Source: Acidobacteriota bacterium
Lineage (GTDB): Bacteria > Acidobacteriota > Terriglobia > Terriglobales > SCQP01
Assembly: GCA_027315185.1 (NCBI GenBank)
Contig: DAHUYO010000003.1
Location: forward strand, 38,694-102,693
Length of the DNA stretch: 64,000 nucleotides
Direction of reading: 5' to 3'
The first letter of the stretch is position 1, and each line of letters starts with the position of its first letter. Positions 1-64,000 of this stretch are shown piece after piece. The notes below the pieces were generated by a model. It was not told where the DNA came from. It ran no database searches and saw nothing but the letters and a program-made list of their open reading frames with translations. The translations under genes and the position numbers were made by a program.

Positions 1-1128
1 GACATCACCATCGCCAAAACCGACCGCGAGATTTCGCAGGTCGCCTTTCGCGAACAGGTGGAATACACCGTCTCGCAGATCGAGAACATCTACTGGAGCG
101 TGGTCACCGCCAAGGACGCCGTCGCGGTCGCTCAAGGCACGCTGAACCTGGCCCAGACCATCCTGGAGCAGAACAAAAAGCAGGTGCAGATCGGTACGCT
201 GGCGCCCATTGCGGTCACCCAGGAAGAAGCCACCGTCGCCACGGACCAGCAAAGCCTGATCGTCGCCCAGACGAATTACGAGTACCAGCAGCTACTGTTG
301 CTGAACGCCGTCAGCAAGAATCTTCAAGACCCCCGGCTCAACAACCTGGACGTGGTGCCGCTGACGCGCATCTCCGTCTCCACGCATGAGCCGGTGCAGC
401 CCGTCCAGGACCTGATCCGCGAGGCTCTCGAATATCGTCCCGAGCTGGCCATCAGCCGCATGAACATCAGCAACCAGAAGCTCAGCTACAAGGCCATCCG
501 CAACGAACTCCTGCCCACCTTCGACCTGATCGGCACCTATGGCACCACGGGGCTGGCGGGCGTGCTGAACCCCGGCGCCACCTCGGGTCCGTTCGGCGCC
601 AGTCCCGGGGAGGTCGCCGGCTTCGTCGGCGGATATGGCACCGCCTTCAACCAGGTGTTCACCAACGCCTACCCCACGTACACCGTCGGCTTCGCGTTGC
701 AGATTCCCATCTTCAATCGCACCGGCCAGGCCGACGCCATCAGCGCCCAGCTGCAATTGCAGCAAAGCCGTTTGCAGCAGCAGCAGCAAACCAACGAGAT
801 CATCATTGAGGTCCGCAACGCCCAATACGCCCTCGAGCAGGACCGCGCCGCGGTTTTCGCGGCGCAAAAAGCCGTGACCTACCAGCAGCAAACGCTGGAC
901 GCCGCGCGCAAGGAATTCTCCCTCGGCGCCACCACCATCACCACCGTCATCACCGACCAAACCAACCTGGCGACCGCGCAGGGCAATCTGCTGACCGCGC
1001 TCGCCACCTACCAGGACGCGCGCGTCAATCTCGAACAGCTCACCGGCCGCACGCTCATCGCCAATCGCATCTCCATTCGCGACGCCGAAAACGGCCGCAT
1101 CACCCAGATGCCCCAGGCGCGCCCCTAG
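1..1128 (+). CDS. TolC-family outer membrane efflux protein, 5' truncated by window edge
   Basis: Frame is open from base 1 (DITIAKTDREISQVAFREQVEYTVSQIENIYWSVV...); TolC-like helical repeats, Gln-rich segment, ends ...NLEQLTGRTL. Confidence 0.85.
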   Translation, partial: DITIAKTDREISQVAFREQVEYTVSQIENIYWSVVTAKDAVAVAQGTLNLAQTILEQNKKQVQIGTLAPIAVTQEEATVATDQQSLIVAQTNYEYQQLLLLNAVSKNLQDPRLNNLDVVPLTRISVSTHEPVQPVQDLIREALEYRPELAISRMNISNQKLSYKAIRNELLPTFDLIGTYGTTGLAGVLNPGATSGPFGASPGEVAGFVGGYGTAFNQVFTNAYPTYTVGFALQIPIFNRTGQADAISAQLQLQQSRLQQQQQTNEIIIEVRNAQYALEQDRAAVFAAQKAVTYQQQTLDAARKEFSLGATTITTVITDQTNLATAQGNLLTALATYQDARVNLEQLTGRTLIANRISIRDAENGRITQMPQARP

Positions 1129-1318
1129 CGGCGCGCCGCCGGCCCTGCCGAACGGTCGGCTGGCGCCCGCCGCTAAACCTAACCGTGGCTGCAATCTCGG
1201 GCTACTCACTCCCGGCGGGGACGGGTCCAGGTGCGTCCCGGCCCTAATCGGGGTATCATCGTCCGATCTGTCCCGCAATTTTGTTCGCGGTTCTTTGCGT
1301 GGCGGCCACTGGGTAGTT

Positions 1319-3763
1319 ATGTTGCAGGATCTCCGCTTCGCCGCTCGCCTCATTCTCAAGCGACCCTGGCTGGCGGCTGCGATCGTGGTTTCGCTGGCCC
1401 TGGGCATCGGCGCCAACGCGGCGATTTTCACTTACGCCGACAGCCTGTTGCTGCGTCCCGCGCCGGGCGCCGATCCGGCGCGCTTGGTGGAATTTTACTC
1501 GCATGCGACTAGCCCCGGCGCCGCCTACGGCGGCTATATCCCGCTCAGTTATCCCAATTATCGGGACTTCGACCGAGAAAATCGCGTTTTCTCTTCCACC
1601 GCCCTGTACACCATTTATTACGCCCAGTGGAGGCCCCGGTCACAGTCGGATTCCCAGGCGCGGGCCCTGGATGGGGTGTTGTGCACGGCGCGGTATTTCT
1701 CCACCCTGGGACTTCAGCCCGCTCTCGGCCGCTTCTTCTCGCCGGCCGATGACGCGGGGAACGGCAAGCCGGTGGTGGTTTTGGGCTACCAGTTCTGGCG
1801 CACCCGTCTCGGCGGCCGCCCGACGGTGCTGGGCCAAGCCATCAACCTCAGCGGCCATCCCTACACGATCATCGGCGTCGCGCCCCGCGGTTTTTCCGGC
1901 CTGTGGGCCGGGTATCCGGCCAATTTCTTCCTGCCCATCACCGCCGCGCCGTTCGTCGGCCTGACGCATTTGTTGCAGCAGCGGAATCAATTCGCCAACT
2001 TCGCCATCGCCCGCCTCCAGCCGGGCGTGACCTTGGCGCAAGCCAATGCCGGCCTGCAAATCATCGCCCGTCATCTCGCGCGGGAGCACCCTCAGTCCGA
2101 CGTCCACTTGGGCGCCATCGTGACCCACCTGGGCAGCGTGCCCAAATTCTTCCGCGGACAGGTGGCCGCCAAAACCAAGTGGCTGGGCATCGTCGTCGCC
2201 CTGGTATTGCTGATTGGTATCGGCAACGCCGCCAATTTGCTGCTGGTGCAAGCCACGGCCCGCCGCCGCGAGATGGCCATTCGCGCCGCGCTCGGCGCCG
2301 GCCACGGCCGCTTGGTGCGGCAAACCTTGACGGAAAGCGTGCTGCTGGCGCTGCTGGCCGGCGGCGTCGGGCTGCTGCTGATCCGCTGGGTGCTGCCGCT
2401 GATGCCGCGCATCGAACCCTGGGCGCGCGTTCCCCTGCGCCCGGATGAGGCGGTGATCCTGTTCACCCTCGGGCTGTCGCTGCTGGTGGGCTTGATCTTC
2501 GGCCTGGTGCCCGCACTGCGCTCCGCCCGCGCCGGGCTGACGACGCCGTTGAAGGAAGGCTCAGCGGGGGCCGGCCAGTCCCGCTCCTGGCTGCGGCAAG
2601 GGCTGGTCATTGCCCAGGTGGCGTTGTGCTTGGTGGTGCTGGTAAGCGCCGGCCTCGGGCTGCGCGCCATGTGGCGGCTGGCGGACGTCAATCCTGGCTT
2701 CGATGCCGCCCACCTGCTCTATGTCAAGGACGGCCGCATTGATCCCGCCTCCCGCGGCCTGACCGGCGCCCCGGCCGCGGCGTGGATGGAGCAGCTGCGC
2801 CAAGCCGCGCTGCATACACCCGGCGTCGAAGCCGCCGCCTATATGCTTTGGCTGCCGCTGCAAGGATCGGTTTCGCAGCACTCCGTGCAAATTCCCGGCG
2901 TGGATGCGCCGCCCGGGCATCGCGGCTTCACCATTGACGACATGCCGGTGGGCCCGGACTTTTTCGCCGCCATTGGCCTGCATCTGTTGCGCGGCCGCGA
3001 CTTCACCCGCGCCGACCTCCAGCGGAAGGGCTGTTTGGTCGTGGTGGACCGGGCGTTTGCGCGCCGCTTCTGGCCGGGACAAGACCCGGTCGGCAAAACG
3101 TTCCGGATGCTGCGCGAGCATCCGTGCCGCGCCGTCGTGGTGGGCGAATCGCCGACGGGAAAATACCGTTCGCTGACCGAGGCGCCCCGCCCGTTCGTCT
3201 ATTACCTGGAGAACTTCACCGCCGCTCCCGCCGCGCTGATCATCCGCGCCGCGCATCCGGACGCCGAACTGCTGCCCGTGGTGCGCCGTCTTCGTCCCCT
3301 CGATCCGCGCGTGCAAAACACCAGCGCGCTGCAAACCGGCGAGCAGTTCATGTCCACCCCGTTGGGGCCGATGCGCGCCGCGGCCCGCGTGCTGACCGCC
3401 TTGGCGGTGCTGGCGCTGGTCTTGTCCATCTTCGGCCTGTACGCGGTCACGGCCTATTCGGTGAGCCAGCGCACGCGGGAATTCGGCGTGCGCCTGGCTC
3501 TCGGCGAAACGCCGCGGCGGCTGCTGATCCGCGTCGTCGGCCAGGGCGTGGCCCTGGCGGCGATCGGCGTCGTCATCGGGTTGGGCCTGGCGTTGGGCTT
3601 CCTCCGCCTGGCCAGCGCCGTGCTCTACGGCGTCCGCTCCGCCGATCCCCTTACCGGCTTCGCCATGGCCGCGCTGCTGATCGTGGTCGCCGCCCTGGCC
3701 AGCCTTTTGCCCGCTCGCCGCGCCGCCAGCACCAACCCGGTGCGCGCCCTGCGCGAGGAATAA
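1319..3763 (+). CDS. ABC transporter permease, ADOP/MacB-like (FtsX domains)
   Basis: MLQDLRFAARLILKRPWLAAAIVVSLALGIGANAAIFTYADSLLLRP N-terminus and ...LPARRAASTNPVRALREE C-terminus; internal ATG at 1319 preferred over 1295. Confidence 0.9.
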   Translation: MLQDLRFAARLILKRPWLAAAIVVSLALGIGANAAIFTYADSLLLRPAPGADPARLVEFYSHATSPGAAYGGYIPLSYPNYRDFDRENRVFSSTALYTIYYAQWRPRSQSDSQARALDGVLCTARYFSTLGLQPALGRFFSPADDAGNGKPVVVLGYQFWRTRLGGRPTVLGQAINLSGHPYTIIGVAPRGFSGLWAGYPANFFLPITAAPFVGLTHLLQQRNQFANFAIARLQPGVTLAQANAGLQIIARHLAREHPQSDVHLGAIVTHLGSVPKFFRGQVAAKTKWLGIVVALVLLIGIGNAANLLLVQATARRREMAIRAALGAGHGRLVRQTLTESVLLALLAGGVGLLLIRWVLPLMPRIEPWARVPLRPDEAVILFTLGLSLLVGLIFGLVPALRSARAGLTTPLKEGSAGAGQSRSWLRQGLVIAQVALCLVVLVSAGLGLRAMWRLADVNPGFDAAHLLYVKDGRIDPASRGLTGAPAAAWMEQLRQAALHTPGVEAAAYMLWLPLQGSVSQHSVQIPGVDAPPGHRGFTIDDMPVGPDFFAAIGLHLLRGRDFTRADLQRKGCLVVVDRAFARRFWPGQDPVGKTFRMLREHPCRAVVVGESPTGKYRSLTEAPRPFVYYLENFTAAPAALIIRAAHPDAELLPVVRRLRPLDPRVQNTSALQTGEQFMSTPLGPMRAAARVLTALAVLALVLSIFGLYAVTAYSVSQRTREFGVRLALGETPRRLLIRVVGQGVALAAIGVVIGLGLALGFLRLASAVLYGVRSADPLTGFAMAALLIVVAALASLLPARRAASTNPVRALREE

Positions 3764-3788
3764 CATCCCGCTCGCCCGCCGCCTTGCC

Positions 3789-4433
3789 ATGTGGTATTCG
3801 CCGCCTCCCTTCGAGGAAACCCGCCTGCCCGTTCTTCACGAGCTGATTCGCCGCCATCCCTTTGGCACGCTCGTGGTCCTGGCCGGTTCCGAACTCGCCG
3901 CCGTGCATATTCCTTTCCTGCTCCACCCCGGCCCCGGCGGCCTGGGCACGCTCCGCGGCCACGTCGCGCGGGCGAACCAGGTCTGGAAACATTGCGGCGG
4001 CAGCGCCGAGGCGCTGGCGATTTTTCAGGGCCCGGAGGCGTATATCACCCCTTCGTGGTATCCCGGCAAGCAGGCCGACGGCCGGGTTGTCCCCACCTGG
4101 AATTACGCGGTCGTGCATGTCCACGGATCGCCGCGCGCCATCACCGAACCGAGTTGGCTGCACGAACACGTCAGCCAATTGTCGGCGGCGCAGGAAGCGG
4201 GGCAGCCCAAACCCTGGCAAGTCTCGGATGCGCCGCCCGAGTACATCGCGCGCCTGATCCACGGCATTGTCGGCATCGAAATCCCGATCTCCAAAATCGA
4301 AGGGAAGTGGAAACTCAGCCAGAACCATAGCCGCGCCGATCAGCTGGCGGTCGCCGCCGGCCTGGAATCCGAGGGAACCGAAGACGCGCGCGCGATGGCG
4401 GAGTTGATGCGCCAGCGGATGAAGAATCCGTAG
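3789..4433 (+). CDS. PaiB-family FMN-binding negative transcriptional regulator
   Basis: MWYSPPPFEETRLPVLHELIRRHPFGTLVV...HIPFLL...GHVARANQVWK...ITPSWYPGKQADGRVVPTWNYAVVHVHG pattern typical of PaiB. Confidence 0.85.
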   Translation: MWYSPPPFEETRLPVLHELIRRHPFGTLVVLAGSELAAVHIPFLLHPGPGGLGTLRGHVARANQVWKHCGGSAEALAIFQGPEAYITPSWYPGKQADGRVVPTWNYAVVHVHGSPRAITEPSWLHEHVSQLSAAQEAGQPKPWQVSDAPPEYIARLIHGIVGIEIPISKIEGKWKLSQNHSRADQLAVAAGLESEGTEDARAMAELMRQRMKNP

Positions 4434-4623
4434 GTGGATTGCCCCTCCCCGATTCCCCCGGGGCCGCTTGCCCGCCGATTCGCTCCGCCGATGCAACGCC
4501 GTTTGCCGAAGGTTTTGCCATCGCGATTGGCAGCGCCCCAAGCGCCGGCGGCCATCCATTGCCGCCACTCGCGGCGCCGCGAGAGCCGCCCAGCTGTGGG
4601 TGGCAGAGGCGCCTCGCGCCCAG

Positions 4624-4641
4624 GTGTCCGCATGCGGACAC
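4624..4641. promoter_or_regulatory. 18-bp perfect palindrome, candidate operator upstream of ADOP permease
   Basis: GTGTCCGCATGCGGACAC is self-complementary, with an extra half-site GTGTCC at 4644-4649; about 150 bp upstream of the ORF starting at 4790. Confidence 0.4.
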
Positions 4642-4789
4642 TTGTGTCCCAGGACCGCACACCCCCGCGCCCGGCGCTCCGGCTAACTCCCTGCGATTGC
4701 GCCCGCGCCCGGTGCGGGCGAATGGCGCTCCGATTGCCTGATCCCTTGGCGTATCCTCACTTGCCGCGTGGTTGCTTCCGAGGTCGTTG

Positions 4790-7258
4790 ATGTTCTCGTC
4801 GCTCCTTTCCGATCTGCGCTTTGGCGTGCACTTGATGGCGCGCCGTCCGGTCATCGCCGCCGCCGCCATTCTCTCCCTCGCCTTGGGCATCGGCGCCAAT
4901 GTCACCATCTTCACCTTGGCCCGCGCCGCCGTGCTGCACACCCCCGCGGTACGCAACCCCAGCCGCCTCGCCGAGGTTTACACCTTGGATCACGAAGCCA
5001 ATGCTCCCCTGAACGGCTACCTTCCGCTCAGCTATCCCGACTACCGTGATTTTCGCGACCGCAACCGCGTCTTCACCGGCCTGCTCGCGTACTCGCCGCT
5101 GGGAAAAGCCACGTGGAAGCCAGCGCACGGGGCGGCGCGGCCGGTGACGGAGCAACTCGTCAGCGGCAACTACTTTCAGGTCCTGGGTGTTCGCCCCATT
5201 CTCGGCCGCGCATTTGTGGCCAGCGAAATCCGCCCTGGCGGAAGGCAGGCGGTTGTTGTTTCGCATCATTTCTGGCGCCGGCAATTGGCCGGCGCCGGCG
5301 TCATCGGCCGCCCGTTGGACTTGGACGGCCAAGCGTTCACCGTCGTCGGCGTCGCCCCGCCGGGCTTTGGAGGCTTGTTCTCCGGGCTCAATCCGGATTG
5401 CTGGGCGCCGGTCGCCAACTCCGGCCGGTTGAGCGGTTTTGGCGACGCCAGCAGCGGCCAGCTCGGCCACCGCGGCAACCGCAGCTATTTCGCCGTCGGC
5501 CGGCTGAAGCCCGGCGTCACCTTGGCCGCCGCCTCCGCCAACCTGGAAATCATCGCCAAGCAGCTCGACGCCGCCTATCCGCTCACCGACCGCAAAGCAT
5601 TCGGCGGCGTCGCCGTTCCGCTGGGCTCCATCCCCAAGCCCTTCCGCGGCGCGGCGCTGGGCATGGTGGGGCTGCTGATGGCCGTCGTCGCTCTGGTATT
5701 GTTAATCGCTTGCGCCAACGCCGCCAATATTCTGCTGGCCCAGGCGACCAGCCGCCGCCGGGAGATGGCGGTGCGCAGCGCCCTCGGCGCCAGCCGCGGC
5801 CGCCTGATCCGCCAGGTGCTGGCCGAGAGCTTGGTGCTTTCGCTCGCCGCCGGCGTGCTCGGAGTTCTCTTCGCGGTCTGGGCCGCGCCCTTGCTGCTGC
5901 GCCTCCGTCCGCCGGGAATGCCCGTGGCTTTCACCGCGCGGCCCGACGCCGCCGTATTGCTGTTTGCCTTCGTGCTGGCCGTGGCCACCGGCATCATCTT
6001 CGGCCTGGCGCCGGCGCTGCGCGCGGGCGGCGGCGCGCTGGCCGGCCGGATGCAAACCGGCGGCGCGCGCGCCGGCGCCGGGCGCTCCCACCTGCGCAAC
6101 GTCCTGGTCATCGGCCAAGTCGCGGTCTGCCTGCTGGTGCTGGTCGGCGCCGGGTTGTGCCTGCGCAGTCTGGCCAATGCCAACGCCGTCAATCCGGGCT
6201 TCGACGCCGCCCACCTGCTGATGGCGGAGAACGTGGATCCGCAGGCGCTGGGCTACCACGGCGCCGCCGCCCGCGCCTTCCTGCACCGCTTCGAACAAAC
6301 CGCGCGGCATACGCCCGGCGTCACCTCCGCCGGCTGGGTGGGCACCCCGCCGTTGTACAGCATGGAAAGCGATACCGGTTTCAATTTGCCGGGCGTGGCG
6401 CCGCCGCCCGGCCACACGCATTACCAGGTGCAGACCACGCTCGTGACTCCCGGCTACTTCGCCGCCATGGGTACGCCCATCCTGCGCGGCCGCGCCTTTG
6501 ACCGCGCCGACCTGGCCCACGCCGCCGGGGTCGTGATCGTGAATGCGGCCTTCGCCCGGCGCTTCTGGCCGGGACAAAACCCGCTCGGCAAGCAGATCAC
6601 GCTGTATAACGGCGCGAAACCTTCCCCGGCGGAGGTGGTTGGCGAAGTCCCGACCGGCAAATACCGCTCCTTGCGGGAAGCGCCGCGGCCATTCCTCTTC
6701 CAGCTGCATGATCTCGGCCACGCCGCATTCCTGGCCCTGCATACCGCCGGCAGCCCGCTGGCGGTCTACGCCGCGGTGGAACGGCGGCTGGAGGCGGTGG
6801 ACCCCAATTTTTCCTCCAGCGATCTGGAAACCGGGGCGCAGTACCTCACTTTGCCGCTGTTCACCGCCCGGCTGGCCGCCATTCTGCTGACGGTGTTTGG
6901 GGTGCTCGCCCTCCTGCTGGCGGTGCTCGGCCTCTACGGCGTGATGGCCTATGCCGTCAGCCAGCGCGCCCGGGAATTCGGCGTGCGCTTGGCGCTCGGC
7001 GCCAACCCGGGCAAATTGGCGCGCATGGTCATCGGCCAAGGCCTGCGCACCGCCCTCTTGGGCATCCTGATCGGCGCCGGTTTGACCCTGTTGGCGGCCC
7101 AAGGCCTGACGGCGCTGCTGTTCCGGGTCAGCGCGGCCGATCCCGCGACCTACGTTGCCGTCGCCGCCTTGCTCGCCGCGGTCTCCGCCTTGGCCTGTTA
7201 CCTGCCCGCTCGCCGCGCCGCCCTGGTGGATCCGGCGGTGACGCTGCGGGAGGAATAG
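4790..7258 (+). CDS. ABC transporter permease, ADOP/MacB-like
   Basis: MFSSLLSDLRFGVHLMARRPVIAAAAILSLALGIGANVTIFTLARAAVL; ...LPARRAALVDPAVTLREE. Confidence 0.9.
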   Translation: MFSSLLSDLRFGVHLMARRPVIAAAAILSLALGIGANVTIFTLARAAVLHTPAVRNPSRLAEVYTLDHEANAPLNGYLPLSYPDYRDFRDRNRVFTGLLAYSPLGKATWKPAHGAARPVTEQLVSGNYFQVLGVRPILGRAFVASEIRPGGRQAVVVSHHFWRRQLAGAGVIGRPLDLDGQAFTVVGVAPPGFGGLFSGLNPDCWAPVANSGRLSGFGDASSGQLGHRGNRSYFAVGRLKPGVTLAAASANLEIIAKQLDAAYPLTDRKAFGGVAVPLGSIPKPFRGAALGMVGLLMAVVALVLLIACANAANILLAQATSRRREMAVRSALGASRGRLIRQVLAESLVLSLAAGVLGVLFAVWAAPLLLRLRPPGMPVAFTARPDAAVLLFAFVLAVATGIIFGLAPALRAGGGALAGRMQTGGARAGAGRSHLRNVLVIGQVAVCLLVLVGAGLCLRSLANANAVNPGFDAAHLLMAENVDPQALGYHGAAARAFLHRFEQTARHTPGVTSAGWVGTPPLYSMESDTGFNLPGVAPPPGHTHYQVQTTLVTPGYFAAMGTPILRGRAFDRADLAHAAGVVIVNAAFARRFWPGQNPLGKQITLYNGAKPSPAEVVGEVPTGKYRSLREAPRPFLFQLHDLGHAAFLALHTAGSPLAVYAAVERRLEAVDPNFSSSDLETGAQYLTLPLFTARLAAILLTVFGVLALLLAVLGLYGVMAYAVSQRAREFGVRLALGANPGKLARMVIGQGLRTALLGILIGAGLTLLAAQGLTALLFRVSAADPATYVAVAALLAAVSALACYLPARRAALVDPAVTLREE

Positions 7259-7305
7259 CCGCCGCTCGCACGGCCGCGCCCTCTCCATCTCCTTAACCGC
7301 CCGCC

Positions 7306-9741
7306 ATGCCCGCCCTGCTCTCCGATCTCCGTTCCTCGCTGCGGCAAATTCGCCGCGCCCCCGCCTTCGCCGCCGCCGTCATCGCCACCTTGGCCTTGGG
7401 CATCGGCGCCAACACCGCCATCTTCAGCGTGGTCAGCGCGGTCCTGCTGGCGCCGCTGCCGTTTCGCAATCCCGGTCGTTTGGTCGCGTTGCCCGGCTAT
7501 TACTCCTACCTGAACTATCGGGATCTGCGTACCCGCGTCGGCGCCTTCTCCGGCCTGGCGGCTTACAGCAATCAATCCATGTCCCTCACCGGCGCGCATC
7601 GCCGCCCGCGGCAGGTGCGCGCCGTGGTCACCGCCGGTGCGCTGTTCCGCGTGCTGGGCGTCCGCCCCGCCCGGGGCCGCGGCTTCCGCCTCACCGACGA
7701 CCAGTCCGGCGCCGTCGGCGGCGCCAATGCCGCCGTGCTCAGCCATCGCCTGTGGGTGCGGGCTTTCGGCGCCACGGCTTCCGTCCTCGGCCGCCGCATA
7801 TTGCTCAACGGCCGCGCGTATCAGGTGGTGGGCGTCATGCCCGCCGGCTTTCAGTTTCCGCTGGGCCAGCACACCGGTCTTTGGACCACCGTCGGCCCGC
7901 TGCAAGCCGCCACCCCGCCGCCGCCGATCACCGCCGAGCGCGGAACGGGGTTTCTGTCCGCTGTCGGCCGCCTGCGGCCCGGCGTCACGCTGGCCGGCGC
8001 GCAGGCGCAGGTGACCGCCGTCGCGCATGTCCTGGCGCGGCGCTATCCGAATGACGACGCGCATTTCGCGCCGCGCCTCGTCTCCCTGCGCGGCAGCGTC
8101 GAGGGCCGCGTCCGCGGCTTGATCTGGCTGTTGTTCGGCGCCGTCGGCTTGGTCTTGCTGATCGCCTGCGTCAATGTGGCCAATCTGCTGCTGGCCCGCG
8201 GCCTCGGCCGCCGCCGGGAAATGTCCGTCCGCGCCGCGCTCGGCGCCGGCCGCGGCGCGCTGACCCGCCTGCTGCTGGCGGAAAGCGCCGTCTTCGGCGC
8301 CGCCGGCGGCGCCCTGGGCCTGCTGCTGGCCGCCTGGCTGACCGCCGGGCTGCTGCGCCTGGCTCCGGGAGATGTCCCGCGCCTGGCCCAGGCCGGCATT
8401 CGCTGGCCGGTCATGCTGTTTGCCCTGGGCTCGGGGCTGGGCGCGGGATTGCTGTTTGGTTGGCTGCCCGCCGCCGGGCTGTCCCGCGCCGACCTGCGGC
8501 TGGCGCTGAACGAAGGCGGCCGCGCCGGCAGTGAAAGCCGCCGCCAGCGCCGCTGGCGCGGCGTTTTGGTCGCCGCCGAGATCAGCCTGGCGCTGGCCCT
8601 CTCGGCTTCGGCGGGCTTGCTGCTGCGCAGCTTCGCGCGGCTGGAATCGGTCGCGCCCGGCTTTGCTCCCCGCCATCTGCTCACCGCCGCCGTCAACCTG
8701 CCGGATACCCGCTACGCTCCCGCCCAGCGCGCCGCGTTCGCCCGCCGCCTGACCGCGGACCTCGCCGCCCAACGCGGCATTCGCAGCGCCGCCGTCGGGC
8801 TTATCCTCCCCTTTTCGGGCTTCAACTTCTTGGTGCACTTCAATTGGCCGGCGCGCCCGGTCGCGGCGCCGGACCAGCCCGCCGCCCCGTTCAACATCGT
8901 GACGCCCGGCTATTTCCGCACCTTGGGCGTTCGCCCCATCCGCGGCCGCGCCTTCACCGCCGCCGACACCGCATCGTCTCCCCCGGTGATGCTGGTCAAC
9001 CAAGCCTTCGCCCGCAAATATTTTCCCGGCGAAAATCCCGTCGGGCGTTTGCTGGCGCCGGGGCTTTCCATGTCCGCCCATCCGACGCTGCAAACCATGA
9101 CCCGGCAAATCGTCGGCCTCGTCCCCGATTTGCATCAATCGTCCCTGCGCCAGCCGGCGCCGCCGATGATCTTTGTCCCGGAGGCGCAGTTCTCCGGTTT
9201 CGGCGAGCTCGGCATCTTGATCCGCACCCAGGGGGCTGCCGCCGCCGCTGCGGGAGCCCTGCGCGCCGCCGTCGCTCGCCTCGATCCCACTTTGCCGGTC
9301 TACGCCATCCGCCCCATGCGATCCCTGGTCGCCGGCTCCATGGCGCGGCTGCGCTTCGCCCTGGGGCTGATCGCCGTCTTCGCCGCCTTGGCCCTGCTAT
9401 TGGCCGCCGTCGGCCTTTACGCCCTGATGGCGCAGTTGGCGGCGCAGCGGCGCCGCGAAGTCGGTATTCGCCTCGCCTTGGGCGCGCCCCGCGGCGAGGT
9501 CTTGCGGCGCATCGTTGGCCAAGGCATGGCGCTGGCGCTGGCCGGCGCCGCAGCGGGCCTGGTGTTCAGTTGGGCGGCGGCGCGCTCGTTGGGATCGTTG
9601 CTCTTCGGCGTTTCCGCCACGGACTGGACGACCTTCGCGGCCGCGGCCGTGCTGCTGCTGGTGGTGGCGCTGGCGGCTTGTTACCTGCCCGCCCGCCGCG
9701 CCGCCCGGGTGGATCCGGCGGTGACGCTGCGGGAGGAATAG
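7306..9741 (+). CDS. ABC transporter permease, ADOP/MacB-like
   Basis: MPALLSDLRSSLRQIRRAPAFAAAVIATLALGIGANTAIFSVVSAVLL; ...LPARRAARVDPAVTLREE. Confidence 0.9.
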   Translation: MPALLSDLRSSLRQIRRAPAFAAAVIATLALGIGANTAIFSVVSAVLLAPLPFRNPGRLVALPGYYSYLNYRDLRTRVGAFSGLAAYSNQSMSLTGAHRRPRQVRAVVTAGALFRVLGVRPARGRGFRLTDDQSGAVGGANAAVLSHRLWVRAFGATASVLGRRILLNGRAYQVVGVMPAGFQFPLGQHTGLWTTVGPLQAATPPPPITAERGTGFLSAVGRLRPGVTLAGAQAQVTAVAHVLARRYPNDDAHFAPRLVSLRGSVEGRVRGLIWLLFGAVGLVLLIACVNVANLLLARGLGRRREMSVRAALGAGRGALTRLLLAESAVFGAAGGALGLLLAAWLTAGLLRLAPGDVPRLAQAGIRWPVMLFALGSGLGAGLLFGWLPAAGLSRADLRLALNEGGRAGSESRRQRRWRGVLVAAEISLALALSASAGLLLRSFARLESVAPGFAPRHLLTAAVNLPDTRYAPAQRAAFARRLTADLAAQRGIRSAAVGLILPFSGFNFLVHFNWPARPVAAPDQPAAPFNIVTPGYFRTLGVRPIRGRAFTAADTASSPPVMLVNQAFARKYFPGENPVGRLLAPGLSMSAHPTLQTMTRQIVGLVPDLHQSSLRQPAPPMIFVPEAQFSGFGELGILIRTQGAAAAAAGALRAAVARLDPTLPVYAIRPMRSLVAGSMARLRFALGLIAVFAALALLLAAVGLYALMAQLAAQRRREVGIRLALGAPRGEVLRRIVGQGMALALAGAAAGLVFSWAAARSLGSLLFGVSATDWTTFAAAAVLLLVVALAACYLPARRAARVDPAVTLREE

Positions 9742-9978
9742 CCGCCGCTCGCGGGAGTGCCGGCATCCCGCGGCGACGCCTCTCCCCGGCCATTCTTGCC
9801 GCTCGCGTGGGCCGAGCGTTTTGCCCGGAAGCCAAAGTGGCCGTGGGAAAGCCGCGAAATCCCCAGCGCGCCCATGGCGCGAGGAAGGGCGCCGCCGCCG
9901 GCGTGAGCAAGAGAAGCGGCGTGGCCCCCAGCGGTGCGTAAGCGAGGCCGAGCCCCGCGCAATCACTAGAATGGCCGT

Positions 9979-10704
9979 ATGCCCCGCTCCGCACCCCGCG
10001 TCGCCATTCTCGCCGGGGGCCAAAGCCGCCGCATGGGCCGCGACAAAGCGCTCGTGAGTTGGCACGGCCAGCCTCTTCTGGCGCACATGGTGGCGACGGC
10101 CCGCGCCGCCGGCGCGGCGGAAGTCGTCATTTCCGGCGATCCGGCCAAATACGCTGCTTTCGGTCCCTGCGTTCCGGATCAATGGCTCGGCTGCGGTCCG
10201 CTCGGCGGCATCGCCAGCATTCTGCGCGCCTCGGCGCCGCGCGTCACCCCGAGCGCCGCGATCCCTGCCGCCGACCCCCTGCGAGTTCCGCCGCCGGGCG
10301 CCGCCGCCCAGGCCGCCCCGGACGCGCGCTCCGAATCCTCGTCCGCCGCCGGTCCTCGCGTTTTGGTTCTGGCCTGCGATCTTCCCGGCATGACGCCGGG
10401 CTTTCTCCGCTGGCTGTGGTCGCAGTCCATCGCCGGCGGCTGGACCGTGCCGCTAACCCCGCCAGACCGCCCCGAGCCCTTGTGCGCGGTCTACGCCGCC
10501 GCCCTGCTGCCTATCCTGGAAGCCGCCCTGCATGCCGGCGACTACAAAATTACCCGCGTGCTCGCGCCCGCGCCGCAGCGCCGGCTGACGCCGGAGGCGA
10601 TCGCCGCCGCCGGCTTCGCGCCGGACATCTTTCGCAACTGCAATTTCCCCGGCGACCTGGCCGTTTTTGGCAATCGGCAGGAACGGCGTATAGACGAGGC
10701 ATGA
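9979..10704 (+). CDS. mobA: Molybdenum cofactor guanylyltransferase
   Basis: VAILAGGQSRRMGRDKALVSWHGQPLL and LACDLPGM motifs, WLGCGPLGGI. Confidence 0.85.
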   Translation: MPRSAPRVAILAGGQSRRMGRDKALVSWHGQPLLAHMVATARAAGAAEVVISGDPAKYAAFGPCVPDQWLGCGPLGGIASILRASAPRVTPSAAIPAADPLRVPPPGAAAQAAPDARSESSSAAGPRVLVLACDLPGMTPGFLRWLWSQSIAGGWTVPLTPPDRPEPLCAVYAAALLPILEAALHAGDYKITRVLAPAPQRRLTPEAIAAAGFAPDIFRNCNFPGDLAVFGNRQERRIDEA

Positions 10705-10810
10705 GCGGAGGTGGAACGGATGCCGGCCCGCTCGCCCCAGGGAATAGGAATCGCGGGTCCGCGTCCGCCCCGCCTTGCACCGGCGGCGGGGGCTGCCCAC
10801 AATAGGAGAA

Positions 10811-11932
10811 ATGAGCCACGGCCTGTTCCATGTGCCCGCCGTTTTCATCACGCATGGCCGCGAACTGCTGATCGGCGTCATCGTGCTGGCCATCGCGGTC
10901 GGGGTGGCGCTGTTGGTGCACGCCATCGTCTTCGCCGCGCTGCGGCGGATCAGCCGCCGGCCGGGGCATGTGCTGGATGAATCCATCGTGCGCCATGGCA
11001 GCCGGCCGGCGAAATGGATCTTTATTTTCACGGCCCTTTTGGTCACGGTGCCGACCACGCCGCTGCCGCAGATCTTGGCGACCGGTGTCGAACATGTCAC
11101 CGCCCTTGGCCTGATCGCCGCGGTGGCCTGGATATTCATCGCGGCGACGGCGGTGCTCGCCGACCTGCTGTCGGCGCGCTACCGCGTGGACGTGGCTGAC
11201 AACCTGAGCGCGCGCAAAATCGAAACGCAAGTTCATGTGCTGCGGCGCGTGACCACGGTGGTGGTGGTGATCGTGGCGGTGGCGATGGGGCTGATGACGC
11301 TGCCCGGCATAAAGACCCTGGGCGCCAGCATGCTGGCCTCGGCGGGGCTGGCCGGCTTGGTCGTCGGCATGGCGATGCGGCCCACGCTAGCCAACCTGGT
11401 CGCGGGCATACAGATCGCCCTGACGCAGCCGATCCGGCTGGAAGACGCGGTCGTCGTCGCCGGCGAGTGGGGCTGGGTCGAGGAAATTACCGCCACCTAC
11501 GTCGTCATCCGCGTCTGGGACTGGCGGCGGCTGATCGTCCCGCTCGCCTACTTCACCGAGCAGCCCTTTCAGAACTGGACGCGAGATGCCGCCAACCTGC
11601 TGGGCTCGGTCATGATCTACGCGGATTACACCGTGCCGGTGGACGAGCTGCGCGCCGAACTCCAGCGCGTGCTGGCCACCGAGCCGCTTTGGGACGGCAA
11701 GGCCAGCGCGTTGCAGGTAACCGACGCCACCGACCGGACCATTCAGGTTCGGATCCTGGCCGGCGCGCTCAATTCCGGCGATGCCTTCACGCTGCGCTGC
11801 AACATCCGCGAGCGGATGATCCGCTTCTTGCAGGAAAAGCATCCCGAGTGCCTGCCCAAGACGCGCGGCGAGTTGCACGCCGAGTGGCCGGCCGCGGCGC
11901 CGCGGCCGGCGGGCCAGGGCGCGGCCGGCTAA
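10811..11932 (+). CDS. Mechanosensitive ion channel, MscS family
   Basis: TM helices followed by ASAGLAGLVVGMAMRPTLANLVAGIQIALTQPIRLEDAVVVAGEWGWVEEITATYVVIRVWDWRRLIVPLAYF (MscS beta domain). Confidence 0.88.
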   Translation: MSHGLFHVPAVFITHGRELLIGVIVLAIAVGVALLVHAIVFAALRRISRRPGHVLDESIVRHGSRPAKWIFIFTALLVTVPTTPLPQILATGVEHVTALGLIAAVAWIFIAATAVLADLLSARYRVDVADNLSARKIETQVHVLRRVTTVVVVIVAVAMGLMTLPGIKTLGASMLASAGLAGLVVGMAMRPTLANLVAGIQIALTQPIRLEDAVVVAGEWGWVEEITATYVVIRVWDWRRLIVPLAYFTEQPFQNWTRDAANLLGSVMIYADYTVPVDELRAELQRVLATEPLWDGKASALQVTDATDRTIQVRILAGALNSGDAFTLRCNIRERMIRFLQEKHPECLPKTRGELHAEWPAAAPRPAGQGAAG

Positions 11933-12043
11933 CGTCGCGGACTGCGCTACTATGGCTGCCATCATGACCGGAGCGACGCTATTGCCTGGCGGGGCGTCCT
12001 GCTTGCCTGGCGCGGGTCCCGGCCCCGCCTGCGGTGCTAGAAT

Positions 12044-12110
12044 CGCGAGCGCCTGCGGGCTGAAGCCCGCCGCACACGGGCTGAAGCCCGTTCCACGCTT
12101 CCCCCGCATG
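12044..12110 (+). repeat. Interspersed repeat family 1 (GGGCTGAAGCCCG type), copy 1a
   Basis: gcgagcgcctgcgggctgaagcccgccgcacacgggctgaagcccgttccac; near-identical to 12641-12707. Confidence 0.8.
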
Positions 12111-12181
12111 CCCCAACCCCGCCTGGGGCGGGGCGTCCGGCGCTCTGGGCGCCAGGCTGGCCCGAACGCGAGTTCGCCAAG

Positions 12182-12265
12182 ACAGCCGGCGAGGACGCCG
12201 GCGCGGCAAGCCGGCGGGAAGCCGGCGCTGCAGGCCGGCGGGAGGCTGGCGCTCCAGGCCGCCCG
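12182..12265 (+). repeat. Short GCCGGCG-type tandem-like repeat cluster (family 3)
   Basis: agccggcgaggacgccggcgcggcaagccggcgggaagccggcgctgcaggccggcgggaggctggcgctccag. Confidence 0.65.
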
Positions 12266-12338
12266 GCGGAGCGTCGCGGCGTTTTCGCGCCGGCTGCGCC
12301 CCCGCTGGGAACGGCGCGATCCCCGCGGGCTGACGCTG

Positions 12339-12545
12339 ATGCTGGCTGCGGCCCCGGCGGCTCATCACGCCGCACCGTCCGCGCCGGTGATCTCCGCGAT
12401 TGTGTATGGCGCGGCGGCGGTGCTGCTGATCGCCGGGGTCTTTGCCGGCGCGCAATGGCTGCTGGCGAAAATCTACGGCGAACGCCTGGACGGCAGCGAT
12501 AATCCGGCGCCGGTGCAGGAGCCCACCACGCCGGCCAAGCGCTAG
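12339..12545 (+). CDS. Small single-TM membrane protein, hypothetical (likely start inside the longer ORF 11952..12545)
   Basis: MLAAAPAAHHAAPSAPVISAIVYGAAAVLLIAGVFAGAQWLLAKIYGERLDGSDNPAPVQEPTTPAKR; the upstream part of the ORF is repeat sequence. Confidence 0.5.
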   Translation: MLAAAPAAHHAAPSAPVISAIVYGAAAVLLIAGVFAGAQWLLAKIYGERLDGSDNPAPVQEPTTPAKR

Positions 12546-12640
12546 CGCCCCCGCCGGCGGCCGGGCGGGACCGGCAGCCGGGGACGGCGGTCTTACTGGC
12601 TCCGCGCGCGGCGGCCCCGGCCCCGTCCGCGGCAATGGCA

Positions 12641-12707
12641 GCGCGAGCGCCCGCGGGCTGAAGCCCGCCGCACACGGGCTGGAGCCCGTTCCACCTTCCC
12701 CCCGCGT
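12641..12707 (+). repeat. Interspersed repeat family 1, copy 1b
   Basis: gcgagcgcccgcgggctgaagcccgccgcacacgggctggagcccgttccac. Confidence 0.8.
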
Positions 12708-12884
12708 GCCCCGGCGCCGCACGCGGCGGGACATCCGGCAACGGCGCGATCCCGCGAGTTGCCGCTTCTCCGCGACGCTCAAGACTAGTTACGCGCGACG
12801 CCGTTTTTTCTTTCCGCCGCCGCCACGCGGCTCTTAGAATGATTCCAGTTTGCATTCCCGAGGGTTTCGGCATTGCGAGGTCGC

Positions 12885-14168
12885 ATGGAACAGGATCTTC
12901 CCATCCGGGTGTCGTTGGACGAGAACATCGCCAACCCCGCCCGCATCAAGGTGATCGGCGTGGGCGGCGGCGGGGGCAACGCCGTCAACCGCATGATTGA
13001 CGCCCGCCTCGACGGCGTCGAGTTCATCGTCGCCAACACCGACATTCAATCCCTTAACCTGTCCCGCGCGGCGAACAAGCTGCAACTGGGCATGAAGCTG
13101 ACCAACGGCCGCGGCGCCGGGTCCGATCCCGACGTCGGCCGCCGCGCCGCGCTGGAAGACACCGACAAGATCATCGAGGTGCTGGAAGGCGCCGACATGG
13201 TCTTCGTCACCGCCGGCCTGGGCGGCGGCACGGGCACCGGCGCGGCGCCGGTGGTCGCCTCGCTGGCCAGCGAGCTAGGCGCGTTGACCGTCGCGGTCGT
13301 CACCAAGCCGTTCCCCTTCGAGGGCCGCCGCCGCATGAGCCAGGCCGAGCAGGGCCTGCGCGAGCTGGCCGAGGCCGTGGACACGGTCATCACCATCCCC
13401 AACGAGCGGCTGTTGCAGGTGGCGCAGAACGCCCCCTTCATGGAATCGTTCCGCATTGCCGACGACATCCTGCGCCAGGCGGTGCAGGGCATCAGCGACA
13501 TCATCACCATTCCCGGCGTCATCAACCGCGACTTCGCCGACATCAAGACCATCATGCAGGGCATGGGCTACGCCATCATGGGCACGGCCGTGGCCAGCGG
13601 CCCCAACCGCGCGGTGGAGGCGGCCCGGGCCGCGATCTCCAGCCCGCTGCTGGAAAGCAATTCGATTGACGGCGCCCGCGGCATCCTGATCAACATCAGC
13701 GGCTCCAGCAACCTGATGCTGTCGGAGGTGCATGAAGCCTCCAGCATCATCCAGCAGGCGGCGCACGAGGACGCCAACATCATCTTCGGCGCGGTGCTGA
13801 ACGACACGATGGGAGATGAGGTCAAGATCACCGTCATCGCCACCGGCTTCAAGGCGGAGTACATTCATCCGCGCGGCGCGTCCCGCGCCGCCGCCGCGCC
13901 CGCCGAGACCCTGCCCGAGGTGTTCTCGGAGGTCTTCCCGGAAGCCTATCCGCCCAACGGCCGTTCCCGCGCCGCCGCCCGTCCCGCCGCGCCCGAAGCC
14001 GGCGCCGGCGCGCCGGCGCAGCATGCGCAGCCGCACTATGCCCAGGACCGTTCCCAGCACCATTCCCAGCCGCATGCCCAGTCCACCGGCAACGGCAATG
14101 GCGCCGCTCCCGGTGCGGCCAATGCCGATGATCTGGACGTTCCCGCCTATCTGCGCCATCGCACCTAG
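12885..14168 (+). CDS. ftsZ: Cell division protein FtsZ
   Basis: [31 protein letters not shown] tubulin signature, C-terminal [12 protein letters not shown] peptide. Confidence 0.98.
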
Positions 14169-14209
14169 GCGCTACCCGACCCGCCCACCCGCCCCACTGA
14201 CCACCGCTC

Positions 14210-15358
14210 ATGTCTATTGACCGCCGCCGCTTTCTGGAAACCACCACCGCCGCCGCCGCCGGTTTGTCGGCGGGAGCGCTGGCGCCATCCGCCGCAGCCA
14301 AGACCCCGCCGCCGCCCCCCGCCGCGCCTGAGCCGCCCGCCCAAGGCCCGCGCCCCAGCACGCTGGACGGCGCGGCCTGGCGGCCGCCCGCGAATCCGCG
14401 CTACGCCTCACAAATGAAGATCGGCCTGTTCACCTGGCCCTTCAACGACAAGCCGCTGAGCTGGGTGCTGCAATACGCGCAGAGCATCGGCCTGCAAATG
14501 CTGGAGGTGGGCACCGGCAACGACCCCGGCGACGCCCACTGTCCCATGGACGCATTGCTGGCCGACGCCGGCCGGCGCCGGGCCTACCTTCAGGAATTCG
14601 CCGCCCACGGCCTGGGCATCAGCAGCTTCAGCTGCCATGGCAACCCGCTCGATCCCCGTCCCGCGGTGGCCCGCCGCACCAACGAAGTCTATCTAAAGAC
14701 GCTGCGCCTGGCGGAAATGATGGACGTGCCGGTGGTCAACTATTTCTCCGGCTGTCCCGGCGACGACAAGGGCGGCATGCGGCCCAACTGGGTCACCAGC
14801 CTGGAGCGCTCCAGCTACGTCGAGATGCTGAAGTGGCAGTGGGAGGAGCGCGTCATCCCCTATTGGCGCGTCGCCGCCGCCGCCGCCCGCCGCCACAAGA
14901 TCCACGTCGCGCTGGAGTTCGACCCCGGCTACGCCGTCTACAATTTCTCCTCCCTCCAGCGCCTGCGCGACGCCGTCGGCGGCGAGTATCTCGGCTGCAA
15001 CCTGGACTTCGGCAACATCTTCGGCATGGGCGTGGACGGCCCGGCGCTGGTGCGCAAGCTGGGCGAAACCGGCGTCCTGTTCAACTACCACGCCAAGGAC
15101 GCCTATCTCGATCCCCACAACATCCAGATCAACGGCCTGATTGACGTCACCCCGTACCACGAGGTCCTCAACCGCTCCTGGGCCTACGCCGTGCCCGGCT
15201 ACGGCCACGACGACCTCTATTGGCGCCGCATCCTGGCGACCATGAAGAACGTCGGCTACGACCGCGTGCTTTCCATCGAGCACGAGGACCGCACCATGAC
15301 GCCGGAGATTGGCGTCCGCAAAGCCGCCGAGTTCCTCCGCCCCTTGCTCCTCGAATAG
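14210..15358 (+). CDS. Sugar phosphate isomerase/epimerase (xylose isomerase-like TIM barrel), Tat signal
   Basis: Twin-arginine-like MSIDRRRFLETTTAAAAGLSAGALA; MKIGLFTWPFNDKPLSWVLQYAQSIGLQMLEVGTG; ...VLSIEHEDRTM. Confidence 0.85.
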   Translation: MSIDRRRFLETTTAAAAGLSAGALAPSAAAKTPPPPPAAPEPPAQGPRPSTLDGAAWRPPANPRYASQMKIGLFTWPFNDKPLSWVLQYAQSIGLQMLEVGTGNDPGDAHCPMDALLADAGRRRAYLQEFAAHGLGISSFSCHGNPLDPRPAVARRTNEVYLKTLRLAEMMDVPVVNYFSGCPGDDKGGMRPNWVTSLERSSYVEMLKWQWEERVIPYWRVAAAAARRHKIHVALEFDPGYAVYNFSSLQRLRDAVGGEYLGCNLDFGNIFGMGVDGPALVRKLGETGVLFNYHAKDAYLDPHNIQINGLIDVTPYHEVLNRSWAYAVPGYGHDDLYWRRILATMKNVGYDRVLSIEHEDRTMTPEIGVRKAAEFLRPLLLE

Positions 15359-15460
15359 GCCCGGCCGCGCGGAGCGCGACCGCACGCAAGCCGGAGGCAT
15401 ACCCCACGGCGGGCGCGGCGGAGAGATTTCGCGCGGCGGAAGAATAGGCGTCGAATCAGC

Positions 15461-15498
15461 GTGGGGTAGGGCTCCTGCCCTCCGTTCCGTCGTCCTCC
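15461..15498 (+). repeat. Interspersed repeat family 4 (GGGGTAGGGCTCCTGCCCT...), copy a
   Basis: gtggggtagggctcctgccctccgttccgtcgtcctcc; similar to 20603-20640 and 20698-20733. Confidence 0.6.
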
Positions 15499-15644
15499 CG
15501 GGCGGCGGTGCGTGACCGCCGAAACGGCTATGCTACTTTCGTTGCGCTGGGGGCGTCTTGGGGTTTGCCGGGACGGCTTTCCAGCTTTCTCCGTCACTGG
15601 GGACGGCATGGTTGAGGGCGCGGTAGGCTGGGCTGGGGGCAGTT

Positions 15645-16667
15645 ATGTGGGCTTGGGTATTGGAGCAGCCGGCGCCGATTGAACGCCGTCCGCTCAGCTG
15701 GCGGGAGCTGCCGACGCCGCAGCCGGGCGCGGGCGAGATCCTGGTCCGGGTGCGTGTCTGCGGCGTCTGCCGCACGGATTTGCACGTCGTAGAAGGCGAG
15801 CTGCCGGTGCGGCGGCCGGGAATTACCCCCGGCCATCAAATTGTCGGCGAGGTCGCCGCGCATGGGCCGCTCCGGCCGGGCGGGCCGGAACCGCCGCCGC
15901 TTGGCGCGCGCGTGGGCGTCGCCTGGCTGCACCACACCGACGGGACCTGCCGTTTCTGCCGGCGAGGGCAGGAGAATCTTTGCGAGCGCGCCGAGTTCAC
16001 CGGCTGGACGGTGCCGGGCGGCTACGCCGAATATTGCCTGGCCGACGCCGCGTTCGTTTATCCCGTGCCCGACGGCTTCACGGACATGGCCGCTGCGCCG
16101 CTGCTCTGCGCGGGCATCATCGGCTACCGCGCGCTGCGCCTGACGGGGCTGCCCGCCGCCTGCGCCGGGGCGCGGCTGGGCATTTATGGATTTGGCGCCG
16201 CCGGGCACGTGGTGATCCAACTGGCGCGGGCGCGAGGCGCGGAGGTTTATGTTTGCACGCGCGATGCACGCCACCAAAATCTGGCCGCCGAGATGGGCGC
16301 GGCATGGGCGGGCGGCGCGGCGGATCCGCCGCCGGTTCCCTTGGACGCGGCGATCCTTTTCGCCCCGGCGGGCGAGCTGGTCCCATCGGCGCTGCGGGCC
16401 CTCGACGCCGGCGGGGCGCTGGTCCTGGGCGGCATTCACATGAGCCCGATCCCGCAGCTGGATTACGACTGGCTGCATCCGGAGCGGCTGATCCGCGGCG
16501 TCGCCAACAATACGCGCGAGGACGGGCGGGAGTTCTTGGCCGAGGCGGCGCGCATCCCGGTCCGCACCCGCGTCACCCCTTTTCCCCTGCGCGAAGCCAA
16601 CCGCGCGCTGGATCAGCTGAAGCACGACGCCTTCCTGGGCGCCGCCGTGCTCGACGCCTCGCGCTAA
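15645..16667 (+). CDS. Zinc-dependent alcohol dehydrogenase family protein (MDR)
   Basis: [58 protein letters not shown]. Confidence 0.92.
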
Positions 16668-16694
16668 CACACGCGGCGCGGACCGCGGGGCGGC

Positions 16695-19600
16695 CTAGAT
16701 CTGGGCCAGGTCCTTGGTCCGGTAGCCGTTTTGGGCGGCGGCGGCTTCGTATTGGCGCAGTTGCTCCCCCAGGGCACGGACCTTGGCCGGGGCGAGGCGA
16801 GCGGCGGCGGCCAGCGCCAGCGCGGGGCGGAGGGCCAGCCCGGCGAGGGTGGTCTGCAACTGTTCCTGGACGATATAGCCGACGCCATTGGCATCATGCG
16901 CGCCGAGCAGCCAGGCGAGGTCGGGATCGGCGAGCCAAACGGCAAAGAGCGGCGTGACGGCGGAGGCGGTTGCGAGCCCCGGGGCCGGCGGCGATTCCGG
17001 CCGCTTGCTTGGCGGTTTCGCCGCCGCGCGTCGGGCGGGCGCCGGTCGCGCGGGAGGCGAAAGTGGATGGGCGAAGGCGGCGCGAACGCGCGCCGCGGCG
17101 CGCCATGGCGCGTCCGGGTCCGCGGCATGCTCCTCGCCCTGGGCCGCGGACGCCTCGCCGCGCGGCCCCGCGCCTTCTCCGGCCCGCTGGGCGGCTGCTT
17201 CCGCCGCGCGCACTGCCGCGGCGTCCGCCGCCCGCAATGCCGCAAACTCCGCCGCCAGGGCGGGGCGCAGGCGCAGGCCCTCGAACAGCCGCACGGCGGC
17301 GGCGTCCGGGGCGCTGGGGTTGAGGCTCACTCCCAGCGCATGCAGAACGATGATGGCTACCGCCTCGGCCCAAGGCGCCAACGGCGCGGCGGCGCCGGCC
17401 GGCGGCCAGGCGTCCCGCGCCGGCGGCGGCAGCTCCAGCTTGGCCGCCAGCGCGGGCAGCCGCGGGGCGGCGCGCATCTGCACCAGCGCCGCGGCGATGG
17501 CCGTCTTGGCGTGGGCGGGGGAGATGCGGTCTTCGGGCGCGAAGCCGGCTGCGGCCGCGGCCGGCGAAAGCAGGAATTCCTGTGCTGCCGCCACCAGTTC
17601 CCGCACCGCCGCGACCATTTCCTTCAGGGCTGCGCGCTGCGCGGCTTCCGCCTCCGTGCGCCGCCGCCGGGCAAGTGCGGTGCGGGCCGCGGCGCCCCGG
17701 ACGTTGGCGCTCTGCGCCAGCGCCGCCAGCGGCGGCCGCGCCAATAGGGCGGAGAGCGCGCGGTGCACGCGCGCCAGTTCCAGATCGCGCAGCGCGTCGT
17801 CCAAATTGGGTACGCCGCGGTCTTGCAGGTGGTCCCACAGCCGACGCCAGGGCCGCGTGCCGTCATCGCGCCAGACGCGCCAATCCAGCAGAACGCGCGT
17901 GGCGTATCCGTCCAGCTCGAAATACATCCCCTGCGCCAAGTCCTCACCCCGCGCCAAGTGCTCCAAGCCGGTATCCAGCCGCCGGTAGGCGGCCCAATGG
18001 TCCGACTCGGCGGGAATGCCTAACCCGTCGGCCAGCGTGCGCTGGCGCAGGTGCTTGCCGCCGTTGCCGTTCTTTTCCGCGTAGGCGCAGGAGAGCCGCA
18101 CCCACCCGGCGGCGCGGCGGATGGTGTTGTTGTAGACCACCAAGGCGCGCGCGCCGCCGCCGCGGTTGGAGAACGCGTAAACGTCTTCGTTGACGTGGCC
18201 CTCGGGGGCGAAAAAGTCGTAGAGCAAAAACTCCGCGGCTTCGGCGAACAGCGCGCGCCGCCGCAGCAGCGGCGTGATCAGGCGGTCGTGATGGGCCAAC
18301 AGGTCCGCATCCGCCGCTTCCCTCAGCCGCGGGTGGCGGAACTCCATGCCGTATTTTTCCGTGAAGCCTTCGAACTGCCCATGCCCGAACATGGGCAGGC
18401 CCGGCAGCGTGGCCAGCAGGGTGCAGATGCCGAAATATTTATCGCCCTTGCCGAACTGATCCACCGCGGTGCGCTCGTCCGGGTTGTTCATGAAGTTGAC
18501 GTAGCGCTTCAAGATGTCGGGGTCGAACTCCAGCGTGTTCTTGATGACCGAGCGGTAATTGGCGTTCTGCTCGTCGCGCAGCATGTTCATGAAGGCGCTG
18601 TTATAGACGCGGTGCATCCCCAGGGTGCGAACGAAGTAGCCTTCCATCAGCCAAAACGCCTCGGCCAGCAGCAGCGTGCCCGGGGCTTCGACGGCGACGC
18701 GATCCACCACCTCGCGCCAAAACTCCTCGGGCATCTCGGCGTCGAACTGGGCTTTGGTCAGACCGTGTTCGGCGCGGGTCGGGATGGGGCCGGCCGTGCC
18801 CGGCTCCGGAAACCAGAGCCGCTGGTAATGCTTTTTGGCCAGGGTCATGGCGGCGTCGAAGCGGATGACGGGAAAGTCGCGGGCCACGCGGACGATGGCG
18901 GCGATCATTGCCTCCCGCACGTCGCCGCGCAGATAGCAGAGCTGCGCGGTGTCGTTCCAGGGAAAGCTGGTGCCGTCGTTGCCGTGGTAGATGTAGCGCG
19001 TGTCGCCGGTCCACAGGTCGCGGCGGCGGAAGACGACGGCCGCGTCGGTGCGGTCGTAATAGTGATCTTCGATTTTGATCTCGATGTGCCCGTCGCCGTT
19101 CAGGTCGGGGCCATTGAACTGATAGGCGGGGAAGGGGGAATGGGGCAGGGAGACGAACCATTCGGGATGCTCCATCACCCAGGGGGAATCAATGCCCATG
19201 TGGTTGGGGACGACGTCGCTGGCCAGGCGCAGGCCGCGCATGGCGGCGCGGCGGCGCAGGTCTTCCATCGCCGGCCGGCCGCCCAGGTCGGTGGCGATTT
19301 CGTATTGGGCGATGGCGTAGGCGGAGGCTTCGGCGTCGGCATTGCCACAGAGCTGCTTGATGCGGCGGGAGGCCTGGCTGCGCTCCCAAATGCCGATCAG
19401 CCAGAGCGCGGTGAACCCGCGCCGGGCAAGGGTGTCGAGCTCGCCATCGGGGATCTGGTCCAAGCGGTGAATGTGGCGGCCATGGGCCCGGCTCAGCTGC
19501 TCCAGCCAGACGTAGGCGTTCTTGGCCAGCAGCACGGCCCGCGGCATCCAATCCACGTCGGAGCTGAAGCGCTCATACTCGAACTCGCTGAAATGGGGCA

Positions 19601-20492
19601 CCGCCGCGGCGCTGGAATCTCCCGCCGGTCCGGGGCCGAACGCGCCGCCCGCGGGAGGATGGAACTGGCGCCACAGAGAGAGTTCTTCTTCCTGCAATGC
19701 CCCCAGCGTCAGGCCCAGTTTTTCCCAGATTTCCCCGACCGCCCAGCGCCAGCGCTCGCGGATGAAGGCCAGTTGGCCGCGCAGCGAATCCGGCGCGGCG
19801 CGTTGCGGGGCCAACAAGACGTCCAAAAGGGTAGTGCCGCCCGGGCCGAAGCCGGGCTGGGCCGCGAAATACGGCTGCCAGAGGGAGGAAATTTTCCGGT
19901 ATGCCGTGCCGCGCATCGCTGGGCGGTCGTCGAAGAGTTCGCGAAAGGGCGCGAAGGCGGGGTTGGCGTTGGCCAGCCAGAGCAGCAGTATTTCCTCCAG
20001 CGCGACGGCGCGGTGCGGATAGCCGCCCGTGACCCCGGCCAGCCACTCCTCCGCGCGCAGTTCGCCGCGGTACACCCGCACCACGGGAAACTCATGCGCG
20101 AAGCGGCGCAGCGTGGTCTCCAGCGCTTCGCCGCCGACGCGGTCGCCCAGCCAGGGAACCGCGGCGGTCAGGGCGCGGGGATTGCGCCGCCGGTAGGCGG
20201 CGATCATGGCGTGCAGCGCCTCGTCAATCAGCCCCATGGCGTGCAGCGCCGCCGGCGGGATGGGCGCGGCCGGCGACCGCTCCTGGGCGCGGATTTGCTG
20301 AATGCGCGCGGCGAATTCGCGGCTAGCCTGCGGGTCGGCCAGGATGACGTTGCCGCTAAAGGTGAACAGGGCGGCGTCGAAGCGATAGCGGTCCCGCGCC
20401 GCGCGGGAGACGTGGAATTCAAACTCCGGTCCGCAACGGCTCCTTGCGGCCCGCCGCGCAGCTGCTGACAACGATCGCTGCATTATGCTCAC
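16695..20492 (-). CDS. Alpha-amylase family (GH13-like) protein, 1265 aa, with long Ala/Arg-rich C-terminal extension
   Basis: RLASDVVPNHMGIDS, FPVIRFDAAMTLAKKH, LLLAEAFWLMEGYFVR, LPGLPMFGHGQFEGFTEKYGM (GH13-like regions). Confidence 0.85.
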   Translation of the reverse strand: MSIMQRSLSAAARRAARSRCGPEFEFHVSRAARDRYRFDAALFTFSGNVILADPQASREFAARIQQIRAQERSPAAPIPPAALHAMGLIDEALHAMIAAYRRRNPRALTAAVPWLGDRVGGEALETTLRRFAHEFPVVRVYRGELRAEEWLAGVTGGYPHRAVALEEILLLWLANANPAFAPFRELFDDRPAMRGTAYRKISSLWQPYFAAQPGFGPGGTTLLDVLLAPQRAAPDSLRGQLAFIRERWRWAVGEIWEKLGLTLGALQEEELSLWRQFHPPAGGAFGPGPAGDSSAAAVPHFSEFEYERFSSDVDWMPRAVLLAKNAYVWLEQLSRAHGRHIHRLDQIPDGELDTLARRGFTALWLIGIWERSQASRRIKQLCGNADAEASAYAIAQYEIATDLGGRPAMEDLRRRAAMRGLRLASDVVPNHMGIDSPWVMEHPEWFVSLPHSPFPAYQFNGPDLNGDGHIEIKIEDHYYDRTDAAVVFRRRDLWTGDTRYIYHGNDGTSFPWNDTAQLCYLRGDVREAMIAAIVRVARDFPVIRFDAAMTLAKKHYQRLWFPEPGTAGPIPTRAEHGLTKAQFDAEMPEEFWREVVDRVAVEAPGTLLLAEAFWLMEGYFVRTLGMHRVYNSAFMNMLRDEQNANYRSVIKNTLEFDPDILKRYVNFMNNPDERTAVDQFGKGDKYFGICTLLATLPGLPMFGHGQFEGFTEKYGMEFRHPRLREAADADLLAHHDRLITPLLRRRALFAEAAEFLLYDFFAPEGHVNEDVYAFSNRGGGARALVVYNNTIRRAAGWVRLSCAYAEKNGNGGKHLRQRTLADGLGIPAESDHWAAYRRLDTGLEHLARGEDLAQGMYFELDGYATRVLLDWRVWRDDGTRPWRRLWDHLQDRGVPNLDDALRDLELARVHRALSALLARPPLAALAQSANVRGAAARTALARRRRTEAEAAQRAALKEMVAAVRELVAAAQEFLLSPAAAAAGFAPEDRISPAHAKTAIAAALVQMRAAPRLPALAAKLELPPPARDAWPPAGAAAPLAPWAEAVAIIVLHALGVSLNPSAPDAAAVRLFEGLRLRPALAAEFAALRAADAAAVRAAEAAAQRAGEGAGPRGEASAAQGEEHAADPDAPWRAAARVRAAFAHPLSPPARPAPARRAAAKPPSKRPESPPAPGLATASAVTPLFAVWLADPDLAWLLGAHDANGVGYIVQEQLQTTLAGLALRPALALAAAARLAPAKVRALGEQLRQYEAAAAQNGYRTKDLAQI

Positions 20493-20602
20493 TGACTATC
20501 GTAGAGAAAAACACCCCTCCAGCGCCAATCGTTGTTCCTGCCGCGCCGAAGGTCCAGGCTCGGCTCGGCCGGCCGGCGCGGCGGGAATATTTGCGCCGGC
20601 GC

Positions 20603-20640
20603 GCGGGATAAGGCTCCCGCCCTGCCTAACGTCGCCCTAG
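20603..20640 (+). repeat. Interspersed repeat family 4, copy b
   Basis: gcgggataaggctcccgccctgcctaacgtcgccctag. Confidence 0.6.
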
Positions 20641-20643
20641 ACG

Positions 20644-20666
20644 GGAGCGCCGGCATCCTGCCGGCG
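20644..20666 (+). repeat. Family 3 GCCGGC inverted repeat
   Basis: ggagcgccggcatcctgccggcg. Confidence 0.55.
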
Positions 20667-20697
20667 TGCTCGCCGCCGTCCTGCGCACCGCCCCTTG

Positions 20698-20733
20698 TGG
20701 GGAGGGCTCCAGCCCTGCGTAACGTCGCCCTCC
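20698..20733 (+). repeat. Interspersed repeat family 4, copy c
   Basis: gtggggagggctccagccctgcgtaacgtcgccctc. Confidence 0.6.
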
Positions 20734-20776
20734 GGGACGGCGGGGTAGAGGGCCCGGTCCCGCTGACCGACGGCGA

Positions 20777-23266
20777 TCAGCGCTGCATCATCGCGGCGGC
20801 CGCTTGGAAGGCGGGCTTGAAGAAACCGATCCAGGTGTTCTGCGCCAGGTCTTGAATGGCGGGCAGGGAATCGCGGTCGTGCAGTTCGGCCAAGGCGATG
20901 GCCGCGCGCACCTGCACCATGCCGGTCTGGCCGTGCAGCGCCCGGCGGAGCGCCGCCGTCACCCGGGCGTCGCCGGCGCCGAAATGGCCGAGCTGTTCGA
21001 TGGCGGTTGCGCGCAGCGCCGGCGGCTGGCCCGGCGCGGCGTAATGCAGCAGCACGGGCACGGCGGCGGATTTCTCGCGGTGCGCCTGCAGCGCCAGCGC
21101 CCGCTGCTCGACCTGCCACTGATAGCTCTTCATGGCCAGGGCGGCGGTGATATACCGCGGAGCCTGGGCGCGGTCAAGATGCAGCAGTGCGCCCAGCGCG
21201 GCGGCGCGCACGCTGGAGATGGGATCGGTGCGAAAGATTTTGCGCACCCGCGCCAGCTCGCCGGGTTGGGTGGGTTGTCCAGGATGGAGATGGCCCAGGA
21301 GCGTGACTGCGTTGGCGCGCACGGCGGGGTTGGGGCTGTCGAGGCGTTCCAAGGCCAGCTGCTGCGCGGCGGCGGGAGCGATGCCGGCAAGATGGCCGAG
21401 GGCGTCGTCAGCGGCGGGGGCGGAGGATTCCGCCCGGACGCGGGCGGCGAAGAACTGCGCCAGCGCGGCGCGGTTGCCATCGGTCGCATCGCGGTCCACG
21501 GCGTCGAGCGCCTGCTGGCGATCCCAACTCCACGGCGCATGAACGGCTTCATATTCCCATTCGGCCAGCGGCTTGTCCCAGATCAGGTACTTCAGCAGCA
21601 CGTGGTCGGGGTCCAGCTGTACCATCTCCGGCTTGCCGGGCAACGGCCAGGCGATGGTCTGGTTGCGGCTGGTCACCAGCATGCCGCGGCGCAGTTCCCG
21701 GCCACCCACCCATGCCGCCAAAGTTAGCCGGCCGGTGTAGAGGAATCCATGAAACGGCTTTTGCCGCAGATGCAGTTCCAGGTCGCCGCCGTGGGCGGCG
21801 GATTGCCAGTTCCAGGAGGCATGGAACACGGGATAACCGATCGCATAGAACCAGCGGTGGAAAAACAGGCGGAGGTTGCGGTGCGTCGCCTCCTCCATGG
21901 CCAACTCGAAATTGCGCGTGTTGGCGGGCTGGAACTTGTAGCGGGTCAGATAGCGGTGCACGCCGCGCCAGAATGCCGCCGGGCCCAGCTTGGCTTGGAG
22001 CATGCGCAGGGCGAAGCCGCCTTTCTCGTAGGTGACCGCGTCGAACATGTTCCAGGGATTGCCGTGGTTGTAGTCCACGATGGGGTGGTCGTGGCCGTCG
22101 GCGTAGCGGAAGTAGCCCTCTGCGTCCCGCTCCCAATCGCGAATCGCCTGGTCTTCGCCGCGAGCGTGCAGGTCCCAGGTGTATTGCATGAAGGTGGCGA
22201 AGCCTTCGTTCAGCCAGAGCTGGGACCAATGGGCGCAGGTGACGGTGTCGCCGAACCATTGATGCGACAGCTCATGGGCGATCTCCACGTCATGGCGCGG
22301 CGCGGCGGCGCGGACGTTGGCGAGAGTGGCGTTTTGCGGATAATCGCCCGGGAACTCGGTCTCGCTGGCATTTTCCAGCCCGGAGAAAAACCCAGGATTT
22401 TCCACCTCGGCGTACTTGGCCCAGGGATAGCGAACGCCGGTCAGCTGTTCGTCATAGGCCATCATCGCCGCGGTGCGGCCATAGCGGGCGCGGGCGATGG
22501 CCGCCGATTGCGTCGGCGGCACGTCGAATTGCAGCGGCACGCCATGCGGGCCCACGGCATCCACGCGGTTCCATTGGCCGACATAAAAGGCCAGCAAATA
22601 GGTGCTGATCGGCTCCGCCTGGCGCCAATGAAAAAGCTGCGCGCCGCCGGGGAGCAGTTGGCGGCTGACCAGCTTGCCGTTGGCGATCGCCCAGTCTCCG
22701 CGCGGGGCGGTGATGTAGAAGTCGGCGGTCAGCTTGTCGTTGGGGTGGTCGTAGATGGGCAGCCAGTGGTGGTTCTCATTCGGCTCGCCGGAGGTCCACA
22801 GCCAGGTGGCTTGCCGCGGGTGGGCGAGATCAGCCGCATAGAACACCATGCCCGCGGCGGGCGTCACGTGGTAGCGGATGCGCAGCGCCACCGTTTGCCG
22901 CGGTCCGATCGGCGCGGGCAGCTTGACATGCAGTTTCTCCGCGGTCAGGTGATAGGCGACGGGACGGCCGTTGGCGGTGACGGATTGGACGGTCGGGCCG
23001 CCGCAGTCGAGGTGGAAATATTGGAAATGATCGCGCAGCGGGCGGAGCGTCAGGGTTTCCCGCACCGCTACCGAGCGGGTGGCGAAGTCCGGCTGGATGC
23101 GCAAGGTGACATGCAGGCTGTCGAAGGTGCGGGTTTGGGCGGCGGCGGCGAGCGCCAGCGCCAGGACCGCCATGGCGGCGGCCGGTGCGCGCAGCGGCAG
23201 GCGGAACCGCGGGCGGGAGCGGGCGGGGGGAATATGCATGGCGTGGGGGGGCGTGGCGGGGAGCAT
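20777..23266 (-). CDS. M1-family metallopeptidase with C-terminal HEAT-like repeats
   Basis: HELSHQWFGDTVTCAHWSQLWLNEGFATF zinc motif (HExxH-18-E); C-terminal LGHL/LAGIAP helical repeats; signal peptide-like N-terminus (start may be 23239). Confidence 0.93.
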   Translation of the reverse strand: MLPATPPHAMHIPPARSRPRFRLPLRAPAAAMAVLALALAAAAQTRTFDSLHVTLRIQPDFATRSVAVRETLTLRPLRDHFQYFHLDCGGPTVQSVTANGRPVAYHLTAEKLHVKLPAPIGPRQTVALRIRYHVTPAAGMVFYAADLAHPRQATWLWTSGEPNENHHWLPIYDHPNDKLTADFYITAPRGDWAIANGKLVSRQLLPGGAQLFHWRQAEPISTYLLAFYVGQWNRVDAVGPHGVPLQFDVPPTQSAAIARARYGRTAAMMAYDEQLTGVRYPWAKYAEVENPGFFSGLENASETEFPGDYPQNATLANVRAAAPRHDVEIAHELSHQWFGDTVTCAHWSQLWLNEGFATFMQYTWDLHARGEDQAIRDWERDAEGYFRYADGHDHPIVDYNHGNPWNMFDAVTYEKGGFALRMLQAKLGPAAFWRGVHRYLTRYKFQPANTRNFELAMEEATHRNLRLFFHRWFYAIGYPVFHASWNWQSAAHGGDLELHLRQKPFHGFLYTGRLTLAAWVGGRELRRGMLVTSRNQTIAWPLPGKPEMVQLDPDHVLLKYLIWDKPLAEWEYEAVHAPWSWDRQQALDAVDRDATDGNRAALAQFFAARVRAESSAPAADDALGHLAGIAPAAAQQLALERLDSPNPAVRANAVTLLGHLHPGQPTQPGELARVRKIFRTDPISSVRAAALGALLHLDRAQAPRYITAALAMKSYQWQVEQRALALQAHREKSAAVPVLLHYAAPGQPPALRATAIEQLGHFGAGDARVTAALRRALHGQTGMVQVRAAIALAELHDRDSLPAIQDLAQNTWIGFFKPAFQAAAAMMQR

Positions 23267-23321
23267 GGCGTAAGGCGTGGTGCAGCGGCTGATGCGACGG
23301 GTGGGCGGGCGAGGCGCGGGG

Positions 23322-23663
23322 CTATTCGGCGAAATCGCCTTCTTCGGCTTCGCGCAACAAACGGCGGGCGAGTTCTTCCTGCTCCTTCGGCACCCACAGC
23401 GCCAGGTCGGCGGTGAGGCCGGGGATCATCATGGCCTGCACCTCGGCCGGAATGCCGTTGGCGCGGAGCATGCCGGCGGCGAACTCGGCTTCATCGGAGC
23501 GCTGGAAGCGTGCGGCTTCGGCGCGATTGCGCAGGTCCACGTGCAGCAGACGGGGATCCTCTTCCCCTTCGGGGCCGGCGCTAGATTCCGGGGCGCCGTC
23601 AGGCTGCTCGCCGCCGTCGTCGCGGCCGTCATCCGGGTCCAAGGTGTCCACGGGCATGGGCAC
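23322..23663 (-). CDS. DUF2007-like putative signal-transducing protein
   Basis: EAEFAAGMLRANGIPAEVQ...ALWVPKEQEELARRLLREAEE. Confidence 0.6.
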   Translation of the reverse strand: MPMPVDTLDPDDGRDDGGEQPDGAPESSAGPEGEEDPRLLHVDLRNRAEAARFQRSDEAEFAAGMLRANGIPAEVQAMMIPGLTADLALWVPKEQEELARRLLREAEEGDFAE

Positions 23664-23790
23664 AGGATACAGCAGCGGCTGGGGTTTTAGGGTTCAGCGG
23701 CAGCGGGCCGGCCGCGGCGGGCGGCGGAGAAGACAGCCGGGGACGGCCATCCCGCGTTCTTCGCTCGGGAGGCGCGCATGCGCCGCGCGG

Positions 23791-24411
23791 CTAGGCGGCT
23801 TTGGGGCCCTGCTGCCGCGCGCGTTCCTGCGATTCGATCAGGCTGGCGGGATCGCGGCCGATGACCTGGCCGCTGCGCGGGTCCAGGGTGAAGAGCAGAT
23901 CGCCAAGGTCGTCGGCGTGGTGTTCTTCTTCCTGCAAGATGTCCTCCAGCATTTCGCGCGTGGTGGAGTCGTGAAATTGGAAGTGGCGGATCAGCTGCGT
24001 GTAGACATCCACGACGATGCGCTCGGCGACCAGGTCTTCGCGGACCATGTCCGCCAAGGATTCCCCGGCGGCGTATTCGGTATAGGCGCGCTGGCTGACG
24101 ACGGCGGGATTCAGCTCCGGCGCGCCGCCGAGCTGCTGAATGCGGTCGGCGATGGCGTCGGCGTGCTCCTGCTCCTCCTGGGAATATTTCCGGAAGGTCT
24201 GGGCGATGGATTCGCCGTGCATGCCGCTGGCCATGAAGTAATGATGGCGGTAGCGCAAGACGCAGACGATCTCCGTGGCCAAGGCGGCGTTCAGCAGTTC
24301 CGTGGTCTGCTTCGGGTCGCCCTGGTAGGCGGAGGTGACGGCGCCTTGCTCTAGGTTTTGGCGGGCGCGCTCGCGAATGGTTTGCACGTCGGCGAGAAAT
24401 TCTCCGGCCAT
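23791..24411 (-). CDS. Ferritin-like domain / bacterioferritin-like protein
   Basis: MAGEFLADVQTI...LNAALATEIVCVLRYRHHYFMASG...QEEQEHADAIADRI...EDILQEEEHHADDL; longer upstream ORF overlaps rpsO antisense and is rejected. Confidence 0.88.
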   Translation of the reverse strand: MAGEFLADVQTIRERARQNLEQGAVTSAYQGDPKQTTELLNAALATEIVCVLRYRHHYFMASGMHGESIAQTFRKYSQEEQEHADAIADRIQQLGGAPELNPAVVSQRAYTEYAAGESLADMVREDLVAERIVVDVYTQLIRHFQFHDSTTREMLEDILQEEEHHADDLGDLLFTLDPRSGQVIGRDPASLIESQERARQQGPKAA

Positions 24412-24636
24412 GATGGACCTCGTTTCCGTCCGGTGGCGCGCGGGGCGTTCCGGCTGTAGCCTATGGATGGTGGGCGGGCCGCCGCCGTTGTCCCCAGCCA
24501 GGCCCGGCCCAGCCTCCGGGCCGTGGCGGGCGCGCAGCCGAGCCGGTCCGGGGCGCGAGGCCGGGGACGCTTGTTCCCGGGCTGCCGGGTCGTGGTAAGC
24601 TAGATTTTCTTGCGGCCTTTGGGCCCTCTCATACGC

Positions 24637-24906
24637 ATGGCCTTTACCAAGGAAGACAAGCAAGCGCTGGTGCAAAGCTTCGCCATTCACGCCACGGATT
24701 GCGGTTCGCCGGAAGTCCAGGTGGCGGTGCTGACGGAGCGCATCCGGTATTTGACCGAGCACTTCAAGACCCACAAGCAGGATCATCACTCGCGCCGCGG
24801 GCTCCTGCTGATGGTGGGCAAGCGGCGGCGGCTGTTGGATTACCTTAAACGCCGGGACGCGGCCCGTTATCGCGGCGTCATTCAAAAGCTGGGGCTGCGG
24901 AAATAG
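24637..24906 (+). CDS. rpsO: 30S ribosomal protein S15
   Basis: [72 protein letters not shown]. Confidence 0.98.
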
Positions 24907-25054
24907 GCCCTGGCGCAACTACTTCGATCGGCTCGCCAGTGAATCTGTTGCAGATGCCCGAACGTGACGGGCGCTCATTGGGTTGGATCCCAACTCCCCT
25001 CGCCGCCGCCCCGCTGGGCGGGGGCTTTGATCGCAGCGCCCGTTCCCGCCGCCA

Positions 25055-25078
25055 TTCTCGGCGCGGCGCTGCCGAGAA
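25055..25078 (+). promoter_or_regulatory. Stem-loop in the pnp leader
   Basis: TTCTCGGC-gcggcgct-GCCGAGAA, 8-bp perfect stem in the rpsO-pnp intergenic region. Confidence 0.45.
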
Positions 25079-25146
25079 GATTTTCCCGAATCATTTGAGA
25101 CCAGATGGCCGCGGTCCCTGGAGGGCCGCGGCGGAAGGAATGTTCC

Positions 25147-27384
<2,238 letters not shown>

Positions 27385-27425
27385 CTGGCGGACACAGCGA
27401 AAGCCAACCATTGGACGGACGATGG

Positions 27426-27461
27426 CCGGGCGGGAGCGATCCCGCCCGGTCTATTTTTTTT
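27426..27461 (+). terminator. Rho-independent terminator downstream of pnp
   Basis: CCGGGCGGGA-GCGA-TCCCGCCCGG (10-bp perfect stem) followed by tctatttttttt. Confidence 0.85.
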
Positions 27462-27491
27462 GCGTGAGGGGGCCGTGGGGGGTGGGCCGAG

Positions 27492-27587
27492 GCCGGCAAG
27501 ATGCCGGCGCTCCAAACTTGCGCCGGCGCTCCAACCCCACGCCGCCGCCTTGAGGCGCCTTTTTTGGAGCGCCGGCGTCCCGCCGGC
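27492..27587. repeat. Family 3 repeats in inverted pair
   Basis: GCCGGCAAGATGCCGGCGCTCC (27492-27513) and GGAGCGCCGGCGTCCCGCCGGC (27566-27587), with GCGCCGGCGCTCC between. Confidence 0.6.
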
Positions 27588-27719
27588 CTCGCCGTTCGCT
27601 AACCCCATTGCGGTCCGCTCCCGGGCGGCGGGCGGGCAAGAACGCCTGCCGCGGCGGGTGCTGGACTATAATCCAGCACGGCGCGGCGCGCCGGGTAATC
27701 ACGAGGCAGACGACTCACT

Positions 27720-30014
27720 ATGACTGGGCGACAGACTTTTTGTGTGTTCCTCTTGGCGGCCGGCCTGGCGGCGCCGGCCGCGGCGCAGTCGCGCTACCGG
27801 CCGGCGGCGGCTACGGTGGCGCGTTGGCGGCGGGAAGCCGCGGGGGTGACGATCACCCGCGACCGCTACGGCATCGCCCACGTGTATGGCCAGACCGATG
27901 CGGACGCGGTCTTCGGCATGGAGTACGCGCAGGCGCAGGATGACTTCCATCGCGTCGAGATGAACTACATCAACGCGCTGGGCTGGCTTTCGAAGACCGC
28001 GGGGCCGCGCGCCATCTACCAAGACCTGCGGATGAAGCTGTTCATTGATCCGGCGGTGATGAAGGCGAAATACGCCGCCAGCCCGGCCTGGCTGCGGCGG
28101 CTGATGGACGCCTTCGCCGACGGCCTGAACTACTATCTCTACACCCATCCGCGGGTCCATCCGCTGGTGATCCGCCGCTTCCGGCCGTGGATGGCGATGG
28201 CGTTCACCGAGGGCAGCATCGGCGGGGATATTGACCAGGTACCGGTGCGGGGGATCGCGGGTTTCTACTCCGCACCTGCCGGCGCCGATGCCGCCAGTCT
28301 GAAGCCCGCCGGCGCACGGGCGGAAGCCGATTCCACGGCGAACGCGGGGCGGCCCGGCGGCCTGGCGGCGGCGCAGGTGCTGCCGCCGCCGGAGCCGGGC
28401 GGCTCCAACGGCATCGCCATCGGGCCCAGCATTACCCTGGATCACCATGCGCTGCTGTACATCAACCCGCACGTGACCTTTTATTTCCGCGCGGAGCTGC
28501 AAATGGCCAGCGCCACGGGCTTGGACGCGTATGGGGCGGTGACCTGGGGACAGTTCTTCATTTATCAAGGCTTTAACCGCACCGCCGGCTGGATGCACAC
28601 CTCCAGCGGCGTGCAGAACGTGGACCGGTTCCTGGAGACGGTGGCGCGGCGCGGCGGGCGGTGGGAATACAAATACGGCGCGCGATGGTTTCCCCTGCGC
28701 ACGCGGCGGATCACGGTGCGGTACAAGACGCCGCGGGGCATGGCGGAGCGGACCTTCACGGCGTTCTACACGCGGCACGGGCCGGTCGTCGCGCGGCGCG
28801 GGGCGCATTGGATGACGGTGCACCTGATGAACCGCCCCATCCGGTCGCTGGAGCAGGATTGGGAGCGGATGACGGCGAAGGATTACGCCGCGTTCCGGCG
28901 GACGATGCAGTTGCACACCAACGCCTCGAACAATACGATCTTCGCGGATGCCGAGGGCAACATCGCCTATTGGCATTCCGACTACATTCCCCGGCGCAGC
29001 AATCGGTTCAACTGGTTCCATCCGGTGGACGGGAGCAATCCGGCGACGGCGTACCACGGGCTGCTGACGCTGGCGGAGACGCCGCACCTGCTGAATCCGC
29101 CGAACGGCTGGCTGTACAACTCCAACAACTGGCCGTGGTCGGCGGCGGGGCCGTACAGCCCGAAGCGGAAAGATTTTCCCGCCTACGTGGACGGCGGCAA
29201 GGAGGAAACGCCGCGTGGCGATCACGCGCTGCGGCTGCTGACGGGCGGCAAGAACTGGACGGCGGCGTCGCTGGTGGCGGCGGGGTTCGACAGCTACCTG
29301 CCGGCGTTCGCGCGGCTCGTTCCTGTGCTGCTGCGCGCCTATGACGGCCTGCCGGCGGGGAGCGCGCGGAAAGCGGCGCTGGCGCCGCAGGCGACGGTGC
29401 TGCGGGATTGGAACTATCGCTGGGGCGTCAACTCGGTGGCCACGTCGCTGGCGGTGTTTTGGGGCACGGAGATTTATCATCGCCTGTTTCCAGCGGCGCG
29501 GGCGGCGCATATGTCCATCGAGGATTACGTCGCCGAGCGGGCGACGTCGGCCGAGCTGGTTGGGGCGCTGGCGCGGGCGTCACGGCGGCTGACGCGGGGT
29601 TTCGGAACCTGGGAAACGCCGTGGGGCAACATCAACCGCTTCCAGCGGCTGGACGACCGCATTCGGCATCCGCAGTTCAGCGACGCCAAGCCCAGCATTC
29701 CGGTGCCGTTCGTGTCCTCGCTTTGGGGGTCGCTGGCGGCGTATGGCTCGCGGCCCAGGCGGGGAACGAAGAAATGGTACGGGACGGTTGGCAACAGCTT
29801 CGTCTGCGTGGTGGAGTTTGGGACGCGGGTGCGGGCCTGGGCGGTGAGCACGGGCGGAGAGAGCGGCAACCCAAAATCGCCGCATTTCGACGATCAAGCG
29901 GTGCGCTACGCGACAGGCAACCTGCGGCCGGTGTATTTTTACCGCGCGCAGATCCGGGCCCACGCCCGGCGGGTGTACCACCCCGGGACACGTGCCGGGA
30001 CGGCGCGCCGCTAA
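27720..30014 (+). CDS. Penicillin acylase family protein (Ntn-hydrolase)
   Basis: VTITRDRYGIAHVYGQTDADAVFGMEYAQAQDDFHRVE; catalytic Ser context GGSNGIAIGPS; FYTRHGPVV; SNNTIFADAEGNIAYWHSDYIPRR. Confidence 0.92.
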   Translation: MTGRQTFCVFLLAAGLAAPAAAQSRYRPAAATVARWRREAAGVTITRDRYGIAHVYGQTDADAVFGMEYAQAQDDFHRVEMNYINALGWLSKTAGPRAIYQDLRMKLFIDPAVMKAKYAASPAWLRRLMDAFADGLNYYLYTHPRVHPLVIRRFRPWMAMAFTEGSIGGDIDQVPVRGIAGFYSAPAGADAASLKPAGARAEADSTANAGRPGGLAAAQVLPPPEPGGSNGIAIGPSITLDHHALLYINPHVTFYFRAELQMASATGLDAYGAVTWGQFFIYQGFNRTAGWMHTSSGVQNVDRFLETVARRGGRWEYKYGARWFPLRTRRITVRYKTPRGMAERTFTAFYTRHGPVVARRGAHWMTVHLMNRPIRSLEQDWERMTAKDYAAFRRTMQLHTNASNNTIFADAEGNIAYWHSDYIPRRSNRFNWFHPVDGSNPATAYHGLLTLAETPHLLNPPNGWLYNSNNWPWSAAGPYSPKRKDFPAYVDGGKEETPRGDHALRLLTGGKNWTAASLVAAGFDSYLPAFARLVPVLLRAYDGLPAGSARKAALAPQATVLRDWNYRWGVNSVATSLAVFWGTEIYHRLFPAARAAHMSIEDYVAERATSAELVGALARASRRLTRGFGTWETPWGNINRFQRLDDRIRHPQFSDAKPSIPVPFVSSLWGSLAAYGSRPRRGTKKWYGTVGNSFVCVVEFGTRVRAWAVSTGGESGNPKSPHFDDQAVRYATGNLRPVYFYRAQIRAHARRVYHPGTRAGTARR
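28296..28337 (+). repeat. Interspersed repeat family 1 copy embedded in the penicillin acylase ORF
   Basis: agtCTGAAGCCCGCCGGCgCACGGGCgGAAGCCgATTCCACGGC; matches the reverse complement of 38841-38882 at about 38/41 positions. Confidence 0.75.
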
Positions 30015-30053
30015 GCCCTCCGGTTTTCCCCTCGCCGGCGCCGTGTCGGCGCG

Positions 30054-31310
30054 CTAGGCGGCGGTGGTGGCGGCGGGTACGGCGCGGGGCTTTTGGCCCC
30101 AAGCGAAGACGCGCTCCAGTGCGCCGCCAATGGGCGTGCGCCGGACAATGAAGACCAGCACCGACGTGAACACGATGCTGAAGAACAGCGCGGAGTAGAC
30201 CAGGTTCTCGATCAGCACGCCTTGGGGCAGGTTCTGCTGGACGACGATGCCCGCTAGGACGGCGGCGGCCAACCCCTTGGGAATCATCATGGCCATGTAG
30301 GTGGCGTCGCGCGCGGGCACCGAATGGCGCACCGTGGCGAAGACCGCAGGTATCCGGGCGGCGAGCAGCAGCAGGGCGATCACCGCGCCGCCGCTGACCC
30401 ACAGCCAATGCGTGAGCTGCACGTTGAGACCGATATAGACGAAAAAGAACGTCTTGAGCAGGAACACCACCTCGGAGAAGAAGATCTTCTCGACCTCATT
30501 GAGCGTGACAGTGGAGATGTGGCGCTTGGCCAGGGTGGCATTGAGGCCCTCGATGTTGCCCAAAACGATGCCGAAGGCCAGCGTGGCGATGGCGCCGTTG
30601 AGCCCGAGAATCTGCGACGCGCCATAGACCACGAAGACGCAAGCGGGGGTGGTGAACAGGGCGTTTTCCAGGCGGCGCATCCGCTTTAGCACCGCCGCCC
30701 AAAGCACGCCGGCCAGTCCGCCGGCCACGGTGGCCACCGCGAAGGAGGCGGCGATGCCGCCGGCCAGGGCGCTGGCGTGGGTGTGCGGCATCAGGCCGGC
30801 TTGCAGCAGCGCCAGACAGATGGCGATGCTGATGACGTCGCCGATCACCGATTCCAGAAACAGAATGTTGCCGCTGGCGCTTTCCAGCGGCAGGCCCTTA
30901 ACCAGCGGCACCACCACGGTGGGCGAGTTGCCGCCGAGGATGACGCCCAGGATGGCCGCCTGCCACAAGCCCAAATGCAGGGCCAAGCCCAGGGCGCCGA
31001 CCGCCAGCGTGACGGCGATGAAGCTGGAGATGGTAAGCGAGGCGGTGCCGGGGAGGGCGACCTTGACGTCGCGCAGGCGCAGACCAAGGCTGCTCTCGAA
31101 GATGATCAGAATCAGCGTAACGGTGTTGAATACCGGCCCGACCGATCCGAATTGCTGCGGCGTGATGAGATGAAATCCCGGCCCGATGGCGATGCCGATG
31201 AGCAAAAGCCAGAGCACGTCGGGGATGCCGGTGCGGTTGAACACCCCCACGAGGGCGTGCGACAAAAACACCAGCACCCCGACGAACGTAATGACGACGG
31301 CGACGGCCAT
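30054..31310 (-). CDS. Cation:proton antiporter (CPA family)
   Basis: IPDVLWLLLIGIAIGPGFHLITPQQFGSVGPVFNTVTLILIIFESSLGLRL; LESVIGDVISIAICLALLQ; multi-TM. Confidence 0.88.
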   Translation of the reverse strand: MAVAVVITFVGVLVFLSHALVGVFNRTGIPDVLWLLLIGIAIGPGFHLITPQQFGSVGPVFNTVTLILIIFESSLGLRLRDVKVALPGTASLTISSFIAVTLAVGALGLALHLGLWQAAILGVILGGNSPTVVVPLVKGLPLESASGNILFLESVIGDVISIAICLALLQAGLMPHTHASALAGGIAASFAVATVAGGLAGVLWAAVLKRMRRLENALFTTPACVFVVYGASQILGLNGAIATLAFGIVLGNIEGLNATLAKRHISTVTLNEVEKIFFSEVVFLLKTFFFVYIGLNVQLTHWLWVSGGAVIALLLLAARIPAVFATVRHSVPARDATYMAMMIPKGLAAAVLAGIVVQQNLPQGVLIENLVYSALFFSIVFTSVLVFIVRRTPIGGALERVFAWGQKPRAVPAATTAA

Positions 31311-31330
31311 GGCTTACGGGGCAGCATAGC

Positions 31331-31397
31331 AAATGATGGGCGCGGGCCCCAGCCCCGTCCCCGCGGCGGAGCGTCCCGCCTCGATCGGCGCGGCGCC
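31331..31397 (-). repeat. Interspersed repeat family 2, copy a
   Basis: Reverse complement GGCGCCGCGCCGATCGAGGCGGGACGCTCCGCCGCGGGGACGGGGCTGGGGCCCGCGCCCATCATTT; matches 51325-51392 and 61967-62029. Confidence 0.7.
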
Positions 31398-31476
31398 CCG
31401 CTTGGGGGGCCGCCGGGGGCCGCGCCGACCGTGGCGGAGTTGGGAAAGCCGGCGGCTGCTGCCGGCCGGGATTGGG

Positions 31477-31713
31477 CTAGCCGGTCGTGGGCGTAGGCGG
31501 AGACCGGCGCAGCCAGCGCGGCGGCAGCAGCGCGAAACCAACGACCAACAGATTGGCGACGATGACCGGCAGGGAATGGATGGCGGCGCCGTATGCCACC
31601 CACAGCGCGGCCGCGGCGGCTTGCCAGCGGCGCAGGCTGGACGCGGTGGAAAAATAGGAAATGCAGAAGAGGGCGGTGGCGAGCCATCCGAACGAATCAG
31701 GAAACCAGTGCAT
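31477..31713 (-). CDS. Small membrane protein, possibly YgjV-like
   Basis: [63 protein letters not shown]; stop-side overlap with neighbouring ORF. Confidence 0.55.
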
Positions 31714-32617
31714 GCGGCATCTCGATCGCGGCGTCCGCGGCGGGGCTGACGGGGGCCGCGCCGGGACTCGCGATCAGTTTAGCAACCGGCGCGTGGTCGG
31801 CGGGTCCGGGCCCGGCGGGGGCAATGGTCAGCCAGTCGGTGCGCACGCTGCCCCATTCTTGGATGTGCAACCCCTGGGCGGCGAAAAATGCGCGGATTTC
31901 GGCGGCGTTCCAGCCGACGATGTCTTCCAAGAGCGGGACGAGAACGGTGAGCGCGTCCTCGCCCAGCACGGTGCGATGGGCGATGCGGGCGACCGGGCGG
32001 TTCGAGGAGACAGCGATGGCGTAGCCGGAGTGGCGGCTGACGTGCAGCATGACGTGCATGTCCGAACTGCCGTCGCCGACATAGACGACGCGCTCGGCGC
32101 CGAGGCGGGCGCGGGCTTGCAAGGCGTCCAACACCGCGACTTTGCCGTAGCCGGCGGTGACGCGGGCGAGGCCGACAATGTTGCCGTCCGGGCCGTATTC
32201 CAGCTCGGTGCCGTGAATGCATTCGACAGGCAGCACCTGCGCCAGAGCCGATTCGACCACTTCCTGCGGCGAGGCGGAGATGACCTGGAACTCGAACTCG
32301 TGGCCGGGGATGCCCTCGGCCAAAAGGCGGGCCAAATGGCCGATGTTGCGCTTGAGCGGCGTGCGCAGGCCGGCTTCGATCAAGTGTTCCCGGCGCACGC
32401 GGCGGTAGTCGGGATCATGCAACAGCAGATAGGCGAGTTCACCCCCTTGTTGCACGAAGTTGCGGGCGGCCAGGCCGGCGCACTTGTGCTCAAAGACGGC
32501 CGGCGAGATACCAATCAATTCGCTCAAGATGCGGCCGGAGTCGGCGTGGCTGAGGGTTTGATCAAAATCACTGGCCAGGAGATAGCGATGGATGGGCAAC
32601 GTGGCTACGCTGGTCAT
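31697..32617 (-). CDS. HAD-superfamily hydrolase (phosphoserine phosphatase-like)
   Basis: [15 protein letters not shown] motif [13 protein letters not shown] motif [16 protein letters not shown] motif III/IV. Confidence 0.85.
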
Positions 32618-32783
32618 ACCTGGGTCGCGCCCCCTCGACGCGTACAGCTTCTATTCCACGCTAGCGGATCGCGGTGGGCGCTGACAAAACGATTTGATGA
32701 ATGGCCGCCATTCGCCGTGGTTATGCGCGGCGGCGCAGGGCGCAAACCGTTCCGGATTCGCCGCTGCGATGGCGCAGGCTGCC

Positions 32784-34883
32784 TTAATGGAGGCGGGCGG
32801 GATGGAGACCGGCCGGGCCCCTGGCCGAACGGGCACGACCAGGACCCGAGGAAACAGCGGCGGGAACCGCGGGAGCGGCGGCGGGTGCAGGCTGGATTTG
32901 GGCGGCGGCCAACACCGAGCGAGCGGGCGCCGGCAGCGGCCGGTTCATGCGGGCGTCGGCGTTGCGCCAAAAGGCCCGGAAGGCGGCGTACTGGCCGGCG
33001 GGGATTGTCGCGCCGGTTTGCGCCACGCTGAGGAGAATGTGCAGGCGTCCGTGGGTGCAGAGACGCCGGATTTCGACACGGCCGTAAGGCGCGGTCAGCT
33101 GGAGCGGCGGCGCCGTCTGGCAATAGGCCGCCGGCGCCGACCAGCGCGTGGCCAGGCTCCAGCGGGTGGGAATGCGCAAGGATTGGCGGCGCTGGCGGTC
33201 CGCGGCCAAGCGTTGAGCGAAGTGGCGGGGAAAGACGGCCGTGGGAATGGCGGCGGGATTGGGCAGATCGGCGCGGGGCACGGCGGCGGTGAAGACGATC
33301 TGGGTGCGGGCGTCGGCCCAGGCGGCGCCGGTGAAGCGCAGGCTGGCGAGGCGAACGCCGGGAAAGCGGCGGCGCAGCCATGAGGCGAACAGCGCCCGGC
33401 GGGCGGCGCGGTTGGCGTATTGCGCGCGCAGGCGGTTGGCGCGCATGCCGTCGGCGGTAATGCGTCCGCTCAGGCGCCAGAGAGCGGGCCCGGCGGGCGC
33501 AAGGCGGAAACTCTGCACCAGGCGGTTGGCCCTGGCGGGCAGGATGGGCACCGAGACCAGGCGATTTTCTCCCGGACGGACAATCAATGCCAGGGCGCCT
33601 TGATCGGTGGCGGGCAGTTCGCCGACGTGCAGGCGCGGGGCGGTAGTGTCCAGCCAAAGGCGCAGGCCGGGAACATAGACGATGGCGTGGTCGAAGGCGG
33701 CCATGGTGGCGGCGCCATTGGCGACGGCACCCATGCTCCAGGTGCGGATCAGGGCCAAATCCGCGGGCACGCCTTCGGCGCGGAGCCATGCCGTCATCAG
33801 AAGAGCGCCATCCTTGCAATCGCCGCGCCCGTGGGCCAACACGACATTGGGTGGCGAGGGCAGAAAGGCGTGCAGGCCGGATTCATCGCCCCAATAATTG
33901 AGGCGGCGGGCGAGATACGCCCACAACGCTTGCACCGTCGCCAGCTGCGTGGGTTGGGGGGGAACCAAATGCAGGAGGCGGGCGCGGAACGCGGGGCTAA
34001 GCCGCGCCTGCGCCGCCAGTTTCCGGCTGTACCAGCGGGCCAAGCCGTTCCATTGAGCGAAGGCGCCCGTTTGCACGTAGGGCGAGGCGTCAGTGATGGA
34101 AGGGCCACCGGCCTCGCGCCAGAAGGGGCGGTAGGGGCCGCCGCTCCAGGCGGAAATGAATTGGCCGCCGGAACGGCGCTGCGATGCCGCCACGACGCGC
34201 ACGGCGGTGGCGGCGATAGGCCGCGGCGAGCGCAAAACGTAGCGCACGCGCTGCACGGGGTAATGGCCGCGAAACGCGAAGAGATCGCCGATGTAGCCGA
34301 AGCCGCTGCGCCTCCAGGCCGCGGCGGCGACCGGCGTCAAAGCGTAGATGATGTTGACGCGGTCGCCGGGGCGCAGAGCAGGGACGTGGAGGATGCGGTC
34401 GTGCTCGCCCTCGGCGTCAGGGTCGGCGTCGCCGCCGTCGGTGACCGCCACGCGGCCGCCCCGCGGCGAGACGACCGCGCCGTGCACCAGGTGGAAGGAC
34501 CAACGGGAGGCGTCGTACCAAAAATCGTCCGGGCCGAGAGTTTGTGCGCCGAAGGCGGTGCGAATGGCGAAGACGCGCTGGACCAGCAGGCGGCTTAGGC
34601 CGTTCGGTTCCACTTGCTCAAACCGCAGGTGGTACAACTCCACGACGCCGGCGCCGGGAAACGCGGTGGCGGGCAGGGCGGAGGCGGCGCGCAGATAGGG
34701 AGTGGCCGGACGCATCCAGCCGCGGGCGACCCAGTCTGCGCTAGGGCGGGAAGCGGGGCTGGACGGAACAGAACGGTGGCGCGAGGGATGAGCGGCAGGG
34801 CACAGCGGCACAAAGGCCGCCAGCAGACCGGCGACGGCGCGGGCAAGACGAAGCAAAGGCAACCTCGCGTGGCCAAAAGGCAC
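32784..34883 (-). CDS. DUF3857/transglutaminase-like domain protein
   Basis: GRGDCKDGALLMTAWLRAEGVPADLALIRT (Cys in DCKD) ...FDHAIVYVPGLRLWLDTTAP; N-terminal beta domain. Confidence 0.85.
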   Translation of the reverse strand: MPFGHARLPLLRLARAVAGLLAAFVPLCPAAHPSRHRSVPSSPASRPSADWVARGWMRPATPYLRAASALPATAFPGAGVVELYHLRFEQVEPNGLSRLLVQRVFAIRTAFGAQTLGPDDFWYDASRWSFHLVHGAVVSPRGGRVAVTDGGDADPDAEGEHDRILHVPALRPGDRVNIIYALTPVAAAAWRRSGFGYIGDLFAFRGHYPVQRVRYVLRSPRPIAATAVRVVAASQRRSGGQFISAWSGGPYRPFWREAGGPSITDASPYVQTGAFAQWNGLARWYSRKLAAQARLSPAFRARLLHLVPPQPTQLATVQALWAYLARRLNYWGDESGLHAFLPSPPNVVLAHGRGDCKDGALLMTAWLRAEGVPADLALIRTWSMGAVANGAATMAAFDHAIVYVPGLRLWLDTTAPRLHVGELPATDQGALALIVRPGENRLVSVPILPARANRLVQSFRLAPAGPALWRLSGRITADGMRANRLRAQYANRAARRALFASWLRRRFPGVRLASLRFTGAAWADARTQIVFTAAVPRADLPNPAAIPTAVFPRHFAQRLAADRQRRQSLRIPTRWSLATRWSAPAAYCQTAPPLQLTAPYGRVEIRRLCTHGRLHILLSVAQTGATIPAGQYAAFRAFWRNADARMNRPLPAPARSVLAAAQIQPAPAAAPAVPAAVSSGPGRARSARGPAGLHPARLH

Positions 34884-35048
34884 ACGCCACGGTTATTACT
34901 CTCGCGCGAGCCGGCGGGAAAGGAAATCCGGGTTTTCGCTTATGGGTTGGCGGCGGTGGTGACGGCCGCGCGGCCAGGGAACCCCGCGAAAACGGACAGG
35001 TGAGGGCGCGGCGCCGCTCCTGCCCGGCAACCGCCGGCAGTCGCGGCC

Positions 35049-35684
35049 TTGGTGGGGCGGAAAAACCCGCGAATTGGCGCCGCGATCCAAATGGGGATGG
35101 GCGGCAGGACTCGCGATGGAGGGTATTGCACGCTGGATGGCGCCGAGGGGCCGCCGCCATGTGAACCGGCGAGCGTCCCGGAAGAGCGGACCATGGATCT
35201 GGTGGCGGCGGCGGAGCATGGTGCATGCCGCGGCGATGAATGGGAACGGCGGCCCGGTGGGTGGGCGAGACGGATGGTCGGCGGTGGAACCGGCATGTGG
35301 CTGGCGCATGCGCATTACCAGGCGGAGGTGAAGCGCGTGTACGCGCGTGCGATTGGGCGGCAACAGGCGGCCTTGGCGCAGGTGCTGGCGACGGCGCTGG
35401 GACGGCCGTGTGCCGCCGTGCGCCGCGGTTTGGATATCGCTTGCGGGCAGCTGATCGGCGGCAACTTCGACTTCCACTACGATCCGGCGGTGATTGATCC
35501 AGAGGTGCTCGGCATGGGTCCACCCGGGCGCGACTGCCGCGGGCTGGGAGGGGTCCATTTTCCCGGCGGCGGCTTTGTGCATCTGGACACTTGCAATCCC
35601 CGCGATGGCCGCTGGGCGTATCTGCGCCATTTGGGCGTGGACGTGGTGCTGGGACATTTGCTGTGGAGGGTGATTCCGCGCTAG
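35049..35684 (+). CDS. Hypothetical protein (start uncertain; 35191 possible)
   Basis: ORF ...GMWLAHAHYQAEVKRVYARAIGRQQAALAQVLATALGRPCAAVRRGLDIACGQLIGGNFDFHYDPAVIDPE...GGFVHLDTCNPRDGRWAYLRHLGVD. Confidence 0.55.
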   Translation: MVGRKNPRIGAAIQMGMGGRTRDGGYCTLDGAEGPPPCEPASVPEERTMDLVAAAEHGACRGDEWERRPGGWARRMVGGGTGMWLAHAHYQAEVKRVYARAIGRQQAALAQVLATALGRPCAAVRRGLDIACGQLIGGNFDFHYDPAVIDPEVLGMGPPGRDCRGLGGVHFPGGGFVHLDTCNPRDGRWAYLRHLGVDVVLGHLLWRVIPR

Positions 35685-35708
35685 GCGGCCGGCGTCGCGG
35701 CGGGGCGG

Positions 35709-36197
35709 CTAGGAACGGCCGCGGGCGCGGGTCCAGAAGTGTGGCGGGGCGCGATGCGTCCAGCGCGGTGGGGGCGCGTCGCGGCGCCATTTTTCCACCA
35801 ACGTTTGCCGGTAGGCGCGGTGCACGTCGCGCGTCCGCGGGTGCGGCGCGCAGTTGCAGAAACAGGCGGGCGGCGCGCTGGTGGCGACGGCGGCGCCCAG
35901 CAGCGGCATAAGGCGCTCCGTGCGGTGCGGGCATCCGCCGGTGCGGAAGGCGCGTTCGGCCAGCAGAGCCCGCAAGTGCCGCCACAACCAGGCGTAGTTG
36001 CGCGCGTCGGCGGCGGCCCAAAGGACGATGGGATGGCGTGGGTAGGCGGGCTGATACAGATCCGGCGACCCGCGGCCGGCAAGGTGCAGCGCGGTGCTGA
36101 GGATTTGTCCCGACTCGACGATCATTTTGTTCAGGCGGCGGTCATCGAGCGCCCGGGCGCTGGCGGCGGGGTCGGGGTCGGTGGCGAAGATATTCAT
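35709..36197 (-). CDS. Pyrimidine-dimer DNA glycosylase / T4 endonuclease V-like family (Pyr_excise)
   Basis: MNIFATDPDPAASARALDDRRLNKMIVESGQILSTALHL...YPRHPIVLWAAADARNYAWLWRHLRALLAE. Confidence 0.75.
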   Translation of the reverse strand: MNIFATDPDPAASARALDDRRLNKMIVESGQILSTALHLAGRGSPDLYQPAYPRHPIVLWAAADARNYAWLWRHLRALLAERAFRTGGCPHRTERLMPLLGAAVATSAPPACFCNCAPHPRTRDVHRAYRQTLVEKWRRDAPPPRWTHRAPPHFWTRARGRS

Positions 36198-36487
36198 GGT
36201 GGAAGCGGGCCGAGGGAGCGACGAGTCTTAGAGCCGATTGCGACCCGTGGGCGTGGGTATGGCCATTGTGCCTCCCGCCAGCGCTGCGCGCCGGCCCATG
36301 ATGCCCTGGGCGCGACCTGCGGGAAGGAGCAGCTGGCGGCGCTCCTCGGGCCAGGTTGCAGGGAATTGTGAGTTGGGTTACGATCAGCCGGCTTCTTGCC
36401 TGCTGGGCCGCGTTCAGTCTTTTCTGGCACGGCCCGGCCGGCGGCATGGAGCCGGCGCCCACGGTGGGGCGCCCGTAAGGAGGAACG

Positions 36488-36940
36488 GTGAACTGGTATC
36501 TGCAAGCGATGCGCAAATACGCCGACTTCAGCGGCCGGGCGCGGCGGCGGGAGTATTGGTTCTACGAGCTGTTCGCCACTCTGATCGGGGCGGCGATTGT
36601 GCTCATCATTCTGGTCTCGGTAGCGGGCAGCGCGCGCGCGCTGAACGTGGGCATGGCGGGCACGGAGGGCATGGGCGCTGGCGCCCTGGGCATCTTTTAC
36701 ATCGTCTATGGGCTGGGCAATCTGCTGCCGAGTCTGGCGGTCTCCGTGCGGCGCCTGCATGACACCGGGCGCAGCGGCTGGTGGGTTTTCATTTCCTTTG
36801 TTCCGCTGGTTGGCGGGATTGTGCTGCTGGTGTTTTTCTTGCTCGACAGCCAGCCGGGCGCGAACCGCTTTGGTCCCAATCCCAAGGAGACGGGCTCCGC
36901 GGGTTATTCGCCGGGCGCGGCCTACGCGGCGCAGCCCTAG
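36488..36940 (+). CDS. DUF805 family membrane protein
   Basis: MNWYLQAMRKYADFSGRARRREYWFYELFATLI...VRRLHDTGRSGWWVFISFVPLVGGIVLLVFFLLDSQPGANRFGPNPK. Confidence 0.93.
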   Translation: MNWYLQAMRKYADFSGRARRREYWFYELFATLIGAAIVLIILVSVAGSARALNVGMAGTEGMGAGALGIFYIVYGLGNLLPSLAVSVRRLHDTGRSGWWVFISFVPLVGGIVLLVFFLLDSQPGANRFGPNPKETGSAGYSPGAAYAAQP

Positions 36941-36987
36941 CCGCACAGCGGAGCGGGGCGGATAGCGGAGCGGGACGGCGCGCCGGC

Positions 36988-37518
36988 CTAGCCCGGGAGG
37001 AATCCGCGCTGGCCGGATTCCAGGGCCAACAGGTCCGCCTTGAGGGCCAGGCCGCCGCCGAAACCAGTCAAACGGCCGTCGGCGCCGATGACGCGGTGGC
37101 AGGGAACGATGATGGGGAGGGGATTGGCGCCGTTGGCCGCGCCCACGGCGCGGGCCGCGCGCGGCAGGCCGACGCGCCGCGCGAGTTCGCCGTAGCTGAT
37201 GGTTTGGCCATAGGGAATGCGCCGCAGTTCCGCCCACACGCGAAGCTGGAACGACGTGCCCTGGGGCGCAAGCGGAACATCAAAATGAGTGCGGCGGCCG
37301 GCGAAATATTCCCCCAGCTGCTCGCAGGCGGAGGCGAGGATGCGGCGCGCCGCGGCAGGGTTGGATGCGCTGGCGGAGGGTTCCGCGGCGGCAGCCGCTA
37401 GGGGCGGAGGCGGAGAACTCCGTCCAGGGCGGGGCGGAAACTCCACGCGCCGCAGGCCGTGTTCATCCGCGGCTAACTTTATCCTTCCGACCGGGGTCTC
37501 CAGCGATGCGCAATGCAT
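36988..37518 (-). CDS. Methylated-DNA--[protein]-cysteine S-methyltransferase
   Basis: [68 protein letters not shown]. Confidence 0.95.
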
Positions 37519-37773
37519 GTTCTTGTCCACGGGCGCGGAGGTGTCGGCACTCCGGCCGGCTCGCAAAGCCGGGCATGGTTGTGGCGCCGTTGATGGGCAC
37601 CGGTCCGAGCGCGGCCATGCCGCGCCTCGCCCGCGAGTCGAATCCACTACCCACACCGATTATGGTACGCGCGGAGAGCCGCCGCTTCAGGGTATATTCC
37701 CCAGCGCACGGTCTGGAGGGCGCGCTAGCGAATTTCGCGAGAGGCGGCGCGGCAGACGGTTTATAGTGACAAT

Positions 37774-38763
37774 GTGCAGCCACATCCGGTGACGTTGCCG
37801 GGCGGCAGGGATAGCAAGAGCCGCCTTCGAGCCAAAATTGCTGTTTCCGCGGGGGGGGTGGCGCTGTTGCTGGCGCTGCCGGCGTTCGCCGCCTCGGGGG
37901 GAGTCGCGCGCGTGCGTTCCCGCCGGGAACGAGCCGAAGCGGGAGGCGGCGGCGAGCTGGACGGCGCGCCCCTGACGGGCGCCTACTTGGCGCGGCGGTT
38001 GCCGTCCATTTCGCTTCTGCGGCGCTCGCCGTTCGCGTCGGGCCAGCCCCGCCTGGCGGCGTTCGCGTATCCAGTATTCTCCGCTCAGGCCATGGCGCAG
38101 GACGCGGACCAGAGCCAGAAGGGGAAACAGAAAGTCGAGAAGAAGGGCAAGGTGCGCCTTACCTACGGCGCGGGAAAAGGGCCGAAGTATTCGCCGGGGC
38201 ACTTGTTCTACGTCATCCCCGCCTATGAAGTCTCCTACTTGAAAACGGTGCCGCCGATGACGCCGAAGCAAAAATTCGACGCCATGTTCAGCGAGACCTA
38301 TGACTGGCAAGGGCTGGCGATGGGCGGCTTGGAGACGCTGTTCGAGCACACGTCGAACGGCTATTGCGGCTATGGGCCGGGCTTTGGCGGCTACATGAAA
38401 TGCTTTGCCTCGGCGCAGATTGACGCGGACGATTCGGGGTTCTGGGGCGATTATGTCTTCCCGGTTTGGTTTCATGAGGACCCGCGCTATTTCCGCCTGG
38501 GCGAGAGCCATTCGTTCGCGGCACGGTTCCTGTACGCCGTGGACCGGACGTTCATCGTGCGCAGCGACCTAACCGGGCGCTCGACCTTCGCTTGGGCGCC
38601 GACGCTGGGAACCATCCTGGCCGCGATCGCTTCCAACACCTACTATCCGAACGCCCAGCGCGGCGTGGGCCTGACCGCCAGCCGCGTGGAGTTCGACCTG
38701 ATCGGCACCGCCATTTTCAACCTGGAAGCCGAGTTCTGGCCGGACATTCGGAACCTGTTTTAA
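37774..38763 (+). CDS. Hypothetical exported protein
   Basis: Signal-like N-terminus; FYVIPAYEVSYLKTVPPMTPKQKFDAMFSETYDWQG...VWFHEDPRYFRLG...TYYPNAQRGVGLTASRVEFDLIG. Confidence 0.7.
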   Translation: MQPHPVTLPGGRDSKSRLRAKIAVSAGGVALLLALPAFAASGGVARVRSRRERAEAGGGGELDGAPLTGAYLARRLPSISLLRRSPFASGQPRLAAFAYPVFSAQAMAQDADQSQKGKQKVEKKGKVRLTYGAGKGPKYSPGHLFYVIPAYEVSYLKTVPPMTPKQKFDAMFSETYDWQGLAMGGLETLFEHTSNGYCGYGPGFGGYMKCFASAQIDADDSGFWGDYVFPVWFHEDPRYFRLGESHSFAARFLYAVDRTFIVRSDLTGRSTFAWAPTLGTILAAIASNTYYPNAQRGVGLTASRVEFDLIGTAIFNLEAEFWPDIRNLF

Positions 38764-38840
38764 CCAGTTGCCCATCGCGGGCGCCGCGCCGTTGGCTCGG
38801 GGGCGCCGCCCTCAGCCGGGCCGCGCCGCCGGCGGCGGCC

Positions 38841-38882
38841 GTGGAATGGGCTTCAGCCCGTGTGCCGGCGGGCTTCAGCCGG
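38841..38882 (-). repeat. Interspersed repeat family 1, copy 1d
   Basis: Reverse complement CCGGCTGAAGCCCGCCGGCACACGGGCTGAAGCCCATTCCAC. Confidence 0.8.
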
Positions 38883-39014
38883 CCGGTTGGCGCGACCCCG
38901 TGACAGCCAACTTGGAATGGGCTCCCCTCCGCCGGAGGGGAACGTCCTCTCGGCAACCCTGCCGAGCACCGCTACGGCCGCTTCACGCTGCCGCAACGGA
39001 GTGCAGCCCGTCAT

Positions 39015-39060
39015 TGGCAGGCGCGGCGGGACTCGAACCCGCGACCCTCCGCTTAGAAGG
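39015..39060 (-). repeat. Partial duplicate of tRNA-Arg 3' end (attachment-site-like boundary)
   Basis: TGGCAGGCGCGGCGGGACTCGAACCCGCGACCCTCCGCTTAGAAGG matches 42731-42776 at 44/46 positions. Confidence 0.85.
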
Positions 39061-39176
39061 CCCTTTTAGCCCATTACTGCCGTTTGCTGGCGCCTGCTGT
39101 AAACTGCTGTAAAAACAGGCTTTATATGCGTTTTGGCGATCCGCCCATTGCTGTCATTCGCTTCCCTTTTTGCCCT

Positions 39177-39205
39177 GGGGTCCCCAGCATAGTCCCCAGC
39201 ACTTC
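39177..39205 (+). repeat. 29-bp direct repeat, left copy
   Basis: GGGGTCCCCAGCATAGTCCCCAGCACTTC; 26/29 to 42659-42687. Confidence 0.8.
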
Positions 39206-39301
39206 TCGCGGGTTCGCTACGGGGTACGGATCGTTACGTGGCATGTACCCTGATCCGCGGACCAGATGCGTCCTCGACTGAGGCGCGGGACAATCCTTGA
39301 C

Positions 39302-39859
39302 ATGAGGCGATCGCGTAATGTCGGCTTATTGCTTGCTGGCGTAGCTCTGTTTCCGCTGGGTTGCTCCCACGCGCCCCCAAAGCCCACCGTGGGCTCCATT
39401 TCTGGAAAGGTACAGGTGGCCTTCGAGAGCGGAAGAGTCCGGGCCCTAGCGTTTGACACGGTATACCTCTCCCGGACACCGATCCAGGTGCTAAGTCCCC
39501 GGCAGCAGCTCGCGCTTATGGTCCCCGAGTCTGAGCTCAATCAGGAGTTTATGGACGGTTTCATCAGCGAGGACTCGTACAATCGGAAGGTAGATGAGCT
39601 TTCTACCGCCGCAGATACCTTTAACCGAAACATCGAGTCCTTAAATGTGCCCGCCGTCCAGCAGGCGACAACCGATGCCGATGGGGATTTCTCGTTTCAT
39701 GGAGTCAGCCCCGGACGGTATTGGCTGGTCCTTAATGACTGCGTTGCAGGGAATTACGTGGGCTGGTCGGAGCCGGTAACGGTGTGGCCTGGCACTACGG
39801 CGTCGGCTAGCCTGAACAACACTGATACGGCCTATGCGTTCAATCTTGGGACCTTGTAG
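39302..39859 (+). CDS. Putative lipoprotein with carboxypeptidase-regulatory-like (beta-sandwich) segment
   Basis: MRRSRNVGLLLAGVALFPLGCSHAPPKPTVGSISGKVQV...TTDADGDFSFHGVSPGRYWLVLNDC. Confidence 0.65.
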   Translation: MRRSRNVGLLLAGVALFPLGCSHAPPKPTVGSISGKVQVAFESGRVRALAFDTVYLSRTPIQVLSPRQQLALMVPESELNQEFMDGFISEDSYNRKVDELSTAADTFNRNIESLNVPAVQQATTDADGDFSFHGVSPGRYWLVLNDCVAGNYVGWSEPVTVWPGTTASASLNNTDTAYAFNLGTL

Positions 39860-39895
39860 GACTGGCACCCAACCCAAGACTTGGGCGAGGCATCA

Positions 39896-40854
39896 ATGCG
39901 CGTTCTCAGATTTCTTCACGGAAGGGAAGTGCTGAGCGAGATCGCCAGGCGCAGATTGACCTCGGGCCGGTTTAGCGTAGCTGTCGCCTACATCGGCAGG
40001 GAGCCACGGCTACGGCTTGATCTCCGGCCTGGCGACAGGGTGATCTGCGATCTCGATGCGGCTGCGAAGGGTTCGTTGGATCCGCGCGCGGTGCGGGAAC
40101 TAATCGCGTGTGACGTCAGTGTCAGAAAGGCCCCGGGCCTCCACGCGAAGGTTTACCTCGCAGAAAACTGGGCGGTCGTTGGGTCCGCAAACCCGTCCAA
40201 AAACGCCGAAAAGGCATTGGAGGAGGCTGCAGTACTGTCGGAGGGCCCCGCTTTTGTCCGCTCGATTTCACGGTGGTTCGAGGATCAGTGGGAAAGAGCG
40301 CGGGTGGTTCCGCCCGGCGAACTGGAGGAATTGATAAGGGCGTACGACATCGCGAGACGCGCGCTGCGGAAACTGGATGCGCGCGTCGGCGTTCGGCGTA
40401 AGGTACACCGCGCTCCGTCCCATCGCTCATACGGCGTTATCACGGAGAGGCGCTTCTGGTATGTCAACACAAATAGCGACAGTACCGAACGCCAAATGCT
40501 AAAGCATCGGGAGGCCCGCGCGTACGGTGTAAGACAGTCGAGGCTTTCCGGGATAGAAAAGGGCGATGTGGTATTTCTTTGGAGAAGCGATTGGGGATTG
40601 TCGCCGCCGGAATTGCCAACGGAAAACGTGGGCAGCGGGATTTGCAGAACGGTGACTATTACGAGCGCTATGTCTCAATTCGTGTGAGCTTCCGGCGTTT
40701 TCCGGACCAGCCGGTCAACGCGCGCTCCGCGAAGCGGATTGGAAGGGGGGCGATCCATCCGAAGTACGGCTTTCCGGACACGTGCAACGCCCTGCGTGTC
40801 GCGGCGGGCGAGCGGCTCTGGGATTATATCCAAGCAAACAGGCCCGCCCACTGA
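39896..40854 (+). pseudogene. PLD-like nuclease fused to PUA/EVE-like domain, interrupted by a likely -1 frameshift in a G-run at 40593-40596
   Basis: Frame 1 to ~40596 (HAKVYLAENWAVVGSANPS; ...FWYVNTNSDS...IEKGDVVFLWRSDWG); continuation in the frame of ORF 40579..40854 (GIVAAGIANGKRGQRDLQNGDYYERYVSIRV...DYIQANRPAH). Confidence 0.65.
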
Positions 40855-41063
40855 CTGTGGGGCGCAGCGAGCGCGGCGGCGGGTCACCCCGAAAATGGCA
40901 AAAACTCATTCCAAAACGCTTGTGATTCGCCGCTCTCGTACTCGGCATCGCGCCAGCCCTCCGCGAACCGGGCGGCGCGGACCTTAGATTTCGTTCCAGC
41001 TCAGGCGCATCCAATTCGGCGGTCCCGTAGGCCGCGACAGGCGCTAGTATGCACCAGCCGCAG

Positions 41064-41204
41064 TCACAGTGACCAGATGATGAGCGCAGCGCCGAGAAGG
41101 ATCATGAGCAGCGCAATCTGGCGTTGTAGACACCATTCAGGGGCCTTGGGTTCGTGATCGCCGGTCGGCGGCCCTGGCACGAGCGGATTATCGTTGTTGT
41201 TCAT
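41064..41204 (-). CDS. Tiny membrane protein (46 aa), hypothetical
   Basis: MNNNDNPLVPGPPTGDHEPKAPEWCLQRQIALLMILLGAALIIWSL; start overlaps stop of upstream ORF (ATGA at 41201-41204). Below ORF-track size cutoff. Confidence 0.5.
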   Translation of the reverse strand: MNNNDNPLVPGPPTGDHEPKAPEWCLQRQIALLMILLGAALIIWSL

Positions 41205-41440
41205 GGAGGCACCGGGCATCCCATCATCCATAACAGCACGCCTCCAACCAGCAGCAGCGCTCCCGCCGCGCGCATTCCGTCATGGCCATCGTCGGCTGAC
41301 TTGGCGGGCATTAGGCATGGCTGACCCTCCACCTTCATTCGGTCGCCCCAGCGCTGTTGTACCAGGCGGCGCGCGCTTTCCCGCAGGCGTTCCCGCTGGG
41401 CGGCATCGTCGCCCGGCGGACCGGTTCGGCCGTGCGCCAA
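41201..41440 (-). CDS. Small C-terminal-TM protein (79 aa), hypothetical
   Basis: MAHGRTGPPGDDAAQRERLRESARRLVQQRWGDRMKVEG...GMRAAGALLLVGGVLLWMMGCPVPP. Confidence 0.45.
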   Translation of the reverse strand: MAHGRTGPPGDDAAQRERLRESARRLVQQRWGDRMKVEGQPCLMPAKSADDGHDGMRAAGALLLVGGVLLWMMGCPVPP

Positions 41441-41719
41441 TGCGCTGGCCCCTCATGCGGCGGCACACCCTGCGTGGCGATTTGACGGCGCGGTGGTTCC
41501 GTCCGCTCCAGTGCCCGCGCGACGGGGCCCCGGGGACGACGGCGGCGACGGCGCATCGCTACGGCCGCTTCGCGCTGGAGGAACTGCGCGATGCCGTCGA
41601 GGCTATTTCCAGTAGAACGCTCCGTGCGGGCCGCCACGCCACGCGGGCGGCCAGGCCCGGTCTGGGCAGTGTAGGCTGGTGGCAGGTCCTAGGCTTAGTA
41701 GGTAGTCCAGCCCGGCTGG

Positions 41720-42583
41720 GTGGTGAGCGTGGCGGATTACAAGTCCTTCGTTGACGATAGCGGCACTCATGCAGGGGCGAAAGTGTGCGTCGCTGGCGGA
41801 TTCGTTGCACAGCGTTTGCCCTGGAGAGAATTTGCGGCGGACTGGACAAGGCTGCTCTCTCGTTTTCAGGTCCCGCCAGAGCGGTTCCATGCGAAGCTGC
41901 TCTACCCAGAACCAAAGGGCTGGTTTAAGCGGGATTGGGCTCAAATCGGGCGGCACGCGGAGTTTCTGTGCTCCCTCAAGGGTTTAGTCATGCGGCACCG
42001 GAAGATCAGGCCGTATGCGTTCGCCGTCCTAGCTGACGATTTTTATCAATACGCCCATCACGTGCGGCGTTGGCTGACCGGGGCGGACGTGAGGATGGGA
42101 GCGTTGCTGACTTCTGGAAAACCTTCAGCCCCCTTTTTTTACTGCCTGCAGAGCTTTCTACAGGCCACCTGTCTCGGATGGCCAACCGACGCAAAAATCG
42201 ATTTTGTGATGGGGCTTGATAGGCGCGACGCTGGATACGCCGCCACGCTGATTGCGGAGATTGTGGGCAGCCGACACCAGGGCGGCAGACATTCTTGGAA
42301 ACGGGCCCTTGGGGCCGTTAGCTGCCCATCTTCGCGCGCAATGCCCGAACTGCAGGCGGCGGACCTCCTGGCCTACGCGACCCACCGCTTTTTTGAGCAG
42401 GAAGCGGCGGCGGGTCGGCTCGCTGGCAGGGTGGCACCGGCGCTGCCAGAATACCTTGACGCGTTGTTCAAGAACAGGAGGGATGGGCACGCGCTGCAGA
42501 TTGATGACTCGCGGGCGATGTTGGCTAAAATCGAGCACGCCAAAGAGATGTCCCGGCGGGGCAGCGAGGCGTTGTTTAGCTAA
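41720..42583 (+). CDS. DUF3800 domain-containing protein
   Basis: YKSFVDDSGTHAGAKVCVAGGFVAQ N-terminus, IDFVMGLDRRDAGY, PELQAADLLAYATHRFFEQ. Confidence 0.8.
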   Translation: MVSVADYKSFVDDSGTHAGAKVCVAGGFVAQRLPWREFAADWTRLLSRFQVPPERFHAKLLYPEPKGWFKRDWAQIGRHAEFLCSLKGLVMRHRKIRPYAFAVLADDFYQYAHHVRRWLTGADVRMGALLTSGKPSAPFFYCLQSFLQATCLGWPTDAKIDFVMGLDRRDAGYAATLIAEIVGSRHQGGRHSWKRALGAVSCPSSRAMPELQAADLLAYATHRFFEQEAAAGRLAGRVAPALPEYLDALFKNRRDGHALQIDDSRAMLAKIEHAKEMSRRGSEALFS

Positions 42584-42658
42584 TGCTTCCTCACCCCACG
42601 CCTACGCCTAAGGGAAATTGGTACGGGCATGTTGCCCAGCGGGCAACCTTACTTCCTC

Positions 42659-42687
42659 GGGGTCCCCAGCAAAGTCCCCGACACTTC
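42659..42687 (+). repeat. 29-bp direct repeat, right copy
   Basis: GGGGTCCCCAGCAAAGTCCCCGACACTTC; 26/29 to 39177-39205. Confidence 0.8.
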
Positions 42688-42730
42688 ACGCCCCCTGGCC
42701 AGCAGGGAACCGATAAGTTGTTGATTCTAT

Positions 42731-42807
42731 TGGCGGGCGCGGCGGGATTCGAACCCGCGACCCTCCGCTTAGAAGGCGGATGCTCTGGTCCACTGAGCTA
42801 CGCGCCC
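42731..42807 (-). tRNA. tRNA-Arg (anticodon TCT), CCA encoded
   Basis: Reverse complement GGGCGCGTAGCTCAGTGGACCAGAGCATCCGCCTTCTAAGCGGAGGGTCGCGGGTTCGAATCCCGCCGCGCCCGCCA folds as a cloverleaf; anticodon loop CTTCTAA. Confidence 0.97.
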
Positions 42808-43031
42808 GCGGCTTCCATTCTACGGCGGCGCGGCGGCGGGCCGCACGGAGCGGCGGCGACGCGGTGTGCACGCCGGCCGCGCGGGCAGCGCGGCGCTAGC
42901 GGTGGCGGGGCCGCTGGAAACGCTGGAGAACGCGGCCAACGTCGCGCAGGGAGCGGCGCGCGACGCGAGCGATCAGGTCCTTGGCGGGATGGCTGGAGCT
43001 GCCTCGGGCGTCGGTGCCTTTGGCCGCGGCG

Positions 43032-43274
43032 TTACTGGGCGCCGCTGCCTGCGGCTGCGGCTTCGGCGGCGAGGATATGGGCTTCGGCGCCTTGGAAGCC
43101 GCAGGTTTTATGGCTGCCGTCACAGAAGGGTTTGTTGTTGGAATGGCCGCAGCGGCAGAGAGAGATGGCCGGCTTGTTGATGGGAATTTCCTGTCCGTTG
43201 GAATCAATAAGGGTGAATAGCCCCTCGACGTGGAGCGAACCGTTGCGGCGAATGGTGATCTTGACGTCCGGCAT
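43032..43274 (-). CDS. CDGSH iron-sulfur domain protein
   Basis: INKPAISLCRCGHSNNKPFCDGSHKTCGF: CxC...PFCDGSH motif. Confidence 0.93.
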   Translation of the reverse strand: MPDVKITIRRNGSLHVEGLFTLIDSNGQEIPINKPAISLCRCGHSNNKPFCDGSHKTCGFQGAEAHILAAEAAAAGSGAQ

Positions 43275-43310
43275 AAGACAACAGTGTAAACCGCGCTTGC
43301 GGATCGCGGC

Positions 43311-44717
43311 CTAGCCGGCGGCGTGCGGGCGGCTGCGCTGGCGCCACAGGAAGAACGGGATACCGGCCAGGATGATGGCCAGGCCGACGATGGAGGGCAA
43401 AAGGTTGGCGGCGAAGGTCTGTTCCAGGATCACCAGGGCGCAGATGATGAAGATGGCCGGCAGGGCCGGATAGCCCCACATGCGGTAGGGCGAGGTTTCG
43501 CCGCGGCGGCGGAAGGCGAAGAGCGAGGACACGGCCAGGGCGTAGAACAGCCACTCGGCGAAGATGGTGAGCGTGAACAGGCCCTGATAATGGCTGGCCA
43601 GGGCGAATACGCAGGTGAAGGCCGCTTGGATCCACAGGGCGACGTCGGGCGTGCGATAGCGGGGATGGACGTGGGCCAAGCGGGAGAAGAACACGCCATC
43701 GCGGGCCATGGCGAAGGGCGCGCGGGCGCCGGATAAGATGGAGCTGTTGAGGGTGGCGAAGACCGAGACCATGATGGCCACCGAAACCAGCGCGCCGCCG
43801 TGGCGGCCGACAAAGGCCGCGGCCATGGCCCCGGCGACGTTGTTGTGTGCGGCGACCTGGGCCGGGGAGAGCACGTAGAAATAGGCGACGTTGACCAGGG
43901 CGTAGGCGGCGAAGACCACGGCCAGGCCCACGCCCATGGCGATGGGAATGGTCCGCTGCGGTTGCTGGATTTCGCTGCCCGCGAGCGTCAGGTTGTTCCA
44001 GCCGTCGTAGGCCCACAAGGCGGCGACCAGCGCGGCGGCAAAACCGCCGAAGCCGCCCATGCTGGCCAGCGGCGCGGCCAACTGCTGGCCCAGGTGATGC
44101 CAGTCGCCGGGCGCCCAAAGGAAGGCGGCGGCGATCAGTCCGGCGATGAGCAGCAGCTTGAGGGCGGTGAACCAGGCTTGCAGCCGGCCGCCCTGGCGCA
44201 CGCCGAAATAGTTGACCGCCGTGACCAGGATAACGACGCCGGCGGCGAGGAACTGGATGCCTTGAATACCCACGCCGGCAAGGGAAATCACGGTGGCGTT
44301 CAGCCCGGGCCAGATGAAGCCGGCGGCGAGGGCGAAACCAGCGGCGATGGCCGCGGCGGAGACGGGGCGAATGATCCAGAACATGCCCCAGCCGAACAGA
44401 AAGCCGAGGCCGGAGCCCCAGCCGTCGCGCAGAAACACGTATTCCCCGCCGGCCTGCGGCCGCAGCGCTCCAAGTTCTGCATAGGCCAGGGCGCCGAACA
44501 GCGAGAGCAGGCCGCCGACGACCCAGGCGGCCATGATCCAGGTGAAGGAATGCACCTCGCGGATCATTTCATTGGGCACGAAAAAAATGCCGGAGCCGAT
44601 CAGCGTGCCGACGACGAGCGCCACGCATTGGAAGGGCGTAAGACCGCGCACGAGGCCGTCGGCGGAGATGGCGGGCTCGGCGGGAGCGGTGGGCGGAGGC
44701 GCGGGGTGGGGGTCCAT
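43311..44717 (-). CDS. APC-family amino acid permease
   Basis: LTPFQCVALVVGTLIGSGIFFVPNEMIREV...GALAYAELGALRPQAGGEYVFLRDGWG. Confidence 0.93.
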   Translation of the reverse strand: MDPHPAPPPTAPAEPAISADGLVRGLTPFQCVALVVGTLIGSGIFFVPNEMIREVHSFTWIMAAWVVGGLLSLFGALAYAELGALRPQAGGEYVFLRDGWGSGLGFLFGWGMFWIIRPVSAAAIAAGFALAAGFIWPGLNATVISLAGVGIQGIQFLAAGVVILVTAVNYFGVRQGGRLQAWFTALKLLLIAGLIAAAFLWAPGDWHHLGQQLAAPLASMGGFGGFAAALVAALWAYDGWNNLTLAGSEIQQPQRTIPIAMGVGLAVVFAAYALVNVAYFYVLSPAQVAAHNNVAGAMAAAFVGRHGGALVSVAIMVSVFATLNSSILSGARAPFAMARDGVFFSRLAHVHPRYRTPDVALWIQAAFTCVFALASHYQGLFTLTIFAEWLFYALAVSSLFAFRRRGETSPYRMWGYPALPAIFIICALVILEQTFAANLLPSIVGLAIILAGIPFFLWRQRSRPHAAG

Positions 44718-44751
44718 GGCGGTGGCGGATGGCGCCGGAGGCTGGCGGCGG

Positions 44752-46278
44752 CTAGGGCGCCTGGCGCGCCGGGGCGGTGCGCGGCAGCGCCTGACCGCTG
44801 GGCGGAGCGGGGCGGAGCCAACTGAAAGCGTAGCCGGTCAGAAAGGTGGTCACCGTTCCGCCGACTATAAACCATGTGAAGGGCAAACCGGAAAGCCCCA
44901 GGGCGACAGCCACCGCGACGCCCGCGATCATGCCGAGGATGGCGCCGAACTCATTGGCGCGGCGGGTCACCGTGCCCAGCAGGAACACGCCGAGCAGTGC
45001 GCTGAAGGGATAGGAGATGATCGCCAGTCCGGCGACCAAAACCGAACGGGAATCGCGGCTGGCGTAAGCGACGGCGGCCAGCACTACGGTCCAGCCCACC
45101 GTCGCCAGGCGGGACATCCACAAGTAATGTTTTTCCGACTGGCCGGGGTTCAGGTGCGGACGGTAGAAATCCATGATGGTGGTGGAGCTGAGCGCGTTCA
45201 GCGCCGCGCTCAGATTGGACATGGCGGCGGCGATGATGGCGGCGATCAGCAAGCCCGCCAGGCCGATCGGGAAGAAGCGGGCGATGTAGGCGGGATACAA
45301 GCGGTCGTACTTGCCAAACTGGCCGGCGGCGGGCAGGGCGTGGCTTTGATAAAAGACGTACAGCAGCACGCCGATGAACAGGAACAAGACGAATTGGAAA
45401 AAGATCACCACCCAGCTGCTGAGCAGCGCCCAGCGGCTCTCCCGTTCGCTTTTGGCCGAAAGCAGCCGCTGCACGATCAGCTGGTCGGTGCCGTCGGTGG
45501 CGGTGGTCAGGAACATGCCGCCGATCAGCCCTGCCCAGAAGGTGAACGGCTGGGTCCAGGAAAACCGGAAATGCCAGACGCGGAATTTGTGCGCGGCGGC
45601 GGCGACGGCGGCAACGTGCGCCCAACCCCCGGGAATGCCGCGCAGGATGAGGAAGAAGCTGAGAACGGCGCCGGCGACGTAAATGCAGATCTGGATGAAG
45701 TCGGTCCAGATGACCGCGTTCATGCCGCCCTCGAAGGTGTAGATCAGGGTCAGGGCGGCGATGATGAGGATGATCTCCAGGTTGTTGAAGCGCCAGGGCA
45801 GGCCCAGGCGGGGCAGGGCGTCCAGGACCACGCCGCCGACAATAGCCAGCGCCCAGAGCCGGACGCCTTCGGCCATGGCCCGGCCGCCCAAAAAAATGGC
45901 GGCGCTGAGGCTTTTCAGGCGGGTGCCGAAGCGGCGCTGCATCAGTTCATAGGCCGTGAAGAGTTCGCCTTTGAAGTAGTGCGGCAGCAGTATGGCGGAG
46001 ATGACGATGCGGCCGAGCAGATAACCGAATACCAGTTGCAGGAAGGCGAAGTCACCGGTGTAGGCGATGCCCGGCGTGCTGATGATGGTCAGTACGCTGG
46101 TTTCGCCGGCGACGATGGAAAGGGAAATGGCCCACCACGGCACCGCGCGGCCGCCGAGAAAATAATCCTTCAGCGTGGCCCCATGGCGGCGAAACGAGAT
46201 GCCGAACAGGGTGATGCCGATCAGGTAGGCGCCGATGATGGCGAGATCAAGAGGATGAAGGCCGGGGTGCAGTCCCAC
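44752..46278 (-). CDS. Sodium:solute symporter (SSS) family protein
   Basis: DYFLGGRAVPWWAISLSIVAGETSVLTIISTPGIAY...VQRLLSAKSERESRWALL...AIIAAAMSNLSAALNALSSTTIMDFYRP. Confidence 0.93.
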   Translation of the reverse strand: MGLHPGLHPLDLAIIGAYLIGITLFGISFRRHGATLKDYFLGGRAVPWWAISLSIVAGETSVLTIISTPGIAYTGDFAFLQLVFGYLLGRIVISAILLPHYFKGELFTAYELMQRRFGTRLKSLSAAIFLGGRAMAEGVRLWALAIVGGVVLDALPRLGLPWRFNNLEIILIIAALTLIYTFEGGMNAVIWTDFIQICIYVAGAVLSFFLILRGIPGGWAHVAAVAAAAHKFRVWHFRFSWTQPFTFWAGLIGGMFLTTATDGTDQLIVQRLLSAKSERESRWALLSSWVVIFFQFVLFLFIGVLLYVFYQSHALPAAGQFGKYDRLYPAYIARFFPIGLAGLLIAAIIAAAMSNLSAALNALSSTTIMDFYRPHLNPGQSEKHYLWMSRLATVGWTVVLAAVAYASRDSRSVLVAGLAIISYPFSALLGVFLLGTVTRRANEFGAILGMIAGVAVAVALGLSGLPFTWFIVGGTVTTFLTGYAFSWLRPAPPSGQALPRTAPARQAP

Positions 46279-46498
46279 GCCTTGAAGAATAGAGAAATGG
46301 CCGGACTAACGCCAGGCAAGGATGGGCGCGGACCGCTGGGAGTTGGGTTCGGGCCGCCGGGCCGGGTGCGCGCCGCTGGCCCTGGGGGCGCGGGCCGCCG
46401 GCCCGCAGTCCGGTGCGGCCGTGGCCGTCCACGCCCTCCAGAAACAGCGCCGCCGCGGAAGGCGGTCCTCGTCGACCGTTCCACCTCCGCCGTGCGGC

Positions 46499-47218
46499 CT
46501 AGGGCTTGCGCGTGGGGCGCATCAACACTTCGCTGACGAAGCTCTGCGGGTTTTGCGTCACCAGCATGGCGACCACATGCGCCACGTCGTCGGGCTGGAG
46601 CATGACGGCGCGGTTTCTGCCGCGGTCGGGCACCAGGTCGGTATCCACCGATCCCGGGCAGACCAGGCTCACGCGGATCCCATAGGCGCGGAGCTCTTCG
46701 GCGGCGGAGATGGTCATGCCTTTTAGGCCCCACTTGGAGGCGGCATACGCGGCGCCCTTGGGCACGGGATTGTGGGCGGCGAGGGAAGAGATGTTGATGA
46801 TATGGCCGCTTTGGCGGCGGATCATGTGCGGAGAGACGGCGCGCAGCGCTAAATAGGGGCCCCGGAGATTGGTCTCCATCACCGCCTGCCAGTCCTCCGG
46901 CGCCAGCTCATGGAGCGGAGTCCCGAAGGCGCCGATCCCGGCGTTATTGACCAGTACATCCACTCTGCCATGGGCCGCTACGGTGCCGGCGATCAGCCCC
47001 TCGACCTCCTCCGGCCGGCGCATGTCGGTCGGACGGGCGGTGACATCGAGGCCCTCGGCGGACCATTCGTGCGCCATTTCTTCCAGCCGGGCGCGGTTTC
47101 GCGCCGCCAGCACCACCCGGCCGCCCATGGCCGCCAAGCAGCGGGCGACGGCTTCGCCGATGCCATGGCTGGCGCCGGTGATGATGCAAACTTGCTCTTG
47201 GAGGATGTTTTCTGCCAT
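46499..47218 (-). CDS. SDR-family oxidoreductase
   Basis: CIITGASHGIGEAVARCLAAMG, VLVNNAGIGAFG, YAASKWGLKG. Confidence 0.95.
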   Translation of the reverse strand: MAENILQEQVCIITGASHGIGEAVARCLAAMGGRVVLAARNRARLEEMAHEWSAEGLDVTARPTDMRRPEEVEGLIAGTVAAHGRVDVLVNNAGIGAFGTPLHELAPEDWQAVMETNLRGPYLALRAVSPHMIRRQSGHIINISSLAAHNPVPKGAAYAASKWGLKGMTISAAEELRAYGIRVSLVCPGSVDTDLVPDRGRNRAVMLQPDDVAHVVAMLVTQNPQSFVSEVLMRPTRKP

Positions 47219-47400
47219 ATTGCGAGGGTGGCGGCGGGCGCCGGCGACGGCCCTAGGGGCATGGACTCCATTCTGGGCGGCGGAGCAGCATGTCCGGTGC
47301 CGTCGTCTTCTTTAATATTCCACCCGTTTTGCCACGGGTGAGCAGTGTAACGGCGAGATTGCGCGGTGAATCGAATTGTGAGCGGAGGAAAGAGAACCCA

Positions 47401-48684
47401 ATGATGGATGGAATGCGGACTGCCGGTGGTCGTGGGTGGCTTCGAGGTGCGGCCTTGGCCACGGGGCTGTGCCTAATGGCCGTGGCGCCTGTCTGGGCGC
47501 AGGCGATTCCTCCTTGTCCGGCGCCGGGCACGCCGCTGGCCAAGCGCACCTGGAAGGGCGGAATGGCGGAGTACAACGCCTACATCGCCGCCTCCAAGCT
47601 GACGGGCGCGGCGCAGGCGCAGGCCTTTGCAGCGTTTCTGCAGAAATATCCCCAGTCCGACTATCGCTTGCCGGCGTTGCAGCAGGAGATGGCTGGCTAT
47701 GTGACGGCGAAGAATTACGCCGCGGCCGAGCGCACCGCGGAAGCGGTGTTGAAGAATCCGCACGCGCCGGCGGCGGTGCAGGCCGGAGCCTTCACCGTCA
47801 TCGCCTATTACCTGCCCAACGCGGCGGCCAATTTGCCCGCTACCAGCGCGCGCATGAGCCAGGATTTGGTGCGGATTGACTGGGCGGCGCAATGCGGCCA
47901 GCAAGCCCTAGCCGCCACCCAGGCGCCGGCGGAGAAAAAGGCGCAGGCCAGCTATGTCTTCAACCGCGCCGCCGGCTTCGTGGCTCTCCAGCGGCATCAC
48001 TACGCCGCCGCCTCCCGCCACTTCAAATCCGCGGTCGAATTCAATTCCAAGGATGCGCAGTCGTACTACTGGCTGGGCATTGCCGAGCTGTACAAAAAGC
48101 CAGCGGACTTTAGCCGCGGGCTGTTCTACGTTGCCCGCGCCCAGGCCTTGGCGCCGAGCGCGACGACCATCAGCAGCTATTTGCAGAAGGCCTATGCCAG
48201 CTATCACGGTTCCGCGCAGGGCTTGAGCTCCCTGGAGTCCACCGCCCAGGGCAGCGCCCAGCCGCCCTCGGGCTTCAAGATCCAGTCGGCGCGCGACATC
48301 GCCATGGCGCAGTACCAGGCGGAGCTGCAAAAGGTGAACGCGGCCAATGCCGCGGCGCGGGCCAAGCTGTATCCGGCGGATACGTTCCGCGGCATCAAAC
48401 AGCGCCTGATGAATCCGGCGACCCGCTTGGGCGAGTGGAAGCAGGTGAAGGGGCAGACCTACCAGCTACAGGGCGTGGTGGTATCGGCAACGCTGCGCAC
48501 GGTGGATCTGTCGGTGGATCCCTTTGATCAGCAGGCGAAGCCGCCGAAGGTGGACGTGCATTTGGTGCTGGCCGCGCCGCGGCGCGTGCATGCCGGCGCG
48601 CATGTGACCATCACCGGGACGGCGACGGCGTTCCACACCACGCCCAGCTTCCTGATGGTGATGAACAAAGGCAAGGTCGGCTAA
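47401..48684 (+). CDS. TPR-like exported protein
   Basis: Signal peptide MMDGMRTAGGRGWLRGAALATGLCLMAVAPVWAQ; helical TPR-like repeats; AGGAAAGAG upstream of ATG 47401. Confidence 0.75.
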   Translation: MMDGMRTAGGRGWLRGAALATGLCLMAVAPVWAQAIPPCPAPGTPLAKRTWKGGMAEYNAYIAASKLTGAAQAQAFAAFLQKYPQSDYRLPALQQEMAGYVTAKNYAAAERTAEAVLKNPHAPAAVQAGAFTVIAYYLPNAAANLPATSARMSQDLVRIDWAAQCGQQALAATQAPAEKKAQASYVFNRAAGFVALQRHHYAAASRHFKSAVEFNSKDAQSYYWLGIAELYKKPADFSRGLFYVARAQALAPSATTISSYLQKAYASYHGSAQGLSSLESTAQGSAQPPSGFKIQSARDIAMAQYQAELQKVNAANAAARAKLYPADTFRGIKQRLMNPATRLGEWKQVKGQTYQLQGVVVSATLRTVDLSVDPFDQQAKPPKVDVHLVLAAPRRVHAGAHVTITGTATAFHTTPSFLMVMNKGKVG

Positions 48685-48738
48685 TCGCGGCCCGGCGGGG
48701 CGCGCGGCGCGGGGGGAACTCCGCGCCTCCCCGCGGCC

Positions 48739-49590
48739 TCAGCGCAGCCAGGCTTCCAATGCGGTGGCGGCGTCGGTGGAATCGTCGCGGTATTTGACGA
48801 TCACGGGCGCGTACAGGGACAGACCCCACTCTGGCCCGCGGCCGCGGCGGACCGCGCGGCCCCCGGGCACCACGACCGCGCCGGCGGGAACGCGGAGTCC
48901 TTCGCCGGCCGCGGCGCGGTGCACCTCGCCCCGCGGCAGGTCATACAGCGGCGTGGACCGCGTCAGCACGACGCCGGCCGCCAGCACCGCGCCGGCGCCG
49001 ATATGGGCGCCTTCATAGATGCCGCAGTTGCCCCCGACCAGAACATCATCTTCCACGATGACCGGAGCGGCGTTGACCGGCTCCAAAACGCCGCCGATTT
49101 GCGCCGCGGCGCTGAGATGCACCCGCCGGCCGATTTGGGCACAGGAGCCGACCAGGGCGTGGGAGTCAATCATGCTGCCCGCGTCCACATAGGCGCCGAT
49201 ATTGACGTAACACGGCGGCATGCAGATGACGCCTGGGGCCAGGTAGGCGCCGTCGCGCACGCTGCTGCCTCCAGGAGCCACACGCACGCTGTCGCCCAGA
49301 CGCCAGTCCCGCAACGGCAGCGTGTCCTTATCGCAGTAGCGCAGCGGCCCGGCGGGAGGATATTCCGTGAGCTGGCCGAGCCGGAAGCCGAGCAGAATAC
49401 CCTGCTTCACCCAGGCGTTGGTGCGCCACCCCTGGTCGGCGGGCTCGGCGGCGCGGACCTCCCCGGCATTGAGCGCGGCGCGCAGGGCGGCGAAGGCGGC
49501 TAGCGCTTCGGCGCGCTGCGCGGCCAAGTCGGGGATGGCGGCGAGCCGCTCCAGGGCGGCGGCCAGGGCGGCGGTGTCGGCCGGACTCAT
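48739..49590 (-). CDS. dapD: 2,3,4,5-tetrahydropyridine-2,6-dicarboxylate N-succinyltransferase
   Basis: [24 protein letters not shown]..., hexapeptide repeats [43 protein letters not shown]. Confidence 0.92.
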
Positions 49591-50519
49591 GCGCGCGAGC
49601 CGCTGGCCCGCGGAGCATCCTCGCGGAGCAGGCCGAGCGCGTCAAGAATGCGGAAGAATTGCTCCCGGCGCGGGTTCTGCATGGGGGTCAGCGGCAGGCG
49701 GTAGACCTCCCGGCAATAGCCCATCGCCGCCAGCGCGGCCTTCACTGGAATGGGGTTGGATTCCAGGAAATTGCCCTCCAGCAAGGGCAGGAGATGAAAA
49801 TGCAGGCGCCGGGCGGAGGCGAAGTCGCCGCTGCGGGCCAAACGCATCAGCTCAGTCATCTCCGCCGGCATCTCATTGCTGGCGACGCTGATCACGCCGC
49901 GGCCGCCCAGCGCGACGACGGCCAACCCCATGGCGTCGTCGCCGGAAAGCACGGTGAAGCTGGGGGGCACGGCGGCCAGCACCGCCATGATTTGGTTCAG
50001 GTTGCCGGAGGCTTCCTTGACGCCGGCGATATTGGCGACCTGGGCCAGGCGGGCGACCGTTGCGGGTTCGATGTTGCTGGCGGTGCGGCCAGGCACGTTG
50101 TACAGCACCAGCGGCAGCTGGATGGCGGCGGCAATGGCGGCGAAGTGCTGGTAAATGCCCTCTTGGCTGGGCTTGTTGTAATACGGGGCGGCGGAAAGGA
50201 TGCCGTCCACGCCCAGCGCCGCCACGTCGCGCGCCAGGGCGGCGGTGGCGCGGGTGTTGTTGCCGCCCGCGCCGGCCAGCACGGGCACCTGGCGCTCGCC
50301 GCGCCGCGCTTCCTCGACGGCAATGGCCACCACGCGCAGGTGTTCCTCGCGGCTGAGGGTCGCGGTTTCTCCCGTGGTGCCGCCGGGAACCAGAAAGTCC
50401 ACGCCTTCCGCGATTTGCCAGCGCAGAAACCGCCGCAGCGCGGCTTCATCCACCGCCCCGTCGGCGGTGAAGGGGGTAATCAAGGCGGTGCCGCAGCCCG
50501 TGAACGGAAATGCCATCAT
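49587..50519 (-). CDS. dapA: 4-hydroxy-tetrahydrodipicolinate synthase
   Basis: [55 protein letters not shown]. Confidence 0.95.
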
Positions 50520-51205
50520 TGTCCTCCCGCGGCCATGCGGCCCAGTTCCGGGGCGATGGCGTCGAATGCATGCAACCCCCGCCGGCCCAGGATCCACCGC
50601 GCCGCCAGCAGCGCCCCTTCGGCGAAGCCGCGGCGGGAACGGGCGGTATGGGTCAGGGTAATCGTGTCGGCGGCGGCGTCGAAACCGACGGTATGGGTGC
50701 CGGGAATGGTCCCGGCGCGCACGCTGCTGGCGGGTACGTTGGGCCGGCCCGCCGCCGCCAAAATCGCTTGCAGCCGCTTCGCCGTGCCGGATGGCGCGTC
50801 CTGTTTGTGGCGGTGATGGGCCTCGGTGACGAAGGCGTCATAACTGCCTGGCATGGCATCCGCCGCCGCCGCCACGATGCGAAAAAACGCCTGCATTCCG
50901 AGGGAGAAATTGGCGCCATAGACCGCGCCCACCGGCGCTTCCGCCACTAGGCGCTCCGCCGCGGGCAACTGCTCCAGCCAGCCGGTGACGCCGATGACCG
51001 TGGGGATGCCGCCCGCCATGGCCCGCTCCAAGTTGCCCATCACCGCGCCGGCCACGCTGAAGTCAATCGCCACCAAACCCGGCGTCCAGCCGGCGCGCCA
51101 GTCCGCCGCGCCGCGCACGATGTGCGCCACGCGGTGGCCCTGCTCCCGCGCCACCTCCTCGACACAGCGATTCATTCGGCCGTAGCCGATCAAGATCAAG
51201 TCCAT
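50516..51205 (-). CDS. dapB: 4-hydroxy-tetrahydrodipicolinate reductase
   Basis: MDLILIGYGRMNRCVEE...EAHHRHKQDAPSGTAKRL signature; ATGA overlap with dapA. Confidence 0.92.
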   Translation of the reverse strand: MDLILIGYGRMNRCVEEVAREQGHRVAHIVRGAADWRAGWTPGLVAIDFSVAGAVMGNLERAMAGGIPTVIGVTGWLEQLPAAERLVAEAPVGAVYGANFSLGMQAFFRIVAAAADAMPGSYDAFVTEAHHRHKQDAPSGTAKRLQAILAAAGRPNVPASSVRAGTIPGTHTVGFDAAADTITLTHTARSRRGFAEGALLAARWILGRRGLHAFDAIAPELGRMAAGGQ

Positions 51206-51324
51206 GCGATCAACGGCGATGGCGGTAGTGTACCCTGGCGCGCGGTGATCGCGGCGCCGCCGCCAGGCTGCAACAGCCGGGCCGCGCCTGTGGGGCCCCG
51301 GTCCAGCCGGGCGCGGAAGCGGCG

Positions 51325-51392
51325 CTCCGCGCCGCGCCAATCAGAGCGGGACGCCCCGCCGCGGGCGGGGCTGGGGCCCGCGCCCACCAATG
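51325..51392 (+). repeat. Interspersed repeat family 2, copy b
   Basis: CGCGCCGCGCCAATCAGAGCGGGACGCCCCGCCGCGGGCGGGGCTGGGGCCCGCGCCCACCAATG. Confidence 0.7.
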
Positions 51393-51461
51393 ACGAAAGC
51401 GCCCGCTCCGCCGGGTAGTTCGGGAGTTGGGCGGCGCCGCTCCGGCGGCCACGCGCGGCGG

Positions 51462-51725
51462 CTAACCGGGCCGATGGCAATGAGGCCGAACGCTGGCGGT
51501 GGCGGGCGAGAGCAGCATTCCCACCAGCCGCGGCGCCGTGGCGTCGGCCAGGTGGTCGGCGGTCTTGCGCACCAGCCAGCCGGTCGCCAGCAAAGCCAGC
51601 AGCACCAGCGCCACTTCCAGCCAAAGCTGTGGGCGCCGCGCCCGGCGAATGGACACGACACGCTGGGGAACCCGGCGCGGGCGCCGCGCGGGAGGCGGAG
51701 ACGGGATTTGCGGCAGGGTCGCCAT
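51462..51725 (-). CDS. Small single-TM protein, hypothetical
   Basis: MATLPQIPSPPPARRPRRVPQRVVSIRRARRPQLWLEVALVLLALLATGWLVRK. Confidence 0.5.
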   Translation of the reverse strand: MATLPQIPSPPPARRPRRVPQRVVSIRRARRPQLWLEVALVLLALLATGWLVRKTADHLADATAPRLVGMLLSPATASVRPHCHRPG

Positions 51726-51913
51726 GGGTGCTTCTATCCATCAATACGCGCCATGCGGGCCAAAGTTAGCTGTAACTTGGGTGAAAATTCGCCTGATGCA
51801 TTGCCGCGGTCAACCCGCGCCGGCTAGGAATGGAATCGCCCGCAAGCGCGGCGCGCCGGATGCAGCGCGGGCCGGGAGCCAATGGACGGGCTCGGTCCTC
51901 GGGCAAGGCCGGA

Positions 51914-52471
51914 TTATTGTACGTGCACGCGCAGCTGGACCGGCAGCGTGGCGGGCGGACGGCACAGTGTGTCGTTGCAGGCTTGGTATTGCAGCGTGCC
52001 GGACAGCACCTGCGCTCCGGCGCCCGCCGCGGCGCGCAGATCCACGCGCACCGGAAACGTGCCGCTGAATACCGAAAGCGGCTTGGCGGCGAACTGAAAC
52101 TTCAACTCCCGCGGCTGCGGCCAGTGGATGGCGCGCACCTCAATGCCCTTGCCGTGGCCGGAGAAACGCAGCGTGGTGGCAATCAAAAAGGAGGAATTGG
52201 GGTGGTTGGAATTGATGTGATAGCCCGCGCGCACCCGGAATACGAGCACCGCCTGGCTCACGCCGCCGCGACGCAGCGCCGGCGCCTGGACGCGCCGCAG
52301 GGTGACGACCGGGGCTGGGCCGCCGGCCGGGCCGCCGGCGCGCGGCTCCGGCGCATGGGCCGCCGCCAAGGCGAATCCGCCCAGCAGCAGCATGGCCGCG
52401 CCGACGATCAAACACCCCAGGCCCGCGGGGTTGAAGCTAAAGGATCTTTTGGATGCGATATTGCAGTTCAT
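51914..52471 (-). CDS. DsbD N-terminal (alpha) domain-like protein
   Basis: GYHINSNHPNSSFLIATTL...LSGTLQYQACNDTLCRPPATLPVQL. Confidence 0.75.
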   Translation of the reverse strand: MNCNIASKRSFSFNPAGLGCLIVGAAMLLLGGFALAAAHAPEPRAGGPAGGPAPVVTLRRVQAPALRRGGVSQAVLVFRVRAGYHINSNHPNSSFLIATTLRFSGHGKGIEVRAIHWPQPRELKFQFAAKPLSVFSGTFPVRVDLRAAAGAGAQVLSGTLQYQACNDTLCRPPATLPVQLRVHVQ

Positions 52472-53069
52472 CTTGTCCTTCCAGGCCCTCGACGCGTGCG
52501 GAGATTTTGCCGTTGCGGCCAATGAAGAAAGTCGTCGGCAGGCCGAACGGCATGCCATAACTGTCGGCGAGCGCGCCCTGGTCCATGGCCACCGGGTAGT
52601 CCATGGCGTGCGTCGCGAGGTATTTTCTTACCGGCGCCGCCTGCGAATCTTCGGAAATGCCGATGATTTGCAGCCCCTGCGCCGCGTATTTCTTTTGCAG
52701 CGTATTCCAGAAGGGAATCTCTTCCTTGCAGGGACCGCACCAGGAGGCCCAGAAATCCAGAATCACCGGATGGCCCTTGAACTGCGCCAGCGAAATGGGC
52801 TTGCCCTGGAGCGTGGTGAGGTTGAAATTCGGCGCGGTCATGCCCTGCACCGAATCGGCGGTCATCAGCACCCCCGCCGCCGGCGCGCCGCCACTGGCCG
52901 CGGCTGCCTTGGCGGCGGCGCGGCGATGGGCGGAGATGTAGAGCAGCCCGCCGGCGACCACCACGGCGATGATGATCCAGTTGGTCAGGCGCGCCTTGCC
53001 GGTGTTGCCGCTTGCGCCAGGATTGGGAGTCGGAGTTTCGAAAGAGCCGGATTGGGGTGCTTCGCTCAT
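52437..53069 (-). CDS. TlpA-family thioredoxin-like disulfide reductase
   Basis: GHPVILDFWASWCGPCKEEIPFWNTLQKKY...GLPTTFFIGRNGKI. Confidence 0.95.
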   Translation of the reverse strand: MSEAPQSGSFETPTPNPGASGNTGKARLTNWIIIAVVVAGGLLYISAHRRAAAKAAAASGGAPAAGVLMTADSVQGMTAPNFNLTTLQGKPISLAQFKGHPVILDFWASWCGPCKEEIPFWNTLQKKYAAQGLQIIGISEDSQAAPVRKYLATHAMDYPVAMDQGALADSYGMPFGLPTTFFIGRNGKISARVEGLEGQDELQYRIQKIL

Positions 53070-53887
53070 AGAACCAGCTTATTCAAGAATGGGATTTGGG
53101 CCAAGTAGCCCGATAGCAAGGTCATCTGATGCGTCAGCAGCAGTACGCCGATCAGCACCAGCAAACCCCCGGAAATGACTTCCACCGTGTGCAGATGGCG
53201 GCGGAAACCCTTATAAAACGCCGCGAATCGGTCCAATGCCAAGGCGGTCAGCAGGAAGGGCACCGCCAGGCCGAGAGAATAAACCACCAGCAAGTAGACG
53301 CCCTGGCCGGCGGTGTGTTGGCCGGCGGCCAAGATCAGGATCGTTCCCAGGATCGGACCGATGCATGGCGTCCAGCCAAAGGCGAAGGCGAAGCCAATGG
53401 CGAACGCCCCGGCGCTGGTGGCGCCGAACTTTTGCGCCCGCAAGCGCTTGTCCGAGTACAACGCGCCGATCTTGATGACCCCCAGCAGGTGCAGGCCGAA
53501 GAGGATAACGATGATGCCGCCCACTTCGCTCAGCACCGTCTGATAGGTGCGGAGCACATGGCCCACCGAGGTGGCGGCGGCGCCCAGCCCGATGAATACG
53601 ACGGAAAAGCCGAGAATGAAAAATAGCGCGTGGCGCAGCAGCGCGCTGGACTGCCACAGCCGCCGCCGCGGTTGCGCGGGGGCTGCCACCGCCACGGCCT
53701 GGCCGCCGCCCTCTGCCAGTTCGGCCGGAAGCGCGGGCGGGCCCGGCGGTGGGCCGCCCAAGGGAGCTCCCGCGGCGGTGCCGGAAAGCATGGACAAGTA
53801 GCCCGGAACCAGGGGCAGCACGCACGGCGACAAGAACGAGAGCAGCCCGGCGAGGAAGGCGTAGGCGAAGGTGACGGAATGGGCCAT
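53066..53887 (-). CDS. CcdA-family cytochrome c biogenesis/thiol transport protein
   Basis: AFLAGLLSFLSPCVLPLVPGYLSMLSG; FAFGWTPCIGPILGTIL. Confidence 0.95.
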   Translation of the reverse strand: MAHSVTFAYAFLAGLLSFLSPCVLPLVPGYLSMLSGTAAGAPLGGPPPGPPALPAELAEGGGQAVAVAAPAQPRRRLWQSSALLRHALFFILGFSVVFIGLGAAATSVGHVLRTYQTVLSEVGGIIVILFGLHLLGVIKIGALYSDKRLRAQKFGATSAGAFAIGFAFAFGWTPCIGPILGTILILAAGQHTAGQGVYLLVVYSLGLAVPFLLTALALDRFAAFYKGFRRHLHTVEVISGGLLVLIGVLLLTHQMTLLSGYLAQIPFLNKLVL

Positions 53888-53999
53888 CGGTTCGGAGTAG
53901 GGATCCGCGAGCGCCGGATGGGCGGCTACCGCCCACCTCACAATGGATGTTGGCCGCCGCGCCCAGGTTACGAAACTTGCAACCCCGCGGCCCACCTGC

Positions 54000-55184
54000 C
54001 TATAGAATGCCCTGTTCCCGCGCCACCCGCGCCAAAATGTCCAGCGCCTGCGTCAGTTCCTCGCGCGTGTGCGTGGCGGTGACGATGGTCCGCAGCCGCG
54101 CTTTGCCTTCGGGAACGGTGGGGAAGGCGATGCCGGTGGCCAGCAATCCCGCTTGAAACAGCGCCGCGGAGAAGGCCATGGCCTTGCGCCCCTCGCCCAC
54201 CATGATGGGCGTAATCGGCGTCTCGCTGGTTCCGGTGTTGAAGCCGAGCTGCTGCAAGCCGGCCTTGAAAAAACGCGTGTTGTCCCACAAGCGCTCGATG
54301 CGTTCCGGTTCGTCTTCCAGCACCTGAAACGCCGCCAGGCAGGTGGCGGCCACCGCGGGGGGATGGGAGGTGGAAAACAAAAAGGGCCGGCCGCGGTGGT
54401 ACAGAAACTCGATCAGTTCCCGCCGCCCGCAAACATAGCCGCCCAGCGCGCCGACCGCCTTGGACAGCGTGCCCACTTGCACGTCCACCCGGCCGTGCAA
54501 GCCAAAATGATCCACCGTGCCACGGCCGTTTTTGCCCAGCACGCCGGAGGCGTGGGCGTCGTCCACCATCATGATGGCGCCGTATTTTTCCGCCCAGTCG
54601 CAGAGTTGGGGCAGCGGGGCGATGTCGCCGTCCATGCTGAAAACGCCGTCGGTGATCAGCAGCTTGCGGCCCGGCTGGCCGGCGACTTCCTTCAGCCGCG
54701 CTTCCGCCGCGGCGACGTCGCGGTGGGGGAAGACCTTGATGGTGGCGCGAGACAGGCGCGCGCCATCAATGATGCTGGCGTGGTTCAGCTCGTCGGAGAT
54801 GATGAAATCCTCGCGGCCTAGGATGGCGCTGACCGTGCCGGCGTTGGCGGTGAACCCGCTCTGGAACACCACCGCGGCTTCGGTGTGCTTAAAGGCCGCG
54901 ATTTTGGCCTCCAGCTCCATATGGATGGCCATGGTGCCGGAGATGGTGCGCACCGCTCCCGAGCCCACGCCCTCGCGGTCCAGCGCCTGATGGGCCGCCT
55001 GCCGCAGGCGGGGATGGGTGGTCAGGCCGAGATAGTTGTTGGAGCTGAGGTTGATGACGCGGCGGCCGTCGAAGATGGAGATCGGTTTCTGTTCGCCTTC
55101 CAACACCCGCAGGCGGAAGCGCAGGCCCTTAGCCTCCAGCGCGGCCAGCTCATCGGCCAAATATTGCAATTGGGGACGGGACAT
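54000..55184 (-). CDS. kbl: Glycine C-acetyltransferase (2-amino-3-ketobutyrate CoA ligase)
   Basis: INLSSNNYLGLTTHPRL, SDELNHASIIDGARLS, MMVDDAHASGVLGKNGRGTVDHF, adjacent to tdh. Confidence 0.93.
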   Translation of the reverse strand: MSRPQLQYLADELAALEAKGLRFRLRVLEGEQKPISIFDGRRVINLSSNNYLGLTTHPRLRQAAHQALDREGVGSGAVRTISGTMAIHMELEAKIAAFKHTEAAVVFQSGFTANAGTVSAILGREDFIISDELNHASIIDGARLSRATIKVFPHRDVAAAEARLKEVAGQPGRKLLITDGVFSMDGDIAPLPQLCDWAEKYGAIMMVDDAHASGVLGKNGRGTVDHFGLHGRVDVQVGTLSKAVGALGGYVCGRRELIEFLYHRGRPFLFSTSHPPAVAATCLAAFQVLEDEPERIERLWDNTRFFKAGLQQLGFNTGTSETPITPIMVGEGRKAMAFSAALFQAGLLATGIAFPTVPEGKARLRTIVTATHTREELTQALDILARVAREQGIL

Positions 55185-55200
55185 AATCTCAGGGCGGGCC

Positions 55201-56247
55201 TCAGGCGGGGCGTTGGCCGTCGGGATATAACAGCACCTTGGCGGCGGCGCCGCTGCGCAGTTCCTCCATGGCTTGCGCGAAGCTGGCCAGCGGCAGGCGG
55301 TGCGTGAACAGCGGCTCAAGCTGAAGGCGGCCCGCGCGCAGCAGCGCCTGCATTTGATACCAGGTTTCGAACATGCGCCGGCCATGGATGCCCTGCACCG
55401 TAAGGCCCTTCAAGATGATCTGATTGCCCAAATCCAATTCCATGGGGGTGGCGGGAATGCCCAGCAAACTGACCCGAGCGCCGGGACGCGCCAGCGCGAA
55501 CGCCGTGCGGACGCCGTCGGCGTGGCCGGAAAACTCCAGGACCACGTCGGCGCCGCCGCCCTCGGTCTGGGCGGCGATTTCCTCTACCGCCCGTGCTTGC
55601 CGCGGGTCCAGCGCCACATCCGCGCCCATTTGCCGCGCCAGCGCGCGGCGGTGTTCGTTGATCTCCAGGGCGAAGATCGGCCCGGCGCCCACCGCCCGGG
55701 CCACGGCAATGCCCATCAGCCCGATCGGCCCGCAGCCGACCACGGCCACGCTGCGCGCCGCGATTTCCCCGGCCAGCACGGTATGCACGGCATTGCCCAG
55801 CGGATCGAGAATGGCGCCATATTCGGCGGGCACCGCGGGGTCCAGCTTCCAAAGATTGCTCTCCGGGATGCGGACGAATTCGGCGAAGCAGCCATCGGCA
55901 TCCACGCCCAAAATGTGCAGCGACCGGCAAACGTGCGCCTGGCCGGTGCGGCATTGCAGGCAGCGCCCGCAGGCGATGTGCATCTCGGCGCTAACGGCTT
56001 CGCCCGGCCGCGCCGACTGCACCTCCGCGCCGATTTTCTCCACCACGCCGCAGAACTCATGGCCGAAGGTCAAGGGCGGCCGCAGCCGCCGCCGCGACCA
56101 ATCGTCCCATTCGTAGATGTGCAGATCGGTGCCGCAGATCGAGGCCATCCGCACCCGCACCAACACGTCCCGCGGACCCAACTCCGGCACGGGTACGGAG
56201 CGAATTTCCGCTCCCGGCGCCGGGCTAGGTTTGACCAGGGCTTGCAT
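55201..56247 (-). CDS. tdh: L-threonine 3-dehydrogenase
   Basis: MASICGTDLHIYEWDDWSRRRLRPPLTFGHEFCGVVE; CRTGQAHVCRSLHILGVDADGCFAEFVRIPESNLWKL. Confidence 0.95.
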   Translation of the reverse strand: MQALVKPSPAPGAEIRSVPVPELGPRDVLVRVRMASICGTDLHIYEWDDWSRRRLRPPLTFGHEFCGVVEKIGAEVQSARPGEAVSAEMHIACGRCLQCRTGQAHVCRSLHILGVDADGCFAEFVRIPESNLWKLDPAVPAEYGAILDPLGNAVHTVLAGEIAARSVAVVGCGPIGLMGIAVARAVGAGPIFALEINEHRRALARQMGADVALDPRQARAVEEIAAQTEGGGADVVLEFSGHADGVRTAFALARPGARVSLLGIPATPMELDLGNQIILKGLTVQGIHGRRMFETWYQMQALLRAGRLQLEPLFTHRLPLASFAQAMEELRSGAAAKVLLYPDGQRPA

Positions 56248-56596
56248 AGGAAATGAGCCGGTAGCAACCGACTTTTGATGCTAACAGGTTTGCCTTTCCC
56301 CGGCCCTACGCCGCCGCCCTGCCGTCCGGTTGGTGGGGCGTGGCGAAGCCCGCGCCGCGCACCGGGCGCCGCAGGCCAACCGGCCGCGGGCCAGGGGCGG
56401 CGGCGACAGCCCGTAACACGCGATGTGCCGCCGCCATGCCACCGCGTTGCGGCCGCCCCCGCGGTTTGGCGGCACGCCGCGCTACACCGCGCAGCCGGTT
56501 GATCTACCATGGCGGAGTCAGTGGCTGGGCAGGGCGCTAGGCCGGCGGGCGATGTCCGTCTGGCTGGCGGCGCCGTCCCGGCGCCGCCATATCCCC

Positions 56597-59128
56597 ATGA
56601 ATAATTTCCGCTTGCGCTCCCTCTTCCGCTCTGGCGCCGCCGGCGCGATTTTTTGTTTGGCCTGGGCCCTGCCCGGCTGGGCGCAATGGACCGCGGTGGG
56701 CAATATGCCGCCGGCACGGCGCGTCGCCGATGGCGTCTTTTATCGCAATGCCTCGGGCGTGGTCCGCCTGACGGTGATTCGCCCCGGTATTATTCGCGTC
56801 TGCTTCACGCCGGCGCCGGAGGCTCAGCTGTCCCTGGGCCGATCCTTCGCGCTGGCGCCAAAGTCCTCCGCCGCCGCGCCCCCGGCCTTCACCTTCGCCA
56901 CCGGCGTGGCCGGCGACGTACTGCAAACTTCGGCGCTCAAGGTGGTCATCACCCGTCATCCCTTCCGGTTGCGGTTTTACGATCCCAGCGGGCGGTTGAT
57001 TGACGCCGACGCCGCCGATGGCATGGCGTTCGATTCCGCGGATGCCGCCGACGGCGGCGGTGCGCGCGTGCGCGTTTGGAAGCAATTGAACGCTGGCACG
57101 CATTTCTACGGCTTGGGGGAAAAGACCGGTCCGCTCGATAAGCGCGGCGAGCGCCTGGGCGGCACCGATTACGTGATGTGGAACACCGACCAGCCCGGCT
57201 ATAACAACGCCACCGACCCGCTCTACGCCGACATTCCGTTTCTGCTGGTGCTGGACAAACCCGCGCACCAGCCGGCGCTGGCGCACGGCGTGTTCTTCGA
57301 CAATACCTTCCGGGCCAGCTTCGATCTCGGCAAGACCAGCCGCCGCTTTTACGATTTCGGCGCGCAGGGAGGGCCGCTCAACTATTACCTGATCGCCGGG
57401 CCCACGCCCAAGGACGTGTATCGCCGCTATGCGGCACTGACCGGCCGCATTCCCATGCCGCCGCTTTGGAGCCTGGGCTACAACCAGTGCCGCTACAGCT
57501 ATTACCCCGCCAGCCGCGTCCTGCACATCGCCGAAAAGTTTCGCCGCCTGCACATTCCCGCCGACGTGGTGTGGATGGACATCGCCTACATGCGTGGCTA
57601 CCGCATCTTCACCTGGAGTCCGAAGGGCTTTCCCCATCCCCGCCGCCTGTTGGCCCAGCTGCACCGCATCGGCTTTCATGCCGTCACCATCATTGACCCC
57701 GGCGTAAAGCGGGACCCGAGCGGCTATGCCACCTATGCCAGCGGCGTCGCCGTCGGCGTCTTCGTCAAATATCCCGACGGGCGGATCTACGCCGGTCCGG
57801 TCTGGCCGGGGCCGGCGGTGTTCCCGGACTTCACCGCTGCAGCGGCACGCACCTGGTGGGCGGGGCAGGTCGCCCGCTTCGCCGCCGCCGGCGTGGACGG
57901 CCTTTGGAACGACATGAACGAGCCCTCGATCTTCAATACCGCGAGCGGCACCATGCCGGACCAAGTGATCTTCCATCACGACGGCCAGGCCATGACCGCC
58001 GCCGCGGCGCACAACGTATTTGGGCAGCAGATGTCCCGCGCCTCGCGCCAGGGATTGCTCCAACTGCGCCCACAAGACCGTCCCTTCGTGCTGACCCGCG
58101 CCACCTACGCCGGCGGCCAGCGCTACGCGGCGCTGTGGACCGGCGACAACACCTCCCGCTGGAGCTATCTCCCGGATGGCATCACCACGCTGCTAGGCAT
58201 GAATCTTTCCGGTTTCCCCTTCGTCGGCAATGACATCGGCGGCTTCGCCGGCACGGCCACGCCCGACCTGTGGACGCGCTGGGTGGAAGCGGCTGCGTTC
58301 TTTCCCTTCATGCGCGGCCATTCCTCGATCGGCACGCCGCAGAAGCAGCCCTGGTCCTTCGGCACGGCTCACCTGGCGGAGAATCGCCGCGCCATCGAGC
58401 GCCGTTACCAATATCTGCCGTACATCTACGACGCCTTCCATCAGGCCGCGCAGACCGGCCTGCCGATCCTGCGCCCGCTGGTGCTGGCCTTCCCCAACGA
58501 TCCCCACACCTACGGCTTGGCGAGCGAGTATCTATTCGGCCGCGATCTGTTGATTGCGCCCATCTTGCGCCCCGCCGGCACCGGCCGCGGCGTCTATTTT
58601 CCCGCGGGGACTTGGTATCGCCTGCAAAACGGCCGTGCCCCGCGGGCATTTACCGGGCCGGCAACCAAGATCGTAAGCGCCGATGAGGGCCAGTTGCCCT
58701 TGTTCGCCCGCGGCGGGGCAATTCTCTTTCGCGCGCCGGGGGGTAAATCGGCGCCCATCAACGCCGCCGCCGAACTGAAGGCGCCGTTGACGTTCGATAT
58801 CCTCTCCCAAACCGCCACGCAACGCAGGTTGTACGAAGACGACGGTGAAACCTTCGCCTACCGGCAGGGCGTCTATTTCCGCCGCACGGTTGCCTATCAG
58901 CCTGGTCTCGGGCAAACGGTGATCACGCTGTCCGCCGCCCAAGGTTCGTACCGGCCTCCGCGGCCCGACAACGTGATTGAACTCCATTGGACTCCCAAAC
59001 CGGCCGGCGTGGAACTGAACGGCACGCCGCTGCCCGGGAGCGCGGTGCATTACAACCGCAAGCTCCAGCGCCTGTTGATCACCATTCCGCAATCCGCGGA
59101 ACGGCAAACGGTCACCGTGCGCTGGTAA
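56597..59128 (+). CDS. Glycoside hydrolase family 31 protein
   Basis: HFYGLGEKTGPLDKRG, GVDGLWNDMNEPSIFN nucleophile region, NDIGGFAG, FFPFMRGHSSIGTPQKQPW. Confidence 0.95.
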   Translation: MNNFRLRSLFRSGAAGAIFCLAWALPGWAQWTAVGNMPPARRVADGVFYRNASGVVRLTVIRPGIIRVCFTPAPEAQLSLGRSFALAPKSSAAAPPAFTFATGVAGDVLQTSALKVVITRHPFRLRFYDPSGRLIDADAADGMAFDSADAADGGGARVRVWKQLNAGTHFYGLGEKTGPLDKRGERLGGTDYVMWNTDQPGYNNATDPLYADIPFLLVLDKPAHQPALAHGVFFDNTFRASFDLGKTSRRFYDFGAQGGPLNYYLIAGPTPKDVYRRYAALTGRIPMPPLWSLGYNQCRYSYYPASRVLHIAEKFRRLHIPADVVWMDIAYMRGYRIFTWSPKGFPHPRRLLAQLHRIGFHAVTIIDPGVKRDPSGYATYASGVAVGVFVKYPDGRIYAGPVWPGPAVFPDFTAAAARTWWAGQVARFAAAGVDGLWNDMNEPSIFNTASGTMPDQVIFHHDGQAMTAAAAHNVFGQQMSRASRQGLLQLRPQDRPFVLTRATYAGGQRYAALWTGDNTSRWSYLPDGITTLLGMNLSGFPFVGNDIGGFAGTATPDLWTRWVEAAAFFPFMRGHSSIGTPQKQPWSFGTAHLAENRRAIERRYQYLPYIYDAFHQAAQTGLPILRPLVLAFPNDPHTYGLASEYLFGRDLLIAPILRPAGTGRGVYFPAGTWYRLQNGRAPRAFTGPATKIVSADEGQLPLFARGGAILFRAPGGKSAPINAAAELKAPLTFDILSQTATQRRLYEDDGETFAYRQGVYFRRTVAYQPGLGQTVITLSAAQGSYRPPRPDNVIELHWTPKPAGVELNGTPLPGSAVHYNRKLQRLLITIPQSAERQTVTVRW

Positions 59129-59353
59129 CTTCGCTCCGGTGCGTTCCCGGGCGCTAATCTCGCGAGGCAACCGCCGCCCCTGCGGACGAATCGTACCGCT
59201 AGGCGGACAAGAAGAGCGTTTTGCTTGGAACCTCAATTATTCGGCGAAAGCCAAATAAGGAGCACCCAGCAAAGCGTCTTGCCTTGTCCGCCATTTCTTT
59301 GGCCTCCGGCAACAATTTGACTTCACGATAGGCGCGGCTAAAATAACCGGGCG

Positions 59354-59629
59354 ATGCGGTGCATGATCTGGGCCGTGGCCTGGCTGTTGGCCCTGACCGG
59401 TGCGGCGGCGGCGCAGTGCCGGCCCCTGCCGAGTAGTTCCGTTCCTGCTGCCGACCACCGCATGCGGACCCTGCATTTTCCCAGCGATACGATCTGGGCC
59501 AGATTCAGCGCCGGCGGGCGCCGGCTGCTGGTGGTTACGGAGAGTCAGACGGCCTACCTGTTCTCGCTGGCGCATTGGACCTCCCCGGTGCCCGCGGCGT
59601 CCACGCCGGCGGCGAAATTGCGGCGCTAG
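59354..59629 (+). CDS. Hypothetical exported small protein
   Basis: MRCMIWAVAWLLALTGAAAAQCRPLPSSSVPAADHRMRTLHFPSDTIWARFSAGGRRLLVVTESQTAYLFSLAHW. Confidence 0.55.
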   Translation: MRCMIWAVAWLLALTGAAAAQCRPLPSSSVPAADHRMRTLHFPSDTIWARFSAGGRRLLVVTESQTAYLFSLAHWTSPVPAASTPAAKLRR

Positions 59630-59728
59630 ACGCGGACGCAACGGCTGTGCGCGGCCCCCGCCGGCGGCGAACGCGGTCCCGCCTTCAGCCCATCCAATCT
59701 CTCAAACGAAATCGAATGAGAGGTTTTG

Positions 59729-60475
59729 ATGAGCACTGATCCCGTTTATCCCATGCCGTCGTCCTCCGGCCGAGGAGCGCCGCCGCTGACGCCGGAAAAT
59801 CTCGGGCCCCGGATAGCCGAGTTGCCGACGGTATTTCTGCAACCCATTGCCGCGCCGTCCATTCTGGGGCTGTTCGGCTTCAGCTCCGCTACCTTCATCG
59901 TCGGCGCCAACATGGCGGGCTGGTTTGGCACCGCTGCCAGCAACGTCTACATCGCGCCCTCCGCCGCCACGTTCGGCGGTATCGCGCAGCTCTTGGCGGG
60001 AATGTGGGCGTTCAAGGCGCGCGATGGCCTGGCCACTGCGGTGCATGGGATGTGGGGCGCGTTTTGGATCGCCTACGGCATCCTGTTCACGCTGGTGGGC
60101 GTTGGCGCCATCGCCGCTCCGAGCGCTAAAATGCCCGCGCTGGGCTTTTGGTTTATCACCTTGGCGGTGATTACTTGGCTGTGCATGTGGGTCTCGCTGG
60201 GCGAGTACAAATCCGTGGCGTGGGTCTTGGGGCTGCTGGCCCTGGGCTCCAGTTTCGCCGCGCTCGCCTATCTGACTGGCGCTGCCGGTTGGCGTATCTC
60301 CGCGGGCTGGATACTGGTCGCATCGGCGGTGGTGGCTTGGTACACGGCGGCCGGGATTATGGCGTACACCATGTACAACAAGGAAATATGGCCCTTGGGC
60401 ATGCGCCCGCGGGAAAAGGCCGCGCCCAAGCTGGCGCTTGGATTTGGCGAGCCCGGGGTGAAGCGGGGGCAGTGA
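59729..60475 (+). CDS. GPR1/FUN34/YaaH (acetate uptake) family transporter
   Basis: APSILGLFGFSSATFIVGANMAGWFG...GGIAQLLAGMWAFKARDGLATAVHGMWGAFWIAYG. Confidence 0.88.
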   Translation: MSTDPVYPMPSSSGRGAPPLTPENLGPRIAELPTVFLQPIAAPSILGLFGFSSATFIVGANMAGWFGTAASNVYIAPSAATFGGIAQLLAGMWAFKARDGLATAVHGMWGAFWIAYGILFTLVGVGAIAAPSAKMPALGFWFITLAVITWLCMWVSLGEYKSVAWVLGLLALGSSFAALAYLTGAAGWRISAGWILVASAVVAWYTAAGIMAYTMYNKEIWPLGMRPREKAAPKLALGFGEPGVKRGQ

Positions 60476-60525
60476 GCGCGGCGGAGCCGCCGTCAACTCA
60501 GGTTGGAGCTAAAGGCGGCGCACAA

Positions 60526-61671
60526 CTATCCGCTCGCAACCCCTTGCCGGCTGAGTTGGCCGCAGGCGGCATAAACCTCACGGCCACGGGGCCGGCGCAC
60601 GTACGCCGGCAGTCCGGAGGCCCGGAGTTGCCGCTGAAACGCCGCTACGGTGTCCGGCGAGGGCGGAGCGAAGGCAATCTCCGGGCCGGCATTCCAGGCG
60701 ATGAGGTTAACTTTGGCGCGCAGGCCCGCGCTCAGCGCCGCCAGGCGCTGCGCATCGGCCAAGGAATCGTTGACCCCGGCCAGCAGCACGTACTCCCAGG
60801 TCAAGCGCTCCCTCGGTCCGAGCGGGAAGGCTCGGGCTGCTGCCGCCAGGGCCGCCAAGCCGCCCTGCGCCCGATTCAGCGGCATCAGCCGTTGCCGCAG
60901 TTCGTCGGTGGTGGCGTTCAGGGAAATCGCCAGACGGGGCCGGTTCGGCTCGGCGCCGAAGCGGGCGATTTTGTCCACGATGCCCGATGTGGAGATGGTG
61001 ATGCGCCGCGGGCTGAGCCGCGCTCCGGCGCCATGGGTCAGCACGCGGACGGATTGCATCACCGCCGCATAGTTTAGGAAGGGCTCGCCCATGCCCATGT
61101 AGACCAGATTCAGCCGCTCGCCGCCGGCGCCGGCGGCGATGCCGTGCTCATGCATCAGGCGCAGCACCTGGCCGACTATTTCTCCCGCCGTCAGGCTCCG
61201 TTTCAGCCCGAGGCGCGCCGTCATGCAGAACTGGCAGTTCACCGGGCACCCGGCTTGGGTGGAAATGCAAAATGTGGTTCGCCGCCGCAGCGCTCGGCCT
61301 TCGGCGTCAAAGATTTCGTCGGGCAGATACACTGCCTCGACGGTTTCCCCGTCTCCCAGCCGCAACAAATACCGAACGGTGCCATCCGCGGCGGCAAACC
61401 GCCCCGCCACGGCCGGCCAACTCCACGGCGCCATGGCCGCCAGGTGCTGGCGCGCGCGCTGGGGTAGAACGGCGATCTCGTCCCAGCTCTGTACGCGCTG
61501 CGCTTGCAGGGCGTTGAAAATCTGCCTACCTCGGAACCGTGGCCAACCAAACTCCCCCGCCCGTGCGGCGAGGTCGTCGGGCGTCAGGCCCAGCGGATCC
61601 GCCCATGCCTCTGCGTGCGGCGGCCCGTTGTGTGGTTCGGCGTGGCGCGACCCCATACCGCATCCTAGCAC
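60526..61671 (-). CDS. rlmN: 23S rRNA (adenine(2503)-C(2))-methyltransferase (start uncertain)
   Basis: FCISTQAGCPVNCQFCMTARLGLKRSLTAGEIVGQV; NLVYMGMGEPFLNY; LAISLNATTDELRQRLMPLNR. Confidence 0.95.
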   Translation of the reverse strand: MLGCGMGSRHAEPHNGPPHAEAWADPLGLTPDDLAARAGEFGWPRFRGRQIFNALQAQRVQSWDEIAVLPQRARQHLAAMAPWSWPAVAGRFAAADGTVRYLLRLGDGETVEAVYLPDEIFDAEGRALRRRTTFCISTQAGCPVNCQFCMTARLGLKRSLTAGEIVGQVLRLMHEHGIAAGAGGERLNLVYMGMGEPFLNYAAVMQSVRVLTHGAGARLSPRRITISTSGIVDKIARFGAEPNRPRLAISLNATTDELRQRLMPLNRAQGGLAALAAAARAFPLGPRERLTWEYVLLAGVNDSLADAQRLAALSAGLRAKVNLIAWNAGPEIAFAPPSPDTVAAFQRQLRASGLPAYVRRPRGREVYAACGQLSRQGVASG

Positions 61672-61966
61672 GCGCGTCGGTGGTTATCAGGCTCCAGGAG
61701 ATTGAAAACAAATGACTTTTGTCGGCCAAGACGGTGGGGCGACGGCCGCCATAGGACCCGCCGGACGGCCCTGCCCGATTCGGCCGCCGCGCTTCCGGCC
61801 GTACCCGTTACTGGCGGTCGAAGCGGCCCCTGCCACTCGCGGGGCGCCGCGCCTTTTCCCCAGGGGCAAAGCAGGTGCGGGCAGGCCGCCGCACGAGAGA
61901 ACGCCGCGGCTCGCCCAGCGCGCGTAAGCCGGGGGCAACGCCCCGCGCCAATGAAAGCCGCGCCCG

Positions 61967-62029
61967 CGGTCCGCCAATTAAAGCGGGACGCTCCGCCGCA
62001 GGCGGGGCTGCGGCCCGCGCTTATCAATG
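61967..62029 (+). repeat. Interspersed repeat family 2, copy c
   Basis: CGGTCCGCCAATTAAAGCGGGACGCTCCGCCGCAGGCGGGGCTGCGGCCCGCGCTTATCAATG. Confidence 0.7.
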
Positions 62030-62399
62030 CATCGCCGCCCCATGCGCTCGGCGCCAGCCCGCAGCCCAAGTGCACCGGCACGACTCATACGGCGCACCGC
62101 CCCACGGCACCGCCACCTCGGCTGGCCGGGGCGCATCCGCCGCCATATCGCCGCGGTTGCATCCGCCCCGAGGGGGGCGCGCTCCGGCCGAGCAACGCGG
62201 CTTGTCAGCCAGCTTCGAATGCGCCCCGGCGCCGCAATCCGCCCTGCAGGCGTGGCTCCGGGACGGCGTTCCGGCCCGCCGCCGCATCGCCGCGCGCCCA
62301 GCCTGCCACGGCGTCGCTCTGAACCGCGTTTGCTTTCGATATGTGATTGAAAATAAAATAGTTACTTCAATAATTTTCGGTCCGCGCCTTTATGTCACA

Positions 62400-63764
62400 A
62401 TGAATAGGCCGGGGTTGCTAGCGCTTTGGCGGCCTCGCCGATCTGTCTCGGAGGCGGTTGTGTCTACGACGATTTCCCCTATCACCGTCCCCTCTGCCAC
62501 TTCCGATATCCAACGCGCCGTTCTGCCCAACGGCGTGCGCGTCATTACCGAGGCCATGCCCCATGTGCGCTCGGTGTCGCTCGGCATTTGGGTGACCTCC
62601 GGCTCTCGGCGGGAAGATGCGCCGGAAAATGGCATCACCCATTTTATCGAGCATATGGTTTTCAAGGGCACCACGAATCGCTCGGCCGAAGAGATCGCCC
62701 GCTCGGTGGATTCCGTGGGCGGCAATCTCGACGCCTTCACCTCCAAGGAGAACGTCTGTTTCAACGCCAAGGTGCTGGATGAGCATGTGCCGCTGGCCTT
62801 GGAAGTTCTCGCCGATCTGGTGCGCAATCCGCTCTTCCGCGCCGAGGACATCAGCCGCGAGCAGGGCGTCATTTTGCAGGAAATCAAAATGGACGAGGAT
62901 AATCCCGACTATCTCGTCCATGAGATCTTCACCCAGAACTTTTGGAAGGATCATCCGCTGGGCCGGCCGATCCTCGGCACCAAGGATACCGTGCGCGCGT
63001 TGCGCGAGGAAACCGTGCGCCGCTATTACGGCCAGTGGCTTGCGCCCGATCATTTGGTCATCGCCGCCGCCGGCCATTTGCAGCATGAGCGTTTCGTGGA
63101 TCTGGTCCGGCATTGGTTCGATGACCTGCGTCCCGTCGCCAACGGGCATGGCGAGGGGCCGCCCAAAAGCCATGCGCGCATCGTTCTGCGCAACAAGAAG
63201 CAATTGGAGCAGGTGCAGGTATTTTTGGGTTTGCCCGCCCATCCCATCGTTCACGAGGGACGCTACGCCTGGTCGGTGCTGAACACCCTGCTCGGCGGCG
63301 GGATGTCCTCCCGGCTGTTTCAAAATATTCGCGAGCGCCAGGGCCTGGCCTACGCCGTCTTCAGCGACCTCAACCCCTATCGCGACGCCGGCATGTTCTG
63401 CGTCTATGCCGGCACCGGCATCCAGACCGTGCCGCAGGTGGTCCGCTCCGTCATCGCCGAACTGCGGGATTTGAAGGCCAATCCCGTGCCGGCCGAGGAG
63501 CTGCGCCGCGCCAAGGATGGGGTCAAGGGCAGCCTGATGCTGGGTTTGGAATCCACCGGCGCGCGCATGTCCCACCTGGCCCGGCAAGAGATCTACTTCG
63601 GGCGCCAAGTGTCGCTGGACGAAATGCTGGAGCGGATTGAAGCGGTAACCGCGGACGACGTGCGCGACATCGCCGCGGAGTGCTTCGTCGGCGAAAAAGT
63701 CGGCGTGACCGTACTCGGCAACCTCAACGGCCTGAAGATCACACGCTCCGATTTGGAGATCTAG
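62400..63764 (+). CDS. M16-family peptidase (start 62400 ATG or 62460 GTG; the upstream extension to 61875 is probably non-coding)
   Basis: HFIEHMVFKGTTNRSAEEIARSVDSVGGNLDAFTSKENVCFNAKV; GGGMSSRLFQNIRERQGLAYAVFS; GGAGGCGG precedes GTG 62460. Confidence 0.95.
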   Translation: MNRPGLLALWRPRRSVSEAVVSTTISPITVPSATSDIQRAVLPNGVRVITEAMPHVRSVSLGIWVTSGSRREDAPENGITHFIEHMVFKGTTNRSAEEIARSVDSVGGNLDAFTSKENVCFNAKVLDEHVPLALEVLADLVRNPLFRAEDISREQGVILQEIKMDEDNPDYLVHEIFTQNFWKDHPLGRPILGTKDTVRALREETVRRYYGQWLAPDHLVIAAAGHLQHERFVDLVRHWFDDLRPVANGHGEGPPKSHARIVLRNKKQLEQVQVFLGLPAHPIVHEGRYAWSVLNTLLGGGMSSRLFQNIRERQGLAYAVFSDLNPYRDAGMFCVYAGTGIQTVPQVVRSVIAELRDLKANPVPAEELRRAKDGVKGSLMLGLESTGARMSHLARQEIYFGRQVSLDEMLERIEAVTADDVRDIAAECFVGEKVGVTVLGNLNGLKITRSDLEI

Positions 63765-63890
63765 CCATCCCGACCCGCCTGCCGCCGGCACTGCATACCG
63801 GAGGCGCGGCTTGCCTGCCCGCCTGAGCGCTGGCGGGCGGGCGATGATGCGCACTTGACCCCACGCGGCTGCCGCCGCGCCTGTTACCGT

Positions 63891-64000
63891 ATGGACATGA
63901 CTTCGGCTGTGCGTTCCGCACTCGCCGCCGCCCCGGAACGGCGCGCCAAAATCGTATGCACCCTCGGTCCCGCCTGCGCCTCGCCGGCGGGGATCCGCGA
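63891..64000 (+). CDS. pyk: Pyruvate kinase, N-terminus (truncated by window end)
   Basis: MDMTSAVRSALAAAPERRAKIVCTLGPACASPAGIR; KIVCTLGPA is the pyruvate kinase N-terminal motif. Confidence 0.85.
   Translation, partial: MDMTSAVRSALAAAPERRAKIVCTLGPACASPAGIR

Follow-up and report, generated by a model that had tools for sequence, protein, structure and literature searches.

A tRNA-Arg-bounded island without an integrase gene in an acidobacterial genome, probably a decayed integrative element

Structure and gene content of the island

The DNA analysed here (hereinafter the window) is a 64-kb stretch of a fragmented acidobacterial MAG (G000; 3.77 Mb in 263 contigs, 86% complete), which was compared with two congeners (G001 and G002) and with three relatives of the same acidobacterial family (G004, G007, and G012). 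G001 is a sister species with about 90% DNA identity to the window genome; in G002, the second sister, the contig stops within the left flank, and it is hence uninformative at the island site.

A single tRNA gene was detected by ARAGORN in the window, i.e., a complete tRNA-Arg(TCT) on the minus strand. The part of this gene going from the anticodon loop to the 3' end is spanned by a direct repeat of 49 nt, whose two copies (39013-39061 and 42729-42777) have the same orientation and share 47/49 nucleotides. Since the repeat reaches from the anticodon loop to the 3' end, the tRNA-Arg gene remains complete, with a second, detached 3' half at a distance of 3.7 kb. The two copies delimit an island of 3716 bp (start to start), corresponding to about 6% of the window, in which no third copy of the core was found. 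The features of the island are the following:

39013-39061, minus strand: displaced tRNA-Arg 3' half, attL-like core, with two substitutions with respect to both the tRNA copy and the empty site
39180-39201, plus strand: putative left arm-type repeat pair, GTCCCCAGCATAGTCCCCAGCA, about 115-118 bp inside the core
39305-39859, plus strand: predicted lipoprotein (alternative start at 39266) with a weak carboxypeptidase-regulatory-like domain
39881-40687, plus strand: phospholipase-D-family (PLD) protein (PLDc_2, HxK...N motif; PF13091, E-value 1.2e-7, above the cut-off)
40579-40854, plus strand: overlapping frame, candidate frameshifted PLD C-terminus, suggested by the homologue length; no family match
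41064-41440, minus strand: two small overlapping ORFs (41064-41231 and 41201-41440), uncertain genes; no family above the cut-off
41530-41604, plus strand: probable integrase C-terminal relic, PGTTAATAHRYGRFALEELRDAVEA, 25 aa, retrieved by tblastn with the G012 integrase
41720-42583, plus strand: DUF3800 protein (PF12686, E-value 6e-5, above the cut-off)
42662-42683, plus strand: putative arm-type repeat pair of the right end, GTCCCCAGCAAAGTCCCCGACA, at about 45-50 bp from the core
42731-42807, minus strand: intact tRNA-Arg(TCT), the attR-like core being its 3' part (42729-42777), apparently restored by the element

The initial annotation of this DNA had described a 46-bp duplication of the tRNA-Arg 3' end (44/46 identity), which is contained in the 49-nt repeat, enclosing about 3.7 kb of lower-GC sequence. 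The composition of the window agrees with this description: the GC content of the 3716-bp segment is 0.613 vs 0.684 in the rest of the window, the island is the lowest-GC 3.7-kb stretch, and its trinucleotide profile is also the most deviant one. The same is true at the codon level, GC3 being 0.665-0.681 in the three cargo genes vs 0.73-0.885 in five flanking genes. An inner part of the island (41250-41749) is host-like in GC (0.708) and is flanked by low-GC blocks.

Concerning the cargo, the match of the predicted lipoprotein with PF13620 (E-value 6e-6) falls below the curated cut-off. Homologues of the PLD protein (314-320 aa, 26-33% identity) are located on Rhodococcus and Agrobacterium plasmids. 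In the window, the PLD ORF stops early and the overlapping frame runs on to 40854; on the basis of this frame and of the homologue length, the gene might tentatively be regarded as frameshifted. No close PLD homologues were retrieved from genome contigs, only distant ones being found, on plasmids, and no close homologues of the DUF3800 protein were found in viral contigs, plasmids, or phages. Within the family, the search for close homologues of the two proteins gave at most one marginal match, and a solved-structure relative was found for neither of them. An RNase H-like fold has been modelled for DUF3800, together with a link to Cas12a2 loci (PMC10910872). The PLD protein was also considered as the DISARM protein DrmC and as DpdK, and both assignments were rejected (17.1 and 15.8 bits vs curated NCBIfam cut-offs of 133 and 100, respectively); the cargo, which had been initially labelled as defence-like, thus shows only weak profile matches of this kind, and such a role is unproven. 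By eye, each of the two small ORFs ends with a C-terminal hydrophobic stretch.

The sister species G001 harbors the corresponding empty site. Its contig G001:C71 carries both flanks adjoining, with window positions 36942-39061 matching 5925-7998 and positions 42729-43308 matching 7950-8536; the overlap of the two matches is the repeat only. When the window flanks are joined at the repeat, they give a single unbroken alignment of 2679 bp with G001 (89.4%) across the junction. The empty site and the continuity of this alignment indicate that the insertion is real. The tRNA-side core shows no differences from the G001 site and the detached core shows two, as expected of a piece no longer under selection.

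Inner repeats, probable integrase relic, and related elements

The sequence GGGGTCCCCAGCANAGTCCCC is present inside both ends of the island, at 39177-39197 and 42659-42679 (two matches in the window vs 0.01 expected), and its copies sit in a 45-nt repeat with 80% identity. The two arm pairs of the island are identical at 19/20 positions, the shuffle maximum being 15. In lambda-type att sites, the arm-type sites of tyrosine integrases are expected to be in tandem, at both ends, and in such positions. Judging from their position, their tandem form, and their presence at both ends, the tandem GTCCCC pairs are probably integrase arm-type binding sites.

Similar layouts were disclosed in three elements embedding an integrase gene, namely the tRNA-Arg element of G012 and the tRNA-Glu and tRNA-Asn elements of the source genome. 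In the tRNA-Glu element (contig C155; core copies at 24802 and 40401, in contig orientation as read here) the motif GTCCCCGYAGCGTCCCC lies inside both ends, as does GGGCACAAAAYCGGGCACAA in the tRNA-Asn one (contig C213). The distances of the left/right pairs from the cores are 115/50 bp in the window, 130/48 bp in the G012 element, 129/47 bp in the tRNA-Glu element, and 142/38 bp in the tRNA-Asn element; overall, the distance from the core ranges from 115 to 142 bp for the left pair and from 38 to 50 bp for the right one, and in each of the four elements the two pairs share 19-20/20 nucleotides (shuffle maxima 15-16). In the three integrase-bearing elements, the integrase gene contains the tRNA-side pair at its 3' end. 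The existence of the same arm layout in integrase-bearing elements of both G000 and G012 supports the idea that the island is a decayed integrative element. The rule is not universal, since no matching arm pair exists in a tRNA-Val element and in the smallest tRNA-Glu segment. The arm pattern of the island was searched for in 396 genomes of the phylum and was not found beyond the source genome, save for one match with one mismatch; the same search on viral contigs retrieved only unrelated coding repeats of the AAWDAAGDAA type. The reading of the inner repeat as a minus-strand integrase tail (EVLGTMLGTP) was dropped, because in the integrase-bearing relatives the tRNA-side repeat is located within a plus-strand integrase 3' end.

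As for the integrase itself, a genome-wide Pfam search gave no PF00589 match in the island, and no integrase or relaxase family was recognised in the island ORFs tested, in agreement with the initial annotation, which had noticed no integrase gene. What is left is probably the short relic at 41530-41604: 16/25 residues (64%) of PGTTAATAHRYGRFALEELRDAVEA are identical to the integrase of the G012 tRNA-Arg element, in the region around the catalytic tyrosine, and this is the best tblastn match in all 64 kb. The stretch is short and its score (33.1 bits) slightly exceeds the maximum of 20 shuffles (30.8 bits); its position within the island adds weight to the assignment. Between the relic and the right arm pair there is about 1 kb containing the DUF3800 gene, an arrangement that is not accounted for by one simple deletion.

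A RYGHF-like stretch similar to the relic was observed just outside the left core (38966-39008); it is shared with G001 and does not represent a dispersed repeat. Tentatively, it might hint at a still older scar.

The same tRNA-Arg(TCT) gene is occupied in other members of the family. In G012 (G012:C1), it hosts a 6.1-kb element whose products are an intact integrase of 465 aa, an AAA_25 ATPase, and a protein with a weak CHC2-type zinc-finger match; its core boundary is equal to that of the island and its arm pairs are of the GTCCCC type. In G004, a 1.3-kb occupant with the same core boundary retains only a C-terminal piece of the integrase (PF00589, 24.9 bits, just below the cut-off), fused to an OprB-like cargo ORF that adjoins a toxin-antitoxin-like gene pair. 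In G007, a detached core copy is located on a separate short contig also harboring an integrase gene, and contig breaks prevent its linkage to the tRNA gene. On the basis of the sequences compared, the family has a hot spot at the tRNA-Arg gene, which was found with an intact element in G012, with a fusion relic in G004, and empty in G001; the window island fits a series going from intact to stripped elements. The initial annotation had left two possibilities, that the element lost its integrase or that it never carried one: the relic and the decay intermediate of G004 favour the former and speak against the latter.

The source genome contains two further segments devoid of an integrase gene, one bounded by cores at tRNA-Glu (1.2 kb, with a zeta-toxin-like gene) and the other bounded by cores and arms at tRNA-Asn (2.88 kb), each being distal to an integrase-bearing neighbour, in tandem. 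The arm motif GTGACCCTTATTTGACCC is common to the tRNA-Asn segment and to the tRNA-Arg element of G004. At tRNA-Asn, G000 also encodes an intact integrase, 56% identical to that of the G012 tRNA-Arg element, whose arm motif and core differ from those of the island; an integrase with matching GTCCCC-12-bp arms was not found in the source genome.

Possible origin of the island

The whole body of data makes it likely that the island is a decayed, CIME-like integrative element, which lost its integrase while the two attachment sites and the arm sites were retained. The initial proposal of an element integrated at the tRNA 3' end is in fact upheld by the empty site of G001, by the integrase-bearing occupant of G012, and by the inner arm-type repeats. 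According to this model, a tyrosine integrase would have recombined the circular form of the element with the part of tRNA-Arg(TCT) going from the anticodon loop to the 3' end; the element would have supplied a new 3' half, keeping the tRNA gene at 42731-42807 intact, and the old one would have been displaced to 39013-39061. The tandem GTCCCC pair kept inside each end would represent the arm-type binding sites of this integrase. The integrase gene would have been lost later, possibly by internal deletion or rearrangement, leaving the C-terminal relic and three cargo genes. To move again, the island would depend on an integrase supplied in trans, or on the insertion of a new element into one of its att sites. 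No gene typing the ancestor as an ICE, an IME, a prophage, or a satellite was found in the island, where no conjugation gene is left.

Other explanations have to be considered. It is hardly conceivable that the similarity is due to chance or that the arrangement is ancestral, with conserved host genes beside the tRNA and a fortuitous repeat: the empty site of G001, of the kind that the initial annotation had proposed to look for in related genomes, has borders exactly defined by the repeat, which refutes this idea, and the PLD and DUF3800 genes were found in neither congener. A different view is that the island is a genuine non-autonomous satellite, integrase-less by design and moved in trans by an integrase acting on its cores and arm sites. 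The good conservation of both cores and both arm pairs is in line with it, as are the second integrase-less segment of G000 at tRNA-Asn, sharing its arm motif with the G004 element, and the intact G000 integrase related to that of G012. However, no integrase with matching arms was found in G000, the related tRNA-Asn integrase has another arm motif and another core, the element was seen only once, and the relic points to a loss; a satellite of this kind is therefore unlikely. Even more doubtful is the broader idea that the family holds a class of integrase-less satellites that retain cores and arm-type sites in matching form and depend for their movement on integrases supplied in trans by elements with the same arm motif, even across tRNA targets.

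A variant compatible with the decayed element is that at least two insertions at tRNA-Arg decayed together, the arms and the cores deriving from one element and the integrase relic and the GC-rich middle from an older one. Since the relic stands apart from the arm pair, with the DUF3800 gene in between, and since the 41250-41749 stretch, host-like in GC, lies between low-GC blocks, several decayed insertions may have contributed to the island. The RYGHF-like stretch outside the left core and the tandem occupation of tRNA-Glu and tRNA-Asn in G000 go in the same direction; the lack of a third core copy in the island stands against it, and such a composite scar can be regarded as possible, rather than probable.

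The decay of an integrative element that we favour would represent a clean sequence-level case of such a process at a tRNA hot spot, with the empty, intact-integrase, fused-relic, and integrase-less states at a single locus of a single uncultured bacterial family.

Comparison with known systems

The tRNA-Arg island looks like a member of an already known kind of genomic island, that is, a stranded, possibly still movable remnant. It resembles the P4-like and PICI satellites in being small, in its location in a tRNA gene, and in its possible need for help in trans; it differs from them in that no integrase, primase, or packaging gene was recognised, and the Pfam, PHROGs, and NCBIfam scans of the island ORFs revealed no phage-satellite replication, packaging, or helper-interference genes. 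With the tRNA-Arg element of G012, the island shares the core boundary, the distances of GTCCCC-type arms, and a related integrase tail; unlike the island, that element is 6.1 kb long and encodes the 465-aa integrase and the AAA_25 ATPase, and no common cargo was seen.

A closer parallel is offered by CIMEs (cis-mobilizable elements), which keep attL and attR, have lost the integration and transfer genes, range from 1.2 to 13 kb, and carry cargo (PMC5704250, PMC7563491). The island likewise keeps both attL and attR, its ORFs tested include no integration and transfer genes, it occupies a tRNA 3' end, and it carries cargo genes. CIMEs have been reported as distal in tandems (PMC7563491), which is also the position of the integrase-less tRNA-Glu and tRNA-Asn segments of G000. 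On the other hand, the island stands alone, shows no sign of an ICE/IME ancestor, and has apparently kept arm-type sites; moreover, its host is acidobacterial, whereas the CIMEs described in those works (PMC5704250, PMC7563491) are mainly streptococcal.

Lastly, the organization of the locus is that of the tDNA islands sought by Islander (PMC4383910), with a complete tDNA, a displaced 3' fragment downstream in the same orientation, a site at the anticodon loop, and a length of 3716 bp, within the 2-200 kb range; it departs from them in having no integrase ORF and just the 25-aa probable relic. As Islander-type searches discard islands without an integrase ORF (PMC4383910), islands like the one at tRNA-Arg would be systematically overlooked. 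Paired core and arm repeats with fixed spacing are suggested here as a signature for integrase-less islands missed by tools that require an integrase.

Left flank and arm-type repeat of the tRNA-Arg island

Just outside the left core of the integrase-less island lies a short stretch (window 38966-39008) resembling an integrase C-terminus (HRYGRF), which is present both in the window genome and in the sister species G001 (counterpart AHRYGHFTPPELR) and is possibly the scar of an older integration into the same tRNA. A dispersed, GGGCTTCAGCCCGTG-like intergenic repeat is located at window 38803-38900, with several copies in G000 (the window genome), G001 and the second sister species, G002, and ends near a G002 contig break. 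The arm-type repeat of the island has a third copy, in G001 (L083 2767-2806; G001:C55:2785-2806), which lies near the edge of a region that the orthologous place in G000 and G002 lacks; neither a tRNA nor a core was found adjoining it.

Other small elements at tRNA genes

A second integrase-less, core-bounded segment, of 2.88 kb, is located at tRNA-Asn of the window genome (G000:C213, L144 486-3368), in tandem with an integrase-bearing element. The putative arm pair CGTGACCCTTATTTGACCCG is present at each of its ends, and the same motif is that of the 1.3-kb element occupying tRNA-Arg in another genome, G004 (G004:C44, L177 4188-5610). In the latter, an OprB-like/integrase fusion ORF, adjoined by ParE-toxin-like and addiction-module-component genes, is a deletion junction. 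The 1.2-kb core-bounded segment at tRNA-Glu (G000:C155:23513-24844), in tandem with a 15.6-kb integrase-bearing element, contains a zeta-toxin-like gene (PF06414); no arm pair was detected in it.

Elements duplicating the tRNA 5' half

In a mirror-image class, the duplicated part is the 5' half of the tRNA (nt 1 to ~39-40) and not the 3' half, and the integrase, whose C-tail carries an SGTRSGTG-like motif, is placed upstream of the tRNA:

G000:C196, mirror-image element, L142 3906-3994 / 12703-12742
G001:C64, mirror-image element, L179 1345-1418 / 10811-10849
G003:C75 (another genome compared), mirror-image element, L182 1906-1981 / 7312-7350

In the Islander survey, 5'-fragment islands are a small minority (159/3919; PMC4383910).
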